The notes beneath the pieces were generated by a model. That model had not been told where the DNA came from, searched no databases, and saw only the letters and a program-made list of their open reading frames with translations. A stretch of 64,000 nt of DNA from Zoogloea sp. 1C4 (GTDB lineage Bacteria > Pseudomonadota > Gammaproteobacteria > Burkholderiales > Rhodocyclaceae), in contig NZ_SSXU01000014.1 of the NCBI RefSeq assembly GCF_009469605.1, forward strand, positions 1 through 64,000, given 5' to 3'. This document shows positions 1 to 64,000 of this stretch, piece after piece. The position numbers and the translations under genes were made by a program. The first letter of the stretch is position 1; every line of letters begins with the position of its first letter.

Positions 1-30
1 CAGATCAAGGCCGATACGCGTAATCTTCAT
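1..30 (-). mobile_element. 5' end of an IS110-family-like transposase gene (cut by window edge)
   Basis: Only ten codons are visible, reading M-K-I-T-R-I-G-L-D-L, preceded by an AAGGAG ribosome binding site. From memory, IS110-family transposases commonly open with this kind of sequence, leading into the DEDD catalytic domain. The gene runs out of the window to the left. It points away from the methylamine operon, so the insertion lies just past the operon's 3' end. With ten residues the family call is tentative. Confidence 0.5.
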
Positions 31-148
31 GGCGGACTCCTTCTTTCTGATTGACCGGGGGTGACACTTCCCAGTCTGGCTCATCGAAGCCGTTTCAGGA
101 GGGAGGAGTCCATCTCATTGACCTACAGTTCTGGCTTCCGGGCGACGT

Positions 149-168
149 GGGGACGGCTCGCCGTCCCC
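149..168 (-). terminator. Hairpin after mgsC, likely operon terminator
   Basis: A perfect 9-bp stem (GGGGACGGC/GCCGTCCCC) with a 2-nt loop begins 7 nt past the mgsC stop codon. There is no clear T-tract on the minus strand, so intrinsic termination is likely but not certain. Confidence 0.55.
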
Positions 169-175
169 TTCCAGA

Positions 176-1537
176 TCAGAAACCCCGGCCCGGCACCCAG
201 TTGGTGCCCGCCAGCGGGACGCCGGCCATGGCGGCGGCTTCGATGGTGAGGGCGACCAGATCTTCCGGTTCCAGGTGATGCACGTTCTGCTTGCCGCAAG
301 CCCGGGCAATGGTGGTGAGCTCCATGTTGAGGGTCTTGAGGTAGTTCTTCAGGTGCTTGGCGCCCACCGCCGGGCTCAGGCGCTGCTCGAGGATCGCGTC
401 CTGGGTGGTGATGCCCACCGGGCACTTGCCGGTATGGCAGTGGTGGCAGAAGCCCGGCGCGGTGCCGAGGGCGTTGTAGTCGGCGAGGGCGTCGTGGTGG
501 GCGCCGTGCTGGAAGTAGGTCTCGCCGTTGCAGCCCAGCGCCACCAGCACGCCCTGGCCGATGGCCACGGCGTCGGCGCCCATGGCCAGCGCCTTGGCGA
601 CGTCGGCGCCGGTGCGGATGCCGCCGGAGACGATCAGCTGCACCTTGCCCTTCATGTCCAGGTCTTCGAGGGCATCGACGGCCTGGCGCACGGCGGCGAG
701 GGTCGGGATGCCCACGTGCTCGATGAAGCAGGTCTGGGTGGCCGCGGTGCCGCCCTGCATGCCGTCCACCACCACCACGTCGGCGCCGGAATGCACGGCC
801 AGCTTCACGTCGTTGAAGGTGCGGGTGGCGCCAACCTTCACGTAGATGGGCTTCTCCCAGTCGGTGATCTCGCGCAGTTCCTGGATCTTGATGGCGAGGT
901 CGTCCGGGCCGGTCCAGTCCGGGTGGCGGCAGGCGGAGCGCTGATCCACGCCTTCCGGCAGGGTGCGCATCTTGGCGACGCGCGGGTTCACCTTCTGACC
1001 CAGCAGCATGCCGCCGCCGCCCGGCTTGGCGCCCTGGCCGATGACCACCTCGATGGCGTCGGCCTTGCGCACGTCGTCGGGGTTGAAGCCGTAACGGGAC
1101 GGCAGGCACTGGTAGATCAGCGTCTTGGAGGAGCGGCGCTCTTCCTGGGTCATGCCGCCGTCGCCGGTGGTGGTGGAGGTGCCCATCTCGGTGGCGGCGA
1201 GGCCCAGCGCCTCCTTCACGTTGGCGGAGAGCGCGCCGAAGCTCATGCCGGCGATGGTGATGGGGATGTCGAGCTCGATGGGCTTCTTGGCGAAGCGGGT
1301 GCCGAGCACGGTCTTGGTGAGGCACTTCTCGCGGTAGCCTTCGAGCGGGTAGCGCGACATCGAGGCGCCCAGGAAGACGAGGTCGTCGAAGTTGGGCAGC
1401 TTGCGCTTGGCGCCCATGCCGCGGATTTCATACAGGCCGTGGGCCGCGGCGTTGCGGATGTAGTCGAGGGTCTTGCGGTCGTAGCCGTAGGATTCCTCGC
1501 GGGAGATGTTCTTGAAATGCAGGGGTTTGGTTTCCAT
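176..1537 (-). CDS. mgsC: N-methylglutamate synthase subunit C (glutamate synthase large-subunit-like, FMN domain)
   Basis: 453 aa. It corresponds to the FMN-binding synthase domain of glutamate synthase, here a stand-alone subunit (MgsC/GlxD type). The central TIM-barrel carries V-S-G-G-I-R-T-G-A-D and G-A-D-A-V-A-I-G, typical of FMN phosphate binding. A Cys cluster near residue 370 (C-H-H-C-H-T-G-K-C) resembles the iron-sulfur ligands of GltB. With MgsA and MgsB it is expected to form N-methylglutamate from glutamate and methylamine released from gamma-glutamylmethylamide. The chosen ATG has GAGG five bases upstream and gives the conserved M-E-T-K-P-L start. It is the last gene of the operon, 67 nt after mgsB. 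The alternative reading, a GlxD-type subunit of unknown substrate, is less likely given the complete neighbouring gene set. Confidence 0.9.
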   Translation of the reverse strand: METKPLHFKNISREESYGYDRKTLDYIRNAAAHGLYEIRGMGAKRKLPNFDDLVFLGASMSRYPLEGYREKCLTKTVLGTRFAKKPIELDIPITIAGMSFGALSANVKEALGLAATEMGTSTTTGDGGMTQEERRSSKTLIYQCLPSRYGFNPDDVRKADAIEVVIGQGAKPGGGGMLLGQKVNPRVAKMRTLPEGVDQRSACRHPDWTGPDDLAIKIQELREITDWEKPIYVKVGATRTFNDVKLAVHSGADVVVVDGMQGGTAATQTCFIEHVGIPTLAAVRQAVDALEDLDMKGKVQLIVSGGIRTGADVAKALAMGADAVAIGQGVLVALGCNGETYFQHGAHHDALADYNALGTAPGFCHHCHTGKCPVGITTQDAILEQRLSPAVGAKHLKNYLKTLNMELTTIARACGKQNVHHLEPEDLVALTIEAAAMAGVPLAGTNWVPGRGF

Positions 1538-1582
1538 GATCGTGTCCTCGATGTTCCGGGTGGCGCGCGGGGGGCGGCGCAA

Positions 1583-1621
1583 TATTCCTGCTCGGTATTC
1601 CTGCTCAGTACTCCTGATTCG
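1583..1621 (-). repeat. Three tandem 13-bp repeats over the mgsB stop codon
   Basis: On the plus strand the 13-mers TATTCCTGCTCGG, TATTCCTGCTCAG and TACTCCTGATTCG lie head to tail. The first two differ at one base. On the coding strand this multiplies a CAGGAATA/CAGGAGTA motif across the end of mgsB and the start of the mgsB-mgsC gap. It may be a recent slippage duplication or a source of extra ribosome-binding-like sequence. Confidence 0.6.
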
Positions 1622-2294
1622 CGTCGGCGTTCCAGTGGTACAGGGAACGCTTGGAGGCGATTCGCCGGAAGGCCTTGGGGTCGTGGTCGAGGCCGGCCTG
1701 ATCGAGCAGGCTGGCCACGGCGGCGATGTCGGCGTCGCTCATCTCCTCGTACTGGGCGTCGGCGCCGAGGGATTTCACCTTGCCCTTCACGTAGAGCACC
1801 GCCTCGTAAAGCGAATCGCCGAGGGCGTCGCCGGCGTCGCCGCAGATCACCATGCGGCCGGCCTGGGCCATGAAGGCCGAGAAGCTGCCCACCGAGCCGC
1901 CGACGACGATGTCGCCGCCCTTGAGCGAGATGCCGCAGCGCAGGCCGGCGTCACCGTCGATCACCAGGAGGCCGCCGTGGGCCGAGGCGCCGGCGCCGTT
2001 GCTGGCGAAGCCCTTCACGTGCACCTTGCCGCTCATCATGTTCTCGGCCACGCCGGTGCCGGCGCTGCCGGTGATGGTGACGGTGGCCGACTTGTTCATC
2101 CCGCCGGCGTAGTAGCCGGCATGGCCGACCACTTCCACCTGCACGGGGCAGTCGAGGCCAACGGCGATGTTGTGGGCGCCGTCGGGGTTGAGCACGGTGA
2201 CGTGGCGGGGCTTGCCATCCTTGGCGTCGTTGTGCAGGAAGGTGTTGAGCTCGCGCAGCGGGGTGGTGGCGAGGTCAAAGGTCAGGCGTTCCAT
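1605..2294 (-). CDS. mgsB: N-methylglutamate synthase subunit B (GXGXG domain)
   Basis: 229 aa. It matches the C-terminal GXGXG beta-helix domain of glutamate synthase as a separate subunit (MgsB/GlxC), with repeated short Gly-rich turns such as G-S-A-G-T-G, G-F-A-S-N-G-A-G and G-G-D-I-V-V-G-G-S-V-G. Its role is structural and substrate channelling between the amidotransferase (MgsA) and FMN (MgsC) subunits. The ATG lies inside the end of mgsA with a 13-nt overlap, which implies translational coupling. Length and gene order (A-B-C) fit known NMG clusters. Confidence 0.9.
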   Translation of the reverse strand: MERLTFDLATTPLRELNTFLHNDAKDGKPRHVTVLNPDGAHNIAVGLDCPVQVEVVGHAGYYAGGMNKSATVTITGSAGTGVAENMMSGKVHVKGFASNGAGASAHGGLLVIDGDAGLRCGISLKGGDIVVGGSVGSFSAFMAQAGRMVICGDAGDALGDSLYEAVLYVKGKVKSLGADAQYEEMSDADIAAVASLLDQAGLDHDPKAFRRIASKRSLYHWNADANQEY

Positions 2295-3190
2295 ACGTAC
2301 ATCTCCTCGGGCGCGGGTTCGAAAACGGTGGCGTGCTTGATGCCGGGCAGGTGGGCGAGCGAGCGGAACTCGGAGGCGATGGCCACGTAGTCGTCGGTCT
2401 CGGCCACCACCGCCGGCTTGCAGGCGAAGGGGTCGCGGATCAGGGCCAGCTTGTCGGGCGTGCCCATCAGGAAGGTGAAGAAGCCGTCGAGCTCCTCGAA
2501 ACCCTTCTGCAGCGCGGTTTCCAGGTCGTCGCCTTCGCGCAGGCGCCACTCCAGAAAGCGGCAGGCGGCTTCGGTGTCGTTGTCGGTCTCGAAGCGGATG
2601 CCGCGCGGCTCCAGCATCCGGCGGATGCCGTTGGGGTTCGACAGCGAGCCGTTATGCACCAGGCAGAAGTCCTCGCCGGCGGTGAAGGGGTGGGCGCGGT
2701 CCGGCGTCACCGCCGATTCGGTGGCCATCCGGGTGTGGCCGACCAGGTGCGAACCGGTGAGGCCCGAGAAGCCGTAGCGGGCGGCCACCTCGGCCGGCGT
2801 GCCGATGTCCTTGTAGAGGTCGATGCTGCGGCCGGTGGAGAGGATGTGCAGCTTGGGGTGATGCTCGGCGATCCAGCGCTTGACGATGGTCGGGGCCACG
2901 TCGAAGCTGAGGATGGCGTGGTTGCCCTTGATGCTGACGTCCACCGGCACGCCCAGGTGCTCCTTCAGGCTGTGGGCGAGGCCCAGCCAGTTGAAGTCGG
3001 CGCCGTCCTCGGTGAGGCCGGAATACACGCTGATCTTGCGCTGGCTCTCGGCCAGCGGGTTGCCGAACACCGCCAGGCCGGCCGAATCAGGGCCGCGCTC
3101 GGTCATGCCGATCAGCATCGGCACCATCAGTTCGCCGAGCTGCTCGCGCAGGGCCGGTGTCTTCACCAGCAATCCAACGATTCCACACAT
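2282..3190 (-). CDS. mgsA: N-methylglutamate synthase subunit A (class II glutamine amidotransferase)
   Basis: 302 aa. It begins M-C-G-I-V-G, so after Met removal Cys2 is the N-terminal nucleophile of class II (Ntn) amidotransferases. G-H-T-R-M-A-T-E-S and L-V-H-N-G-S-L-S-N are the conserved GATase motifs. In the NMG pathway this subunit would act on gamma-glutamylmethylamide instead of glutamine. AGGAG sits 8 nt before the ATG. It lies 24 nt after gmaS and overlaps mgsB. Confidence 0.9.
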   Translation of the reverse strand: MCGIVGLLVKTPALREQLGELMVPMLIGMTERGPDSAGLAVFGNPLAESQRKISVYSGLTEDGADFNWLGLAHSLKEHLGVPVDVSIKGNHAILSFDVAPTIVKRWIAEHHPKLHILSTGRSIDLYKDIGTPAEVAARYGFSGLTGSHLVGHTRMATESAVTPDRAHPFTAGEDFCLVHNGSLSNPNGIRRMLEPRGIRFETDNDTEAACRFLEWRLREGDDLETALQKGFEELDGFFTFLMGTPDKLALIRDPFACKPAVVAETDDYVAIASEFRSLAHLPGIKHATVFEPAPEEMYVWNA

Positions 3191-3214
3191 GGTTTGTTCT
3201 CCTTCGTCCTGTTA

Positions 3215-4543
3215 TCAGAAAAATTCCAGGTAGTTCTTGATTTCCCAGTCCGACACGTGGCGCATGTACTCCACCCACTCCATGTGCTTGAGGCGCAGGA
3301 ATTCGGGGGCGACCGGGCCGAGGGCCTTGCACAGCACGGTGTCGTTCTCGAGCGCCAGCAGGGCCTCGTGGAGGTTCTGGGGCAGGATGCCGATGCCGGC
3401 GGCCTTGAGCTCTTCGGGGCTCAGCGCGTAGAGGTTCTGGTTGTGGGGTTCGCCCGGATCGAGGTCGCGCTCGATGCCGTCGAGGCCGGCGGCGATCACC
3501 GCGGCGGTGGCGAGGTAGGGGTTGCAGGCGCCGTCCGGCAGGCGCAGTTCGAGCCGGCCGTGGGGGATGCGCACCATCGACGAGCGGTTGTTGTCGCCGT
3601 AGCTGATGTAGGCCGGGGCCCAGGTGGCGCCGGTGAGGGAGCGGCCGACCACCAGGCGCTTGTAGCTGTTGACCGTGGGCGCGCAGATCGCCGCCAGCGC
3701 CGGGGCGTGGGCGAGGATGCCGGCCAGGAACTGGTAGGCCAGCTTGGAGAGGCCCAGTCCGCGCTTGTCGTGCTTGTCGGCAAACAGGTTGGTCTTGCCA
3801 TCGCCCAGCGACATGTGGATGTGCATGCCGTTGCCCGGGCGGTTGGCGAAGGGCTTGGGCATGAACGAGCAGATCATGCCCAGGTCGTTGGCGATCTCCG
3901 AGGCGGCCATCTTGAACAGCAGGTAGTGGTCGGCGGAGGTGAGGCAGTCGGCGTAGGTGTAGTTGATCTCGAACTGGCCGTTGGCGTCCTCGTGGTCGAT
4001 CTGATAGACGTCCACATCCACCTTGCGCAGGCTGTCGGTGAGGGTTTCGAGGAACTGGCGGTTGCGCGACAGGCCCTTGTAGTCGTAACAGGGCTTGGGC
4101 AGCGTGTCGGTGGGGTCGGTGGGGATGATCTGGCCGGCCTCGTCCTTCTTGAGGAGCGAGAACTCCGGCTCCAGCCCGGTGAAGAAGGTGTAGCCGCGGG
4201 CCTCGAGGCGCTTGATCTGATCCTTCAGCACCACGCGGGTGTCGAGCGGCCAGGGCTCGCCCTTCACATGCCCGTCGCAGGCGATGCGGGCGTAGCCGGG
4301 CTGCCAGGGCACCAGGGTGAGCGTCGAGAGGTCGCCGATGGCCATGTAGTCCGGGCCGTTGGGCTCGATGCCGAGGCCCCACACCGCGAAGCCCGCAAAG
4401 CCGGCGCCAGTGGTGAGGATGCTCTCGAAGTGCGCGGCCGGTACGGCCTTGGTCTTGGCCGCGCCGTGGATGTCGACAAACTGGGCAAGGACATACTTGA
4501 CGTCGTTGTCCGCGAGAAACTGCTTGGCTTCTGTGGGCGTCAT
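3215..4543 (-). CDS. gmaS: Gamma-glutamylmethylamide synthetase (type III-like glutamine synthetase)
   Basis: 442 aa, about the usual GmaS length. It joins glutamate to methylamine with ATP, the entry step of the NMG pathway. Glutamine synthetase motifs are clear: a catalytic region G-L-E-P-E-F-S, a [11 protein letters not shown] metal-binding stretch, N-G-M-H-I-H-M-S, and the late arginine motif [10 protein letters not shown]. The gene sits between the dehydrogenase subunits (mgdD, 35 nt upstream) and mgsA. This context separates it from ordinary GlnA; a plain type III glutamine synthetase is the alternative. AGGAG precedes the chosen ATG by 7 nt. Confidence 0.88.
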
Positions 4544-4578
4544 TGCCGCTCTCCTGAAGTTGGGGTTTGGGGGTTTTT

Positions 4579-5184
4579 TCAGTCGATGCTGCGGGCAACC
4601 ACCGCGCCGCCGCCGAGATCGCCGGCGATGTCGAGCAGGGTTTCCCACAGGTAATGTCCGTAGGTGCCGTCGCACCAGATGCGCAGGGTCGGGCGGCCGG
4701 CGCAGAGCTCGGGGATCGCCGTCACCCCGACACCGACCATCGAGGTCAGCACCACCGGGCGGGCGGTCAGGTCGAGGGCGCGGAAATTCACGCTGCAGCT
4801 CTGGCGCAGCAGCTCGTCGAGCCGGCTGCCGGACAGCACGAAAGCGGCGTCCTGGCGCAGCACCGGATACACGCCCGGGCCCCGCGGTGCGGCGGCAAGG
4901 GGGGCGATCAGCGCGACCGGGCCTTCAATCAGAAACTCGGTGAAGCCGAGCCGGGCGATGCGCCCGCCGTCGTCCAGCGGCAGCCAGCTGTTGGGCGCCG
5001 GCGGAATCGGCAGGCCGCGGGCCACAAGCCATTCGGCGGCGCCGGGGCCCTTGCAGCCGTGGCGGGCCAGGTCGGAGCGGTCGGCAATGCCCAGGGTGGC
5101 CGCGGCGGCGGCCTGCTGCTCGGGCGGGAGGAGCGTGGCGGCGACGAGGTCGGCCACCGGGCTCAGGGCGAGGTGCGCGCTCAT
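4579..5184 (-). CDS. mgdD: N-methylglutamate dehydrogenase subunit D (sarcosine oxidase gamma-like)
   Basis: 201 aa, resembling the gamma subunit of heterotetrameric sarcosine oxidase (SoxG). The C-terminal half has the aminomethyltransferase-like features [10 protein letters not shown] and [10 protein letters not shown]. It is expected to stabilise the complex with MgdA-C. Its ATG overlaps the mgdC stop by 4 nt (ATGA), so the two are translationally coupled. SoxG of a true sarcosine oxidase is the alternative, disfavoured by the gmaS-mgsABC genes in the same operon. Confidence 0.85.
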
Positions 5185-8078
5185 GCGGCCTCCTTCTGCT
5201 TGAGGTTTTCGGGGTCGTAGAACGGGGCGGCGGCGACGGTGGCCTGCACCAGCGAGCCACCGGTGAGGCGGATGTCGAGCCGGGTGCCGGTTTCGGCGAG
5301 CTCGGGCTTCACGAAGGCGAGGCCGATGTGGCAGCCGACCGCCAGGCTGAAGGCGATGCTGGTGACGCGCCCGGCGATCTCGCCGCCGGCGATGACCAGG
5401 TTGCATTCCAGCGGCACGGGGCCGACGTGATCCGCCGGGAAGCGGATGCCCACCAGCTTCTGGCGGCGCGGCAGGCGGCCGACCGCGGCGAGGCTGCGCT
5501 GGCCGACGAAGAAGGGCTTGTTCATCTTGAGCGCCCAGTCGAGGCCCACCTCCAGCGGGGTGGTGAGGCCGTCGGTGTCCTGGCCGATGATGATGTGGCC
5601 CTTCTCCAGCCGCAGCAGGCGCTGGGCTTCAACGCCGAAGGGGCGGATGCCGTGGGCGCTGCCGGCGGCCATCAGGGCGTCCCACAGGGCGCCGCCGCTG
5701 TTGGCGGGCACGTGGATCTCGTAGCCCCACTCGCCCACGAAGCCGACGCGCATCAGCCGGGCGGGGATGCCAGCCACCTCGGCCTCGCGCACCGCCAGGT
5801 AGGGGAAGGCGGCGGCGGAGAGATCCAGCCCGGTGAGCTTGGCCAGCACCAGCCGGGATTTCGGCCCGGCGAGATTCACCGCGGCAAAGGCGCCGGTGTG
5901 ATTGACGATGCCGCAGTCGAGGCGCCACATGGTGTTGAGGCGCGACAGCTCGCGGTAGATCGTCGCGGCGCCGGAGGTGGTGGTGGTGAAGTAGAAGTGA
6001 TCCTCCGCCAACCGGGCCACCACGCCGTCGTCGATCACCACGCCGGCCTCGTCGCACATCACCGCGTAGCGGGTCATGCCCACCTTGAGGTTGGCGTAGC
6101 TGGCGGTATAGACGCGCTCGAGGAACTCGGCGGCCTGGGGGCCGATCACCTCCAGCTTGCCGAGGGTGCCCACGTCGATGATGCCGACGCCCCCGCGCAC
6201 CGCCGCCGCTTCGCCGCGGATGCAGTCGAGACGGCTCTCGCCGGCGCGCTGGTAGAACTCCGGCCGCTGCCACACGCCGGCGGGCATCCACCTGGCGCTG
6301 AGGGCTTCGTGGCGGCTGTGCAGCGGGGTGCGCCGCTCGGGGCTGAAGCCGCGCCCGGCCAGGATGGACATGGGCACCGGGTGGAAGAACGGCCGGGCAG
6401 TGGTGGTGCCGACCTGCTGGGGCGCCTTGCCGGTGAGCCGGGCCAGGATGCGCAGCCCGTTCATGTTGGAGTGCTTGCCCTGGCTGGGGCCCATGCCGTT
6501 GGTGGAGAAGCGCTTGAGCAGTTCGATGTTGTCGAAGCCCTCCTGCACGGCGTTGCAGAAATCCTTGTATTGCAGGTCTTCGTCGAAATCGACGAAGTTC
6601 TTGCCAGCCGGGTGATCGACGATCGGCCACGGATGGCTGGGGCACTCGGCTTCCGGTGGCAGCGCGTCGCCGGTGGCGCTGCCGAAGCCGGCCGCAGCGG
6701 CGGCGTGGCTGCCGGCACGGGCGCCGTCGGCGAGCTTGCGCTCAAGGCCGAACACGCCATTCACGCGGCCGCAGGCGAACACGCCGTCGGGCAGCACGTC
6801 GGGCACGAACTGCTCGACCGCGGTATCAAAGCGCATCCGGGTGCCGGCCTGGTAGAGCAGGTTGGCGGCGGGTGCCCAGCCGGTGCTCATCAGGATGCCG
6901 TCGCAGGCGATCTCGCGCTCAGCGCCCACCGGCTTGCCATCGGCGCCGAGGCTGGCGATGCGGGCGCCGGCGCACAGCCCGGCGGCGTCGGCGACGCCTT
7001 CGACGATGCAGCTGCCGGTGAGCACCTCGACGCCGGCCTGGGCGAGCAGGCGGGCCAGGGGCTCGGCGCTGCCGACCGTCGGGCGCAGATCCACCACCGC
7101 GGCCACCGCCACGTCGTTGGCGAGCAGGTCGAGGGCTGCGCGGTAGCCGTCGGCGTTGGCGGCGAGCACCACGGCGCGCTGCATCGGCTTGACGCCGTAG
7201 CGGTAGATCAGGCGCTGGGCGGCGCTGGCCAGCATCACGCCGGGCAGGTCGTTGTTGTGGAAGACGGCGGGCTGCTCGAAGGCGCCGCTGGCGACCACCA
7301 CGCTGCCGGCGCGCATCTTGACCATGCGATCGGCGCTGACCAGCGGAATCCAGTGGTCCTTGTAGTAGCCGGCGGCGTAGGTGGCGGTGACGACCCGGAT
7401 GCGCGGCTCGGCGGCCACGCAGGCGAGGAGCTCGGCGTGGGTGCGGCGGCGGGTGGCGTCGTTGCCGAGCTGGTAGCCGGCGGCGCCACCGATGCGGGCG
7501 TTCTCGTCCACCACCACCACGTCGGCGCCCTGGGCGGCCGCAGCCAGCGCGGCGGAGAGGCCGGCGGCGCCGCCACCGATCACCAGCACGTCGCAGAAGT
7601 CGTAGGCCTTGGGCGTGCGCTTGCGCGGGGCGCTGACATCGACGCGGCCGAGGCCGGTCATCACCCGGAACATGCGCTCCCACATGGGGAACAGGCGCTT
7701 GTTGTGGAAGGCCTTGTAATAGAAGCCCACCGGCAGGAAGCGCGACAGCTTGCCGAGGATGCGGCCCTTGTCGTTCTCCAGCGAGCCGAAGGTGTTCACC
7801 GCGGTGAGATCCATCCCGGCGACCAGCGGCGTCACGTCGGCGCGCAGGTTGGGCATGTCGCCCCACTGGTGGATGGCGTTGGTGTCGTGGTTGGCGAGGG
7901 ACAGCACGCCGCGGGGCCGGTGGTACTTGAAGCTGCGGCCCAGCACGCGGACATCGGCACCCCACAGGGCGGTGGTGACGGTGTCGCCCTCGTAGCCCTT
8001 GTAGGTGCGGCCCTCGAAGCGGAATTCGACGGAACGGGAGCGGTCGATCCATTCGCCGCTAACGGCAGGCAGTCGCAT
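5181..8078 (-). CDS. mgdC: N-methylglutamate dehydrogenase subunit C (sarcosine oxidase alpha-like)
   Basis: 965 aa, the usual length of sarcosine oxidase alpha subunits. Residues 1-100 form the 2Fe-2S-ferredoxin-like N-terminal region (F-E-G-R-T-Y-K-G-Y-E-G-D-T-V). Near residue 170 a dinucleotide-binding fold begins (D-V-L-V-I-G-G-G-A-A-G-L). The C-terminal third, from about residue 590, is a folate-binding GCV-T-like domain, so the methyl carbon of N-methylglutamate would leave as 5,10-methylene-tetrahydrofolate. This fits with purU as the first gene of the operon. The ATG overlaps the mgdB stop by 4 nt. Confidence 0.9.
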   Translation of the reverse strand: MRLPAVSGEWIDRSRSVEFRFEGRTYKGYEGDTVTTALWGADVRVLGRSFKYHRPRGVLSLANHDTNAIHQWGDMPNLRADVTPLVAGMDLTAVNTFGSLENDKGRILGKLSRFLPVGFYYKAFHNKRLFPMWERMFRVMTGLGRVDVSAPRKRTPKAYDFCDVLVIGGGAAGLSAALAAAAQGADVVVVDENARIGGAAGYQLGNDATRRRTHAELLACVAAEPRIRVVTATYAAGYYKDHWIPLVSADRMVKMRAGSVVVASGAFEQPAVFHNNDLPGVMLASAAQRLIYRYGVKPMQRAVVLAANADGYRAALDLLANDVAVAAVVDLRPTVGSAEPLARLLAQAGVEVLTGSCIVEGVADAAGLCAGARIASLGADGKPVGAEREIACDGILMSTGWAPAANLLYQAGTRMRFDTAVEQFVPDVLPDGVFACGRVNGVFGLERKLADGARAGSHAAAAAGFGSATGDALPPEAECPSHPWPIVDHPAGKNFVDFDEDLQYKDFCNAVQEGFDNIELLKRFSTNGMGPSQGKHSNMNGLRILARLTGKAPQQVGTTTARPFFHPVPMSILAGRGFSPERRTPLHSRHEALSARWMPAGVWQRPEFYQRAGESRLDCIRGEAAAVRGGVGIIDVGTLGKLEVIGPQAAEFLERVYTASYANLKVGMTRYAVMCDEAGVVIDDGVVARLAEDHFYFTTTTSGAATIYRELSRLNTMWRLDCGIVNHTGAFAAVNLAGPKSRLVLAKLTGLDLSAAAFPYLAVREAEVAGIPARLMRVGFVGEWGYEIHVPANSGGALWDALMAAGSAHGIRPFGVEAQRLLRLEKGHIIIGQDTDGLTTPLEVGLDWALKMNKPFFVGQRSLAAVGRLPRRQKLVGIRFPADHVGPVPLECNLVIAGGEIAGRVTSIAFSLAVGCHIGLAFVKPELAETGTRLDIRLTGGSLVQATVAAAPFYDPENLKQKEAA

Positions 8079-8335
8079 CAGGCTTCTCCCTCGTAAAAGT
8101 AGGTGCGCACGACGACATCCTTTTCGGTGTCGCGCTCGGCGATGAACCAGGTGTTGCTGGGGGTGTGGCACCACCACTCGCGCTTCACGCCAGGGGCGCC
8201 GTTGCGGTTGAAGACGTAGTCGGCCCAGGTGGCGTCGTCGCAGGCGGCGGGGTCGGGCATCGGCCGGACTTCGCCCCAGCAGAAGAACTCGGAGACGGGG
8301 CGCGGACCGTTCAGGGGACAGGTCAGGATCTTCAT
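8078..8335 (-). CDS. mgdB: N-methylglutamate dehydrogenase subunit B (sarcosine oxidase delta-like)
   Basis: 85 aa. A small SoxD-type subunit with the expected early Cys (residue 5, K-I-L-T-C-P), a second Cys in F-F-C-W-G-E, and late W-W-C-H-T, which form the zinc site of delta subunits. R-N-G-A-P-G-V-K-R-E-W-W is a recognisable family stretch. It starts 14 nt after mgdA and overlaps mgdC by one base. Confidence 0.9.
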   Translation of the reverse strand: MKILTCPLNGPRPVSEFFCWGEVRPMPDPAACDDATWADYVFNRNGAPGVKREWWCHTPSNTWFIAERDTEKDVVVRTYFYEGEA

Positions 8336-8349
8336 GGTCGGAACCTCGC

Positions 8350-9591
8350 TTAGTGGCCCACGCTCGCCGCGCCCTTTTCGCCGGTGAGGGCGTAGTTGCG
8401 GAAGCGGTCGAGGGAGAAGCCGGTGATGAGCGGATGGTTGGTGTCGGTGGCCACCGTGTGGGCCATGGTCTTGCCGCACACCGGCGTGGCCTTGAAGCCC
8501 CAGGTGCCCCAGCCGGAATCCAGGTAGAAGCCTTCCACCGGGGTCTTGCCCATCACCGGGGCAAAGTCCGGCGTCATGTCGGCCATGCCGGCCCACTGGC
8601 GCATCACCTTCACGTTGGAGAGGAAGGGGAACATCTCGAGCATGTGGGTGGTGAGGCCCTCCACGAAGTCGAGGGTGGAGCGGGTGCCGTGGAGCTCGTA
8701 GGGGTCGAGGGAGGCGCCCATCACCAGCTCGCCGCGGGCCGACTGGCTGATGTACACATGCAGGCTGCCGGAGACGAGGATCGGGTCGAGCCAGGGCTTG
8801 ACCGGCTCGCTGACCATCGCCTGCAGCGGGTGGATGTAGATCGGCGACTTGATGTCCACCATCTTGAGGATGCGCGGGGTGGAGCCGGCCACCGCACACA
8901 GCACCTTGTTGGTGGCGATGTAGCCGCGGGAGGTCTGAACGCCCTTGACCTTGCCGCCTTCCACGTCGATGCCGAGCACCTCGGTCTGCTGGTGGATCTC
9001 GACGCCGCGCTGGTCGGCACCGCGGCCGTAGCCCCAGGCCACCGCGTCGTGGCGGGCCACGGAGCCCGGCGCGTGGTACAGGGCGCCGAGGATGGGCGCG
9101 TGGCCGCTGCAGGTGATGTCGATCATCGGGGCGGCTTCCTTCACCACCTCCGGGCCGACCACTTCCGAGGCCACGCCGTAGTGCTTGTTCACCTCGGCGC
9201 GCCAGCGCATGGTGCGCAGGGCCGAATCGGTGTGGGCCAGGGTGAAGTGGCCGCGGTTGGCGTAGAACAGGTTGAGGTCGAAGTCTTCCGACAGGTCCTG
9301 CCACAGGCGCACCGACTCGTCGTAGAACTGCACGCCCTCGGGGGTGAGGTAGTTGGAGCGGATGATCGTCGTGTTGCGGCCGGTGTTGCCGCCGCCGATG
9401 TAGCCCTTCTCGAGCACGCACACGTTGGTGATGCCGTGCTCGCGGGCCAGGTAGTAGGCCGCCGCCAGGCCGTGCCCGCCACCGCCGATGATCACCACGT
9501 CGTAGCTCGGCTTGAGCTCGGCGTGGGGGGTGAACATCCGCGGCTCGGGATGTTTCTTGTTGAGCGCAAAGCGCAGGAGACGCCAGGGCAT
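8350..9591 (-). CDS. mgdA: N-methylglutamate dehydrogenase subunit A (sarcosine oxidase beta-like flavoprotein)
   Basis: 413 aa. The FAD-binding oxidoreductase subunit, similar to SoxB. The Rossmann motif D-V-V-I-I-G-G-G-G-H-G-L-A-A-A-Y-Y-L begins near residue 32. It is followed by E-K-G-Y-I-G-G-G-N-T-G-R-N-T-T-I-I-R-S-N, the segment around the flavin in SoxB proteins. It should oxidise the N-methyl group of N-methylglutamate, regenerating glutamate. The upstream ATG was kept because SoxB homologues have about 30 residues before the Rossmann motif, and GAGG lies 8 nt ahead of it. The gap to purU holds REP-like hairpins. Confidence 0.9.
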   Translation of the reverse strand: MPWRLLRFALNKKHPEPRMFTPHAELKPSYDVVIIGGGGHGLAAAYYLAREHGITNVCVLEKGYIGGGNTGRNTTIIRSNYLTPEGVQFYDESVRLWQDLSEDFDLNLFYANRGHFTLAHTDSALRTMRWRAEVNKHYGVASEVVGPEVVKEAAPMIDITCSGHAPILGALYHAPGSVARHDAVAWGYGRGADQRGVEIHQQTEVLGIDVEGGKVKGVQTSRGYIATNKVLCAVAGSTPRILKMVDIKSPIYIHPLQAMVSEPVKPWLDPILVSGSLHVYISQSARGELVMGASLDPYELHGTRSTLDFVEGLTTHMLEMFPFLSNVKVMRQWAGMADMTPDFAPVMGKTPVEGFYLDSGWGTWGFKATPVCGKTMAHTVATDTNHPLITGFSLDRFRNYALTGEKGAASVGH

Positions 9592-9620
9592 GGTGGATTC
9601 CTCAGTCTCGGTTCAGGGGT

Positions 9621-9695
9621 GCCGGGTTGTGCTGCGCTAACCCGGCCTGCCTCTTGGTTACGTAGGTCGGGTTAGCCCGCAGGGCGTAACCCGAC
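9621..9695. repeat. Pair of REP-like hairpins (GGGTTA/TAACCC type)
   Basis: Two imperfectly related inverted repeats lie between purU and mgdA. At 9621-9646 GCCGGGTT pairs with AACCCGGC; at 9666-9695 GTCGGGTTA pairs with TAACCCGAC, with an inner GCCC/GGGC. The text GTAGGTCGGGTTA is a type of dispersed extragenic palindrome met in many proteobacteria. It could stabilise or attenuate the mRNA between the first and second genes of the operon. Confidence 0.7.
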
Positions 9696-9704
9696 GGAAG
9701 CGGC

Positions 9705-10565
9705 TCAGCGGAACACCACCGTCTTGTTGCCATGGACCAGCACCCGGTCCTCCAGGTGGTAGCGCAGGCCGCGGGCCAGCACGGCCTTCTCGATGTCCTT
9801 GCCGTAGCGCACCAGATCGTCCGGGGCGTCGGAGTGATCCACGCGGATCACGTCCTGCTCGATGATCGGGCCCTGATCGAGCTCGCTGGTCACGTAGTGG
9901 CAGGTGGCGCCGATCAGCTTCACGCCGCGGGTGTAGGCCTGGTGGTAAGGCTTGGCGCCCACGAAGCTGGGCAGAAAGCTGTGGTGGATGTTGATGATCC
10001 GGCCCGGGTAGTTGGCGCACAGCTCCGGCGACAGGATCTGCATGTATCGCGCCAGCACCATCACGTCGCCCTCGGCCTCGTTGAAGAGCTGCTCGACCTT
10101 GGCGTAGGCGGCGGGCTTGTTGTCGGGCGTCACCGGCACATGGTGGAAGGGGATGCCGTGCCATTCCACGAAGCCCCGGAAGGTCTCGTGGTTGGAAATC
10201 ACGCAGGGGATGTCGATGTCCAGGTCGCCCGACTGCCAGCGGGCGAAGAGGTCGTACAGGCAGTGCTCCTGCTTCGAGACCAGGATCACCACGCGCTTCT
10301 TGCGGGCGCTGTCGCTGATCGACCAGTCCATGTCGAACTCGGCGGCGATGGGGGCGAACTTCTCCTGAAACTCACCCAGGCCGAACGGCAGCGTGTCGGC
10401 CAGGATTTCCTGACGCATGAAGAAACGGCCGGCTTCGGCATCGGCGTGGTGGTTGGCCTCGGTGATCCAGCCCTTGTTGTGGGCCAGGAATCCGCTCACC
10501 GCGGCGACGATGCCGACCCGATCCGGGCACGAGAGGGAGAGGGTGTAACGACGATTCGACGACAT
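9705..10565 (-). CDS. purU: Formyltetrahydrofolate deformylase
   Basis: 286 aa. It hydrolyses 10-formyl-THF to formate and THF. An N-terminal ACT domain (residues 5-80, L-S-C-P-D-R-V-G-I-V-A-A-V) is followed by the formyltransferase fold with I-N-I-H-H-S-F-L-P-S-F and G-A-T-C-H-Y-V-T-S-E-L-D-Q-G-P-I, which hold the catalytic His and Asp. As first gene of the methylamine operon it would recycle THF and drain the one-carbon units made by MgdC. GGAG lies 8 nt before the ATG at 10565; a longer N-terminus up to 10640 is possible but adds residues the family lacks. Confidence 0.92.
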   Translation of the reverse strand: MSSNRRYTLSLSCPDRVGIVAAVSGFLAHNKGWITEANHHADAEAGRFFMRQEILADTLPFGLGEFQEKFAPIAAEFDMDWSISDSARKKRVVILVSKQEHCLYDLFARWQSGDLDIDIPCVISNHETFRGFVEWHGIPFHHVPVTPDNKPAAYAKVEQLFNEAEGDVMVLARYMQILSPELCANYPGRIINIHHSFLPSFVGAKPYHQAYTRGVKLIGATCHYVTSELDQGPIIEQDVIRVDHSDAPDDLVRYGKDIEKAVLARGLRYHLEDRVLVHGNKTVVFR

Positions 10566-10611
10566 GTTCGCTGCTCCGCTGGAAAGTTCATACAACGAAT
10601 TATTTTTGAAC

Positions 10612-10640
10612 ATGGTGCATCTTCGATAACTGCGTGTCAA
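10612..10640 (-). promoter_or_regulatory. Candidate promoter of the purU-mgd-gmaS-mgs operon
   Basis: On the minus strand a perfect -35 TTGACA (10640-10635) is followed after 17 nt by a poor -10 CACCAT (10617-10612). A good -35 with a weak -10 would suit control by the divergent XRE-cupin regulator. An imperfect inverted repeat GTTCAT...TTGAAC lies just downstream (about 10586-10611) and is a possible operator. Confidence 0.4.
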
Positions 10641-10668
10641 CTATTTTTCTCAGCAGGAAACATATGGC

Positions 10669-10680
10669 GTGTGCAATAAT
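10669..10680 (+). promoter_or_regulatory. Candidate extended -10 element for the XRE-cupin regulator gene
   Basis: GTGTGCAATAAT has the TGn extension and AATAAT, one mismatch from TATAAT. Transcription would start about 20 nt before the ATG at 10708. No strong -35 is seen. Confidence 0.4.
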
Positions 10681-10707
10681 CGCCCCAGCCTGTTGAGGGG
10701 AAATTCC

Positions 10708-11310
10708 ATGACCGAAAACCAAGACACGACCAGCCTCGAGCGCTACCTGGGCAACACCATCCGGGATCTGCGCCAGAAGCACGGGCTGACCATCGCCGAC
10801 GTGGCCAACCTGGCCGGCATCAGCCGCGGCATGCTGTCCAAGATCGAGAACGCCCAGACCGCCACCAGCCTCGACACCCTGTCACGGCTCGCCAACGCCC
10901 TCGGGGTGTCCATCTCCACCCTGTTCCGCGGCTACGACGTGCGCGACGGCAGCGCCCAGCTGGTGAAGGACGGCGAAGGGATGGAGGTCGTCCGCCGGGG
11001 CACCAAGAGAGGCCACACCTACCACCTGCTGGCCTACGACCAGGGGCCCACCAAGGTCTTCGAGCCCTTCCTGATCAGTATCGACCACGCCTCCGAGACC
11101 TTCCCGATCTTCGAGCACCCGGGCACCGAGTTCATCTACATGCTCGAAGGCGAGATCGAGTACCGCCACGGCCAGAACACCTACGTGCTCAAACCCGGCG
11201 ACGCCCTCACCTTCCGGGGCGACGTGCCCCACGGGCCCGAGAAGCTCAACCAGGTGCCGATCAAGTTCCTGTCGATCCTGATGTACCCCTCGTCGGGCGG
11301 CGACGACTGA
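10708..11310 (+). CDS. XRE-family regulator with C-terminal cupin domain
   Basis: 200 aa. Residues 10-70 form a helix-turn-helix (L-G-N-T-I-R-D-L-R-Q-K-H-G-L-T-I-A-D-V-A, then G-I-S-R-G-M-L-S-K-I-E-N). Residues about 110-195 form a cupin with H-P-G-T-E-F-I-Y-M-L-E-G-E and P-G-D-A-L-T-F-R-G-D-V-P-H-G. The cupin probably binds a small ligand. The gene is divergent from purU and shares a 142-nt promoter region with it, so it most likely controls the methylamine operon. Start chosen at the ATG with GAGGGGA 6 nt upstream; an in-frame GTG at 10669 lacks a ribosome binding site. Confidence 0.88.
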   Translation: MTENQDTTSLERYLGNTIRDLRQKHGLTIADVANLAGISRGMLSKIENAQTATSLDTLSRLANALGVSISTLFRGYDVRDGSAQLVKDGEGMEVVRRGTKRGHTYHLLAYDQGPTKVFEPFLISIDHASETFPIFEHPGTEFIYMLEGEIEYRHGQNTYVLKPGDALTFRGDVPHGPEKLNQVPIKFLSILMYPSSGGDD

Positions 11311-11332
11311 CCGCCATCCGGTACGCTGACAA

Positions 11333-11358
11333 ATCGGGACGCCCACGGGCGTCCCGAT
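11333..11358. terminator. Bidirectional terminator-like hairpin
   Basis: A perfect 11-bp stem, ATCGGGACGCC/GGCGTCCCGAT, with a CACG loop lies between the convergent 3' ends of the XRE-cupin gene and amt. It can serve both directions, although T-tracts are short. Confidence 0.75.
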
Positions 11359-11379
11359 GTCGTTCCGGGCGCCCTCCGC

Positions 11380-12786
11380 TCAGAGGTGGTAGGCCGATTC
11401 GCCGTGGGCCGCGTGATCCAGGCCCTCGCGCTCCTCGTCCTCGCTCACCCGCAGGCCGATGGTCATGTCGATCAGCTTGAAGCCCAGGTACGACACCACG
11501 CCCGACCACACCACCGCGGTGCCCACACCCCAGGCCTGGGCGATCAGCTGCGCGCTCATGTCGTAGGGCGCAACCGCGTTGGCCACGTAGTCATAGACGC
11601 CGGTGCCGCCCAGCTCCGGCGCGGCGAACACGCCGGTGAGCAGCGCACCGAGGATGCCGCCCACGCCATGCACGCCGAACACGTCGAGGGTGTCATCCAC
11701 GCCCAGCATGCGCTTGAGGCCATTGACGCCCCAGTAGCACACCACGCCACCCAGGAGCCCCATCACGATGGCGCCCATCGGGCCGACCAGGCCGCAGGCC
11801 GGGGTGATCACCACCAGGCCGGCGATGGCACCGGACACCGCGCCGAGCATCGACGGCTTGCCCTTCAGCACGGCCTCGATCACCGTCCAGGCGACGGTTG
11901 CCGCACAGGTGGCAACCAGCGTGTTGAAGAAGGCGAGGCCCGCGGTGGCGCCGGCTTCCAGCGACGAACCCACGTTGAAGCCGAACCAGCCCACGAACAG
12001 CAACGACGCGCCGACCATGGTCATGGTGAGGCTGTGGGGCGCCATCGACTCGCGGCGGTAGCCCAGACGCGGGCCGATCATGAAGGCGCCGATCAGCGCG
12101 GCCACGCCGGCGTTGATATGCACCACCGTGCCGCCCGCGAAGTCGAGCGCGCCCTTGCCGAACAGGAAACCCGCCACTTCGCCCGCCTTCTCCGCCGCTT
12201 CGGCCGAGGTGTAGGCATCCGGGCCGGCCCAGTACCACACCATGTGGGCCATCGGGATGTAGGAGAAGGTGAACCAGATCACCATGAAGATCAGCACCGC
12301 CGAGAACTTGATGCGCTCGGCGAAGCCGCCGATGATCAGCGCCGGGGTGATCGCCGCGAAGGTCAGCTCGAAGGCCGCGAAGATGTACTCCGGCAGCACC
12401 ACGCCCTTGCTGAAGGTGGCCACCACCGATTCCGGCGTCACGCCCTTCATGAACAGCTTGTCGAAACCGCCGATGAAGGCGTTACCGTCGGTGAAGGCCA
12501 GGCTGTAGCCATACACCGCCCACAACACCCCGAGCAGACAGAACACCACCAGCGTCTGCATGAGCACCGACAGCATGTTCTTGGCGCGCACCATGCCGCC
12601 GTAGAACAGCCCGAGACCCGGCGCGGCCATCATCACCACCATCATCGTGGCGGTGATCAGCCAGGCCGTGTCGCCCTTGTTGGGCACCGGCGCCGCAGCG
12701 GCGGCAGGGGCCGCGTCCTCGGCAAAGCCGGGCACGGCAAACAGCATCCCCAGCAAGGGGGACGCACTGATGAGCAAGCGTTTCAT
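11380..12786 (-). CDS. amt: Ammonium transporter
   Basis: 468 aa. It has an N-terminal signal peptide (M-K-R-L-L-I-S-A-S-P-L-L-G-M-L-F, cleavage near F-A-E-D) and about 11 membrane helices. The paired pore histidines are visible in G-T-V-V-H-I-N-A-G and F-G-V-H-G-V-G-G. It carries ammonium across the inner membrane and is blocked by GlnK at low demand. The ATG at 12786 has AAGGAG 8 nt upstream; an in-frame GTG three codons earlier overlaps that site. It is 12 nt downstream of glnK in one operon. Its place next to the methylamine operon may help recapture ammonium, and Amt channels can also pass methylammonium. Confidence 0.95.
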   Translation of the reverse strand: MKRLLISASPLLGMLFAVPGFAEDAAPAAAAAPVPNKGDTAWLITATMMVVMMAAPGLGLFYGGMVRAKNMLSVLMQTLVVFCLLGVLWAVYGYSLAFTDGNAFIGGFDKLFMKGVTPESVVATFSKGVVLPEYIFAAFELTFAAITPALIIGGFAERIKFSAVLIFMVIWFTFSYIPMAHMVWYWAGPDAYTSAEAAEKAGEVAGFLFGKGALDFAGGTVVHINAGVAALIGAFMIGPRLGYRRESMAPHSLTMTMVGASLLFVGWFGFNVGSSLEAGATAGLAFFNTLVATCAATVAWTVIEAVLKGKPSMLGAVSGAIAGLVVITPACGLVGPMGAIVMGLLGGVVCYWGVNGLKRMLGVDDTLDVFGVHGVGGILGALLTGVFAAPELGGTGVYDYVANAVAPYDMSAQLIAQAWGVGTAVVWSGVVSYLGFKLIDMTIGLRVSEDEEREGLDHAAHGESAYHL

Positions 12787-12798
12787 CGTTATCACTCC

Positions 12799-13236
<438 letters not shown>

Positions 13237-13247
13237 TCACTACATGA

Positions 13248-13263
13248 AGCACGAGGCGTGCCA
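13248..13263 (-). promoter_or_regulatory. Sigma-54 (RpoN) promoter of glnK-amt
   Basis: On the minus strand TGGCACGCCTCGTGCT matches the consensus TGGCACGnnnnTTGCW with one mismatch and correct GG/GC spacing. Transcription would start about 10-12 nt after the -12 GC, near 13237, leaving a leader of about 100 nt before glnK. NtrC dependence is expected from the gene content; I could not identify a clear NtrC site upstream. Confidence 0.85.
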
Positions 13264-13413
13264 CGGCGCCAAAGCCCGATTTAGCTGGTTTTAACCACAG
13301 AGAAACAAAGATTAATGCATCACAACACAGCGCACGCCTGCTGCGGCGCACCAAAGCGGAACGCAGAACCGGTGAGGAATGGACGCGGAGAAGGCGCGGA
13401 ACCGCGCCCCGCG

Positions 13414-14085
13414 TCAGCCCGGCGGAAGGTGCTTGCCGGCCTCCCGCCGGGTGAGGGGCGACAGCACGCCGGCGTGACGGGCGAGGAAATCCCTCACCGC
13501 CGCCGGGTCGTGACGGGCGTAGTCGCGCAAGGCCCAGCCGATCGCCTTGCGGATGAAGAAATCCGGCTCCGGCGCCAGCCGCAGCGCGTAACCGAACAGC
13601 CGCGCCAGATCGGTGTCGCCGCGCCAGCCCAGCTGATGGAGCATCGCGATACGCCGCACCCATTTGTCCGGGTGCGCCACCGCCGCGTCCATCTGCCACG
13701 CTGCGTCGGCCGGCACTGGGCGCAGCACGTCGCCCACCACCCCAGCCAGCGCATCCACGGTGTCCCACCAGGCCTTGCCCCGGGCCAGCTCGATCACCGC
13801 CGGCATGTGGGCCGCATCCAGCACCCGCCACTGGCGGGCGAGCAGATCACTGCCCACGTACTGGCATTCGCGCTCCGGCTGCGCCCACAGGTCGGCCGCG
13901 ATCGCGAAGAGCTCATCCGCCGGCCGCACCTCGCGGATGAACGGCCGCGTCAGCGCCCGCCGCACGGGCGTCTGAATGCCGAAGAACGCAAACTGACCAC
14001 GCATGTAAGCCACCATCCCCTCAGCACGGGCGGAGTCGGCATGGGCGGCAAGCGCGGTGACGATGGACTGGGCGACGGGATGCAT
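13414..14085 (-). CDS. AlkD-like DNA alkylation repair protein (HEAT-repeat glycosylase)
   Basis: 223 aa from the ATG at 14085. The all-helical sequence, with W-A-Q-P-E-R-E-C-Q-Y-V-G-S-D-L-L-A and D-K-W-V-R-R-I-A-M-L-H-Q-L-G, matches AlkC/AlkD-type proteins, which excise 3- and 7-alkylpurines. The F-F-I-R-K-A-I-G-W-A-L-R-D-Y-A segment is the best-known family signature. The start is uncertain; an in-frame start at 14151 would add 22 residues and no good ribosome binding site is visible for either. Single gene, read away from the tRNA. Confidence 0.85.
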   Translation of the reverse strand: MHPVAQSIVTALAAHADSARAEGMVAYMRGQFAFFGIQTPVRRALTRPFIREVRPADELFAIAADLWAQPERECQYVGSDLLARQWRVLDAAHMPAVIELARGKAWWDTVDALAGVVGDVLRPVPADAAWQMDAAVAHPDKWVRRIAMLHQLGWRGDTDLARLFGYALRLAPEPDFFIRKAIGWALRDYARHDPAAVRDFLARHAGVLSPLTRREAGKHLPPG

Positions 14086-14408
14086 GGGCAAGAAGGCCGC
14101 GTTGGCAAATTGATCCACGAGCAGTAAAGGCGTCAATCCCGCGCCGCACATTGGTTTCGCACCTTCAGACGCGTCGGCGCGCAGAAGACGCGAAGCCTAC
14201 CCTGCCTGAATCAAGCCAGAAAACCAAAGCGCTTCAAACCATCCCGCACCGCCCAGCTGGCACGCGGCTGCGCGGAAACGAGCCCTGAAGCACCCCCGAG
14301 TTCGGGTTTTCAGATTGGGGGCATCGGCTTCCAGATCGAGCGACATACCCCCAATGATGCCCCCGGGCATCGCCCGCTGGCAGCAGAAAGCTCGGAACAC
14401 TACGGACG
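14086..14408. other. Gap without a convincing gene between alkD-like gene and tRNA-Leu terminator
   Basis: About 320 bases with only short, unrecognised frames on both strands. The position directly downstream of a tRNA gene is typical for integration, but I see no attachment-site duplication or integrase remnant. Confidence 0.5.
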
Positions 14409-14450
14409 CAAAAAAGGCCGGAACCCTTGATTTTGCTGGGTTTGCCGGCC
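14409..14450 (-). terminator. Intrinsic terminator of tRNA-Leu
   Basis: On the minus strand GGCCGG-(CA)-AACCC pairs with GGGTT-CCGGCC across an A-rich loop and is followed by seven T residues. It begins 28 nt past the tRNA CCA end. Confidence 0.88.
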
Positions 14451-14477
14451 TGATTTGGACTGCTTTGGAACACCTAA

Positions 14478-14562
14478 TGGTGCCTTGGGCGAGACTCGAA
14501 CTCGCACGGCTTTCGCCACTACCCCCTCAAGATAGCGTGTCTACCAATTTCACCACCAAGGC
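14478..14562 (-). tRNA. tRNA-Leu (anticodon GAG)
   Basis: 85 nt including an encoded CCA. The acceptor stem GCCTTGG pairs with CCAAGGC. The anticodon arm is CTATC-TTGAGGG-GGTAG, giving anticodon GAG. A class II variable arm (TGGCGAAAGCCG) and the T arm GCGAG-TTCGAGT-CTCGC are present. It reads CUC/CUU codons. Confidence 0.95.
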
Positions 14563-14783
14563 ACTGCAGCAACCTGTTTGACGAGGAGCGCAGAAGGGCA
14601 TGGATTTTAGCTTAATCCTGAGCTTCGTCAAGGGGTGATTGCATGTCCCGGGCGGACGGCGCGCCGGCAGGGGTGGCCTGTGGTACCGTGGGAGACACGG
14701 CACGCCCGGATGCAGGGGCGGTTGTCCTGCCCCCGCCCGGCCTTGATGCGCGCCGCCCCTGCTCGTCCGGAGACCCCATCCGC

Positions 14784-15815
14784 ATGATCGACTGGCTACC
14801 CGCTCTGGTCAGAACCCTCGCCGCCGGCGATTCTGCCGTGCTGCTCACGATCGTCCATACCGTCGGCTCCACGCCCCGCGAAGCCGGCACGACCATGCTG
14901 GTCACCCCGGGCGACAACCTGGGCAGCGTTGGCGGCGGGCAGCTGGAATGGCTCGCCACCAGCGCCGCCGATGCGCTGCTCGAAGTGGGCGGCCCACCCC
15001 GTCTGCTGCGCTTCACCCTCAGCCCGACCATGGGCCAGGCCTGTGGCGGCATCGTGTGGCTGGCGGCAGAGCGCATCGACACCGCCACGCAGCCCGAATG
15101 GCAGGTGCGTGCCTCGGCGGTCGAGGCCGGCATGGGCCTACGCCGCCGGCTCTCCGACACCGACGGCGCATCCGGCTGGACGCTGATCGACCCGCGGCTT
15201 GCGGGTAGCGGGCCGGATTTTGCCCACCTCACCACCCACGGCGAGCACTGGCGCTTCAGCCAGCAGCTGGGGGGCGATCCGTTTCCGGTCTATGTCTTCG
15301 GTGCTGGCCATGTGGGCTCGGCCGTGGTGCGCGCGCTCACGCCGCTGGGCACCCAGATCACCTGGGTGGATGGGCGGGCCGAGCTGTTCGAGGCGGCCGG
15401 CCCCCAGGCCGACAATGTCCGCCCGCTCGTCACCGACCAGCCCGCCACGCAGATCGCCACCGCCCCGCAGGGCGCCTACCTTCTGGTGATGACCCACAGC
15501 CACGCCCTCGACCTTGAACTCTGCGAGGCCGCCTGCCTGCGCGAGGACTTCGCCTTCCTGGGCCTCATCGGCTCCGAATCCAAACGGGAGGCCATCAGCC
15601 GACAGCTGGTCCATCGCGGGCTGCACCCGGAACGCCTCGACGACCTCACCTGCCCGATCGGCATCCCCGGCATCGAAGGCAAGCACCCGGCAGCCATCGC
15701 AGCATCGGTGGCGGCGCAGATCCTCCAGGTGCGCGAAACCCGCATGGCCATCGGCCACGCCACCCACCCCGGGCCCGACGTGCCGCCCCTGTCGTCGCTG
15801 CCGAGGCCCCAATGA
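14784..15815 (+). CDS. xdhC: XdhC-like xanthine dehydrogenase accessory protein
   Basis: 343 aa. The N-terminal XdhC domain (residues 1-75) has T-V-G-S-T-P-R-E-A-G-T-T-M and S-V-G-G-G-Q-L-E. The C-terminal Rossmann domain has V-Y-V-F-G-A-G-H-V-G-S-A and G-L-I-G-S-E-S-K-R. XdhC inserts the sulfurated molybdenum cofactor into xanthine dehydrogenase. No xdhAB genes are in the window. It overlaps guaD by 4 nt, so the pair acts in purine catabolism. The start was put at M-I-D-W-L-P-A-L; upstream in-frame codons give an atypical Pro/Gly-rich extension. Confidence 0.9.
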   Translation: MIDWLPALVRTLAAGDSAVLLTIVHTVGSTPREAGTTMLVTPGDNLGSVGGGQLEWLATSAADALLEVGGPPRLLRFTLSPTMGQACGGIVWLAAERIDTATQPEWQVRASAVEAGMGLRRRLSDTDGASGWTLIDPRLAGSGPDFAHLTTHGEHWRFSQQLGGDPFPVYVFGAGHVGSAVVRALTPLGTQITWVDGRAELFEAAGPQADNVRPLVTDQPATQIATAPQGAYLLVMTHSHALDLELCEAACLREDFAFLGLIGSESKREAISRQLVHRGLHPERLDDLTCPIGIPGIEGKHPAAIAASVAAQILQVRETRMAIGHATHPGPDVPPLSSLPRPQ

Positions 15816-17134
15816 TGGCCGCGCAGCACGTCCTCGTCCGCGGGCAGATGCTCCACTTCCTGTCCGATCCGGGGCCGGAGGCCGACCCGGCCGCCTGGCA
15901 ATATTTCGACGATGGCGGTCTGTGGATCGTCGATGGGCGCATCCAGGGCGCCGGGCCGTGGGACGCCATCGTCCCGGCCCTGCCGCCCGGCGTGCGCGAA
16001 TCCGCCGCCTTCCACGACCACCGGGGCCGCCTCGTGCTGCCGGGCTTCGTGGACACCCACCTGCACTACGCCCAGGCCGGGATCATCGGCGCCTACGGCC
16101 GCCAGCTGCTCGACTGGCTGAACGAATACACCTTCCCCGCCGAGGCGCGGCTGGCCGATCTTTCCGAGGCCGAGCGGGCCGCCGCCTTCGTGGTGGAGCG
16201 TCTGCTCGCCCACGGCACCACGTCCGCGTCGGTGTTCGGCACCGTGCATGCCCACTCGGCCGACGCCTTCTTCGCCGTGGCCGAGGCGCACCGGCTGCGC
16301 CTGCTGTGCGGCAAGGTACTGATGGACCGCAACTGCCCCGACAACCTGCGCGACACCGCCGAATCGGGCATCCGTGACAGCCTCGACCTGATCGGCCGCT
16401 GGCACGGCCGCGGGCGCCTGCGCTACAGCCTCACGCCGCGGTTCGCGCCCACCTCGACGCCGGAACAACTGCGCCTCGCCGGCGAGCTCTTCGCAAGCGT
16501 GCCGGATCTGCACCTGCAGACCCATCTGGCCGAAAATCGCGCCGAGCTGGCCTGGGTGGCCGATCTTTTTCCGGATCAACGCAGCTATCTGGATGTTTAC
16601 GCCCATTTCGGGCTTCTCGGCCCACGGGCGATCCACGCCCACTGCATCCACCTGGATGACGACGAACGCCGGGCGATGGCGGCCAGCGGCACCAGCGCGG
16701 CCTTCTGCCCCAGCTCGAACCTGTTCCTCGGCAGCGGCTTCTTCGATCACGCGGCCAGCCTCGACGCCGGCCTGCGGGTGGGCCTCGCCACCGACATCGG
16801 CGCCGGCACGGGCTTCAGCCTGCTCGCCACCCTGCGCGATGCCTACCACGTGAGCCAGACCTGCGGCACGCCGCTGGGGGCGCTCCGGGGCTTCTACCTC
16901 GCCACCCTGGGCGGGGCCCGCGCGCTTTACCTGGATGAATTCATCGGCAGCTTCACGCCGGGCCGCGAGGCGGACTTCGTCGTCCTCGACTGGGCCGCCA
17001 CGCCGGAGCTCGCGTGGCGGATGGAACGCACCACCACGCTGGCCGAGCGCCTGTTCGCCCTGATGATCCTCGGCGACCAGCGCTGCGTGGTGGCCACCCA
17101 CGTGCTGGGCGCGGTGGCCTGGCGACGGGGCTGA
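15812..17134 (+). CDS. guaD: Guanine deaminase
   Basis: 440 aa, normal length. An amidohydrolase with the metal-binding P-G-F-V-D-T-H-L-H-Y-A-Q motif near residue 80, later H-L-A-E-N and H-A-H-C-I-H, and G-L-A-T-D-I-G-A-G with the catalytic Asp. It converts guanine to xanthine, the substrate of the enzyme matured by XdhC. The ATG overlaps the xdhC stop (ATGA). Confidence 0.93.
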   Translation: MMAAQHVLVRGQMLHFLSDPGPEADPAAWQYFDDGGLWIVDGRIQGAGPWDAIVPALPPGVRESAAFHDHRGRLVLPGFVDTHLHYAQAGIIGAYGRQLLDWLNEYTFPAEARLADLSEAERAAAFVVERLLAHGTTSASVFGTVHAHSADAFFAVAEAHRLRLLCGKVLMDRNCPDNLRDTAESGIRDSLDLIGRWHGRGRLRYSLTPRFAPTSTPEQLRLAGELFASVPDLHLQTHLAENRAELAWVADLFPDQRSYLDVYAHFGLLGPRAIHAHCIHLDDDERRAMAASGTSAAFCPSSNLFLGSGFFDHAASLDAGLRVGLATDIGAGTGFSLLATLRDAYHVSQTCGTPLGALRGFYLATLGGARALYLDEFIGSFTPGREADFVVLDWAATPELAWRMERTTTLAERLFALMILGDQRCVVATHVLGAVAWRRG

Positions 17135-17140
17135 CCCCCG

Positions 17141-17518
17141 TCAGGCGGGCAGCAGCACCGCTTCCTTCGGGTTGGGGCCGTATTCGTTGGTGCCCGGCTG
17201 GCTGTCCTTAACCATGAAGAACAGCATGATCAACGGGCCGACCAGCGGAATCAGCGTGATCAGCATCCACCAGCCCGACTTGCCGGTATCGTGCAGCCGA
17301 CGCACCGACAGGGCGAGGCTCGGGACGAACACGACCAGGGTGTAGAGGCCCGACACCACGTCGGTCAGCCCGCCCTCCCTGCCGCCGACCAGCCCCGCCA
17401 GCATGCCCAGCCCCAGGGCGATCAGCAGGTTGAAGAGGGTGAACATCCAGTATTCCTTGCGCGGCGAACGCCCCTTGAACTCGGCGAACTTGCGGAAAGC
17501 CAGCAGATACCACTCCAT
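17141..17518 (-). CDS. DUF805 family inner-membrane protein
   Basis: 125 aa, four hydrophobic helices. The opening M-E-W-Y-L-L-A-F-R-K-F-A-E-F-K-G-R-S-P-R-K-E-Y-W and V-R-R-L-H-D-T-G-K-S-G-W-W are the DUF805 (YhaH/YhaI) signatures. Function unknown. Convergent with guaD, 6 nt between stops. Confidence 0.9.
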   Translation of the reverse strand: MEWYLLAFRKFAEFKGRSPRKEYWMFTLFNLLIALGLGMLAGLVGGREGGLTDVVSGLYTLVVFVPSLALSVRRLHDTGKSGWWMLITLIPLVGPLIMLFFMVKDSQPGTNEYGPNPKEAVLLPA

Positions 17519-17667
17519 CCTGTCACCTCATGCATGAAAACGGGCGGATTGCCCCTGAACGACGATAGCATGCGCCGCGCCGCCGGTGCTCGATCCGGGC
17601 GCGGCCAGCCCCTTCACAGCGGGCGGCAAGCAGACTACCTTCCGGGTTTGCCCGCCGCCTCGCCCCC

Positions 17668-18891
17668 ATGCCGCCGTATCTCCGCGCCCTCGCCTCCCGC
17701 AACTACCGCATCTACTTCGCCGGCCAGCTGGTGTCCCTCGCCGGCACCTGGATGCAGCAGATCGCCATGGTGTGGCTGGCCTACCGGCTCACCGGATCGG
17801 CCTTCGTGCTGGGGGCGGTGGGCTTTGCCAGCCAGATCCCGATCCTCGTGCTGGGCGCCTTCGGCGGGGTGATGACCGACCGCTTCGACCGGCGCCGGCT
17901 GCTCCTCGTCACCCAGGCCCTGTCGATGGCCCAGGCGCTGCTGCTGGCGCTGCTGGCCTGGCAGAACGCCGCCACGCCGGCCCACCTCATCATGCTGGCC
18001 TTCGGGCTGGGCTGCATCAACGCGCTGGACGTGCCGGCCCGCCAGTCCATCGTGGTGCAGCTGGTGCATAGCCGCGACGACCTGCCCAACGCCATCGCCC
18101 TCAACTCATTCATGATGCACGCCACCCGCTTCGTCGGCCCGGCCCTGGCCGGCTGGGTGGTGGCCACCACCGGCGAGGCCCTGTGCTTCCTGCTCAATGC
18201 CGCATCGTATCTGGCGGTGCTGCTGGCCCTGCTGGCGATCCGCCTGCCGGCCGGCACCGGCACGCGTCCGTCCGCCCCGCCGCTGCAGGCCCTGAAGGAA
18301 GGCCTCGCCTACTGCACCGGCAACCGGGCGATCCGCTCGTCGCTGCTGCTGGTCGCCAGCCTGAGCCTGCTCGCCACGCCCTACGCGGTGCTGATGCCGC
18401 TGTTTGCGAAGGAGATCTTCGGCGGCGACGCCCGCCTGTTCGGCCTGCTGATGGGCTGCGCCGGCGCCGGGGCGCTGTCGGGCGCGGTGCTGCTGGCGAG
18501 TCGCACCGACACCGCCGGCCTCACCGCCCTGGTGGGGCGCGCCGCGCCGGCGGCCGGCGTGGCGCTGGCCGGTTTCGCGCTTTCCGGCAGCCTGTGGCTC
18601 AGCGTACCGATTCTGCTGGTGCTGGGCTTTTCGATCCTGCTGTGCGTGGCGGGCAGCAACACCCTGATCCAGACCGCCGTGAACAACGACTTCCGCGGCC
18701 GGGTGATGGCGCTGTTCACGATGGCCTTCCTGGGCCTCGCGCCCATCGGCAGCTTCGTCGTGGGCAGCGCCGCCCACGCCTTCGGGGTGCGCCCGACGCT
18801 GGTGGTGTGCGGGCTGGCGAGCTGCGTGGCCGGGCTCATCTACCGGCGCAGCCAGCGGGCCACTCAGGGGGCCGCCGAGGTGGCCACTTAG
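17668..18891 (+). CDS. MFS transporter (EntS-like exporter family)
   Basis: 407 aa with 10-12 hydrophobic segments. It starts L-R-A-L-A-S-R-N-Y-R-I-Y-F-A-G-Q-L-V-S-L and has the MFS loop motif G-G-V-M-T-D-R-F-D-R-R-R after helix 2. This is typical of the MFS_3/EntS group, often drug or siderophore exporters. Substrate not deducible. Its stop overlaps the end of the convergent gene by 4 nt. Confidence 0.88.
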   Translation: MPPYLRALASRNYRIYFAGQLVSLAGTWMQQIAMVWLAYRLTGSAFVLGAVGFASQIPILVLGAFGGVMTDRFDRRRLLLVTQALSMAQALLLALLAWQNAATPAHLIMLAFGLGCINALDVPARQSIVVQLVHSRDDLPNAIALNSFMMHATRFVGPALAGWVVATTGEALCFLLNAASYLAVLLALLAIRLPAGTGTRPSAPPLQALKEGLAYCTGNRAIRSSLLLVASLSLLATPYAVLMPLFAKEIFGGDARLFGLLMGCAGAGALSGAVLLASRTDTAGLTALVGRAAPAAGVALAGFALSGSLWLSVPILLVLGFSILLCVAGSNTLIQTAVNNDFRGRVMALFTMAFLGLAPIGSFVVGSAAHAFGVRPTLVVCGLASCVAGLIYRRSQRATQGAAEVAT

Positions 18892-19430
18892 GCGGCCGCG
18901 TCGCCGCCCTTGGCCTCGCGCAGCTCATCCTCGTCGAGGAGCGAGGTGTCACCCTCATCCGGCAGCAGCGTCATCACGTTCGGGCCCCGCCAGGAGCCTG
19001 CCTCGCGCAGCACGGGCAGCTCCTTCAGCCCGGGCCGCACGTGTTCGAGCCAGAGCACCCCCATCAGGCAGGCGTCATGGGCTTCGCTGAGCAGATCGCG
19101 CAGGTTGCTCTCGCCACGCTCGACCAGCGCCCGCAGCCGCACCACGAAGGGCCGCAGCTGGGCCACGCTCAACATGTGGCCGCGGATCTCGTCGATGTCC
19201 ACCTCGTCGTCGTTCTCGAAAACCAGCCGCTCGCGCTTGATGACCTCGGCCGCCTTCTGGATGAAGACTTCGTCGCGCGGGTAGAAGGGCGTGCCTTCGG
19301 GAAGTTCGGTCTCGTCGTAGTCGTCGAGGATCGCGAACTTTTCTTCGAGGATGGCCACTGCGCGCTCGATGGCCTGCAGATCGCTCTGGCTGAAGTCGAA
19401 GGTGGAACGGTAATCGTAGTCGTCGTTCAT
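18888..19430 (-). CDS. Conserved-looking acidic protein of unknown function
   Basis: 180 aa, strongly acidic, with no signal peptide or membrane segment. It starts M-N-D-D-Y-D-Y-R-S-T-F-D-F-S and ends in an acidic, Ala-rich tail. The middle is helical (D-E-I-R-G-H-M-L-S-V-A-Q-L-R-P-F). I do not recognise a family. Codon use matches neighbours and it fills the space exactly to the MFS gene end, so it is likely real. Confidence 0.7.
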   Translation of the reverse strand: MNDDYDYRSTFDFSQSDLQAIERAVAILEEKFAILDDYDETELPEGTPFYPRDEVFIQKAAEVIKRERLVFENDDEVDIDEIRGHMLSVAQLRPFVVRLRALVERGESNLRDLLSEAHDACLMGVLWLEHVRPGLKELPVLREAGSWRGPNVMTLLPDEGDTSLLDEDELREAKGGDAAA

Positions 19431-19682
19431 GGCGGGTTCCTGCAGGAAACGGGGGCATAGAACGCCGGAATTCTAGGCCGAAAATCGCCATTTGCATAAT
19501 CCGGAATCCACCACCGACGCGGCAGGCCGCCATCCACGGGGCCGCGGGCAAGACCCCACAACGGCTAATCCGGAGCCCGCTCAGCCGTGCAACCACTCAC
19601 GAACCGGCCACAAAGCCCCTTGCCGCCCTGTCGGCGCCCCGCTTATCGTCTAGTACCAACAACAATAATCCCGGGGAGCCCA

Positions 19683-21059
19683 ATGCCTTCCACCTCCCGC
19701 CTGGCCGCACAGACCTGGCTACTCCTCAGCGAGAAAACCCCCGAGCGCATCCGGGCCGTCGTGGCCCGACTCATCCAGCAACACAAGACCACGCTCGCCA
19801 CCACCTTCTACACCTTCATGCTCGACGATGCGGCGGCGCGGCCCTTCCTGTCCCTTGCCGCCGTCGAAGCCCGCCTCAAGCCCGGCCTGCAGCGCTGGAT
19901 GGAGATGCTGTTCTGCCATTCGAGCCAGGAAGAGCTCACCGCCGCCCTGGCGATGCAGCGCCACGTGGGCGAAGTCCATGCCCGCGCCCAGATCCCGGTG
20001 GGGCTGGTGGCCAAGGGCCTGCGCCTGCTCAAGCACGACATCAACGCCCTGCTGATCGAGACATCCCTCCAGCGGATCGACCTCGTCCGCGCCGTGGTGT
20101 ATGTGGATGCCCTGATCGACGTGGCCTTCGAGGAGATGAGTACCGCCTTCGTGATGTTCTCGGAGCGCGGCGCCCGCACCGACGAGGCCTTCCGCATGTC
20201 GGTGGCCGGACACGACCTGGCGCTGGAGCGGGAGAAGCAGTCGGTCGCGCTCCTCGAATGGGAAGCGCGCTTCTACCGCATGCTCGCCTCGGGCAACCTG
20301 GCCGAAGAGATGCCCAACCTGCAGGAATCCGAGTTCGGCCTGTGGCTGCACCACAAGGCGCCGATGCTCTTCGACGACTCCCGCGAGCTGCACCTCATCA
20401 CCGAATGCGTCGAGCGGGTGGATGACGCCCTGTTCCCTCAGCTCGCCCTCGGCCGCGACCGGGACATGCAGTCCGACGCCAATCGCGACCTGGCCCGGGC
20501 GGTGCTCAGGCAGCTGGACGAGATCAAGTTCCTGCTGCGGGCGATGTTCGACCGGCTGGTGGATCTGGAAGTCGGCCGCGACGTGCTGACCCAGCTCTTC
20601 AACCGGCGCTTCCTGCCCTCGGTGCTCAAGCGCGAGATCACCCTGTCGCGCCAGCGCGGGCGCAGCTTCTGCGTGCTGATGCTCGACATCGACCACTTCA
20701 AGCGGGTCAATGACGCCCACGGCCACGAGGCCGGCGACCGGGTGCTCCAGCACGTGGCCAGCCAGATCGTGAACCTCGTGCGCAGCGGCGACTTCGTGTT
20801 CCGCTACGGGGGCGAGGAGTTCCTGGCGGTGGTGGCGGCGGTGGATCAGGAGCGCGCCCTCGCCGTCGCCGAGAAGATCCGCCAGCAGATCGAGGCGGCC
20901 GCCATCCCGCTCTCCGGCGGCCAGTCGGTACGCGTCACCACCAGCATCGGCATCGCCGAGGACAACGGCCACCCGGATTACCAGCGCCTCATCGAGCGCG
21001 CCGACAAGGCGCTCTACGCCGCCAAGGAAGGGGGGCGGAACCGCGTGGTGGTGGCCTGA
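19683..21059 (+). CDS. Globin-coupled diguanylate cyclase (DosC-like oxygen sensor)
   Basis: 458 aa. Residues 10-155 are a globin-coupled sensor; His99 in V-G-E-V-H-A-R-A-Q-I-P is placed like the proximal heme His of E. coli DosC. A helical middle region (160-295) links to a GGDEF domain with G-G-E-E-F at 376-380 and an inhibitory I-site R-S-G-D at 367-370, so the cyclase should be active and product-inhibited. It would make c-di-GMP in response to oxygen. GGGGAG sits just before the ATG. Stand-alone gene; c-di-GMP output could reach the polysaccharide genes downstream, but this is inference. Confidence 0.93.
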   Translation: MPSTSRLAAQTWLLLSEKTPERIRAVVARLIQQHKTTLATTFYTFMLDDAAARPFLSLAAVEARLKPGLQRWMEMLFCHSSQEELTAALAMQRHVGEVHARAQIPVGLVAKGLRLLKHDINALLIETSLQRIDLVRAVVYVDALIDVAFEEMSTAFVMFSERGARTDEAFRMSVAGHDLALEREKQSVALLEWEARFYRMLASGNLAEEMPNLQESEFGLWLHHKAPMLFDDSRELHLITECVERVDDALFPQLALGRDRDMQSDANRDLARAVLRQLDEIKFLLRAMFDRLVDLEVGRDVLTQLFNRRFLPSVLKREITLSRQRGRSFCVLMLDIDHFKRVNDAHGHEAGDRVLQHVASQIVNLVRSGDFVFRYGGEEFLAVVAAVDQERALAVAEKIRQQIEAAAIPLSGGQSVRVTTSIGIAEDNGHPDYQRLIERADKALYAAKEGGRNRVVVA

Positions 21060-21115
21060 TATCATTCGGGCCTTCCCCCTTTTCGCGCCCCGCGGGCCTC
21101 GGGCCCGCCCCCGCC

Positions 21116-23020
21116 ATGACCGAAAGCCCCGGCCTTCGCGTGCTGTCGCTCATCCCCCCGATGACGCAGCTCAACACGCCCTACCCGTCCACCGCCTACC
21201 TCACCGGCTTCCTGCGCGCGCGGGGCGTGGACGCGCGGCAGGACGACCTGGCCCTCAAGCTGGTGCTCGAACTCTTCTCCCCGGCCGGCCTCGACGCCCT
21301 GCGGGAGCGCACCCGGGCGATGCCCGCCAAGAAGCGCCCGCCCGCGCTGCAATCCTTCGACGCCCAGTTCGACCGCTACCTCGCCACCGTCGGCGCGGTG
21401 CTGGGCTTTCTGCAGGGGCGCGACCCGACCCTCGCCCACCGCATCGCCAGCCGCGCGTTTCTGCCCGAAGGCCCGCGCTTCGCGTCGCTGGACGCCTACT
21501 ACGACCCGGACGGCGGCGATCCCCTCGCCTGGGCCTTCGGCGCCCTCGGCGTGCAAGATAAAGCCCGGCACCTGGCCACCCTCTACCTCAACGACCTCGC
21601 CGACGTGCTGCGCGAAGCCGCCGACCCGCGCTTCGAGTTCGTCCGTTACGCCGAATCCCTGGCGATGGCCCAGCCCACCTTCGCGCCCCTGGCCGCCGCG
21701 CTGGCCGCGCCGCCCACGCTGGTGGACGAAACCCTCGCCCGCCTCGCGCTGGATGCCGTCGCCCGCCACGCACCGCGCGTCGTGCTGCTGTCGGTGCCCT
21801 TCCCTGGCTCGGTGTACGCCGCCTTCCGCATCGCCCAGACCATCAAGGCCCACGACCCGTCCATCGTCACCGTGCTGGGCGGCGGCTTCGTGAATACCGA
21901 GCTGCGCGAGCTCACCGAACCCCGGGTGTTCGACTATTTCGACTTCGTCACCCTCGACGACGGCGAGCGCCCGCTGCTGGCGCTGCTCGAACACCTCGAC
22001 GGCAAGCGCGGCAAGTCGCGGCTGGTGCGCACCTACGTGCGTGAAGACGGCCAGGTGCGCTACATCAACCTCGCCGAGCCCGACATCCCCTTCGCCGAGG
22101 TCGGCACGCCCACCTGGGACGGCCTGCCGCTGGATGGCTACCTGTCCATCCTCGACATGCTCAACCCCATGCACCGGCTGTGGTCCGACGGGCGCTGGAA
22201 CAAGCTCACCGTGGCCCACGGCTGCTACTGGAAGAAGTGCAGCTTCTGCGACGTGAGCCTCGACTACATCGGCCGCTACGACGCCGCCAGCGCCGAAGTC
22301 CTCGTCGATCGCATCGAGGCCGTGGTGGCCGAAACCGGGCAGACCGGCTTCCACTTCGTGGACGAAGCCGCCCCGCCCAAGATGCTCAAGGCCCTGGCCG
22401 ACGAGCTCGCCCGGCGCAAGCGCAGCATCAGCTGGTGGGGCAACATCCGCTTCGAGAAGTCCTTCACCCCGGAACTGTGCCAGCAGCTCGCCGACAGCGG
22501 CTGCATCGCCATCTCCGGCGGGCTGGAGGTCGCCTCCGACCGCCTGCTCACGCTGATGAAGAAAGGCGTCTCGGTGGATCAGGTGGCGCGCGTCACCAAG
22601 GGTTTCTCCGACGCCGGCATCCTGGTGCACGCCTACCTGATGTACGGCTTCCCCACTCAAACGGTGCAGGACACGGTGGACGCGCTGGAGTACGTCCGCC
22701 AGCTCTTCGACGCCGGCTGCATCCAGTCCGGCTTCTTCCACCGCTTCGTGTGCACCGTGCACTCGCCGGTGGGCCAGCACCCGGACGAATACGGCATCAA
22801 GCTCAAGCCCCTGCCGCCCATCAGCTTCGCCAAGAACGACGTGGGCTTCATCGACCCCACCGGCGTGGACCACGACGCCCTCGGCGTGGCCCTCAACAAG
22901 GCCCTCTACAACTACATGCACGGCATCGGCCTCGACGAGGACGTGCGTCGCTGGTTCGACACCAAGGTGCCCAAACCCCGCGTCCCCCGCAACTTCATCG
23001 CCCGCGCGCTGGGCTATTGA
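21116..23020 (+). CDS. Radical SAM protein with B12-binding-like N-terminal domain
   Basis: 634 aa. The N-terminal half (to about 300) has the layout of a cobalamin-binding Rossmann domain (V-T-V-L-G-G-G-F-V-N, F-V-T-L-D-D-G-E), but I see no D-x-H-x-x-G cobalamin motif. The radical SAM cluster is C370-x4-C375-x2-C378 (H-G-C-Y-W-K-K-C-S-F-C-D), one residue longer than the usual C-x3-C-x2-C. F-H-F-V-D-E-A-A-P-P and I-S-G-G-L-E-V-A-S-D fit the TIM barrel. The substrate is unknown. The gene is followed after 15 nt by a small unknown ORF, likely co-transcribed. Confidence 0.85.
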   Translation: MTESPGLRVLSLIPPMTQLNTPYPSTAYLTGFLRARGVDARQDDLALKLVLELFSPAGLDALRERTRAMPAKKRPPALQSFDAQFDRYLATVGAVLGFLQGRDPTLAHRIASRAFLPEGPRFASLDAYYDPDGGDPLAWAFGALGVQDKARHLATLYLNDLADVLREAADPRFEFVRYAESLAMAQPTFAPLAAALAAPPTLVDETLARLALDAVARHAPRVVLLSVPFPGSVYAAFRIAQTIKAHDPSIVTVLGGGFVNTELRELTEPRVFDYFDFVTLDDGERPLLALLEHLDGKRGKSRLVRTYVREDGQVRYINLAEPDIPFAEVGTPTWDGLPLDGYLSILDMLNPMHRLWSDGRWNKLTVAHGCYWKKCSFCDVSLDYIGRYDAASAEVLVDRIEAVVAETGQTGFHFVDEAAPPKMLKALADELARRKRSISWWGNIRFEKSFTPELCQQLADSGCIAISGGLEVASDRLLTLMKKGVSVDQVARVTKGFSDAGILVHAYLMYGFPTQTVQDTVDALEYVRQLFDAGCIQSGFFHRFVCTVHSPVGQHPDEYGIKLKPLPPISFAKNDVGFIDPTGVDHDALGVALNKALYNYMHGIGLDEDVRRWFDTKVPKPRVPRNFIARALGY

Positions 23021-23035
23021 TCCACTGCAATCGCC

Positions 23036-23344
23036 ATGAAAATCAACCTCATCCCCCTCGGCACGCGCTTCGAATACGAAGGCGATATCTACACCAAGAC
23101 CGGCCCGATGACCGCCGCCTCCGAGAAAGGCGGCCAGCGCATGATCCCGCGCTACGCGGTGCTGCGCCCCGTCGGCGAGATTCCGCCCGCGCCGCCCGCC
23201 GCCCCGGGCCGGCAGGTGGACGCCGACAAGGTCCGCGCCGCCTTCGATGCCTACCACGCCGTGGCCCTGCGCCTCGCCGACGACTTTGCCCGGCCGGAAC
23301 TCGAAGCCGCCCGTCAGACCTTCCTGGCAACGCTCGACGCCTGA
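23036..23344 (+). CDS. Small protein of unknown function paired with the radical SAM gene
   Basis: 102 aa, soluble, no Cys. The N-terminal 45 residues look beta-rich (M-K-I-N-L-I-P-L-G-T-R-F-E-Y-E-G-D-I-Y). A Pro/Ala linker leads to a C-terminal helix (D-K-V-R-A-A-F-D-A-Y-H-A-V-A-L-R). I do not recognise it. The lack of Cys or a leader-core pattern argues against a peptide natural-product precursor. Confidence 0.65.
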   Translation: MKINLIPLGTRFEYEGDIYTKTGPMTAASEKGGQRMIPRYAVLRPVGEIPPAPPAAPGRQVDADKVRAAFDAYHAVALRLADDFARPELEAARQTFLATLDA

Positions 23345-24156
23345 GGAAAGGCGCGGCGCACCCGAGCCGACCAGCCCCACGCCCATCCAGAGAAGATCGG
23401 CGCCCCGGCCCCCGACCGCCCTTGCCCTCGCCACCCCTGGCGAAGCCCTCGACACGACCGGCATGGCCGACTCGCCCCCCGCCCGGTGCTCCCGACCAGC
23501 CCGGAGCCCGTCGCGACCACCCCGGATCTCCTCGCGAGAAGCTCGGCGAGTGTCGTGCCCTGTCCCGGCGTCTCTCGCGAGCACCTCGCGGATAGACCAC
23601 CCCTGTCCCGCCGACACACCCTGCCTGTCGGCGAGCTCCTCGCGAGGAGCAAAAAGCTGCTCGCGAGGAGCTCCGGGACAGGGGCCGCCTATCCGGAAGA
23701 CAGACCCGAGCAGCCCGGAGACAGGCCCCGCCTATCCCGCAGGTCCAACCGAGGGCTTCCGCCATAGGCCCGACCACCTCGAAGGTAGGCCGGACTATCT
23801 CCGAGGTACTCGCGACCACCTCGCCGGTGGTCGGGCGCAGCGCGCCGGTGGTCACGAGCACCTGCCCGGGCGCGGCGACCACCGCAAACCCTCCCCGACG
23901 CCCTTCCAAGCTCGTCCGCAGCACCCGATGCATGGGCGCGCCGGGCCGGCCGTCCGGCGCGGCAGGCCCGACGGGGGTCAGCCCTTTTACCTTGCCTCCC
24001 TCCTGCCCGCCCCCCCTTGATGCGATAATCCGCCCTTTCCCACGATCGGCGTGCCGGCCTGCGGCTGCCGTTTGCGCTCATGCACGTTTTACTGCCGGAC
24101 CATCCCGCCCGTCGCGCCGCCCCCATCGGCGCCGCCCTGCGCCCGAAGGCCGCCCG
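23345..24156. repeat. 812-nt intergenic stretch with a degenerate 21-bp tandem repeat array (about 23500-23891)
   Basis: From 23724 the units run in exact 21-bp register: 23724-23744, 23745-23765, 23766-23786, 23787-23807, 23808-23828, 23829-23849 and 23850-23870; several end in AGGT or CCGGT. Further left CTCGCGAGGAGC recurs exactly 21 bp apart (23639 and 23660), with related CTCGCGAG copies at 23531 and 23574. Many units are palindromic, for example GACCACC-TCGCC-GGTGGTC at 23814-23832 and CTCCTCGCGAGGAG. Occasional 1-3 bp slips occur. Long open frames here exist only because of high GC. The flanks (23345-23499, 23892-24156) show nothing recognisable apart from the leader of the next operon. 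Confidence 0.75.
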
Positions 24157-24815
24157 ATGACGATGGACATCTCCAGCACCAGCGGCCGGGTTCGCGCCTG
24201 GTTCGACATGCACCTGGTGGACCACGGGGCGATCCGCGCCATCTACAACAACTTCTACGACCTGGGCGGCGGCATGTACCGCTCCAGCCAGCCCAGCCCG
24301 GCGCAGATCCGCAAGTACGCCCGCAAGTACGGCCTCAAGAGCATCATCAACCTGCGCGGCGCCCACGGCTACGGCTCCTACGCCCTCGAAAAGGAAGCCT
24401 GCGACGAGGCCGGCATCGCGCTCTACGACGTGAAGCTCTACTCCCGCACGCCGCCGGAGATCGAGGAAGTCCATGCCATGGACGAGCTCTTCAAGCAGAT
24501 CGAATACCCGGCCCTGCTCCACTGCAAGTCCGGCGCCGACCGGGCCGGCCTGGGCGCCGCGCTGTACCGCATCCTGCACCTGGGCCATCCGGTCGAGAAC
24601 GCCATGAGCGAGCTCGGCTGGAAATACGGCCACTTCAAGCAGGCCAAGACCGGCGTGCTGGATTTCTTCTTCGCCACCTACGTGGCCCGCAACGCCCAGT
24701 CGCCGATCAGCTTCCTCGAGTGGGTGGACACCGAATACAACCGGCTCGAACTGCACTCGCGCTTCCACGAGGAAGGCTGGGCCAGCCTGATCGTCGATAA
24801 GGTCCTGCACCGGGA

Positions 24816-24819
<4 letters not shown>
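24157..24819 (+). CDS. Tyrosine/dual-specificity phosphatase-family protein
   Basis: 220 aa. The signature loop L-H-C-K-S-G-A-D-R-A-G has the C-x5-R motif (C123, R129) of cysteine phosphatases. The upstream Y-R-S-S-Q-P-S-P-A-Q-I and S-I-I-N-L-R-G-A match bacterial DSP-like proteins. No signal peptide. It overlaps msbA by 4 nt, so it belongs to the LPS/polysaccharide operon and may act on a lipid-linked or sugar phosphate, or regulate the pathway. Substrate inferred only from context. Confidence 0.85.
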
Positions 24820-26561
<1,742 letters not shown>

Positions 26562-26565
26562 ACCC

Positions 26566-27600
26566 ATGAGCGATCGCGTCGCCCTCTACTTCGTCGCATC
26601 GCCGCTGCAGTATCTGGCGGCGCGGCGCATCGCCGAAAACTTCGAGCCCGGCGCCCGCCAGGTGCTGGTGTGCTACAAGCGGGGCGTCACCCCGATCATC
26701 AAGCAGACCGACTGGGACGCTGCCGGCTACATGCCCTGGCCCCGCTGGGAACCCCTGCCCGGCCCCTTCGGCCGCCTGCGCCGCCAGCGCGAGAACATCC
26801 GCCTGGTGGCCGATCTGGTCGGCCGCTGCAAGGTGCTGCACATCCACAGCGCGGTGTTCGACACCGAGGCGATCAACTACTTCCTGCGCGCCCTGCCGCC
26901 CCGCTGCGGCGCCAGCGAGATGCACGCCCGCATCCTGCCCGACGGCATCATCAGCATCCGCCGCTATCCGCTCACGCTCGCCAAGCGCTTCCTCCAGTAC
27001 GTGCGCAAGCTGCGCCAGCTGGTGGCGCCCGAGCTCGATTACTGGTGCTTCTCGGGCGACCGCATCGGCTCCGACGCGCCCTTTTGCGACCGCGTCTACG
27101 TGCTGCCCGGCCTGCCCCACGAATACCCGCCCGCCAAGGCGGTGGTGCTGCCGCCGCTGGTCGAACCCGACCCGACCCGCGTTGTCGTCGACGGCGAACC
27201 CACCGCCCTGGTGATCGGCCAGCCCCTGGAAGGCGCCGGGCTGATGAAGGGCGCCGACCGGGACGCCGTCAGCGAGGAGATCCGCGCCTGGCTCGCCGGG
27301 CAGGGCATCACCCGCATCTTCTACAAGGGCCACCCGAAAGACCCGTCGCGGGAGCTCAACCAGCCGGATTACGAAGTGGTCAATCTGGACGAGCCGCTCG
27401 AAGTCCACCTCGCCCGCACGCCCTACAACGCCGTCGTCGGGGTGCGCTCCAGCGCCCTGCTGTTCGCCCGCCAGACTGCCCCGGCCAGCACGAAGGTGGT
27501 GGCCTTCGGCTGGGATCGGGTGCGCTTCAAGTCCGCCGACGAGAAGCGCCAGATGCTCGAAGCCTTCCGCACCACCGGGGTTGATGTCCATGGCGCCTGA
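26566..27600 (+). CDS. Putative sialyltransferase-like glycosyltransferase
   Basis: 344 aa, no signal peptide. Early F-V-A-S-P-L-Q-Y-L-A-A, a central L-P-D-G-I-I-S-I, then F-Y-K-G-H-P-K-D near residue 245 and V-R-S-S-A-L-L-F-A near 295. These recall the acidic-Gly, HP and Ser motifs shared by bacterial sialyltransferase families (GT52 and polysialyltransferase type). Donor and acceptor are not provable, and no CMP-sialate genes are in the window. Five nt after msbA. Confidence 0.6.
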   Translation: MSDRVALYFVASPLQYLAARRIAENFEPGARQVLVCYKRGVTPIIKQTDWDAAGYMPWPRWEPLPGPFGRLRRQRENIRLVADLVGRCKVLHIHSAVFDTEAINYFLRALPPRCGASEMHARILPDGIISIRRYPLTLAKRFLQYVRKLRQLVAPELDYWCFSGDRIGSDAPFCDRVYVLPGLPHEYPPAKAVVLPPLVEPDPTRVVVDGEPTALVIGQPLEGAGLMKGADRDAVSEEIRAWLAGQGITRIFYKGHPKDPSRELNQPDYEVVNLDEPLEVHLARTPYNAVVGVRSSALLFARQTAPASTKVVAFGWDRVRFKSADEKRQMLEAFRTTGVDVHGA

Positions 27601-28450
27601 GATCCGGCCGGCGCCCTTCACCCGGCCGGAACCCGTGCCCGCAGCCCGCCGGCCCTACCTGGTGTTCATGCGGGTCGGCGCCACTGACCTGCTGCCCGAC
27701 TGGCTCGCCGCCGAGCCTCAGCGCAACTGGGATCTGTTCGTCAGCGGCTATCTCCCGAGGGAGCCTCACCCCGCCGCCATCGCCACCCACACGGGCGGCT
27801 ACAACAAGCTCGAACACTTCCACCAGTGCGTGAAGTCCGGCGTCCTGGATTTGTCGGACTACCGCTACGTGCTACTGGCCGATGACGACCTGGCAGTCAC
27901 CGGCGGCAGCATCTCGGATTTCTTCGAGACCACCGAGCGCCTGGGTCTCACCGTATCGCACCCGGCCCAGGACTGGTCCGGCTACTGGTCGCACCGCATC
28001 ATGCTGCGCAACCCGCTGGCCGAATGGCGCGAGACCAATTTCGTCGAGGTGATGTGTCCGTGCTTCGAGACCGGCTTCCTGGCCCGCCACCTGGACGCCA
28101 TCCCGATCACCCGCAGCACCTGGGGCAGCGACCACGCCTACTGCCACCTGGCCCACGCGGCCGGCGGCAAGGTCGGCATCGTCGACACTGCGGTGATCCG
28201 CCACACCAAGCCGATCCAGGCTAGCGGTGCCTTCTACCGCAAGCTCGCCGCCGACGGCATCGATCCAGGGGTGGAGCTCGAGACCGTCCTCGTCGATCTG
28301 CCCCCGGCCTATCGCGACCACCGGGTGCTCGGCATCCACGTGCGACGCGGCCCGCTGGCGCTCCTGCGCCAGGCAGCCGCCCACTTCACCGAAAAACACA
28401 AGCGCCGGATCATGAAGCTGTGTGGCCACCACCAGCGCCACGAAGACTGA
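27584..28450 (+). CDS. DUF707-like putative glycosyltransferase
   Basis: 288 aa. Y-L-V-F-M-R-V-G-A-T, N-W-D-L-F-V-S-G-Y, G-G-Y-N-K-L-E-H-F and Y-V-L-L-A-D-D-D-L give the DUF707 pattern, with D-D-D as a likely metal/nucleotide-sugar motif. It overlaps the previous gene's end by 17 nt. The start is uncertain between ATG at 27584 and ATG at 27590, the latter better spaced from GGGG. Likely a transferase for a surface sugar; activity unproven. Confidence 0.72.
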   Translation: MSMAPEIRPAPFTRPEPVPAARRPYLVFMRVGATDLLPDWLAAEPQRNWDLFVSGYLPREPHPAAIATHTGGYNKLEHFHQCVKSGVLDLSDYRYVLLADDDLAVTGGSISDFFETTERLGLTVSHPAQDWSGYWSHRIMLRNPLAEWRETNFVEVMCPCFETGFLARHLDAIPITRSTWGSDHAYCHLAHAAGGKVGIVDTAVIRHTKPIQASGAFYRKLAADGIDPGVELETVLVDLPPAYRDHRVLGIHVRRGPLALLRQAAAHFTEKHKRRIMKLCGHHQRHED

Positions 28451-28459
28451 AAACACACC

Positions 28460-29197
28460 ATGAAGATATTCGTCGTCAATCTTGAGCGTGCCGCCGACCG
28501 TCGCGAGGCCATCCTCCGGCACCTGGGCGAACTCGGGCTCGAGGCGGAGATCCTCCCGGCCGTCGAAGGCGTCAAGGTCGATCGCGCCACCCTCGGCCCC
28601 GACGCCGAGCCGGGCCTCTCCAACGGCGAGGTGGGCTGTTACCTCAGCCACCTGCGCTTCTGGCAGATCGTCGTCGAGCGCCGCCTGCCCCACGCCATCG
28701 TCCTCGAGGACGACGTGGTGTGCAGCCCGTCGCTGATGCGCGTCGCCCGCGAAGCCGCCGCCCTGATGCCGCCCTTCGACGCGGTGCGCCTGTCCGCCCT
28801 CCAGCCGATCCGCGGGATTCCCGTCGCCACCCTGTCGGGCGGCGAGCAGCTCGTCCTGCCCACCAAGCACCCCAGCGGCACCCAGGGCTACATGGTCAGC
28901 CTCGAAGGCGCCCGCCGCCTGCTGGCCGCCATCCCGGTGCCAAAGAGCCCCATCGACGACACCCTCGACCGCTACTGGAAGTTCGGCCTCTGCGTGCCGG
29001 TGCTCTCCCCGAGCGTGGTCGTCGAAGATGCCAGCATCGCCAGCAGCATCGGCGCGCGCTTCGGCAGCAAGGGCGCAGACAGCGTCGCCCGCCGCCTGAC
29101 CCGCCACTTCGCCCGGGTCGCCGAGGCCGAGCGGCGCAAGATCAGCGTGTTCCTGATGGCCCGCCGGCTGAAGGCGAAACTGCACGCCCGCGGCTAG
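28460..29197 (+). CDS. Glycosyltransferase family 25 (LPS core/oligosaccharide type)
   Basis: 245 aa. M-K-I-F-V-V-N-L-E-R-A-A-D-R-R at the start, N-G-E-V-G-C-Y-L-S-H-L near 55 and the acidic I-V-L-E-D-D-V motif near 82 are typical of GT25 (LgtB/Lex2B/LpsA-like) enzymes, often galactosyltransferases. G-T-Q-G-Y-M-V-S and S-P-I-D-D-T-L-D are further family marks. A basic C-terminal helix may bind the membrane. Confidence 0.88.
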   Translation: MKIFVVNLERAADRREAILRHLGELGLEAEILPAVEGVKVDRATLGPDAEPGLSNGEVGCYLSHLRFWQIVVERRLPHAIVLEDDVVCSPSLMRVAREAAALMPPFDAVRLSALQPIRGIPVATLSGGEQLVLPTKHPSGTQGYMVSLEGARRLLAAIPVPKSPIDDTLDRYWKFGLCVPVLSPSVVVEDASIASSIGARFGSKGADSVARRLTRHFARVAEAERRKISVFLMARRLKAKLHARG

Positions 29198-29211
29198 CGC
29201 ATTTCCCGGCG

Positions 29212-30492
29212 ATGTCCTCCCGAAACACCCCGGCGGGCCTGCAGGCCCGCATTGCCGCCCACATCCCCGCCATCAACGGGTTGCTGTTCGCGAGCCTGTT
29301 CTTCTTCCTGCCGGCCCATGTGGCGCCGGCCTACTCGATCAGCGGGCTGATCCTGCTGCTGTCGCTGGTCGAAGGCCGCTTCGCCGAAAAATGGGCGCAG
29401 CTAAAGGGCGATCCGCTGTTCTGGATCTTCCAGGCCTTCTTCTGGATCACGCCTCTGTCGCTGCTGTGGACCGACGACCTGCAGGCCGGCCTGCGGATGG
29501 TCGGGCGCTACGCCTTCTTCCTGCTCTCCCCCCTTTACCTCACCATCGCCCGGCGCGAACTCGCCCCCCGCTGCATCGCCGCCTTCCTGGCCGGCTGCCT
29601 GATGGCCGAGACGCTGGCCTGGTACAACTGGCTGGAGATGAGCTTCTTCCCCGAGTGGCCCGACGGCATCCGCGTCCGGAAGGAAGCCACCGAGACCGCG
29701 CCCTTCGTCGATCACATCCTGTACGCCCCGATCCTCGCCTGGGCCGGCTATCTGGCGCTGCGCGAAGCCCTCGCCGCCACGGGCTGGCGACGCGCCGGCT
29801 TCGCCCTGCTCGCGGCCCTCACCACCGGCAACCTGATCTTCTCCACCGGCCGCACCGGCCAGCTGGTCTTCCTGGTCCTCGTCGCGCTGCTGATCTTCCA
29901 GCGCCTCGCCGGCCGCCACCCGCTGCGGGCAGCCCTGGCGGCGGTCAGCCTCACCGGCGGCCTCGCCGTGCTGGCCTACCACACCAGCGCCCCGATCGCC
30001 GCCCAGGTGGATGAGACCCTCAGCGAATTCGCCCGGCGCGACGACACCTTCGACACCGCCACCGCCCAGCGGCTGGGATTCCTCACCAACAGCCTGCGCC
30101 TCGCCGCCGAGAACCTCCTCACCGGGGTTGGCGCCGGGGATTTCTACCCCGCCTACGTGGACATCAACCAGCGCTACACGCCCGACTGGACCACCACCGA
30201 CAACCCCCACAACCAGTATCTGTTCACCGTCACCACCACCGGCATCGGTGGCGGCCTGATCCTGCTCCTCACCTACTTCCCGCCCATCCTGTGGCGCCGC
30301 CAGCGCGACGCCCTCGCCCAGCACCGGGTGGCGCTGGTGGTGTTCATCGGCGTGTGCAGCCTCTTCGAGGATTACCTGTGGCGCTCCAACACCTCGCTGC
30401 TGTACGTGCTCTTCGCGGTGCTGCTGCTGGGCCGGCGCAGCCTCGGGCCGCCTGCGGACGGCCGACAAGCCGCGCCGATTCGGGCAGAATAG
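29212..30492 (+). CDS. O-antigen ligase family membrane protein
   Basis: 426 aa with about 10-12 hydrophobic helices. A large periplasmic loop at about 270-330 ends in N-P-H-N-Q-Y-L, the best-known Wzy_C/WaaL motif (T-D-N-P-H-N-Q-Y). Such proteins join polysaccharide to lipid A-core or polymerise repeat units; ligase is favoured by the LPS core enzymes around it. GT25 gene ends 14 nt upstream. Confidence 0.85.
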   Translation: MSSRNTPAGLQARIAAHIPAINGLLFASLFFFLPAHVAPAYSISGLILLLSLVEGRFAEKWAQLKGDPLFWIFQAFFWITPLSLLWTDDLQAGLRMVGRYAFFLLSPLYLTIARRELAPRCIAAFLAGCLMAETLAWYNWLEMSFFPEWPDGIRVRKEATETAPFVDHILYAPILAWAGYLALREALAATGWRRAGFALLAALTTGNLIFSTGRTGQLVFLVLVALLIFQRLAGRHPLRAALAAVSLTGGLAVLAYHTSAPIAAQVDETLSEFARRDDTFDTATAQRLGFLTNSLRLAAENLLTGVGAGDFYPAYVDINQRYTPDWTTTDNPHNQYLFTVTTTGIGGGLILLLTYFPPILWRRQRDALAQHRVALVVFIGVCSLFEDYLWRSNTSLLYVLFAVLLLGRRSLGPPADGRQAAPIRAE

Positions 30493-30520
30493 ATCGCCTT
30501 CTCCATTCCGAACACCGACC

Positions 30521-31201
30521 ATGAACATGGGCGCCGACGGCGAAATCCTCAACGACGCTCCGGGCGTACCCTTCCTCACCTGCGGCTTCTTCACCGACGG
30601 CTACGCCGCCGAAGCAGCCCAGCTGCGCGAATCCCTCGACCGCACCGGCACCCCGTACTTCCTCAAGCGCTTCGCCAGCCGGGGCTACTGGGAAGCCAAC
30701 ACGCGCATCAAGCCCGAGTTCCTGCTCGACTGCCTGCGCCGCTTTCCTGGCCGCGACGTGGTGTACCTCGACGCCGACTCGGTCGTCCGCTCGCCCCTCA
30801 AGCTGTTCTTCGATTTCGATGCCGACCTGGGCGTGTTCATCGCCCCCGCCGACGCGGGGATGACCCACCGCTACCTCACCGGCACGCTCTACCTGCGCAA
30901 CACCCCGGCGATGCACGCCTTCGTCGAAGACTGGATCGCCGCCCAGGACGGCATGGTGCTGGGCGTCGATCAGGACAGCTTCACCACCGCCGTCGAGCGC
31001 CACCCCGAGCTGAAGGTCGGCGCGCTGCCCGAGAGCTACGTGAAGATCTTCGACCGCGGCAGCGAAACCCCGGTGGTCGAGCACTTCCAGGCCAGCCGCC
31101 AGCGGGTCAAGCTCCAGCGCACCATGAAAAAGACTCGCAACGTGGTGCTGGGTGTCGTTTTCGTTGCGGCGCTGGCCTGGCTGATCACGACCTGGCTGTA
31201 G
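30521..31201 (+). CDS. Putative nucleotide-sugar glycosyltransferase with C-terminal membrane anchor
   Basis: 226 aa. V-V-Y-L-D-A-D-S-V-V near residue 88 is a D-x-D motif, and the layout (F-L-T-C-G-F-F-T-D-G-Y start) resembles GT8/GT77-like transferases. R-Y-L-T-G-T-L-Y-L-R-N and G-V-D-Q-D-S-F support this. Residues 206-226 form one membrane helix, an unusual C-terminal tail anchor for this type. Last gene before a 140-nt gap. Confidence 0.72.
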   Translation: MNMGADGEILNDAPGVPFLTCGFFTDGYAAEAAQLRESLDRTGTPYFLKRFASRGYWEANTRIKPEFLLDCLRRFPGRDVVYLDADSVVRSPLKLFFDFDADLGVFIAPADAGMTHRYLTGTLYLRNTPAMHAFVEDWIAAQDGMVLGVDQDSFTTAVERHPELKVGALPESYVKIFDRGSETPVVEHFQASRQRVKLQRTMKKTRNVVLGVVFVAALAWLITTWL

Positions 31202-31273
31202 GCCCGCGCCTGCCGGCGCAGCCCATTGATAGAAAGTGTTAATTCAATGAGCCGGTCGTGACATTTCCCTGCA

Positions 31274-31289
31274 CGGCACGGAACATGCC
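31274..31289 (+). promoter_or_regulatory. Sigma-54-like promoter upstream of the second polysaccharide gene block
   Basis: CGGCACGGAACATGCC matches TGGCACGnnnnTTGCW at all but three positions, with GG and GC correctly spaced. Start of transcription would be near 31300, about 40 nt before the ATG at 31341. An inverted repeat CATGCCG-N11-CGGCATG (31284-31308) overlaps the -12 element and the start region. A weaker overlapping match occurs at 31302-31317. Confidence 0.55.
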
Positions 31290-31340
31290 GAAACAAAATT
31301 CCGGCATGATTCGTGCCCGGGCGTGAAATCCCTATCCAGA

Positions 31341-32084
31341 ATGAGCCGAGTCCACATCCTGATGTATCACCAGGTTGGTGATTTTCCGACGCGCATGCCC
31401 AGTCATCGGGGGCAGTATTGCCATCGTCCGCGCTTTACCGCGCAGATGAGCATGCTCAAGCGCTTCGGCTATTCGGTGGTAAGCATGGACGACGCCGTGG
31501 CCGGCCTGCGTGGCGAGGCCACCCTGCCCGCCCGCGCGGTGGTGCTCACCTTCGACGACGGCTACGTGGATTTCCTCGAATGCGCCGCGCCGGTGCTCAA
31601 GGATTTCGGCTATCCGGCCACCGTCTATGCCGTTGCGGGGCTGCTCGGCCAGGCCTCGTCGTGGGTCGAGCCCGAAGGCCTGCGCCCCGCCGCGCTGATG
31701 AACGCCGCCCAGCTGCGTGAAGTGCAGTCCATGGGTTTCACCATCGGCTCCCACTCGGTCAGCCACCCCCGCCTCGCCCAGGTCGACACCCAGCGCATCG
31801 CCGAAGAGATGACGATCAGCAAGCGCATGCTCGAAGACGCCCTCGGCAAGCGGGTCGACCACTTCTGCTACCCCTACGGCAGCCACGACATTCGCGCGGT
31901 GCACGCCGCCGCCGAGGCCGGCTACGTCACCGGCACCACCTGCCTGCGGGCCGTCGCCACCCCGGCCGACGATCTGTTGACGCTGCCGCGCAAGCCGGTT
32001 TCCCAGGGCAACACCGCCCTCGGCGTGCTCTGGAAGCTCGTCGCCAGGAACTCCCCGCGACACCCGCCGATCCGCCGCACCTAG
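31341..32084 (+). CDS. NodB-type polysaccharide deacetylase (no signal peptide)
   Basis: 247 aa. The NodB domain begins almost at the N-terminus (H-I-L-M-Y-H-Q-V-G), with motif 1 L-T-F-D-D-G-Y (catalytic and metal Asp), motif 2 S-H-S-V-S-H (metal His pair) and motif 3 F-C-Y-P-Y-G-S-H-D. No signal peptide or anchor is seen, so it should act in the cytoplasm, perhaps on a lipid-linked or nucleotide sugar. Closely related to the gene at 35410. A GTG at 31323 is an alternative start. Confidence 0.87.
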   Translation: MSRVHILMYHQVGDFPTRMPSHRGQYCHRPRFTAQMSMLKRFGYSVVSMDDAVAGLRGEATLPARAVVLTFDDGYVDFLECAAPVLKDFGYPATVYAVAGLLGQASSWVEPEGLRPAALMNAAQLREVQSMGFTIGSHSVSHPRLAQVDTQRIAEEMTISKRMLEDALGKRVDHFCYPYGSHDIRAVHAAAEAGYVTGTTCLRAVATPADDLLTLPRKPVSQGNTALGVLWKLVARNSPRHPPIRRT

Positions 32085-32217
32085 CCACCCGCGGGCGAAA
32101 GCGGCACGACTTGCGGCACAATAGCGGTCTTTGCGCCGCCCGGTTTTTGCCCATGACGTTCCGCCTCCGCTCCCAGCCCCGCCGCCCGGCCGCCCACGGC
32201 CGCGCCGGAGTCTCCGC

Positions 32218-33270
32218 GTGAAGCGCATCCTCATCGTCCGCAGCTCGGCCATCGGCGACGTGGTCTTCGCCTCGGCCCTGCCCGCCGCCATCAAGCGCGC
32301 CTACCCGGACGCCCATGTGGCCTGGCTGGTCGAGCCCGGCATCCACGAGCTCCTCCTCACCGATCCGGCCATCGACGAGGTCATCACCTGGAGCAAGGCC
32401 GAGTGGGTCAAGCTCTGGAAGGGCGGGCAGAAGCTTGAGCTCGCCCGCCGCGTGCTGGCCCTGCGGCGCGAGCTCCACGCCCGCAATTTCGACGTGGCGC
32501 TGGATCTGCAAGGCCTGCTCAAGAGCGGCTTCATCACCTGGCTCTCGGGCGCGAAACGCCGCGTCGGCCTCGGCTCGAAGGAAGGCAGCCAGCTGCTGAT
32601 GACCGAGGTCATCCCCCGCGGCGGCGACATCCACCGCATCGGCTCCGAATACCAGTTCCTCGCCCAGCACCTGGGCGCGGACGCCGGCGACTTCCTGCCC
32701 ACGCTCCACGTCGCCCCGGCGGCGGATGCGAGCGTGCAGGCCAAGCTCGCCACCCACGGGCTCACCACCGGCCGCTACGCAGTGTTCGCCCCCTTCACCA
32801 CCCGCCCGCAAAAGCACTGGTTCGAGGACGCCTGGCAGGCGCTGGCGCCCCAGCTCATCGCCGCCACCGGCCTCACCCCGGTGATCCTCGGCGGCCCGGC
32901 CGATGCCGACGCCGCGGCCCGCATCGCCGCGGCCGACCCGCGCATCGTCAATCTCGCCGGCCAGACCCGCCTGCCCGAGGCCGTCGCCGTCATCGCCCGT
33001 TCGGCGCTGGTGATCGGCGTCGACACCGGACTCACCCACATGGGCACCGCGCTGGCCCGGCCCACGGTGGCGATCTTCGGCTCCACCTGCCCCTACCTTG
33101 ATACCGGCCGGCCCACCGGCAGCGTGATCTGGCTGGGACTGGAATGCTCGCCGTGCAAGCGCCGGCCCACCTGCGGCGGCAAGTTCACCTGCCTGCGCGA
33201 CATCACCCCGGCGATGGTCATCGAACGCGCCCAGGCCATGCTTGCCATCCAGGACGGAGGCGCGCGATGA
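32218..33270 (+). CDS. Heptosyltransferase-family glycosyltransferase (GT9)
   Basis: 350 aa. Starts (M)K-R-I-L-I-V-R-S-S-A-I-G-D-V-V, the GT9 signature of WaaC/WaaF enzymes. C-terminal G-V-D-T-G-L-T-H-M-G-T-A is the ADP-heptose binding motif, followed by F-G-S-T-C-P. WaaC-like (heptosyltransferase I) is most likely from the A-I-G-D opening. The start is a GTG, chosen because it gives the family N-terminus. Overlaps the next gene by 4 nt. Confidence 0.88.
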   Translation: MKRILIVRSSAIGDVVFASALPAAIKRAYPDAHVAWLVEPGIHELLLTDPAIDEVITWSKAEWVKLWKGGQKLELARRVLALRRELHARNFDVALDLQGLLKSGFITWLSGAKRRVGLGSKEGSQLLMTEVIPRGGDIHRIGSEYQFLAQHLGADAGDFLPTLHVAPAADASVQAKLATHGLTTGRYAVFAPFTTRPQKHWFEDAWQALAPQLIAATGLTPVILGGPADADAAARIAAADPRIVNLAGQTRLPEAVAVIARSALVIGVDTGLTHMGTALARPTVAIFGSTCPYLDTGRPTGSVIWLGLECSPCKRRPTCGGKFTCLRDITPAMVIERAQAMLAIQDGGAR

Positions 33271-34349
33271 AGATCCTCCACGTGGAAGCCGGCAAGTTTC
33301 TGTACGGCGGCGCGCGTCAGGTGCAGTACATTGTCGAGGGCCTCGCCGCCCGCGGCATCGACAACCTGCTCGCGTGCCCCACCGGCAGCGACTCCGCCCG
33401 CCAGCAGCCCGCCGGCGTGCGCGTGGTGCCCATGAAGATGGGCGGCGACGGCGATCCGGGCATGGTGCTGCGCCTGGCCAGCCTGATCCGCACCGAAAAG
33501 CCCGACCTCGTGCACCTTCACAGCCGCCGCGGCGCCGACACCTGGGGCGGCCTCGCCGCAAAGCTCGCCGGCGTGCCCTGCGTGCTGTCGCGACGGGTGG
33601 ACAACCCGGAATCCCGCCTCGCGGTGGCGATCAAGTACCGGCTGTACGACCACGTCATCACCATCTCGGAGGGCATCCGCCAGGTGCTGCTGTCCGAAGG
33701 CCTCGCGCCGGGCAAAGTCACCTGCGTGCGCAGCGCCGTGGACGCCACGCCCTACCTCGCACCGGTCGATGCCGCCGCCTTCCGCGCCGAGTTCGGCCTG
33801 CCCGCCGACGCCCTCGTGGCCGGCGTGGTGGCGCAGATGATCCCGCGCAAGGGCCACCGCTACCTGCTCTCCGTGCTGCCGGCCCTGCTCGAAAAGCACC
33901 CGAAGCTGGTCGTGCTGATCTTCGGCCAGGGCCCGCTGGAGGCCGAGCTGCGCGCCGAAGTCGCCAGCCGCGGGCTCGACGCCGCGGTACGCTTCGCCGG
34001 CTTCCGCCACGATCTGCCGCGCTGGCTGGGCGGGCTCGACCTGCTGGTGCATCCGGCCGACATGGAAGGGCTGGGCGTGTCGCTGCTGCAGGCCTCGGCC
34101 GCCGCCGTGCCCATCGTCACCACCCACGCCGGCGGGCTGCCGGAGGCCGTGCAGGATGGCGTCACCGGCCTGCTGATTGAGCCCGGCAACGAAGCTCAGC
34201 TCGCCGCCGCCATCGACCGCCTCGCCGCCGACCCGGCCCTCCGCGCGCGCTTCGGCGCCGCCGGCCGGGCGCGCATCCTGGCCGAGTTTTCCATCGACGC
34301 GATGGTGGCCGGCAACCTTGCCGTCTATCGCCAGGTGCTCCAGCCATGA
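33267..34349 (+). CDS. Glycosyltransferase family 4 (first of a pair)
   Basis: 360 aa, GT-B fold. N-terminal M-K-I-L-H-V-E-A-G-K-F-L-Y-G-G-A-R-Q and C-terminal H-P-A-D-M-E-G-L-G-V-S-L-L-Q-A carry the GT4 E-x7-E nucleotide-sugar site. Substrate unknown; core oligosaccharide or O-chain assembly by context. Overlaps both neighbours by 4 nt. Confidence 0.88.
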   Translation: MKILHVEAGKFLYGGARQVQYIVEGLAARGIDNLLACPTGSDSARQQPAGVRVVPMKMGGDGDPGMVLRLASLIRTEKPDLVHLHSRRGADTWGGLAAKLAGVPCVLSRRVDNPESRLAVAIKYRLYDHVITISEGIRQVLLSEGLAPGKVTCVRSAVDATPYLAPVDAAAFRAEFGLPADALVAGVVAQMIPRKGHRYLLSVLPALLEKHPKLVVLIFGQGPLEAELRAEVASRGLDAAVRFAGFRHDLPRWLGGLDLLVHPADMEGLGVSLLQASAAAVPIVTTHAGGLPEAVQDGVTGLLIEPGNEAQLAAAIDRLAADPALRARFGAAGRARILAEFSIDAMVAGNLAVYRQVLQP

Positions 34350-35413
34350 AGATCATCACCGTGCTGCACAGCCTGCGCAGCGGCGGCGCCGAGCGCCACG
34401 CCCTGCAGCTGATGCGCGGCCTGCGGGCGCGGGGCCACGAGGCGCTGTTCGCCGGCTCGATGAACGGCTGGCTCGGCCAGCAGCTCACCGCCGACGGCTT
34501 TGGCGGCATCAACCTGCCAATGGTGGGCATCTACGATCTGCCGTCAGTCATCCGCCTGGCGCTGTATGCCCGCCGCGAAAAGGCCGACCTGATCCACGGC
34601 CACCTCACCCGCGGGGCGCTGTACACCGGGTTTGCCGCGAAGCTGGCGGGCGTGCCCAACGTGGCCACCGCCCACTCCGACAACGCCGGCAAGCACTTCG
34701 GCCGGGCCGACCGGATCATCGCCGTATCGGGCGCCGTGGCGCGCTTTCTTGAGCGCGAGGGCTACGACCCGGCGCGCATCCGGGTCGTCCATCACGGCAT
34801 CGCCGACATCGCCGCCAGGCTGCCCGCCAACGTGCGCCACGCAACCCGAGCGGCGCTGGGCCTCGCCGACGACGTGCCGTGCCTGCTGATGGCCGCCCGC
34901 ATCGTCACCGCCAAGGGCCACGACACGGCCCTGAAGGCGCTGGCCCGCATCAAGGATCAGCGCTGGACGCTGCTCCTCGCCGGCGACCACCACGGCGATC
35001 TGGGCCCACAGATCCAGGCCCTCGCGACCGAACTCGGCATTGCCGACCGGGTCCGCTTCCTCGGCCTGCGCGAAGACGTGCCGGCCCTGCTGGCGGCTGC
35101 CGACATGCTGCTGGCGCCGTCGCGGCGGGAGGCCCTGTCCCTGACCCTGCTGGAAGCCTCGGCCTGCGCCCTGCCCATCGTCGCCAGTACCGTCGGCGGC
35201 ATCGGCGAGGTGGTCGAGCACGGCGCGAGCGGCCTGCTGGTGCCGCCGGACGACGTGCCGGCCCTCGCCGACGCCATCGCCCAGTTGCTGGCCGACCCCG
35301 AGCGGCGTTCCGCCCTGGGCGCCCGGGCCCGCCAGCGCTTCGAATCCGGCTTCACGGAGAATGCGATGTTCGACGGAACCCTGGCGGCCTACCGCGAGGC
35401 CTGCAGCCGATGA
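34346..35413 (+). CDS. Glycosyltransferase family 4 (second of a pair)
   Basis: 355 aa. Starts M-K-I-I-T-V-L-H-S-L-R-S-G-G-A-E-R-H; the C-terminal site is S-R-R-E-A-L-S-L-T-L-L-E-A-S-A. It shares the overall plan of the preceding GT4, but the sequences differ enough to suggest different sugars. ATGA overlap on both sides. Confidence 0.88.
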   Translation: MKIITVLHSLRSGGAERHALQLMRGLRARGHEALFAGSMNGWLGQQLTADGFGGINLPMVGIYDLPSVIRLALYARREKADLIHGHLTRGALYTGFAAKLAGVPNVATAHSDNAGKHFGRADRIIAVSGAVARFLEREGYDPARIRVVHHGIADIAARLPANVRHATRAALGLADDVPCLLMAARIVTAKGHDTALKALARIKDQRWTLLLAGDHHGDLGPQIQALATELGIADRVRFLGLREDVPALLAAADMLLAPSRREALSLTLLEASACALPIVASTVGGIGEVVEHGASGLLVPPDDVPALADAIAQLLADPERRSALGARARQRFESGFTENAMFDGTLAAYREACSR

Positions 35414-36150
35414 TCCAGATCCTCATGTACCACCGGGTCGGGCACTTTCCCGGCCGGGTGAAGGCCCACGGCGCGCTGTACTGCCACCTGCCGCGCTTCC
35501 GCGCCCAGATGACGCTGTTCCGGGTGCTCGGCTATACCGTCATCAGCCTCGACGACGCGGTGGCCGGCCTGCGCGGCGACAAGGCGCTGCCGCCGCGCCC
35601 GCTGGTGCTCACCTTCGACGACGCCTACGTGGATTTCCTCGAGAACGCCGCGCCGGTGCTCAAGGCCCACGGCTATCCGGCCACGGTGTATGCGGTGAGC
35701 AGCCTGATCGGTAGCACGTCGTTGTGGGATGCGGGCGTCGGCCCCGAGCCGGCGCCGCTGATGGACGCCGCGCAGCTGCGCGAGGTGCGGGACATGGGCT
35801 TCACCATCGGCTCCCACTCCAAGAGCCACCTGCGCCTCGCCCAGCAGGACGAGGCCTGCATCGCCCGCGAGATGACCGACAGCAAGTCGGCGCTCGAAGA
35901 CCTGCTGGGCCAGCGCGTGGATCACTTCTGCTACCCCTACGGTAGCCACGACCTGCGCAGCATGGAAGCCGCCGCCGCGGCCGGTTACCTCTCCGGCACC
36001 ACCTGCGAGCGGGCGGCCGCCATCCCGTCGAACGACCTGCTGGCCCTGCCGCGCAAGGCGGTCTCGCGGGGCGACGACGTGTTCGGCGTGGCCTGGAAGC
36101 TGCTCACCAAGAACGCCCCCAAGCGCCCACTGCTGCACCGCGCCGGCTGA
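35410..36150 (+). CDS. Second NodB-type deacetylase, paralogue of the gene at 31341
   Basis: 246 aa, aligning almost without gaps to the deacetylase at 31341-32084. Motif 1 is L-T-F-D-D-A-Y, with Ala in place of the usual Gly; motif 2 S-H-S-K-S-H and motif 3 F-C-Y-P-Y-G-S-H-D are intact, so activity is likely kept. No signal peptide. Overlaps the upstream GT4 by 4 nt. The two copies bracket three glycosyltransferase genes, so they may act on successive sugars of one polymer. Confidence 0.87.
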   Translation: MIQILMYHRVGHFPGRVKAHGALYCHLPRFRAQMTLFRVLGYTVISLDDAVAGLRGDKALPPRPLVLTFDDAYVDFLENAAPVLKAHGYPATVYAVSSLIGSTSLWDAGVGPEPAPLMDAAQLREVRDMGFTIGSHSKSHLRLAQQDEACIAREMTDSKSALEDLLGQRVDHFCYPYGSHDLRSMEAAAAAGYLSGTTCERAAAIPSNDLLALPRKAVSRGDDVFGVAWKLLTKNAPKRPLLHRAG

Positions 36151-36159
36151 GGACGCAGA

Positions 36160-36753
36160 TCAGGGCAGGAAGACCGGATCGGCAAACACCAGCGTGCCGT
36201 CGGCGCGCATCATCAGGTTGTCGGGATTGAGGATGTCGGGCTGGACGGGGTAGCCCTCGATGAAGTCAGACAGCCGCGCCACGGCCTCGACGAGGCTGGC
36301 GGGGAGTTCGGGCGGCGGTTCCTGGGCGATGTGATAGAGCGCCAGCCGGCCGCGATTGACGCCCATGTTGGCCCACTTCTCGCAGCCTTCCCAGTAGGCG
36401 GCGGCGAGCAGCCGGGCGAGCCGGGACGCTTCGCCCGACACCGGACGCAGGCGCTCGACCTCGACGAGGCGGAACGAATAGCCGTTGCTGGCCTTGCCGA
36501 TCACGCCGTAATCGGCGAACACGCGGGGGAAATGAATGCCGGTGGGACGGTCGTCCGCGGCAAGATAGAAGTAGTCGGCAGGAGAGCTGACCACCTTGAA
36601 GACGCGCTCGCCGTCACCGGCGTCGAGCACGATCGAGAATTCCCCCCGCCCGATCTCGACGAGACCTTCGAGCAGGGGGTGAGCCGGAACCGGATCGGGA
36701 AGGCGACTGAGCGCTCTCCCGGCTTCCGGCAGCACGGCGGGCGGGTCGATCAT
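36160..36753 (-). CDS. Small protein-kinase-like fold protein
   Basis: 197 aa. G-R-G-E-F-S-I-V-L-D-A-G resembles a Gly-rich loop, V-F-K-V-V has the candidate ATP Lys, and N-P-D-N-L-M-M-R-A-D-G-T-L-V-F-A-D-P-V resembles the catalytic loop Asn plus a D-P-x in place of DFG. It is shorter than true kinases and lacks a clear H-R-D. The substrate is unknown. The start at 36753 lies 16 nt after the fabI stop; an in-frame start at 36795 would overlap fabI. Confidence 0.65.
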   Translation of the reverse strand: MIDPPAVLPEAGRALSRLPDPVPAHPLLEGLVEIGRGEFSIVLDAGDGERVFKVVSSPADYFYLAADDRPTGIHFPRVFADYGVIGKASNGYSFRLVEVERLRPVSGEASRLARLLAAAYWEGCEKWANMGVNRGRLALYHIAQEPPPELPASLVEAVARLSDFIEGYPVQPDILNPDNLMMRADGTLVFADPVFLP

Positions 36754-36769
36754 CGCGGATCGACGAGGG

Positions 36770-37549
36770 TCATCCGATGATGTTGTAGCCAGCATCCACG
36801 AAGTGTACGCCGCCCGACATGTTCCGGCCAGCGTCGGAGACGAGGAACGCGGTGAGCGCGCCGATGTCTTCCGGGGTGACGAGGCGGTGCAGCGGCGAAC
36901 GATCCACGGCAGCTGCCATCAGGCCGTCGAAACCGGCGATGCCGGAGGCGGCGCGGGTCATCAGCGGGCCCGGGGAGATCGCGTTGACGCGGATGTTCTT
37001 GGGGCCCAGCTCGAAGGCCATGTAGCGGGTGGCGGCTTCGAGGGCTGCCTTGCACAGGCCCATCACGCCGTAGTTGGCGATGACCTTTTCGCTGCCCAGA
37101 TAGGTCATGGTGATGAGCGAACCGCCGCCGGCCTTCTCGAGGAGCGGCTCGGCCTTGCGGGCCAGGCGCACGAAGGAGTGGGTGGACACGTCCATCGCCA
37201 TCGCGAAGCCGTCCGGCGAGGTGTCGACCACGCGGCCGTGAAGGTCGTCGCGCTTGGCGAAGGCCATGCTGTGGATCGCGAAGTCGAGCTTGCCGTGCTT
37301 GGCGTCGATCTGGGCGAAGACTTCGTCCATGGTCTCGGGCTTGGTCACGTCGAGGAGCAGGACGTCCTCGATGCCCAGGCGGCTGACGATCGGCTCGATG
37401 AACGCGAGGGTCTTCTCGTTCTGGTAGGTGATGATGACCTTGGCGCCCGCTTCGATACACGCTTCGGCAACACCAGTGGAGATGGACTTTTCGTTGGCAA
37501 TACCGGTGATCAGACCCACCTTGCCTTCGAGATTGATGATCGGGTTCAT
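36770..37549 (-). CDS. fabI: Enoyl-[acyl-carrier-protein] reductase (NADH)
   Basis: 259 aa. G-L-I-T-G-I-A-N-E-K-S-I is the FabI NAD-binding start, and the catalytic pair Y-x6-K is visible in N-Y-G-V-M-G-L-C-K-A. L-G-P-K-N-I-R-V-N-A-I-S-P-G-P is a family hallmark. It performs the last reduction in fatty-acid elongation, the target of triclosan. GGAGG lies 5 nt before the ATG; an upstream in-frame start at 37594 is less likely. Confidence 0.95.
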   Translation of the reverse strand: MNPIINLEGKVGLITGIANEKSISTGVAEACIEAGAKVIITYQNEKTLAFIEPIVSRLGIEDVLLLDVTKPETMDEVFAQIDAKHGKLDFAIHSMAFAKRDDLHGRVVDTSPDGFAMAMDVSTHSFVRLARKAEPLLEKAGGGSLITMTYLGSEKVIANYGVMGLCKAALEAATRYMAFELGPKNIRVNAISPGPLMTRAASGIAGFDGLMAAAVDRSPLHRLVTPEDIGALTAFLVSDAGRNMSGGVHFVDAGYNIIG

Positions 37550-37697
37550 AAAAACCTCCATGGGGTTCGATAAAAAATTACTGCACTGCAACAATTGCAG
37601 ACCTTAGAATGGTCTACGAATACTGTTACGTGCAAACTTTTTTGATAACGGCAGGATTCCACCTTTCCTCAACCCAAATGTTGCGACGCATCAAACA

Positions 37698-38198
37698 ATG
37701 ACCGAAAACCTCCACAGCCCGGGCGTGATCCCGGTCTATGTCTTCCTCGATTTCGATGGGGTCACGCATCCCTGGCGCGAGGCGGAGGACTTTCGCTGTC
37801 TGCCGGTGCTCGAAGCCGTGCTGCGCGATTACCCCGAGACCCGGGTGGTGATCGCATCCGACTGGCGCACGCTGTTCTCGCTGCCCAAGCTGCGGGCGCG
37901 CTTCTCGCCGGACATCCAGCCCCGGGTGATCGACACCACGCCGGCGATCTTTCCGCGCAATCCCAACGAGCTCTACGGCCTGCGCGAGCGGGAAGCCCGC
38001 CAGTGGCTGGCAGCCAAGGCGCCCACCGCGTCGTGGTTGGCCATCGACGACGCGCCGGGCAACTGGCCGACCCGCGCACGGCTGGTGCTCACCGATTTCA
38101 AGCAGGGCTTCACCGAAGAGGACGCCGGGCGCATGCGCCGGCTGCTGGACGCCTTCCGCGCCGGCCAATTTGACGCCGAAACGGCAACCCCCGCCTGA
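37698..38198 (+). CDS. HAD-domain protein
   Basis: 166 aa. V-F-L-D-F-D-G-V-T-H-P is HAD motif I (nucleophile Asp and +2 Asp). I-A-S-D-W-R-T resembles motif II, and W-L-A-I-D-D-A-P a motif IV Asp pair. It fits a compact HAD phosphatase-like family of unknown substrate. Divergent from fabI; the 21-bp repeat array begins within about 20 nt of its stop. Confidence 0.8.
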   Translation: MTENLHSPGVIPVYVFLDFDGVTHPWREAEDFRCLPVLEAVLRDYPETRVVIASDWRTLFSLPKLRARFSPDIQPRVIDTTPAIFPRNPNELYGLREREARQWLAAKAPTASWLAIDDAPGNWPTRARLVLTDFKQGFTEEDAGRMRRLLDAFRAGQFDAETATPA

Positions 38199-38216
38199 CG
38201 ACAGCCTTCATCGACC

Positions 38217-38468
38217 CCGGTCTGTCGATAATCGGGCCGGCGAGAAGGATGTCAGGCCGGCGTAGATCGACATCACCGGGTTAACGAAGGACATTCACGC
38301 GCTGTAGATCGAATACAGGCGGTGTACGAACGATGTTCACCGGGTGTAGATCGATTACACCCCGTGAACAAAGGAATCCCATCGGGTGTAGAGCATATTC
38401 ACCCCGTGAACAAAGGATATTCACGGGGTGTAGATCGAATACACCCTGCGTTGATGGAATGCCAGGCA
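38217..38468. repeat. Array of about twelve 21-bp palindromic tandem repeats
   Basis: Twelve units in exact 21-bp register from 38217 to 38468, with no insertions or deletions. Two core types alternate through the centre: GGTGTAGATCGAATACACC (38427, close copies at 38259, 38301, 38343, 38385) and GTGAACAAAGGATATTCAC (38406, copies at 38280, 38322, 38364). Units are near-palindromes whose arms change together, for example CTGTA/TACAG at 38301 and GTGTA/TACAC at 38427, while the core stays. It lies between convergent gene ends and runs into the srkA stop region. No spacers, so not CRISPR. Confidence 0.9.
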
Positions 38469-38471
38469 GGC

Positions 38472-39452
38472 TCAGAACTGTCGCGCGAGGGGCGATTCGT
38501 CCATCAGCGCAACCTGCTCGCGCAGCGAGAGGATCATGTCCTGCCAGTAGCGCGGGGTGTCGAACCAGCTGAAGGCCGCCGGGAAGGCCGGGTCGTCCCA
38601 GCGCCGGGCGATCCAGCCGGCGTAGTGGATGAGGCGCAGGGTGCGCAGGGCCTCGACCAGATGCAGGCTGGCCGGGTCGAAATCGGCGAACTGCTCGTAG
38701 CCTTCGAGCACGTGGTCGAGCTGGCGGGCCATGGCCGGGGCGTCGCCAGAGAGGAGCATCCACAGATCCTGCACCGCCGGGCCGTTGCGGGCGTCGTCGA
38801 AATCCACGAAATGCGGGCCGGCGTCGGTCCACAGCACATTGCCGCCGTGCACGTCGCCATGCAGGCGGATCATCGGTTGCTCACCGGCCCGCTCGAAGCA
38901 GCGGCGCACGCCGTCCAGGGCCTGATCCACCACCGAACGCCAGGTTTCACGCAGCTCGGACGGCAGGAAGGGCGAGGCGAGGAGTTCGTCCCGCGGTTCT
39001 TCGCCGAAGCTGCGGATGGTCAGGTCTGGCCGGTGGGCGAAGGGCTTGTTTGCGCCGATGGCGTGGATGCGGCCGAGGAAGCGGCCCAGCCAGCCGAGCA
39101 CCGCCGGGTCGTCCAGCTCGGGCGCGCGGCCGCCGCGGCGGGGGAACAGCGCCACCCGGAAGCCTTCGTAGTGATGCAGCGTGCTCCCGCCAACCTCCAA
39201 TGCCGGCACGGCGGGGATCTCGGCGTCGGCGAGTTCGGCGAGGAAGGCGTGCTCCTCGAGGATCGCCTCGTCGCTCCAGCGCCCGGGGCGGTAGAACTTG
39301 GCGATCAGCGGCTGGGCGTCCTCGATGCCGACCTGATAGACACGGTTTTCGTAGCTGTTGAGGGTGAGCAGGCGGCCGTCGCAGACGAGGCCGCTGGCCT
39401 CGACCGCCGACAGCACGAAATCGGGCGTCAGCGGTCCGAAGGGGGCCGTCAC
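38472..39452 (-). CDS. srkA: Stress response kinase A (YihE family)
   Basis: 326 aa, the usual length. Catalytic loop L-H-G-D-V-H-G-G-N-V-L and the metal Asp in F-V-D-F-D-D-A match SrkA/APH-type kinases; L-N-S-Y-E-N-R-V-Y-Q-V-G is the N-terminal signature. In E. coli it protects against stress-induced death. It overlaps the terC stop by 4 nt. Confidence 0.92.
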   Translation of the reverse strand: MTAPFGPLTPDFVLSAVEASGLVCDGRLLTLNSYENRVYQVGIEDAQPLIAKFYRPGRWSDEAILEEHAFLAELADAEIPAVPALEVGGSTLHHYEGFRVALFPRRGGRAPELDDPAVLGWLGRFLGRIHAIGANKPFAHRPDLTIRSFGEEPRDELLASPFLPSELRETWRSVVDQALDGVRRCFERAGEQPMIRLHGDVHGGNVLWTDAGPHFVDFDDARNGPAVQDLWMLLSGDAPAMARQLDHVLEGYEQFADFDPASLHLVEALRTLRLIHYAGWIARRWDDPAFPAAFSWFDTPRYWQDMILSLREQVALMDESPLARQF

Positions 39453-40213
39453 TGCTTGCTTTCCTCACGCACGTAGGGCTCGTGGAGCTTGACCGGCGCG
39501 GTCTTGGCCGCCTGACGGGCACGCATGCGCAGGTTGAGCATCTCGACCAGCACCGAGAAGGCCATCGCCGAGTAGATGTAGCCCTTGGGCACGTGGTGGC
39601 CGAAGGCGTCGGCCATCAGCACCACGCCGATCACCAGCAGGAACGACAGGGCCAGCATCTTGACGGTGGGGTGGCGCGACACGAACTCGCCGATGGGGCC
39701 GGAGGCGACCATCATCAGGCCCACCGAGACGATCACCGCGGCCATCATCACCGGGAGGTTATTGACCATGCCGATGGCGGTGATGATCGAATCCAGCGAG
39801 AACACGATGTCGATCAGGATGATCTGCACGATCACCGCGCCGAAGGTGGCCTTGACGGCGCTGGAGGCTTCGCCTTCCTCGCCTTCCATCAGCTGGTGGA
39901 CTTCCTGGGTGCTCTTCCACACCAGGAACAGGCCACCGCCCAGCAGGATCAGGTCGCGGCCCGAGAAGCCGTGGTCCAGCACGGTGACGACGGGCTCGGT
40001 CATGCCGGCCATCCACGACAGGGCTGCCAGCAGCGCGAGGCGCATGAACATCGCGAGGAACAGGCCGAGGCGGCGGGCGAAGGCGCGCTTCTCCGGCGGG
40101 AGCTTGTCCACCAGGATGGAGATGAAGATCACGTTGTCGATCCCCAGCACCAGCTCGAGGGCGGTGAGGGTGAGGAAGGCGATCAGCAGTTGCGGGTCGG
40201 TCAGGAATTCCAT
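39449..40213 (-). CDS. terC: TerC family integral membrane protein
   Basis: 254 aa, about seven helices. E-L-V-L-G-I-D-N-V-I-F and I-V-F-S-L-D-S-I-I-T-A-I-G are the two TerC acidic membrane motifs. Some family members export Mn2+ or load metals onto secreted enzymes. I looked for a Mn-sensing yybP-ykoY leader upstream and saw none. Co-transcribed with srkA. Confidence 0.9.
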   Translation of the reverse strand: MEFLTDPQLLIAFLTLTALELVLGIDNVIFISILVDKLPPEKRAFARRLGLFLAMFMRLALLAALSWMAGMTEPVVTVLDHGFSGRDLILLGGGLFLVWKSTQEVHQLMEGEEGEASSAVKATFGAVIVQIILIDIVFSLDSIITAIGMVNNLPVMMAAVIVSVGLMMVASGPIGEFVSRHPTVKMLALSFLLVIGVVLMADAFGHHVPKGYIYSAMAFSVLVEMLNLRMRARQAAKTAPVKLHEPYVREESKQ

Positions 40214-40301
40214 GTTTGCATCAAAGGTTATGACGGGATGCGCGCCCGCGTCGGCAAGCACGCGAGGCGCATGGTCGCACGAAACGGGGCGGATTGAGGA
40301 T

Positions 40302-40326
40302 GTCGGCGCAGGCTGGGCGCGCCGAC
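40302..40326 (-). terminator. Hairpin after the PAS-GGDEF-EAL gene
   Basis: GTCGGCGC pairs with GCGCCGAC (8 bp) across a 9-nt loop, 16 nt past the stop of the gene that ends at 40342. There is no T-tract, so it is terminator-like only. Confidence 0.45.
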
Positions 40327-40341
40327 GTCGGAGCGGACGTG

Positions 40342-43300
40342 CTAGTGGCGGGTGGCGTAGGCGCGCATCCAGCGCTGCATCCGGGCTGCGGGCATCGGGC
40401 GGGCGATGCCGTGCCCCTGGACCAGATGGCAGCCCAGCTTGACCAGCGCCTGACGGTGGCGCGGGGTTTCGACACCCTCGGCGATGACCTCGCGGCGGAA
40501 GGCGGCGGCAAGGCCGATCATGCTCTGCACGGTGGCAAGGTCGTCCTCGTCGTTGAGCATGTTGTGGATGATCGAGCGGTCGATCTTGATGCTGCGCACC
40601 GGCAGGCGACGCAGGCTGCTCATCGACCCGAAGCCGGTGCCGAAGTCGTCGATGGCGAAGCTGACGCCCAGGTCATTGCAGGCCGCCATGATCCGGGCGA
40701 TGCCGGACAGGTCGGTCATCGTGGTGGATTCGAGCACTTCGAGCTGCAGCAGGCCAGGGTCGAGCTCGGGGTGGGCTTCGAGCACCGAGCGCAGATGGGG
40801 CACGAAATCCGGGTGCGCCAGGTGGCGGGCCGAGATGTTGACGCTCATCCGCGTGGCCAGGCCGGCCGCGCGCCAGGAGTCGAGCTGGGCCACCGCGGTG
40901 GCGAGCACCCACTTGCCCAGGTCGATCTCGCAGCGCGATTCGCTCACCGTGGGCAGGAACTCGCCGGGCAGGCGCAGGCCGAGCTCCGGGTGTTTCCAGC
41001 GGATCAGCGCCTCGACGCCGGACAAGGTGTTGGTGAGGGCATCGACCTTGGGCTGGTAGTGGAGCTCCAGCTCGCCCCCGGAGAGGGCCGATTCGACGCG
41101 GATCTGGGCGTCCCGGTGGGCACGCAGGCGGCGGTCGCGCTCGGGGTCGAAGAGGTGGAAACGGTTGCGGCCGGCGCGCTTGGCCAGATACATGGCCTGG
41201 TCGGCATGGGCCAGCAGCACCTCGGGATCGGAGCCATCCAGGGGGCACAGGGTGACGCCGATGCTGGCGGTGACGCTCAGTTCGCGGCCGTCGACGGCGA
41301 TCGGGGCGGAGATGCTGGCGAGCAGGCGGGCAAACACCTGCTCGCATTCGTCGGCGTGCTCGAGGCCGTTGTAGATCAGCGCGAACTCGTCGCCGCCCAT
41401 CCGCGCCACGGTGTCGCCGGCGCGAGTGGAGGCCTGCAGGCGGCGGGCGATCTCCACCAGCAGGCGGTCGCCCACGTGGTGGCCGAGGCTGTCATTGACC
41501 GGCTTGAAGCCGTCGAGGTCGAGATAGGCGACGGCCGCCAGGGTGCCGTTGCGCTCGGCCTGGGCCAGGGACATGCGCATCCGGTCGGCCAGCAGGCTTC
41601 GGTTGGGCAGCTGGGTGAGCACGTCGTGGTAGGCGAGGTGCTCGAGCTGGCGCTGGTTCTCCTTCATGTCGGTGATGTCGGTGAACAGGCCCACGTAGTG
41701 AGTGGTCTGGCCGGCTTCGTTGCGCACCGCCGAGATGTTGCCGAGCTGGGCGTAGAACTCGCCGTTCTTCTTGCGGCTCCAGGTTTCGCCCTGCCACACG
41801 CCGTCGCGCAGCAGGTCGGCCCACATGGCGTCGTAGTAGGCCGCGTCGTGCAGGCCGGAGCGCAGCAGGCGGCTGTGCTGGCCGATGACCTCGTCGCGGG
41901 TGTAGCCGGTGAGGGCGCAGAAGCTGTCGTTCACCTCGAGGATGCGGGCATCCGGGTCGGTGATGATGATGCTCTCGTGGGCGTGGCGGAACACGCTGGC
42001 GGTGAGGCGCAGGTAGTCTTCGGCGGCCACCCGGGCGGTGACGTCGTTGAGGGTGCCGGAGGTGCCCACGAGGGTGTTGTCGGCATCGACGATGGCGCGG
42101 GCGTACAGATCCAGCCAGCGGAAGCTGCCGTCGCGGCACTTCACCCGCAGGGTGGCGCTGCAGTGGTCCTGGGCGCGCTCGACCAGCGGCTTGAGGGCTT
42201 CGCGGCGGGCGTCCTGGTCGTCCGGGTGCAGGAAGTCGAGGAAGCTGCGGCCGATGGATTCATCCACCGCATGGCCGGTGATCTCGGCCCACGCGGGGTT
42301 GAGGAGCTGCCAGCGGCCGCGGGCATCGGTCTGGAAGATGACCTCGCGCACGCTGTCGAAGACCTGCTGGTAGCGGATCTGACTTTCCAGCAGGGCCTGG
42401 GTGGTGCTGCGCATGGCGCTGATGTCGGCGATGCTGCCGACCATCCGCCGCGGGCGGCCATCCTGGTCGTAATCCACCACGTCGCCGCGGTCGCGCACCC
42501 ACAGCCAGTGGCCGTCGGCGTGGGACAGGCGGTATTCGGCCACGTAGGTGCCGCCGCCTTCGAGGCAGGCGGCCACTGCGGCATCGACCCGCTCCCGGTC
42601 TTCCGGGTGGATCAGGGCCTGCAGGTCGGCCATGGCGTGGTTGAGCCAGCGGTCGTCGAGGCCCAGCATGGTGCACCAGTGGCGGTTGTGGCTGAAGCGG
42701 CCGGTGACGAGGTTGTAATCCCAGATGCCTTCGCCGATGGTGGCCAGCACGTCGGCGAGCTTCTTGCGGCTGCGCTGGGCAGAACGCTGCTCGCGCACCC
42801 GCTCGCTCACGTCGTAGGCCACGCCCACGGTGCCGACGACCAGCCCGTCGGGGCTGCGCACCGGCGCCTTGTAGGTCTCGAACCAGACCGTGCCATCGCC
42901 GTCGATCCGGTCCACCCGGCTGAGGGGCTGGCCCTCCTGCATCACCTGGGCGTCCTCGGCCCGCTCGGTATCGGCCACGGACCGGGAGAAGAGCTCGAGA
43001 TCGGTCTTGCCGACCACCGCCTGGGGCATCGCCTGCCCGCAAGACTCGGCAAAACTCCGATTCACGATGAGGTAGCGGCCATCGCGCCCCTTGAGCCACA
43101 TGCGCAGGGGCAGGCCGTTGATCAGGGCCGCTGCGCCGGGCGCCTCGCTGCCCGCCGCGGCGGCGCTTTCAGCCAGCGCGAGTTCGGAGACCGGCGTCTC
43201 TGCCGGCAGGCCCGCCTGCAGCGCGCGCAGCACCGTGTGGGCGCCGAGGTAACGCTGCCCCGGCCCGTCGTCCCCCACCGCCACGGTATCGAGGCCCTGG

Positions 43301-43398
43301 GTGAGCAGGCAGGAGAGGGCATCGAGCAGACTGCTCCCGGGCAACAAACGCCCGGCAACGCAGTTCCACGTTTCCCGGGAGGCGTGATCTAACGTCAT
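40342..43398 (-). CDS. Multi-PAS GGDEF-EAL c-di-GMP enzyme
   Basis: 1018 aa, soluble. Four PAS/PAC units (about 90-200, 210-330, 335-455, 460-580) are followed by a GGDEF domain (R-M-G-G-D-E-F, with I-site R-A-G-D five residues before) and a C-terminal EAL domain (G-V-E-A-L-I-R-W, V-N-I-S, D-D-F-G-T-G, I-K-I-D, A-E-G-V-E-T). Both sets of catalytic residues look intact, so it may both make and break c-di-GMP, depending on PAS signals. No membrane segment. The ribosome binding site is weak. Confidence 0.93.
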   Translation of the reverse strand: MTLDHASRETWNCVAGRLLPGSSLLDALSCLLTQGLDTVAVGDDGPGQRYLGAHTVLRALQAGLPAETPVSELALAESAAAAGSEAPGAAALINGLPLRMWLKGRDGRYLIVNRSFAESCGQAMPQAVVGKTDLELFSRSVADTERAEDAQVMQEGQPLSRVDRIDGDGTVWFETYKAPVRSPDGLVVGTVGVAYDVSERVREQRSAQRSRKKLADVLATIGEGIWDYNLVTGRFSHNRHWCTMLGLDDRWLNHAMADLQALIHPEDRERVDAAVAACLEGGGTYVAEYRLSHADGHWLWVRDRGDVVDYDQDGRPRRMVGSIADISAMRSTTQALLESQIRYQQVFDSVREVIFQTDARGRWQLLNPAWAEITGHAVDESIGRSFLDFLHPDDQDARREALKPLVERAQDHCSATLRVKCRDGSFRWLDLYARAIVDADNTLVGTSGTLNDVTARVAAEDYLRLTASVFRHAHESIIITDPDARILEVNDSFCALTGYTRDEVIGQHSRLLRSGLHDAAYYDAMWADLLRDGVWQGETWSRKKNGEFYAQLGNISAVRNEAGQTTHYVGLFTDITDMKENQRQLEHLAYHDVLTQLPNRSLLADRMRMSLAQAERNGTLAAVAYLDLDGFKPVNDSLGHHVGDRLLVEIARRLQASTRAGDTVARMGGDEFALIYNGLEHADECEQVFARLLASISAPIAVDGRELSVTASIGVTLCPLDGSDPEVLLAHADQAMYLAKRAGRNRFHLFDPERDRRLRAHRDAQIRVESALSGGELELHYQPKVDALTNTLSGVEALIRWKHPELGLRLPGEFLPTVSESRCEIDLGKWVLATAVAQLDSWRAAGLATRMSVNISARHLAHPDFVPHLRSVLEAHPELDPGLLQLEVLESTTMTDLSGIARIMAACNDLGVSFAIDDFGTGFGSMSSLRRLPVRSIKIDRSIIHNMLNDEDDLATVQSMIGLAAAFRREVIAEGVETPRHRQALVKLGCHLVQGHGIARPMPAARMQRWMRAYATRH

Positions 43399-43545
43399 CC
43401 TGTTTTATCAATTTTTCCAGTTTCCGCGATGGTGCATGGGACTGCGGCCATTGCCAAGGCAGGAAGTCCCACGCCAGGGCGACGGATGTCACGCCAACCG
43501 CAGATTCCGGATCGGAACAGTGACTTATCACCGCCAGGCCGCCGA

Positions 43546-44814
43546 TCAGCCGTCCCGACCGTCGCTGCGCCGGGTCAGGTAGATGGGCACAAGGCGGCTC
43601 GCCCAGGGCAGGAAGACGACCAGCCAGCCGATGCCTGCCGCCAACAGCAGCAGCGCCTGCCCGGCCGGCAGCACGTCGGACAGCACCCGCAGCAGCGCGA
43701 CCCCGTGCAGCCCGAGGGCGAGCCGCCAGGTGAGCTCGTCGGCCACCAGCGGACGCCCCGAGTGGCCCAGGGTGACGCGCGACACCATCGCCAGGGTCAT
43801 CGTCGCGAAGTAGCCCACCGCCAGCGCATGCAGCGGCGCAAGGCCCAGCGTCTCGACGCCGGCCAGATGCAGCACACCCTGCACCCCGGCCAGCAGCCAT
43901 GCGATGCCCAGCCACAGGAAACCGATGTGCAGCATCGCCAGCAGGCGCACCTCGAAGCTGCGCGGCAGCTGCCACTTCCAGCTCAGCCACAGGGCCGTGC
44001 CGGCGCCCAGCAGATCCAACGGCCAGGCCCAGCCGGCCAGCCCGGCGATGTCCAGCAGGCCGTGGACCACGCTCACGCCCAGCAGCACCCGCAGGGTCCA
44101 GTCCGGCCGCACCACCTCGTAGCGGGGCAGTGCCGAGCTGGAGAAGAACGGGATCATCCGGTGGCTGACCACCATGAAAAGCGGCGCCAGCAGCCCATAC
44201 ACGCCGATCGACAGGCCGACCCGCGCCGCCAGCGGCGTGCCCGTGGCCGCAAAGACGATCCACGCCACCAGCCCCACCGCGCCCGCCGCCAGCGCCAGCC
44301 AGGCGGTGCCCGCGTGCAGCCGTGGCTTGCCCTCCCGGAAGGCCACCGGATGCAGCACCGCCAGCGCCAGCCCCCAGCCGACCAGCACCAGCGCCAGTCC
44401 GAGCACCCGCAGCCACGCGGCGCCGGTGAGCAGGCCCAGATCGAACACCAGCCAGCCCGAGACCAGCCCCAGCCACGGCCGCCGGGCGACGCTGCCCGAC
44501 GTGTCGGCCATGCCCTGCCAGCGGGGCATGGCGGTCATCAGGAAGCCGAACACGAAGAACGGGAACACCCCGTAGGCCGCCCACAGCCCATGCACCCAGC
44601 CCGGCGGCCACGGCCACGCGGGGCCGGCCACCGCGCCGGTGCGGGCGAGGAGCTCCCACACCCACGGGAGGAAGACCAGCACGCTCTGCACCGCCCCGGC
44701 GAGAAACATCGGTCGGTGGGGCGCGGCGAAGAGGATCGCCGCGCGGGACGCGGGTGCGGGCGGCACCGGGGGCGGCGCGGCGGGTCGGGGCTGGAGCTGG
44801 ATGGGCTTTTCCAT
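43546..44814 (-). CDS. nnrS: NnrS family membrane protein
   Basis: 422 aa with about 12 hydrophobic helices. F-F-V-F-G-F-L-M-T-A-M-P-R-W, F-M-V-V-S-H-R-M-I-P-F-F and H-A-L-A-V-G-Y are conserved NnrS stretches with likely heme/copper ligands. NnrS proteins protect against nitric oxide in denitrifiers. Divergent from the Crp/Fnr regulator next door. A TTGACTCATCAA sequence sits right before the start, but its spacing is not that of an Fnr box. Confidence 0.9.
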   Translation of the reverse strand: MEKPIQLQPRPAAPPPVPPAPASRAAILFAAPHRPMFLAGAVQSVLVFLPWVWELLARTGAVAGPAWPWPPGWVHGLWAAYGVFPFFVFGFLMTAMPRWQGMADTSGSVARRPWLGLVSGWLVFDLGLLTGAAWLRVLGLALVLVGWGLALAVLHPVAFREGKPRLHAGTAWLALAAGAVGLVAWIVFAATGTPLAARVGLSIGVYGLLAPLFMVVSHRMIPFFSSSALPRYEVVRPDWTLRVLLGVSVVHGLLDIAGLAGWAWPLDLLGAGTALWLSWKWQLPRSFEVRLLAMLHIGFLWLGIAWLLAGVQGVLHLAGVETLGLAPLHALAVGYFATMTLAMVSRVTLGHSGRPLVADELTWRLALGLHGVALLRVLSDVLPAGQALLLLAAGIGWLVVFLPWASRLVPIYLTRRSDGRDG

Positions 44815-44918
44815 GTTTGATGAGTCAAAAAGTCAGCAAATGGCCCCAAGGCCGGCTGTGAAGCGCGCGCCCGGGGTTAGAATCAGGGGCTTGCCGCCGC
44901 CCACGTTGAAAGTCCGCC

Positions 44919-45611
44919 ATGAGTAACGACAAGATCGACATCCCCGGCCTGCTGAGCCGGATGCCCCTGTTCAGCGCCCTGTCGCCCGAAGACCTCGCCC
45001 ACATGGCGGCGGCCTCGCGGGAAAAGCGCCTGCAGAAAGGCGAACGGCTGTTCCAGCGGGGCGAACACCCCAAGGGTTTCTTCCTGGTCGTGTGGGGGCA
45101 GATCAAGCTGGCCTTCACCTCGGCCCAGGGCAACGAGAAGGTCGTCGAGATCCTCGGCCCGCTGCAGAGCTTCGGCGAGGCGGTGATGTTCCTCGACCAA
45201 CCCTATCCGGTGCTCGGCGAGGCGCTCTCCGACACCCTGCTGCTGCACATCGGCGCGGGCGCGGTGTTCGACCAGATCGAGCAGGACCCGCGCTTTGCCC
45301 GCAAGCTGCTGGCGGGCATGTCGATCCGCCTGCACTCGATGGTGCGCGACGTGGAATCCTACGCGCTGCGCTCGTCCACCCAGCGGGTCATCGGCTACCT
45401 GCTGCAGCTGGCCGAAAGCGCCCCCTGCGCGCCGGGCGGGCGTCATGAGGTGGAGCTGCCCACCAGCAAGCAGGTGATCGCCTCGCGCCTGAGCCTGACC
45501 CCGGAAACCCTCTCGCGCATCTTCCACGAGCTGTCCGAAGCCGGCCTGATCTCGGTGCAGGGCAAGCACATCGTGATCCACGACGCCGCCAAGCTGGCCC
45601 TCCACGACTGA
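44919..45611 (+). CDS. Crp/Fnr family regulator, Dnr-like
   Basis: 230 aa. The cyclic-nucleotide-binding-fold domain (15-130) is followed by a winged helix with S-K-Q-V-I-A-S-R-L-S-L-T-P-E-T-L-S-R near 190. There is no N-terminal Cys cluster, so it is not an iron-sulfur Fnr. Context (nnrS, nirJ, nirN, DUF2249) points to a Dnr/Nnr-type NO-responsive activator that would bind TTGAT-N4-ATCAA boxes, such as those at 45932 and 49249. Confidence 0.88.
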   Translation: MSNDKIDIPGLLSRMPLFSALSPEDLAHMAAASREKRLQKGERLFQRGEHPKGFFLVVWGQIKLAFTSAQGNEKVVEILGPLQSFGEAVMFLDQPYPVLGEALSDTLLLHIGAGAVFDQIEQDPRFARKLLAGMSIRLHSMVRDVESYALRSSTQRVIGYLLQLAESAPCAPGGRHEVELPTSKQVIASRLSLTPETLSRIFHELSEAGLISVQGKHIVIHDAAKLALHD

Positions 45612-45620
45612 AACACAGCC

Positions 45621-45860
45621 TCAGGCGGCGGCCGCGTGGCGGATGTGGATGTGAAACTCCCCGCCGTCCGTGGCCTCGGTGCGATGGGTGTAGCCGTTGC
45701 GCCGCAGGATGTCGTACAGCGGCCCCGGCTCCCGATAAAGCATCAGGATCACCTCGCCGTCCGGCGGCAAGGTGTCGAGGGCCTCGAGGGTAAGGTTGAG
45801 GGGTTCCGGCGGCATCAGACCGCGGGCGTCGACAATGATGGGCGTGGTGATATCGGTCAT
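45621..45860 (-). CDS. DUF2249 domain protein
   Basis: 79 aa. V-D-A-R-G-L-M-P-P-E-P-L, P-D-G-E-V-I-L-M-L-Y-R-E-P and G-Y-T-H-R-T-E fit DUF2249, a TusA-like small domain often linked to denitrification or hemerythrin genes. Its function is unknown. An in-frame start 42 nt upstream is possible. A TTGAGCGCGGTCAA box lies about 72 nt upstream of the start. Confidence 0.82.
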   Translation of the reverse strand: MTDITTPIIVDARGLMPPEPLNLTLEALDTLPPDGEVILMLYREPGPLYDILRRNGYTHRTEATDGGEFHIHIRHAAAA

Positions 45861-45931
45861 GGGATGCTCTGGAAAAAGTGGCGGAAACGCCGGTGCGGAC
45901 ACCAGATTGGCCCAATCGCCCCCAGTGAACC

Positions 45932-45945
45932 TTGAGCGCGGTCAA
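45932..45945 (-). promoter_or_regulatory. Possible Fnr/Dnr box upstream of the DUF2249 gene
   Basis: TTGAGCGCGGTCAA is a palindrome with TTGA and TCAA at the right spacing and two symmetric mismatches to TTGATnnnnATCAA. Centred 78 nt upstream of the DUF2249 start, it could place a promoter at about 45897. It could also serve the divergent gene at 46033. Confidence 0.5.
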
Positions 45946-46032
45946 GCTGATGAACGGTTGGCGTGGTGCAGGTCGCATACGAAGGCCCGGAATGGGTGAT
46001 AAATTCGCGGCCATGCCGAATGAGACGCAATC

Positions 46033-46389
46033 GTGAAGGAAGGTTCCGCCCTGCTCGCCGCCCTGGCCCTGGCGGCGGGAATCGCCTATTGGTCCGATCA
46101 CTTCCGCACGGACGGCTGGAGCGCCGCCCCGCAGACGGAGAGCCCCTTCCCCCACCAGCAGACGGCCGCCCGCTCGCCCAGCCCGGTGCCGCCACCAGCC
46201 GCGCCCGAACGCCTGGAAGTCCACGCTGCCAGCGACGCCACCGACAAGGCCGCCCTGTGCGCCGAGCTGCAGGAAGTGATCGAGGGCGTGGACGCTGCGC
46301 TCCTCCACCCCCAATCGCCGGGCTCCGCCGAACAACTTCTCAACCGCCGCCGGACCTACGTGGAAAAACGGATGGCGCTGGGCTGCTGA
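46033..46389 (+). CDS. Small putative periplasmic protein of unknown function
   Basis: 118 aa from a GTG. Residues 5-22 are hydrophobic (signal or membrane anchor), then a Pro-rich linker (S-P-S-P-V-P-P-P-A-A-P) and a helical C-terminus with two Cys, one being the last residue. No family recognised. Convergent with nirN, 15 nt between stops. Confidence 0.6.
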   Translation: MKEGSALLAALALAAGIAYWSDHFRTDGWSAAPQTESPFPHQQTAARSPSPVPPPAAPERLEVHAASDATDKAALCAELQEVIEGVDAALLHPQSPGSAEQLLNRRRTYVEKRMALGC

Positions 46390-46404
46390 TGGCCCGCCTG
46401 GCCC

Positions 46405-47958
46405 TCAGTGGCTGGTGCCTTCCGAACGCTGGATCTTGTTGAAGAGGTTGTACTTGCCGATGGGCTTGCTGGCGGGCAGGCGCTTGATTTCCTTGAAGGT
46501 GCTGGCGTCGAGGAAGATCAGCGCGCCGTCCTTCTCCATCAGGCTGGCGATCACGTAGCGGCCGTAGCGGTCGAACTCCACATGGGCGAAGGTCTTGCCC
46601 GGCTCGCGCACCTGGGCCACCACCTTCATCTGCTGCTTGTCGATGACCTGCAGGGTGTCCTTCGCCGTCGGGCTCATCATCGAATCGACCCACGCGTAGG
46701 GGCTCTTCTCGTGGCTGCGCAGGAAGAAACCCGGGCCCAGCGTGGGGATCGTCGCCAGCGTCTGCCAGTTCTGCATGTCGATCACGCTCACCTGGGCGTC
46801 CTTCAGGTTGGTGCTCGCCACCACCCGGCGCCCGTCGCGCAGCCACGAGATGCCGGAGCCCAGGTGCGGCATGCCGGGCAGATCCAGCGCGGCGATGGGG
46901 CGGCGCACGTCGAGGTTGATCACCTGCCCGCGGCCTTCGCGGCTGGCGCCGACCAGGTTGGCGTAATCCTGGGTGAAGAAGAAGTCGTCCAGCGGCACGT
47001 CGAGCATGGTGCGGCGCGGGTTGAGGTAACCCGGCGTGGCGATGGCCTCGCCCATCTTGTAGTCGTGCACGTAGCCGTTGAAGAAGGGCTTGGCGGCCGG
47101 GTCGTACGAGACTTCCCAGATCTCCGGCAGGTCCTTCAGGCCGACGATGAAGCTCTTGCGCGGGGCGGCGTCGTACACGGCCGAGATGCGCGACGCGGCG
47201 TCGCCCTTGAGGTTGCGCCCGTCGATGACCTTGAGCAGCTTGAGATCGGCATCGAAGATCACCAGATTGCCCGGCAGGTAGTTGGCCACCGCAACAAAGC
47301 GCCCGTCGGACGACACCGCCGCGTTGCGGGTGTTGATGCCAGCGCGCACCTCGGCGACGACCTTCAGGTTCCAGATGTCGAACTTGCTCACCCAGCCATC
47401 CCGCGACGCGAAGAACACGTAGCGGCCGTCCGGCGTGAACTTCGGCCCGCCGTGCAGCGCGTAGCGCGACGGGAAGCGGAAGATCCGCTCCATGCGGTCG
47501 CCGTCGAGCACGCTCACGTGGTGATCGCCAGCCTCGACGACGATGAACAGGTTCATCGGGTCGGCCTTGGCCACGTCGCCCTGGCGCGCGTCGGGCAGGC
47601 TGCCGGGCGGGAAGGGCTCGGTGCGCGAGGCGCGGATGTCGGCCTCGCTCCAACTGGGCGCGGGGCTCACCGGCGAGTAGATCCAGCCGGCCAGGGCGTC
47701 GATCTCGTCGGGCTGCAGCGTCTGGCCGAAGGGCGGCATCTGGGTGGCGGCGCGGCCTTCACGGATGGTGGCGACCGCGTCCTTGCGCTTGAGGCGTTCG
47801 AGGCTCTCGGGCAGCAGCGCCGGGCCCATGCCGCCCAGGCGTCCGGCGCCGTGGCAGCTCAGGCAGTGCTGAGTGTAGAGCGCGGGGGCGTCGGCGGCGG
47901 CGCTAGCGCCGGAGAAAGCCAGGGTGGCGAGGGTGAGGATGGAGAGCAGGCGTTTCAT
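46405..47958 (-). CDS. nirN: NirN-type c/d1 protein (dihydro-heme d1 dehydrogenase)
   Basis: 517 aa. Signal peptide (M-K-R-L-L-S-I-L-T-L-A, cleavage after A-S-A-A), then a cytochrome c domain with C-L-S-C-H near residue 33 and distal M-P-P-F. An eight-bladed d1-type beta-propeller follows (V-L-D-G-D-R, K-F-T-P-D-G-R-Y-V, R-N-A-A-V-S-S-D-G-R-F-V). Length and the c plus d1 plan fit NirN, the enzyme finishing heme d1, better than NirF (no cytochrome c) or NirS (longer). nirJ lies 39 nt upstream; nirS is not in the window. Confidence 0.85.
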   Translation of the reverse strand: MKRLLSILTLATLAFSGASAAADAPALYTQHCLSCHGAGRLGGMGPALLPESLERLKRKDAVATIREGRAATQMPPFGQTLQPDEIDALAGWIYSPVSPAPSWSEADIRASRTEPFPPGSLPDARQGDVAKADPMNLFIVVEAGDHHVSVLDGDRMERIFRFPSRYALHGGPKFTPDGRYVFFASRDGWVSKFDIWNLKVVAEVRAGINTRNAAVSSDGRFVAVANYLPGNLVIFDADLKLLKVIDGRNLKGDAASRISAVYDAAPRKSFIVGLKDLPEIWEVSYDPAAKPFFNGYVHDYKMGEAIATPGYLNPRRTMLDVPLDDFFFTQDYANLVGASREGRGQVINLDVRRPIAALDLPGMPHLGSGISWLRDGRRVVASTNLKDAQVSVIDMQNWQTLATIPTLGPGFFLRSHEKSPYAWVDSMMSPTAKDTLQVIDKQQMKVVAQVREPGKTFAHVEFDRYGRYVIASLMEKDGALIFLDASTFKEIKRLPASKPIGKYNLFNKIQRSEGTSH

Positions 47959-47997
47959 CGCACGGTTCCGATGTCAGATGGGGGCGCGGTGGGCGGA

Positions 47998-49191
47998 TCA
48001 GGCGGCCGGCTGCAGGCGCACCCACGGCTTCACCTCCAGCCGCCCGCCTTCGGCCACGCCGATCTCGGCGTTGTCGAGGTAGCAGCCGGGGTCTTCCTGC
48101 CACGGGTCGCCGGTGAGCTGCTGGGCGCGCACGCGGGTGTTGCCGTTGCACATGGCGAGGTAGCGGCACTCGGCGCAGCGGCCGGTAACAGGCCGCGGCG
48201 ACTGCTTGAGGCCGGCCATCAGCGGGTCGGAGACGTCCGTCCAGATGTCGCCGAACTTGCGCTCGCGCACGTTGCCCAGCGTGTGGTGCCACCACATGGT
48301 GTCGGGGTGCACGTTGCCCAGGTTGTCGATGTTGGCGACATTCACCCCGCTGGAGTTGCCGCCCCACTGCATCAGCTTCGCCTCGATGTGGTCGGCCCGC
48401 TCGGGGAAGCGGCGGCGCACCCACTGCACGAAGAACGGGCCGTCGGCGTCGTTGTTGCCGGTGGTGAAATCCCGGGTGAGGCCGCGCTCCTCATAGCGCC
48501 AGGCGGTCTCGAAGAGCAGCTCCATGGCGTCGCGGGTGAGGATGTGGCGGGCATCGTCGGCGCGGTTCTTGTTGCCGCGGCCGGCGTAGTTGAGGTGCGA
48601 GAAGTAGAAGCGGTCGATGCCTTCGTCCTCCACCAGTTGCAGCACGCCGGGCAGGTCAGACGCGTTGTCCTGGGTCATGGTGTAGCGCACGCCCACCTTC
48701 ACGCCCAGCGCGCGGCAGCGGCGCAGGCCGGCCAGCGAGCGGTCGAAGGCGCCGTCGAGGCGGCGGAACTTGTCGTGGGTCTCGCGGATGCCGTCGAGGC
48801 TGACGCCCACGTAGTCGAAGTCGGCGGCGGCGATGGCGTCGATGTTGCTGTCGTCGATCAGCGTGCCGTTGGACGACAGGCCCACGTAAAAGCCCATCGC
48901 CTTGGCGCGCCCGGCGATCTCGAAGATGTCGGGGCGCAGCAGCGGCTCGCCGCCGGAGAGGATGAGCACCGGCACCCGGAAGGCCTTGAGGTCGTCCATG
49001 GTGCGGAAGATCTCGTCGGTCGAAAGCTCGCCGGCGAAATCCTTGTCGGCCGAGATCGAGTAGCAGTGCTTGCAGGTGAGGTTGCAGCGGCGGATCAGGT
49101 TCCAGATCACCACCGGGCCCGGCGGGTTGCGCTTCGGCCCGATCGGCGTGGGCGCCGCGATTTCGCGGAGATAGGCGGAGATGCGGAACAT
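47998..49191 (-). CDS. nirJ: Heme d1 biosynthesis radical SAM protein
   Basis: 397 aa. I-R-R-C-N-L-T-C-K-H-C-Y-S gives the C-x3-C-x2-C cluster near residue 38; I-L-S-G-G-E-P-L-L-R follows. The C-terminal Cys-rich segment G-R-C-A-E-C-R-Y-L-A-M-C-N-G-N-T-R is the auxiliary cluster of NirJ. It removes the propionate side chains during heme d1 synthesis. The start was chosen at M-F-R-I-S-A-Y-L. An Fnr/Dnr box lies 58-71 nt upstream. Confidence 0.92.
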   Translation of the reverse strand: MFRISAYLREIAAPTPIGPKRNPPGPVVIWNLIRRCNLTCKHCYSISADKDFAGELSTDEIFRTMDDLKAFRVPVLILSGGEPLLRPDIFEIAGRAKAMGFYVGLSSNGTLIDDSNIDAIAAADFDYVGVSLDGIRETHDKFRRLDGAFDRSLAGLRRCRALGVKVGVRYTMTQDNASDLPGVLQLVEDEGIDRFYFSHLNYAGRGNKNRADDARHILTRDAMELLFETAWRYEERGLTRDFTTGNNDADGPFFVQWVRRRFPERADHIEAKLMQWGGNSSGVNVANIDNLGNVHPDTMWWHHTLGNVRERKFGDIWTDVSDPLMAGLKQSPRPVTGRCAECRYLAMCNGNTRVRAQQLTGDPWQEDPGCYLDNAEIGVAEGGRLEVKPWVRLQPAA

Positions 49192-49248
49192 GACGGCAGC
49201 CTCGGTAAGGGATGGCCCGATTGTCACCGCCGCCCGGGCGCCATGACC

Positions 49249-49262
49249 TTGACGGGTATCAA
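49249..49262 (-). promoter_or_regulatory. Fnr/Dnr-type box of nirJN
   Basis: TTGACGGGTATCAA matches TTGATnnnnATCAA with one mismatch. Centred at 49255.5, a class II site would start transcription near 49214, about 23 nt before nirJ. The Dnr-like regulator at 44919 is the natural candidate. Confidence 0.7.
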
Positions 49263-49394
49263 CGGCGCAGGGCTGATCGCACTGCGGACGGGCTCCAGCG
49301 CCGCGTTTTGTTAGCGTGGATCAAAGCGCGTCCGGCTGGCGGGGGTAAGCTGCCGATATCCGAGAAAAACACTCAACTACTCCAGCGCCACGCC

Positions 49395-49613
49395 ATGGCC
49401 AAGAAGTTTCCCCTGCACCCGAAGCACCCCGAGCGCATCTGCTGGGGCTGCGACAAGTATTGCCCGACGGACGCCCTCGCCTGCGGCAACGGCTCGGGCC
49501 GCACCCTGCACCCGGCCGAGATGCTGGGCGAAGACTGGTACACCTTCGGCGACTGGGGCCTCGACATCGACCCCGAGACCGACAGCGTGCCGCCGACCCG
49601 CGACGGAACCTGA
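49395..49613 (+). CDS. DUF3079 family protein
   Basis: 72 aa. K-K-F-P-L-H-P-K-H-P-E-R-I-C-W-G-C-D-K-Y-C and L-A-C-G-N-G-S-G-R-T are the DUF3079 signature, with four Cys suggesting a zinc or cluster site. Function unknown. Divergent from nirJ; a weak Fnr-like half site GGATCAA at 49318-49324 lies upstream. Confidence 0.82.
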   Translation: MAKKFPLHPKHPERICWGCDKYCPTDALACGNGSGRTLHPAEMLGEDWYTFGDWGLDIDPETDSVPPTRDGT

Positions 49614-49629
49614 ACCGGCCGATCCGGCG

Positions 49630-50094
49630 CTACTTCGCGCCCCAGGGCATCACCGGAACCGTCGAGATGCTGTTGGCCGGCGCACCGTCGATCAGCTTAC
49701 GGCTGATGGCGACGTACACCAGCGTGTTGTTGGCCTTGTCGAACATCCGCACGATGCGGGTTTCCTTGAACACCAGCGAGGTGTCCTCCGAGAACACCAC
49801 TTCGTTCTCGGGCAGCTTGGCCGGCAGGGTGATCGGGCCGGTCTGGCGGCAGGCCAGCGAGAACTGGGACGGGTCCTGGGCCAGCCCCAGGCTGCCCGAC
49901 ACGCCGCCGGTGCGGGCCTGGCTCACGTGGCAGGTCACGCCCGGCACCCTGGCGTCGTGGAAGGCCTCGACGCACACCTTGTGGTTGGCGCCGATGAGTT
50001 TCCAGGTGGTGGTCACGCAGCCCACCTCGTCGGCGCTGGCATGGTTGGCGGCGAGGCCGAGGACGATCGCGGCAAAGGCGTTGCGATAGCGCAT
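49630..50094 (-). CDS. creA: CreA family periplasmic protein
   Basis: 154 aa. Signal peptide M-R-Y-R-N-A-F-A-A-I-V-L-G-L-A-A with a cut near A-S-A. C-V-T-T-T-W-K-L-I-G-A-N-H-K and F-D-D/D-A-R-V-P-G-V-T-C-H are the CreA marks. Biochemical role unknown. AAGGAAG precedes the ATG. Convergent with the DUF3079 gene. Confidence 0.9.
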   Translation of the reverse strand: MRYRNAFAAIVLGLAANHASADEVGCVTTTWKLIGANHKVCVEAFHDARVPGVTCHVSQARTGGVSGSLGLAQDPSQFSLACRQTGPITLPAKLPENEVVFSEDTSLVFKETRIVRMFDKANNTLVYVAISRKLIDGAPANSISTVPVMPWGAK

Positions 50095-50178
50095 CAGGGG
50101 CTTCCTTTCTGACAGAATGGGGCACATCCGGCTGCCCGGACGGCATCCGGGCCACGCTACCATATTCCGTCGACACCC

Positions 50179-51825
50179 ATGGCCATCGTTCATCCCGCAG
50201 GCTGGCGCGAGCTGGCCGCCACCGGCGCCGCCCAGCGCGAGATCGAGACCCTCGCCCAGCTCGCTGACGGCCTCTCCGACGACTACACGATCTTCCACGG
50301 CGTGCACTGGACCCGCATCCACCAGGGCCGCCACGCCATCGTCGGCGAGATCGACTTCGCCATCGTCGGCCCCACCGGCAAGCTGCTGCTGGTCGAGCAG
50401 AAATCCGGCTTCCTGGCCGAAACCCCGGACGGCCTCGTCAAGCGCTACGGCCAGAAGGACAAGCAGGTGGCGATGCAGCTCGCCCGCAACGTGGACGCCC
50501 TCACCAACCGGCTGCGCGCCGTGTGCGAGGGCGAGCCCATCGAGGTGGACGCCCTGCTGTTCTGCCCCGACTACACCGTGCGGGCGCCCGGCACGGCCGG
50601 CATCGACCCGGCGCGCATCGTGGACGCCACCCGGCGCCAGTATCTGGTCGAGGTGATCCGCGCCATCCTGCCCGCCAGCGGCCCGCGGCTCATCAACCGG
50701 GCCAGGGTCGAGCGCTTCCTGGGCGACGTGCTGGAGCTCGTGCCCGAGGTACATGCCATCGTCGGCGAGGCCCACGCCCTGTACACCCGGCTCGCCGGCG
50801 GGCTGACCGACTGGGCGCGGCGGATCGACTTCACGCCCTTCCGCCTGCGCGTGGTGGGTACCGCCGGATCGGGCAAGACCCAGCTGGCGATGGCCGCCTA
50901 CCGGGACGCCCTGGCCGCCGGAAGGCAGCCCATGTACGTGTGCTACAACCGCCCGCTGGCCGACCACATCGCGCTGATCGCCCCGCCCGGCGGCGTGGTG
51001 GTCACCTACCACCAGCTGGCCGACCGGCTGCTGCGGGCCCGCGGCGAGGCGCCGGATTTCACCCGGCCCGATGCCTTCGCCCGCCTCGAAGCCGCCCTCG
51101 ACGACCTCCAGCCCGCCGATGCCGACCAGGTGGACGAGCTCATCATCGACGAAGGCCAGGATTTCCAGGCCGGCTGGGCCCGCAACCTGCTGCGCTTCCT
51201 GCGCCCCGGCGGCCGCGCCTGGTGGCTCGAAGACCCGCTGCAGAACCTCTACGCCCGCCCGCCGGTGGATCTGCCCGGCTGGGTCGTGCTCCACGCCGAC
51301 ACCAACTACCGCAGCCCGCGGGACATCCTCACCAGCCTCAACCGGCTGCTCCCCGGCCGCGGGGTGGAAGCCGGCAGCCCGATCGAAGGCGCCGAGGTGG
51401 AGATCATCAGCTACGCCGGCCCGGATGATCTCGCCACCGCCTCGACCCGCGCCCTCACCCGCGCCGTCGGGCTCGGCTTCAAGCGGCCGCATATCGCCCT
51501 CGTCACCTACCGGGGCCGCGAGCATTCGCTGCTCACGCCCCTCACCCGGCTGGGCAACCTCCCGCTCAAGGCGCCCACCGGCCGCTACGACCTGCTGGGC
51601 AACCCGATCCTCACCGACGGCGACATCCTCATCGACTCGGTGCACCGCTTCAAGGGCCGGGCCGCGCCCTGCGTGATCCTCACCGAGATCGACTTCACCC
51701 AGCTCGACGCCGCCGCCATCCGGCGCCTCTTCGTCGGCGCCACCCGGGCCACCCTCAAGCTGATCCTGGTGGCCACCGACAGCGCCGCCGCGGTGCTGCG
51801 CGAGCGCCTCCTGCCCGCATCCTGA
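50179..51825 (+). CDS. NERD nuclease-helicase fusion protein
   Basis: 548 aa. The N-terminal NERD-type nuclease domain has G-E-I-D-F at 56-60 and V-E-Q-K at 72-75, a D...E-x-K active site. A UvrD/SF1-like ATPase follows with Walker A G-T-A-G-S-G-K-T (227-234), I-I-D-E-G-Q-D-F (Walker B, about 322-329), N-Y-R-S and a C-terminal V-G-A-T-R-A motif. All key ATPase residues look intact. Such proteins may take part in DNA repair or phage defence; no defence partner is adjacent. The ATG at 50179 fits codon use. Confidence 0.85.
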   Translation: MAIVHPAGWRELAATGAAQREIETLAQLADGLSDDYTIFHGVHWTRIHQGRHAIVGEIDFAIVGPTGKLLLVEQKSGFLAETPDGLVKRYGQKDKQVAMQLARNVDALTNRLRAVCEGEPIEVDALLFCPDYTVRAPGTAGIDPARIVDATRRQYLVEVIRAILPASGPRLINRARVERFLGDVLELVPEVHAIVGEAHALYTRLAGGLTDWARRIDFTPFRLRVVGTAGSGKTQLAMAAYRDALAAGRQPMYVCYNRPLADHIALIAPPGGVVVTYHQLADRLLRARGEAPDFTRPDAFARLEAALDDLQPADADQVDELIIDEGQDFQAGWARNLLRFLRPGGRAWWLEDPLQNLYARPPVDLPGWVVLHADTNYRSPRDILTSLNRLLPGRGVEAGSPIEGAEVEIISYAGPDDLATASTRALTRAVGLGFKRPHIALVTYRGREHSLLTPLTRLGNLPLKAPTGRYDLLGNPILTDGDILIDSVHRFKGRAAPCVILTEIDFTQLDAAAIRRLFVGATRATLKLILVATDSAAAVLRERLLPAS

Positions 51826-51845
51826 CCTTTCCCCGGAGCTCCCGA

Positions 51846-52280
51846 ATGCCGCCCGAACCCACCCACTGCTTCACCTACGGCTCGCTGATGTGCGAAGACA
51901 TCATGGGCGCCGTGTGCGCCACCCGCGCACCCTTCGTCGCCGCCACCCTCGACGGCTTCCGGCGCTCGCCGGTGACGGACGAGGAATACCCCGGCATGGT
52001 GCCCGCCCCTGGCGAACGGGTCGAAGGCGTGCTCTACCTCGACCTGCCCGAATCCGCTTGGCCGCGCCTCGACGCGTTCGAAGGCATCGAATACAGCCGC
52101 GAGCAGGTGACGGTGCACACCGCCGACGGCCGCTCGCTCGCCGCCTGGACCTACGTCTTCAAGCCCGAATTCGCCAGCCGGCTTGGCCCCGGCGAGTGGG
52201 ATTTCCAGCGCTTCCTCGCCACCGGAAAGGCCCGCTTCACCGCCCAGTTCATGGGCTTCGACGAATCCACCCGCCCATGA
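51846..52280 (+). CDS. Gamma-glutamylcyclotransferase-like (AIG2/GGCT) protein
   Basis: 144 aa. H-C-F-T-Y-G-S-L-M near the start is the GGCT substrate-binding Y-G-S-L motif, and D-A-F-E-G-I-E-Y holds the catalytic Glu region. Cyclises gamma-glutamyl peptides or amines; exact substrate unknown. GGAGCTCCCG before the ATG contains the ribosome binding site. 20 nt after the NERD gene. Confidence 0.85.
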   Translation: MPPEPTHCFTYGSLMCEDIMGAVCATRAPFVAATLDGFRRSPVTDEEYPGMVPAPGERVEGVLYLDLPESAWPRLDAFEGIEYSREQVTVHTADGRSLAAWTYVFKPEFASRLGPGEWDFQRFLATGKARFTAQFMGFDESTRP

Positions 52281-52304
52281 AAAACGGCGGCCGCGAGGCC
52301 GCCG
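52281..52304 (-). terminator. Terminator of the PEP-CTERM gene
   Basis: CGGCGGCC pairs with GGCCGCCG across a GCGA/TCGC loop; on the minus strand it is followed by five T residues. It lies 21 nt past the stop at 52326 and also ends the convergent GGCT gene. Confidence 0.8.
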
Positions 52305-52325
52305 GACGGTTGAGCCGGGGCTGAC

Positions 52326-53237
52326 TCAGCCGCGCAAACGACGCACCCCCAACCAGCCGAGACCACTCAACATCAGGGCCAGGATGCCGGGTTCGGGCAC
52401 GGTGCCGCCGCCCGGATTGGTCGGGTCGACCACCGGGGCGAACTCGCTGTTGAACACCCAGCGCCGGATGTCGTGGTCGGCCGTCGCCGCGCCGGTGCCC
52501 GAGGTGAAGCCGACGAACGCATTGGTGGTGCCGAGCACCGACACCAGATCGACGGTGTAGCTCATCAACGCGGCCGCCGGGCGGGTGTCGTTGAGGGCCA
52601 GACGCACCTCGAGGCTGTCGGTCACGCCGTTGTAATCCACCCAGGCGTGGAAGATGCTGCCGCTGTCGAGCTGCGCCGGCAGGGTGTCAGCGCGCACCAC
52701 CGAGCACACGCTGCCAGCAAGGTTGATGCCCGCGTGGTTGCCGTTGTTGCCGTCGCAGGGGCCGTTGTCCCAGTTGTCGAACTCGACGCCCACGCTGTTG
52801 GCGAGCCCGTCGTAACCGATCCCGCCACCGCCGCCGCCAGCCGTGTTGGCCACGGTCTGCACGGTGAACACGATGCCGTCGGCGCCGCCACCGCCCTGGT
52901 TGGTGAACTGGAACTCGAAGTAGCTCGAGAAGGACGCGTCCGAAGCCAGCGAGATGGCGTTGGTCAGGAAGGCGCTGCCCGACTGGGCGTAGTTGTTGGT
53001 GAGGCGCAGCACGCGCTCGTCGCCGACATTGGGGCCGACCACGCCCATACCGCCCGTGTCGATGGTGGCGGTGACGCCGTTGAGGGTGAAGTCGGCCAGG
53101 CTGTTGAAGTTCTGCATGTTCACCAGCAGCGCGTGGGCCGGCGCCGCGGCAAACATCGCGCCGGCCACGCCCAGTGCGCCGGCAAGCTGTCGCAGGCGGG
53201 CGCCCGCGAACGTCGGAGATTCAGTGCTTCTCGACAT
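52326..53237 (-). CDS. PEP-CTERM surface protein with legume-lectin-like domain
   Basis: 303 aa. Signal peptide (L-A-G-A-L-G-V-A-G-A-M-F-A-A-A-P-A-H-A). The middle is an L-type lectin-like beta sandwich with V-E-F-D-N-W-D-N and N-N-G-N-H-A-G-I-N, typical of its metal site. The C-terminus is V-P-E-P-G-I-L-A-L-M-L-S-G-L-G-W-L then R-R-L-R-G, a PEP-CTERM sorting signal recognised by exosortase EpsH/XrtA. Expected on the cell surface or in floc matrix. GGAGG lies 7 nt before the ATG. No exosortase gene is in the window. Confidence 0.92.
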   Translation of the reverse strand: MSRSTESPTFAGARLRQLAGALGVAGAMFAAAPAHALLVNMQNFNSLADFTLNGVTATIDTGGMGVVGPNVGDERVLRLTNNYAQSGSAFLTNAISLASDASFSSYFEFQFTNQGGGGADGIVFTVQTVANTAGGGGGGIGYDGLANSVGVEFDNWDNGPCDGNNGNHAGINLAGSVCSVVRADTLPAQLDSGSIFHAWVDYNGVTDSLEVRLALNDTRPAAALMSYTVDLVSVLGTTNAFVGFTSGTGAATADHDIRRWVFNSEFAPVVDPTNPGGGTVPEPGILALMLSGLGWLGVRRLRG

Positions 53238-53303
53238 GGAAAACCCTCCCGATGCGGTCAGAAATGCGCGCGCCAGCCTTCCAGCGAGCGATATCCGGAC
53301 AGA

Positions 53304-53319
53304 CGCATAAGCCATGCCA
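53304..53319 (-). promoter_or_regulatory. Sigma-54-like promoter of the PEP-CTERM gene
   Basis: On the minus strand TGGCATGGCTTATGCG keeps the GG and GC at correct spacing and matches TGGCA-G....-TGC of the consensus (three mismatches). Start near 53292, about 55 nt before the gene. PEP-CTERM genes in flocculating bacteria are known to depend on RpoN with PrsK/PrsR, which supports this reading. Confidence 0.6.
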
Positions 53320-53504
53320 AAAAACACAAGATGCCCCTGTCCTGCCGCGAGGGTCTTGTCGCCCAAAATGGCCAAGAACGTTGAGCCATGGGCTTTTCGG
53401 GGACACGCCCGAACCATGAACCCGGTTTGGGTATTTATAAAAATCAACGATTTGAGAAAATCGTCAGACGCCCACTCTGGGCGCCCTCCAACGACCGCCG
53501 GACG

Positions 53505-53552
53505 AAAAAATGCCGCCAGGTGTTAAAAATTCCGACACCTGACGGCACTTTT
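53505..53552 (-). terminator. Strong terminator of rdgC
   Basis: On the minus strand TGCCGTCAGGTGT pairs with ACACCTGGCGGCA (one mismatch) across an A/T loop and is followed by six T residues. It starts about 30 nt past the rdgC stop and separates it from the PEP-CTERM promoter region. Confidence 0.92.
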
Positions 53553-53579
53553 GATTGACGCCGGCTGCCCGGCTGCGGG

Positions 53580-54488
53580 TCAGATCACCGTTTCCTTGTC
53601 CTCACCCCCCAGCACCTCCAGCAGCGCGGGGATCAGGCGGGACAGTTCACCGCTCATCAGGGCGAAATCGGCCTCCATCTGCATGTCGGCGGATTCGGCG
53701 TTTTTGTCGGCTTCCTCCTTGATGATGTCGAGGAAGGCGACCCGCTTGATCTCCATCTTCTCGGTCAGCACAAAGCTCACCCGGTCGTCGAAGGTGAGCG
53801 CGAGGCGCGTCGGGAGCTTGCCGGCGGCGAGGTGGTCCTGCACGTCCTTGCCGTCCAGCGCGTGGCGCACGTAGCGCACGGCGGCCTTCTCGTCGGTGAC
53901 GGCGCGCAGCTCGCAGTCCAGGTCGATGGTGAAGTTGCCGCTGGCCTCGTTGGCGGCCAGCCAGCCGGTCATCACCGACACCGGCGACAGCCTGGTCTTG
54001 ACCATCTTCACCGGCAGCTCGTCGAGGGTGTCGCGCAGGGCTTCGAGGACTTCCTCGGCGCGGGCCGGGCTGGAGGCGTCGATGACGAGCCAGCCGCCCA
54101 CCGGGTCGATCCACGCAAACACGCGGCGGCGGCGGGTGAAGGCGCGGGGCAGCAGCTCCTGGAGCACGGCCTCCTTGATCTCCTTCATCTGCTTGCGGCC
54201 GGGCTTGTAGCCCTGCTGGGCCTCGATCATCTCGGCCTTGTCGGCAGCCACGTCATTGACGACGGACGAAGGCAGCAGCTTCTGCTCGACGGCCAGCGAG
54301 ATGAGGAAATGGCCCTTCACCGGCAGCACGAAGCGGTCGTCCTTGGTGGGCGAGCTCCAGCCGCGGCTCGCCATGTCCTGGCTGCCACAGGGCTGGAAAG
54401 GACGGGCGGCGAGCTTTTCCTGCAGCGTGTCGGCGGTGAGCGCCCAGTTTTCGGGGAGACGGTAGATCTGGAGGTTGCGGAACCACAT
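53580..54488 (-). CDS. rdgC: Recombination-associated protein RdgC
   Basis: 302 aa, normal length. Starts M-W-F-R-N-L-Q-I-Y-R-L; contains R-P-F-Q-P-C-G-S-Q-D and G-W-S-S-P, the family signature. A ring-shaped DNA-binding protein that restrains RecA. Single gene; the start at 54488 was preferred over 54500 because M-W-F-R-N is the conserved N-terminus. Confidence 0.94.
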   Translation of the reverse strand: MWFRNLQIYRLPENWALTADTLQEKLAARPFQPCGSQDMASRGWSSPTKDDRFVLPVKGHFLISLAVEQKLLPSSVVNDVAADKAEMIEAQQGYKPGRKQMKEIKEAVLQELLPRAFTRRRRVFAWIDPVGGWLVIDASSPARAEEVLEALRDTLDELPVKMVKTRLSPVSVMTGWLAANEASGNFTIDLDCELRAVTDEKAAVRYVRHALDGKDVQDHLAAGKLPTRLALTFDDRVSFVLTEKMEIKRVAFLDIIKEEADKNAESADMQMEADFALMSGELSRLIPALLEVLGGEDKETVI

Positions 54489-54573
54489 GGCGGGGTACAT
54501 CCGTGCTGATGGAAAAGAGGCGGCATTGTAGCGGCTCGGGCGCGACCGGGAAGGGGCCGTGACCTCGCGGTGG

Positions 54574-54616
54574 TTGACACTCTGAATTTCAGAGCAATAA
54601 ACTCTGAACCGCAGAG
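54574..54616 (+). promoter_or_regulatory. Promoter with two tandem palindromic operators (CTCTGAA type)
   Basis: -35 TTGACA (54574-54579) and -10 AATAAA (54596-54601) with a 16-nt spacer. The spacer is the perfect palindrome CTCTGAATTTCAGAG (54580-54594). A second palindrome CTCTGAACCGCAGAG (54602-54616) starts right after the -10, 22 bp centre to centre. A repressor on these sites would block the promoter. The winged-helix regulator at 56362 is the best candidate. Confidence 0.8.
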
Positions 54617-54640
54617 TAAAACCTCACGGAATATCCGACC

Positions 54641-55690
54641 ATGGCCGACCCGATCACCCGCCAGCTCGACAGCATCCAGTCCATGCTCACCCGCGGCCAA
54701 CGCAACCTGCGCATGGAGCGCCACAGCCTGATCCTGTGGGGCCTCGCCGGCGCCGGGCTGTTCGCGGCGAGCGATCTGGTATTCACCGCCGAGCAGATCC
54801 CCGACACCGCCAGCCGCGCGGTGGCCTGGCTGCTGCTGCTCGCCGCGGTGCTGGGCGGCACCGGCTTTGCCGACTGGCACCTGACCCGCCGCGTGAAGGC
54901 CGCGCGGGACGAGACCTGGTCGTTCATCCACCGCCAGGTGGTCAAGCTGCTGTGGCTCTTGATGGCTGTGGGCACGCTGTTCACCTTCGCCACCTTCTTC
55001 TACGGCGGCGCCTACATGCTGTGCACCGTTTGGCTGGTGATGATCGGGCTGGCGTTCTACGTCCACGGCCTGTTCTCGGAAGAAGTGCTCGAATGGACCG
55101 GCGGCATCATCATCGCCATCGGCGTGGCGGGCCTCGTCGCCCGGCTGCCCTTCGAGACGATGAAGTGGATCGCCGCGGCGGTGTTCGGCATCGGCCTGCC
55201 GCTGCTGTCGCTGCTCCTCGACCACGGCCGCGCGCGCCCCTTCCTGGTACGCCTCGGGCAGTCCGTGGGCTGGACGGTGGCGGTGCTGGCGGTGCCCCTC
55301 GTCGCCCACCGCGTGGCCGCTTCCAGCCTGCCGCCCGAGCTGCCCGTCACCGCCCTGGCCGACTACCGGGCCGGCGCGGCCCCGGCCGGCGAGACCATCG
55401 TCCGCCTGCCCGCCGGCCAGCCGGTGCCGGTGAAGGTGGCGGTGTCCGGCGACCTGTTCCGCCCGGCGCCGGACGCCGTGCTGCCCCTCACCCTCGACCG
55501 CCCGGTGGAGATCCTGCTGCGCGACGGCACGCCCACCGGCGACCTGCGCCTGCCCGGCGAGCCGTGGCAGCTCGCCCGCGAAACCCGCTGGATCTCCATC
55601 CCGTGGATCCGCGCCCGCCTCGACCCGACCGCCGGCCCGGTGGTGGAGTCGGCGCTGGTGGTGGATTTCCACGGCCATCCCCGCAACTGA
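54641..55690 (+). CDS. Multi-pass membrane protein of unknown function
   Basis: 349 aa. Residues 1-25 are a soluble helix (D-P-I-T-R-Q-L-D-S-I-Q-S-M-L), followed by about seven hydrophobic segments to residue 225. A soluble C-terminal domain (V-R-L-P-A-G-Q-P-V-P-V-K-V-A-V-S-G) lies probably outside. No family recognised. First gene of an operon with a lipoprotein, a small regulator and another membrane protein. Confidence 0.78.
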   Translation: MADPITRQLDSIQSMLTRGQRNLRMERHSLILWGLAGAGLFAASDLVFTAEQIPDTASRAVAWLLLLAAVLGGTGFADWHLTRRVKAARDETWSFIHRQVVKLLWLLMAVGTLFTFATFFYGGAYMLCTVWLVMIGLAFYVHGLFSEEVLEWTGGIIIAIGVAGLVARLPFETMKWIAAAVFGIGLPLLSLLLDHGRARPFLVRLGQSVGWTVAVLAVPLVAHRVAASSLPPELPVTALADYRAGAAPAGETIVRLPAGQPVPVKVAVSGDLFRPAPDAVLPLTLDRPVEILLRDGTPTGDLRLPGEPWQLARETRWISIPWIRARLDPTAGPVVESALVVDFHGHPRN

Positions 55691-55717
55691 AACCTTCCCT
55701 CACCCAGGAGCACCACG

Positions 55718-56110
55718 ATGATCCTCCGCACCCTCAGCATCCTCGGCGCCTGCGCGCTGACCGCCTGCGCCGGCATTCCCCCCGGTGGCGACGAGATGGC
55801 CCGCCTGCCGGTCGTGCGCTTCGGCGACACGCCGCCTGCCGACCAGCCCTTCATCCTGCTCTACCCCGCCGGCGCGCCGCTGCCGGTGGAGACGCGCATC
55901 CACGGCAGCCTGCTGCAGGAAGAAGCCCGCGGCGTGCTCACCGTGCGCACCAAGCAGGATCTGTACACCTACAAGCACTGGGCCAGCCTCGACGGCAAGA
56001 CCTGGAAAGCCGGCAACCAGGTGGTCGGCGGCCACTTCGAGATCGCCGTGCCCGGCGAGAAGGACGGGCGCAATCCGGGCTCGATGCGTGCAGAATTCAA
56101 TCTGAAGTGA
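55718..56110 (+). CDS. Small putative lipoprotein
   Basis: 130 aa. Lipobox A-L-T-A-C with Cys17 after a short hydrophobic stretch, so lipid-anchored. The mature part is beta-rich (F-I-L-L-Y-P-A-G-A-P-L-P-V-E-T, Y-K-H-W-A-S-L-D-G-K). Unknown function. AGGAG lies 7 nt before the ATG; 27 nt after the membrane protein gene. Confidence 0.78.
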   Translation: MILRTLSILGACALTACAGIPPGGDEMARLPVVRFGDTPPADQPFILLYPAGAPLPVETRIHGSLLQEEARGVLTVRTKQDLYTYKHWASLDGKTWKAGNQVVGGHFEIAVPGEKDGRNPGSMRAEFNLK

Positions 56111-56361
56111 AGGATGCCCCCCGAAGCGCCTGCGGCGCGGAGGGCCGGCTTTACACAGCCGGCCCGTTCGGCAGGCATGGAGCCATGCTCCAAGAAGTCC
56201 CTGCCTCACCCCCCCCACAGGGGGCGGGCCGGCCGCTTCGGGGCGGCCGTGCGCGTCCGGCCAAAGGCCCGTATCCCCTGCTTCCCGGGATGCAAGCGGT
56301 ACCCGGCGCACCAGAAAACTGAAACACCCCAACCGACGCCCGCCACCCGGCGGGCCGCCCC
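56111..56361. other. 250-nt intra-operon gap with strong hairpins
   Basis: GGGCCGGCT pairs with AGCCGGCCC across six bases (56142-56165), 31 nt past the lipoprotein stop, with further GC-rich inverted repeats to about 56260 (GGCATGG/CCATGC, GGCCGC/GCGGCC). No T-tract. It could attenuate read-through into the regulator gene. No gene seen. Confidence 0.6.
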
Positions 56362-56691
56362 ATGGACAACCTCGACCCGCTCCTCCACCAGCCCCTGCGC
56401 ACCCAGATCGCCGCTTTCCTGGCCGGCTGCGACGAAGCCAGCTTTTCCGAACTCAAGCGCAACCTGCAGGTTTCCGACGGCAACCTCGAATCGCACCTCA
56501 AGAAGCTGATCGCCGCCGACTACGTGAGCCTGCGCCGCAGCGAAGGCCCCGGCCGCGCCCAGACCAGCTACAGCCTCACCCCCACCGGGATGGGCGCCCT
56601 GCAGCGCTACATCCAGACCCTGCAGAAACTCCTGCCGCTCGGCACGCAACCGGCCGCCGACCCGCTGGGCGGCGTGGTTGCCGGCTCGTGA
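56362..56691 (+). CDS. Winged-helix transcriptional regulator
   Basis: 109 aa. One winged-helix domain with F-S-E-L-K-R-N-L-Q-V-S-D-G-N-L-E-S-H-L-K-K-L (recognition helix near 40-50) and a wing S-E-G-P-G-R-A-Q-T-S-Y-S-L-T, like the small MarR/ArsR-type repressors with no metal Cys. It is well placed to repress its own operon via the CTCTGAA palindromes at 54580 and 54602. Confidence 0.85.
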   Translation: MDNLDPLLHQPLRTQIAAFLAGCDEASFSELKRNLQVSDGNLESHLKKLIAADYVSLRRSEGPGRAQTSYSLTPTGMGALQRYIQTLQKLLPLGTQPAADPLGGVVAGS

Positions 56692-57095
56692 GCCGCGCCG
56701 ACGTCGCGCTAAGGGTGGCCCTGCTGCCGGTGGTGATGCTGGCGGGGGTGATGTTGTACGGCCAGGCGGTGATCGTGGCGACGAAGCTGATGCCGGTGCC
56801 GGAAACCGGGCCGCTGACCATCGCAGTACAGATCAGCCAGGGATTCCTCGCGGCCACGCTCAACGCGGCGCTGGCCTGCTACCCGCTGGCCCGCCTGTAT
56901 GGCCGGGCGGCGACGGGCGTGGCGGCGCTGATCGCGCTGGCGGTGGCCGCCGGCGCGCTGCACGGCAGCGGCGATGAGGCCGACGCGACGGCCCTGCTGC
57001 TGCGCGGCTGGGCGCTGCTGTGTTGCGTGGTGCTGCTGATGGGCGGCACCTGGCTGGTCGCCCGGCGCCGACTGGCCGGCGCTTCAGCCCGCTGA
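56688..57095 (+). CDS. Small membrane protein of unknown function
   Basis: 135 aa from a GTG overlapping the regulator stop by 4 nt. Four hydrophobic helices (about 8-30, 45-65, 72-90, 105-125), basic tail. No family recognised. Presumably regulated with the genes upstream. Confidence 0.72.
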   Translation: MSRADVALRVALLPVVMLAGVMLYGQAVIVATKLMPVPETGPLTIAVQISQGFLAATLNAALACYPLARLYGRAATGVAALIALAVAAGALHGSGDEADATALLLRGWALLCCVVLLMGGTWLVARRRLAGASAR

Positions 57096-57749
57096 AGGCT
57101 CGGGCCAGACGTTCTCGGCCAGCACCGTCTCGATGGGCATGCGCTCGGCCCAGTGTTCCATCTCCAGCATCGGGCGCGGGTAGAACTGCTCCACATGGCC
57201 GATGCACAGGATCGCCACCGGGCGGGCGCCTTCGGGCATGCCCAGCAGCGCGGCCAGCTCGACCGGATCGAAGATCGACACCCAGCCCAGCCCGATGCCC
57301 TCGGCGCGGGCGGCCAGCCACATGTTCTGGATCGCGCAGGCCACCGAGGCGAGGTCCATCTCGGGCAGCGTGCGGCGCCCGAAGACATGCTTCTCGCGGC
57401 CGTCCGCCAGGGCCACGACGATCACCTCGCCAGCCTCCAGCAGGCCCTCCACCTTCAGCCGCATGAAGTCGTCCTCGCGCTCGCCCAGGGCCTGGGCGGT
57501 GGCGCGGCGCTCCACCTCGACGAGTTCGTGCATCCGCTCGCGCAGGGCGCGGTCGGTGATGCGGATGAAGCGCCAGGGCTGCATGTAGCCCACGCTGGGG
57601 GCATGGTGAGCAGCCCACAGCAGGCGATTGAGCAGCGCCGGATCGACCGGATCAGGGCGGAAGTGACGCATGTCGCGCCGCTCGGCGATGGCCCGGTAGA
57701 CGCCGGCGATCTCCGGCTCGGTGAAGCGATGGGATGGGGTGTCGGCCAT
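57084..57749 (-). CDS. bluB: 5,6-dimethylbenzimidazole synthase
   Basis: 221 aa. Nitroreductase fold with R-R-D-M-R-H-F-R-P-D-P-V, H-H-A-P-S-V-G-Y-M-Q-P-W-R-F-I-R and G-W-V-S-I-F-D-P matching BluB. It breaks down FMNH2 with oxygen to make the lower ligand of vitamin B12. Its 3' end overlaps the convergent membrane gene by 12 nt. Confidence 0.92.
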   Translation of the reverse strand: MADTPSHRFTEPEIAGVYRAIAERRDMRHFRPDPVDPALLNRLLWAAHHAPSVGYMQPWRFIRITDRALRERMHELVEVERRATAQALGEREDDFMRLKVEGLLEAGEVIVVALADGREKHVFGRRTLPEMDLASVACAIQNMWLAARAEGIGLGWVSIFDPVELAALLGMPEGARPVAILCIGHVEQFYPRPMLEMEHWAERMPIETVLAENVWPEPSAG

Positions 57750-57781
57750 GATGGAAGCGATGTCTGGCGAAGGCGCGAAGT

Positions 57782-59242
57782 TTACTCGTCGAGCAGGAAG
57801 ACGCGGACCTTCTTGCCCTTGATCTTGCCGTCGGCGAGGCGCTTCAGGGCCTGGCGGGCGATGCCGCGCTCCACCGCCACGTAGGTGGATTGGTCGTTCA
57901 CGTTGATCTTGCCCACCTGGCTGGCGCTAAAGCCGGCCTCGCCGGTGAGGGCGCCGAGCACGTCGCCGGGGCGGATCTTCTCTTTGCGCCCGCCGAGGAT
58001 CTGTAGCGTGACCATCGGCGGCTGGGGTACCGGCTGGTCTTCGGCGTGGAGCTCGGCGAGGGATTCCCACTGGGGCTCGAAGCCGTTGGCGCGGGCGATG
58101 GCGGCGACGCGGTTTTTCTCGGAGGGGCCGACCAGGCTGAGCGCCCAGCCGTTCTCGTCGGCGCGGCCGGTGCGGCCGATACGGTGGACATGCACCTCCG
58201 GGTCCGGCGTCACGTCCACGTTGATGACGGCTTCCAGCCCGGCCACGTCGAGGCCGCGGGCGGCGACGTCGGTGGCCACCAGCACCGAGCAGCTGCGGTT
58301 GGCAAACTGCACCATCACCTGATCCCGATCGCGCTGGTCGAGCTCGCCGTGCAGCGCCAGCACGTGAAAGCCCTGGGCGTGGAGCACGTCGATGAGATCG
58401 CGGCACTGCTGCTTGGTGTTGCAGAAGGCCAGAGTGCTTTCCGGGCGATAGTGGCGCAGCAGCAGCCCGACCGCGGCGAGGCGCTGGTCCGCCGCCACCT
58501 CGAAGAAGCGCTGGCGGATCTTGTCGGCCTCGTGCTGCTCGGGCAGCGCGATCTCCTGGGGCTGGCGCATGAACTGGCGTGCCAGGCGCACCACGCCTTC
58601 CGGGTAGGTGGCCGAGAACAGCAGGGTCTGGCGATGCTTCGGGCAGGCCTTGGCGACGTAGGCGATGTCGTCGAAGAAGCCCATGTCGAGCATCCGGTCG
58701 GCCTCGTCGAGCACCAGCGTGGCCAGCGCGTCGAGCTTGAGGCTGCCGCGGGAGATGTGGTCCATCAGCCGGCCGGGCGTGCCGACCACCACGTGGGCGC
58801 CGTGGGCGAGGCTGTCGGCCTGGGGGCGGATCGGCGAGCCGCCGCACAGGGTGAGGATCTTGATGTTGTCTTCGGCGCGGGCGAGGCGGCGCAGCTCCTG
58901 CCCGACCTGCTCGGCCAGCTCGCGGGTGGGGCACAGCACCAGGGCCTGCACCGCAAAGCGGCGGGCGTCGAGGCGCTGGAGGAGCGGCAGGCCGAAGGCC
59001 GCCGTCTTGCCGCTGCCAGTTTTAGCTTGGGCGATCAGATCGTGACCGGCCAGCGCCACGGGCAGGCTGGCGGCCTGGATCGGCGTCATGGTGTGGTAGC
59101 CGAGGCGGGCCAGATTGGCGAGCACCGCGGGCGGCAGGCCGAGCGTGTCGAAGGGCGCCGCGGCAATGGCGGCGGGGGGCGGAACGAAGCTGGGGTCGGA
59201 GCCGGAAGCGTCGTCCGGCGGCGGGAGCGGCGTGGAAGTCAT
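57782..59242 (-). CDS. dbpA: ATP-dependent RNA helicase DbpA
   Basis: 486 aa. DEAD-box motifs A-K-T-G-S-G-K-T, P-T-R-E-L-A, V-L-D-E-A-D, S-A-T and H-R-I-G-R-T-G-R are all present. The C-terminal 80 residues (G-G-R-K-E-K-I-R-P-G-D-V-L-G-A-L-T) are the DbpA RNA-binding domain that recognises 23S rRNA hairpin 92. Acts in 50S assembly. N-terminus has a Pro/Ala extension of about 30 residues. Confidence 0.93.
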   Translation of the reverse strand: MTSTPLPPPDDASGSDPSFVPPPAAIAAAPFDTLGLPPAVLANLARLGYHTMTPIQAASLPVALAGHDLIAQAKTGSGKTAAFGLPLLQRLDARRFAVQALVLCPTRELAEQVGQELRRLARAEDNIKILTLCGGSPIRPQADSLAHGAHVVVGTPGRLMDHISRGSLKLDALATLVLDEADRMLDMGFFDDIAYVAKACPKHRQTLLFSATYPEGVVRLARQFMRQPQEIALPEQHEADKIRQRFFEVAADQRLAAVGLLLRHYRPESTLAFCNTKQQCRDLIDVLHAQGFHVLALHGELDQRDRDQVMVQFANRSCSVLVATDVAARGLDVAGLEAVINVDVTPDPEVHVHRIGRTGRADENGWALSLVGPSEKNRVAAIARANGFEPQWESLAELHAEDQPVPQPPMVTLQILGGRKEKIRPGDVLGALTGEAGFSASQVGKINVNDQSTYVAVERGIARQALKRLADGKIKGKKVRVFLLDE

Positions 59243-59297
59243 GCCGGATTATCCCGCAAAGCCGCCCCGCGCGCCCCGAAACCGGCGGGGCGAGGTG

Positions 59298-60107
59298 TCA
59301 GTAGCCGGAACCCATTCCCAGCCGGGCGCGCTCGCGGGCAAGGCGCTGCTCCAGGCGGGCCTGTTCACGGGCTTCTTCCGCGCGATCGCGGGCTTCCTTC
59401 TGCTGGCGCTCCCATTCGGCCTTGCGGCGGGCCTCTTCTTCGGCGCGCTCCACGCTGTTGGTGATCTGATCGGCGTACTGCTTGCGCTCGGCCAGGGCCA
59501 TCTCGTGGCGGCGCTCGGCCTCGCGGCGTTCGTATTCGGCGCGACGCTCGGCCTCGGCCTGCTGATAGGCCTCGCGGCGACGGCGCTCCTCGGTGGCCTG
59601 GCGGGCGATCTCCTCGTCGGTGAGATCGCCGTATATCTGCCGCCGCTCGGCCGCCGCGGCCCTGGCCTGGGCGGCGTTCATGGCGCCGTTGTCGGCCGGG
59701 GACATCTGGCGGAAGGCAAAGATGGACATGAAGATCTGGATGCCCACCGCCACCGCGAGCAGCCCGCCAATCACGGTGAGCATGGTGCGCAGGGGCGGGC
59801 GCGGCTTGAAGACGCGGGGCGGCGGCAGATCCACCGGCAGCACGCCGGCAGGCACGCCAAGCCCGGGCGGAAGCTCGGGCTGGGTGGGCGCCAGGCTGGC
59901 GTCATAGGCGGCGCGCCGGCCGGGGTCGGACAGAATCCAGCAGGCCTCCTTGACCACCTTGATCTGGTTGTCGGCGTCCACCTGGTCCATGCCGTGGGGG
60001 CCGGACTGATAGTGGCGAACCAGCCGGAGCTGGGCAGCATGGATGTCGGCCTCGGTTGCCGTGGGTGGCAGTCCGAGCAGATCGTAGAGTGTGGTCCTGG
60101 TCTTCAT
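59298..60107 (-). CDS. J-domain-like membrane protein lacking HPD
   Basis: 269 aa. Residues 5-75 align with a DnaJ domain (T-L-Y-D-L-L-G-L-P-P-T-A-T-E-A-D-I at the start, A-C-W-I-L-S-D-P-G-R-R-A-A-Y-D at the end), but the HPD loop is replaced by Y-Q-S-G-P-H-G. One membrane helix (about 107-130), then a highly charged coiled coil rich in Arg/Glu. Without HPD it should not stimulate DnaK ATPase; it may be an adaptor. Confidence 0.85.
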   Translation of the reverse strand: MKTRTTLYDLLGLPPTATEADIHAAQLRLVRHYQSGPHGMDQVDADNQIKVVKEACWILSDPGRRAAYDASLAPTQPELPPGLGVPAGVLPVDLPPPRVFKPRPPLRTMLTVIGGLLAVAVGIQIFMSIFAFRQMSPADNGAMNAAQARAAAAERRQIYGDLTDEEIARQATEERRRREAYQQAEAERRAEYERREAERRHEMALAERKQYADQITNSVERAEEEARRKAEWERQQKEARDRAEEAREQARLEQRLARERARLGMGSGY

Positions 60108-60212
60108 GGCAGGCGTGAAGGGGAAATACGCATTCCGGGCCGATTATAGCGACGTGATGTGCCGCAACTTTACGGCCCGGTGCGATTTTCTGCTACGCGC
60201 TTGTGCACTGCA

Positions 60213-61493
60213 TTACAGATACCCCAGGTGGCGCGGCAGCCACAGGGCGATGTCTGGCACGAAGGTGACCAGGAGCATGGTGCCCGCCATCGCGGCGATC
60301 ATCCACAGCACCCACGGCACGGTGGATTCCATCGTCACGTTGGCCATCCGGCAGGTGACCATCAGATTGACGCCCAGCGGCGGGTGGAACTGGCCCAGCG
60401 CCATGTTCATGGTGATGATGACCCCGAACCACACCAGATCCCAGCCGAAGTGAGTGGCGATGGGCACCAGCAGCGGCAGGAAGATGAAGTAGATCGAGAT
60501 GGCGTCGAGGAACATCCCGGCAATCAGCAGCAGCAGCTGGATCGACAGCAGCATCGGGATCTCCGACAGCCCGGTGCCGAGCAGCGCGGCGGCCAGGTGG
60601 TCGAAGGTGCCGAGGGTGTTGCTGCCCCACGCGAAGACACTGGCCAGCGCCACCACGGTGAGGATCACCGACGATATCTCGGCGGATTCCACCAGCACGC
60701 CGTACACATCCTTCCAGGTGAGCGAGCGGTAGATCACCATGCCCACCACCAGGCCGTAGAACACCGCCACCACCGCCGCCTCGGTGGGCGTGAAGAAGCC
60801 GCTGCGCATGCCGCCCAGGATGATGACCGGCGCCGCGAGGCCCCAGCCGGCGTCCTTGAGGCTCTGCCAGAAGGGCGGGCGGGCTTCATCCACCTCGGCC
60901 TCGAAGCCGTGCTTCACCGACAGCGCCCAGGCCACCAGGATCAGCGTCAGGCCCGACAGGATGCCGGGGATCATCCCCGCCGCGAACAGCGCCGGCACCG
61001 ACGCCTGGGGCACCAGCAGGCTGTAGATCACGAAGGCGATCGACGGCGGGATCAGGATATCCGTCGAGCCCGCCGCGGCGATCACCCCGGCGGTGAAGGA
61101 GCGCGGGTAGCCGGCCTTGAGCATCGACGGGAGCATCACAGCCCCCACCGCGGCCGAATCCGCCGGGCCGGAGCCCGAGATGCCGCCCAGGATCATCGCC
61201 ACCAGGATCGCCACGATGGCGAGGCTGCCGCGCCGCTGGCCCACCAGCGCCGACGCGAAGCGCACGATGGTCGCCGCCACGCCGGCGCGCTCGAAGATGA
61301 GGCCGGCGATCACGAAGACCGGGATCGCCATCAGCGGATACTTGGCGATGCCGGTATAGACATTGGTGGGCAGCGACAGCATGCCCAGGTCGGCCGCGGC
61401 CACCACCGCCACGCCGGCGAGGCCCATCGCCACCGCCAGCGGCACGCCGGCCAGCATCAGCCCCGCAAAAAGCCCGAAGAGCAGCCAGTCCAT
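60213..61493 (-). CDS. dctM: TRAP transporter large permease (DctM type)
   Basis: 426 aa, about 12 helices. F-A-G-L-M-L-A-G-V-P-L-A-V-A-M-G, G-I-S-G-S-G-P-A-D-S-A-A-V and G-M-F-L-D-A are DctM hallmarks. It couples solute uptake to the sodium gradient. The ATG overlaps the dctQ stop region by one base. Confidence 0.92.
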   Translation of the reverse strand: MDWLLFGLFAGLMLAGVPLAVAMGLAGVAVVAAADLGMLSLPTNVYTGIAKYPLMAIPVFVIAGLIFERAGVAATIVRFASALVGQRRGSLAIVAILVAMILGGISGSGPADSAAVGAVMLPSMLKAGYPRSFTAGVIAAAGSTDILIPPSIAFVIYSLLVPQASVPALFAAGMIPGILSGLTLILVAWALSVKHGFEAEVDEARPPFWQSLKDAGWGLAAPVIILGGMRSGFFTPTEAAVVAVFYGLVVGMVIYRSLTWKDVYGVLVESAEISSVILTVVALASVFAWGSNTLGTFDHLAAALLGTGLSEIPMLLSIQLLLLIAGMFLDAISIYFIFLPLLVPIATHFGWDLVWFGVIITMNMALGQFHPPLGVNLMVTCRMANVTMESTVPWVLWMIAAMAGTMLLVTFVPDIALWLPRHLGYL

Positions 61494-61975
61494 CACTTGG
61501 CCCTCCGCAGCAGCAGCGCCACGAGGCGCAGCACGATCAGCATCGACAGCACCGGCAGCCACACCGTGTACCACCACTGGGGCACGCCCAGCGACGGCGA
61601 GGTGACCTCGAAGCTGTAGTCATCCCAGGCCATCAGCACGCCATACCAGGCCAGCAGCCCGAACATCACCAGCGAGCACAGCATCGCCAGGCGGTGGGCC
61701 AGCGGCTTGATCGCCGGCCAGCGATCGACGAAGAAGGTGATCGCGATGTGGTGGTTGCTGGCAAAGGCGTGGGACGCGCCCACCAGCGTCATCACCACCA
61801 GCAGCGCCACCGAGATTTCCTCGGTGAAGGCGAAGGAGATGTCGGTGAAATAGCGCACCAGCACGTTGGCCATGGTGAGCAGGCACAGCACGCCCATCGA
61901 GGCGGCCATCAGAAAGCGCTCGATGGCGCCGAGGGAGAACTTGCCGCCTGGGGCGGTCTTGTCGGGTGGGGACAT
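61493..61975 (-). CDS. dctQ: TRAP transporter small permease (DctQ type)
   Basis: 160 aa, four helices. V-L-V-R-Y-F-T-D-I-S-F-A-F-T-E-E-I-S and H-H-I-A-I-T-F-F match DctQ. Partner of the large permease. Long hairpin repeat between dctP and dctQ. Confidence 0.88.
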   Translation of the reverse strand: MSPPDKTAPGGKFSLGAIERFLMAASMGVLCLLTMANVLVRYFTDISFAFTEEISVALLVVMTLVGASHAFASNHHIAITFFVDRWPAIKPLAHRLAMLCSLVMFGLLAWYGVLMAWDDYSFEVTSPSLGVPQWWYTVWLPVLSMLIVLRLVALLLRRAK

Positions 61976-62023
61976 GAGGGGGAGGGAAAATCGTGGATGG
62001 GGGGAGATCAGGGGCCGAACGAT

Positions 62024-62096
62024 CCTGTAGGTCGGACTTCAGTCCAACAAACGCCTTGTTCAGCCCGTGATGTCGGACTGAAGTCCGACCTACAGG
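62024..62096. repeat. Long inverted repeat (GTCGGACTTCAGTCC element) between dctP and dctQ
   Basis: Arms of about 25 nt (62024-62048 and 62071-62096) pair with one mismatch, built on CCTGTAGGTCGGACTTCAGT, with a 22-nt loop. The core GGACTTCAGTCC is itself near-palindromic. Similar extragenic palindromes are widespread in proteobacteria. In the mRNA it may favour dctP over dctQM, as known for binding-protein genes. Confidence 0.85.
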
Positions 62097-62106
62097 GGCA
62101 ACCGGC

Positions 62107-63156
62107 TCAGCGCTTGGCGATGGCCGCTTCGGCCTTCTTCACCAGATCGGCACCGATCTGCTTGGACCACTTGTCGTACACCGGCCGGGTGGCCTGGACG
62201 AAGGCGGTGCGCTGCTCGGGCGTCAGGCGGGTGACGGTGACGCCGGCCGCCTCGATCTGCTTGAGCACCGCGTTGTCGGTGCCGGCGATGCCCTTGCGGG
62301 CCTTCTCCACGTTCTCGCGGCCGGCCTGCAGGGCGGCCTGCTTCACGGCCTCGCGGTCGGCCGGGGTCCAGCTGTTCCAGACGTTCTTGTTCACCACGAA
62401 GATCAGCGGATCAGCCACGTAGTGCCACAGGGTCAGGTGCTTCTGGCCGACGGTGGGCAGCTTGGCGCCGACGAACACCGACAGCGGGTTCTCCTGCCCA
62501 TCCACCGCGCCCGAGGCCAGCGCCGGCTGCGCATCGGCCCAGCTCATCTGGGTGGGGTTGGCGCCCAGCGCGGTGAAGGTCTCGTTATAGAGCGGCGAGC
62601 CCACCACGCGGAACTTCATGCCCTTCAGGTCGGCCGGGGTGGCCACCGGGCGCTTGGAGTTCGACAGCTCGCGGAAGCCGTTCTCGCCCCACGCCAGCGG
62701 GATCACGTCGCGCTTCTCGAGCACCGCGAACAGCTCCTTGCCCACCTCGCCCTGGGTCAGCACGTCCATCGCCTTGTAGTCGGGCATCAGGAAGGGCAGC
62801 GAGAAGAGGTTGAGCTCCTTGATCTGCGGCGACCAGTTGATGGTCGAACCGATCGACATGTCGATCACGCCCTGGCGGATCGCGGTGAATTCGCGGGTCT
62901 GGTCGCCGCCTACCAGCGAGTTGCCCGAATACAGCTTGATGTTGATGCGGCCCTGGGTCTTCTCCTTCACCAGCTCGATCCAGCGCTCGCCCGCCTGGCC
63001 CCACGGAAACGCCGTGCCCAGCGTGGTGGACAGCCGGTACTCGGCGCGGTAGGCCGGGGTCTGCGCCTGGACAACCCCGCTCCCCAGCAAACACAGCGCA
63101 CCGGCGGCGAGGGAAAGGACGGCAAAACGGCGACGGGCGGGGGTTGTGGGTTGCAT
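62107..63156 (-). CDS. dctP: TRAP transporter solute-binding protein (DctP family)
   Basis: 349 aa. Signal peptide with R-R-R-F-A-V-L-S-L-A-A-G-A and a cut after V-V-Q-A. G-S-P-L-Y-N-E-T-F and G-Q-E-N-P-L-S-V-F are DctP ligand-binding stretches; the family Arg is in F-R-V-V-G-S. Typical ligands are organic acids, here unknown. AGGAG lies 7-8 nt before the ATG. Confidence 0.92.
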   Translation of the reverse strand: MQPTTPARRRFAVLSLAAGALCLLGSGVVQAQTPAYRAEYRLSTTLGTAFPWGQAGERWIELVKEKTQGRINIKLYSGNSLVGGDQTREFTAIRQGVIDMSIGSTINWSPQIKELNLFSLPFLMPDYKAMDVLTQGEVGKELFAVLEKRDVIPLAWGENGFRELSNSKRPVATPADLKGMKFRVVGSPLYNETFTALGANPTQMSWADAQPALASGAVDGQENPLSVFVGAKLPTVGQKHLTLWHYVADPLIFVVNKNVWNSWTPADREAVKQAALQAGRENVEKARKGIAGTDNAVLKQIEAAGVTVTRLTPEQRTAFVQATRPVYDKWSKQIGADLVKKAEAAIAKR

Positions 63157-63259
63157 CGAAGCGCTCCTGGTAAGGGAAAGAGGCATCGATTATCGGAGCC
63201 GGCCCGCTGCGGGGCAAGCCGCGTGCGCTGGATGCCGCCGGAAAAGCCCCCCCGCCGCC

Positions 63260-63646
63260 TCAGAAATTCAGCGTCGCAAAGCACCGGGCGGCGGCCATCG
63301 AGTCAAAACGCCGGCACGGCACCCGCCCGCAGCCCAAGCGGGTAAAAGCCTCGATCAGCTTATGGACTACCGGCTGATCGCCCACAAAGGCAATGCGGAT
63401 CACCACGTTGCTTTCCAGCGCCACCACCGCCCGCATCGCCATGAACTCGATGTCATCGTCCAGCACGTCGATGTCGGTGGCGTCCCGGAAATCATGGATG
63501 CCATAGCGCAGGCGGCCGATCCGCTTGTCGGCCAGGATCTGCGCGGCGGACACGTCCAGGTCGTCGATCGTCACCACCCCTGACAAGCGGCGCACGACAC
63601 CCGACCCCTCCCACTCCACCTCGACCAAACCCCGCCCCTTCAGCAT
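63260..63646 (-). CDS. Protein of unknown function
   Basis: 128 aa from the ATG at 63646; upstream in-frame codons to 63721 would add 25 hydrophobic residues that look like non-coding sequence or a signal. V-T-I-D-D-L-D-V-S-A-A-Q-I-L-A-D-K and a late V-V-I-R-I-A-F-V-G-D-Q-P-V-V-H-K-L-I recall the alpha/beta SpoIIAA-like proteins, but I cannot confirm a family. Confidence 0.6.
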   Translation of the reverse strand: MLKGRGLVEVEWEGSGVVRRLSGVVTIDDLDVSAAQILADKRIGRLRYGIHDFRDATDIDVLDDDIEFMAMRAVVALESNVVIRIAFVGDQPVVHKLIEAFTRLGCGRVPCRRFDSMAAARCFATLNF

Positions 63647-63753
63647 TAACCCGATGACATGGGCGGGCAGTGTACTGAAGGGGGAAGCCACCAACAACGA
63701 CAAACAAATACCCACAGCCAATAAAGGGGCTTTAATTCACCCAAAACGGGTAA

Positions 63754-64000
63754 CTAGGCACCCCCGACCCGCCCTCGGGCCTCGGCCAGCACGCCCTTCC
63801 CCAGCAGCAGTCGACGCATGCTCGCCGCCAGCCGCAGCCCTAGCACCTCGTCATCCGCCCAGGCGAAGGCATCGATCTCGGGCAGCCGGCACCCTGTGCG
63901 CTCGTCATCGAAGAAGCTCGCGCACACGCACGCCTCCGGCCGCGTGGCCGCCGAATCGGTGCGCACCGCAAACAGATGCAGATCCTTGCCCCGGTAATAG
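63754..64000 (-). CDS. C-terminal part of a possible NUDIX hydrolase (cut by window edge)
   Basis: The frame is open to the window end and ends with G-R-V-G-G-A. Y-Y-R-G-K-D-L-H-L-F-A-V and L-P-E-I-D-A-F-A-W-A-D-D-E-V resemble the region after the NUDIX box. The catalytic box itself is outside the window, so the call is tentative. Confidence 0.45.
   Translation of the reverse strand, partial: YYRGKDLHLFAVRTDSAATRPEACVCASFFDDERTGCRLPEIDAFAWADDEVLGLRLAASMRRLLLGKGVLAEARGRVGGA

Follow-up and report, generated by a model that had tools for sequence, protein, structure and literature searches.

Clusters of REPs, above all the GTAG-1 clusters of Thauera sp. MZ1T, are the nearest published kind of repeat to the arrays considered here. 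REPs of the GTAG and CGTC families are described as short, clustered extragenic palindromes, some of them at gene ends; the families are defined by consensus, and one end of each unit bears an unpaired tag, GTAG or CGTC (PMC3733652). The Thauera GTAG-1 clusters have 5-bp stems, were found via a tandem-repeat database, and would code for 43-82 residues; arrays next to exopolysaccharide genes are described as well (PMC3733652). BIMEs are regularly spaced adjacent palindromes at gene ends that combine REPs of the same sequence in alternating orientation (PMC2817692; PMC3733652), and REPs are reported to be insertion-sequence targets (PMC1525189). Template switching at inverted repeats reportedly homogenizes their arms and inverts their spacers (PMC8604942), and it is reported to give rise to hairpins and to preserve them (PMC8794818); the cases described in these two reports are RNA-gene stems and inverted repeats in yeast genes.

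The locus described here lies in a window of 64,000 nucleotides (the whole stretch of DNA that was analyzed) from Zoogloea sp. 1C4. Like REP clusters and BIMEs, the Zoogloea arrays are tandem or alternating extragenic palindromes, and in residues' worth they are similar in length to the Thauera clusters, a comparison made with the text description of those clusters rather than with their consensus or pitch (PMC3733652). However, the Zoogloea modules abut untagged, and GTAG or CGTC letters, where present, span arm and core. In contrast to families defined by consensus, the ten loci of the window genome include several that are unlike in sequence, and, unlike the REPs of BIMEs, the arrays share pitch and symmetry but not necessarily sequence. 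Matched arms and inverted spacers recall template-switched inverted repeats, although the published cases cited above are not fixed-pitch tandem arrays. A search of the open-access literature found no report of fixed 21-bp palindrome arrays, and a fixed pitch without a fixed sequence seems to be new.

The array between two convergent genes

The window array occupies positions 38216-38467 and consists of twelve consecutive 21-bp modules in a single register with no indel, as the preliminary description had claimed. Each module has a 7-nt arm, a 7-nt core, and a 7-nt arm, and phase 38216 gave the highest palindromy among all 21 phases. Along the array, the modules have 5, 1, 4, 4, 5, 6, 7, 2, 6, 6, 7, and 1 Watson-Crick arm pairs out of seven (mean 4.50); thus nine modules have 4-7 pairs, and three (38237, 38363, and 38447) are worn. 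The two left-edge modules (38216..38257; 5 and 1 pairs) are doubtful or worn, and the core at 38216 is unlike the remaining cores. They are followed by nine regular modules (38258..38446), including the worn one at 38363, and by a worn right-edge module (38447..38467; 1 of 7 pairs). GATCGA-like cores at 38258, 38300, 38342, 38384, and 38426 alternate with GAAGGA-, GAACGA-, or AAAGGA-like cores at 38237, 38279, 38321, 38363, and 38405. The alternation of two core types that had been pointed out is therefore real, and it is the reason that TRF reports a 42-bp unit here (score 177, top among the 20 rows for the window).

Shuffling right arms among the modules lowered pairing to 2.89 pairs per module (p = 0.0004), in agreement with the description of the modules as palindromes with matched arms; because copies of both module types recur along the array, common descent accounts for some of the coupling. 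Pairing across module junctions was not preferred in the window array (p = 0.99). The modules abut and vary, and spacers are absent, so the array is not CRISPR. Unit similarity visible to TRF, a minisatellite trait, is present in the window array and several others, but the 21-bp pitch recurs in this genome in arrays with other letters, and the array is probably not an ordinary minisatellite. On both points the earlier reading is supported.

A HAD-domain gene (PF18143; 37698..38198, plus strand) ends 18 nt before the array, and a phosphotransferase-family gene (PF01636; 38472..39452, minus strand), which we take to be SrkA-like, ends 5 nt from it. This srkA gene is present in 20 of 23 Zoogloea genomes, and only the window genome and genome G014 have an array at the site. 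Among the 18 srkA loci without an array, the gap is 9-178 bp long in 15 and 908 bp long, with other repeats, in one, and no HAD gene was found adjacent in two; gap lengths were read by eye. Preservation of period 21 at this site in relatives, on which the preliminary description had staked its reading, was thus limited to two of the 20 srkA loci, although period-21 arrays do occur at other loci.

The convergent srkA/HAD gap in other Zoogloea (L042-L056) carries other palindromes, such as GTCGGACTTCAGTCCGAC in L045 and GGGCGAATTCATTCGCCC-like repeats in L053, as if the gap were attractive to palindromic elements. Comparison of the window array with 72,556 plasmid and 50,697 phage records gave zero matches at E 0.01, and a plasmid or phage origin is not supported.

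Arrays of the same pitch in Zoogloea

The window genome has ten array loci, and arrays are also found in nine other Zoogloea genomes. BLAST and covariance models identified two further arrays in the window genome akin to the window array, C57 and C107b; these align with each other over most of their length, which indicates that arrays also get copied. Related but altered arrays are present in G008 (three), G004 (two), G010, G011, G022, and G009, and a more distant array is present in G020 and G015. One array (G008 C12) has only about six modules, and the G010 array is truncated by a contig end. Alignment A3 is gap-free and has 32 two-module rows from ten loci, with some rows overlapping and two loci orthologous to two others. 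All 14 pairs in it changed on both sides, and its covariation score was 0.382 (0.147 when shuffled and 0.097-0.125 when slid), a score that is not a probability because the rows are related. A 63-nt alignment (A1) and a 46-column alignment (A4) were too gappy and were left out.

An exact 24-base pattern matched two contigs in the named genome collection, Zoogloea sp. MAG.512 and Splendidivirga corallicola, as pattern matches alone. A 24-base pattern with three mismatches allowed matched 12 of 395 family genomes, 11 of them once and at three mismatches. Model R2 at E≤0.02 matched 30 of the 395 family genomes, seven of which are Zoogloea, and when 29 R2 loci were scored for period 21, array-like loci were found in Zoogloea only. 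For 399 genomes of the order, the window genome alone passed E≤0.001 among the matches listed; G004 and G008 (score 1e-11) were evidently outside this sample. Because sequence searches cannot detect arrays with different letters, the 13 Zoogloea genomes with no known array do not count as negatives.

A sequence-blind scan for eight successive dyads of seven pairs, at periods 14-42, was applied to 1.30 Mb of the window genome and 0.74 Mb from five other genera, so that blind reading covered about one quarter of the window genome and small samples of the others. The unselected set from the window genome comprised 59 stretches (1.18 Mb) whose choice did not depend on a known array in them, some of them from contigs picked because of an array or weak match elsewhere on the contig. 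At threshold 36, period 21 had seven matches in this set compared to a mean of 0.37 per other period (Poisson 1.4e-7). One of the seven looks coding and is presumably ftsZ; the excess remained without it (2.6e-6). Block-shuffled sequence gave zero matches in the same scan. At threshold 34 another period had 15 matches vs. 10 for period 21, and at 35 another period had six vs. seven; period 21 stood clear from 36 upward. Control genera had no period-21 match in 740 kb (p = 0.048 vs. the density in the window genome), and with a wider inner offset one appeared in the controls. The two matches from other Zoogloea were unused because that set contains the window array and its ortholog. The requirement for eight in-register modules makes the detector favor regular arrays.

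New arrays from the scan are C107a, C47b, C64, C129a, C129b, and C31; array C9 was in a stretch picked for another reason. Several have no evident sequence in common with the window array, yet they mostly consist of 11-14 modules of 21 bp. Their paired arms include GTTCAA/TTGAAC (C9), CGCAAGC/GCTTGCG (C47b and C129b), ACTTGA/TCAAGT (C129a), and TGAGA/TCTCA (C64). Modules of C107a are mutually unlike yet paired (GCAC/GTGC, GGAG/CTCC, and GCAG/CTGC; p = 0.002). Some arrays are kin, since C47b resembles C129b and the cores of C64 are like those of the window family. Four arrays from the scan were absent both from the sequence-model listings and from the TRF list of arrays of at least 100 bp, where C107a, C47b, C129b, and C31 are missing. 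Coupling between arms exceeded shuffling in four of 15 arrays (window, C107a, G004 C207, and G004 C14), and in C207 junction pairing was significant too (p = 0.0175); it was non-significant in the other 11, whose arms are too alike within the array or loosely paired.

Change, position, and folding of the arrays

Two arrays (21 modules) are shared between the window genome and G014, and 27 of 441 sites differ (arms 17/294, cores 10/147), whereas in the two genes flanking the window array 31 of 286 fourfold sites differ (p = 0.025). Arrays may therefore possibly be under mild constraint. None of the 15 pair cells that changed between the two species went from one Watson-Crick pair to another. 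Read from the window genome to G014, a direction that gives no polarity, seven gained and two lost a Watson-Crick pair, one became G-T, and five were still unpaired; both arms changed in only two cells, neither of them from one Watson-Crick pair to another. The proposal in the preliminary description that selection acts on each unit as a palindrome is not borne out by this comparison, and template switching as reported elsewhere could copy arm changes without selection (PMC8794818; PMC8604942).

Alignment of six pairs of orthologous arrays gave nine internal gaps, and six are whole modules: five of 21 bp (one split 9 + 12 by the aligner) and one of 63 bp. The other three gaps measure 1 bp. One falls among the worn left-edge modules of the window array (within 38216..38257, relative to its G014 ortholog), and two, which are opposite in sign and restore the register, are in the G022/G011 pair. 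The G004/G008 pair has gaps of 13 and 9 before the first clear module and 7 behind the last. Inverted cores, defined as the reverse complement of another core (at most one difference) while unlike it directly, were found in 24 of 987 module pairs and in seven of 14 arrays, but not in the window array. The controls scored 0 (reversed only) and 1 (complemented only), and counted per array the difference is 7 vs. 1 of 14 (p = 0.033). Two G014 orthologs outside this count had five and no inverted cores, with one reversed-only match. Inverted duplication of a module would produce the same pattern as a core flip. Arrays in G022 and G009 are identical over the aligned stretch, and 340 bp with the array and an element end (L198/L199) are identical between these genomes, which are listed as separate species. 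Recent transfer or contamination would explain this identity; G009 is listed with 6% contamination.

That element is in G022 C38 (L198:2253-3650) and has a Mutator/IS256-type transposase gene (PF00872). Its left end starts inside the core of an array module, and the same element end sits in a module of another array, G010 C191 (L200:3930-3991); G009 C176 (L199:75-125) is listed with this observation. No target duplication was made out at the G022 element.

Arrays are commonly located at gene ends. Twelve of 19 have a stop codon no more than 50 nt away (C47a, C107a, C107b, C47b, C9, C129b, and C31, and in other genomes G008 C12, G008 C57, G004 C207, G020, and G022), and several of these overlap it. 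C64 is 106 nt from a stop codon, and C57, C129a, G008 C4, G004 C14, G011, and G010 meet contig or stretch ends or weak ORFs. For these distances, neighboring ORFs were chosen by length and GC3, part of them having Pfam matches, and C129b was placed by eye. REP-like palindromes lie within 300 bp of eight of the 19 arrays (C57, C107b, C47b, C64, C129a, G008 C57, G008 C4, and G010) compared to 64 of 1356 background windows, which are probably mostly coding. GTAG-tagged or similar REP-like palindromes (GTCGGGTTAGCGCAGCGTAACCCGAC, GTCGGACTTCAGTCCGAC) occupy the same gaps as arrays. In G020 and G015 (L138:1800-2040 and L139:1800-2030), the array is behind a Gcw_chp gene, and a GC-rich hairpin, possibly a terminator, comes after it.

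RNA folding of the window array gave z = -6.0 (plus strand) and -7.7 (minus strand). Compared with dinucleotide shuffles (60 each), folding was better on both strands in 14 of 15 arrays (z from -3.3 to -15.2); for the array in G022 there was no clear excess (z -2.4 and -0.5). Local pairs (span ≤20 nt) made up less than half of the predicted pairs in 29 of 30 strands. An RNA role for the units, which had also been suggested, gains no support from mismatches: in four arrays whose sense strand is clear, G-U was not preferred over A-C (24 vs. 29, p = 0.58). The minus strand of G008 C57, a homogeneous array between convergent genes, has 22 G-U vs. 4 A-C. An Rfam search of 37500-39000 in the window gave a single match, mir-1991, at 21.6 bits where 66 are needed, and none of 11 loci reached the gathering score (the 11 loci do not include C107a, C47b, C9, C64, C129a, C129b, and C31). 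CsrB-type sponge RNAs are tandem hairpins with GGA in the loop. Part of the Zoogloea arrays resemble them in this, but many cores have no GGA, and CsrA (PF02599), which 3 of 14 control genomes have, was found in none of the 23 genomes of Zoogloea. A CsrA sponge is therefore rejected. Taken together, folding, the parity of G-U and A-C, the absence of CsrA, and the lack of an Rfam family at the loci searched rank upkeep at the DNA level first and a REP-like role at gene 3' ends second.

Possible explanations

The arrays have mostly 11-14 abutting modules with a 7-nt arm, 6-7-nt core, and 7-nt arm, and usually lie right behind a stop codon. Our leading but still tentative explanation is that the window array belongs to a Zoogloea class of DNA-level palindromic satellites kept by template switching and whole-module slippage. 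A module that is single-stranded during replication would fold on itself, and the polymerase would switch template within it, so that one arm is copied onto the other and the core can flip. Slippage between modules would gain or lose whole 21-bp units. Together, these processes would hold palindromy and pitch while letters drift, and arrays would come to look unrelated. Period-21 arrays that differ in sequence within one genome, inverted cores in seven of 14 arrays, the predominance of whole-module gaps, the copying seen for C57 and C107b, and the lack of a G-U preference count for such satellites. Against template switching are the lack of an inverted core in the window array and of any changed cell that went between Watson-Crick pairs. 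Arm coupling in few arrays, the three 1-bp gaps, and fewer differences than at fourfold sites also count against the satellite explanation, and the mechanism alone explains neither the common 21 bp in unlike arrays nor the siting behind stops. Tolerance, or a mild benefit at 3' ends, may be the reason for this siting, and template switching the cause of the arrays.

A REP- or BIME-like 3'-end element, whose transcribed hairpins would block 3'-5' exonucleases and dampen read-through between neighboring genes, is possible but doubtful. Any hairpin would suffice, so letters would drift while selection keeps pairing. The proximity to stop codons and to REP-like palindromes, the folding of both strands in nearly all arrays, the reduced divergence relative to fourfold sites, and the G-U excess in G008 C57 are consistent with it. 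However, RNA hairpins do not require an exact 21-nt pitch, the clear-sense arrays have no G-U excess, most predicted pairs are not local, and the G022 array folds poorly. The pitch is accommodated by a phased DNA element, an unlikely alternative in which the shape or phase of dyads spaced by exactly two helical turns would be recognized, perhaps as a topological boundary, with selection keeping the spacing. Period 21 is outstanding among periods 14-41 at thresholds of at least 36 although letters are unlike, gaps are mainly whole modules, two opposite 1-bp gaps restore register in one array, and sites differ less than fourfold sites; but a single ancestral 21-bp array with slippage could yield the same pitch. 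Put as a sequence-free DNA element with a ruler, about twelve dyads two helical turns apart at gene 3' ends with a selected pitch, sensed by shape or phase rather than letters as a topological or transcriptional boundary, the idea is somewhat improbable. GTG...CAC half-sites are common in the window family, as would suit an array of operator sites for one sequence-specific DNA-binding protein, but arms and cores are wholly different between arrays and also within C107a, and this is very unlikely. Coding repeats of seven residues are scarcely tenable even with one open frame in several arrays: they are contradicted by stops in every frame of the window array, by C107b being open on both strands, and by the freely varying bases of C9, which would be first and second codon positions, and they leave palindromy unexplained.

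Repeats are normally recognized by the sequence they have in common. Here the common traits are pitch and symmetry, and sequence tools therefore miss copies. If template switching keeps the arrays, they would be a natural laboratory for the origin of hairpins and for the upkeep of pairing without selection, and a caution that covariation within short tandem palindromes does not prove an RNA function. Should the pitch instead be under selection, the arrays would point to a phased DNA element, so far undescribed, at the ends of bacterial genes.
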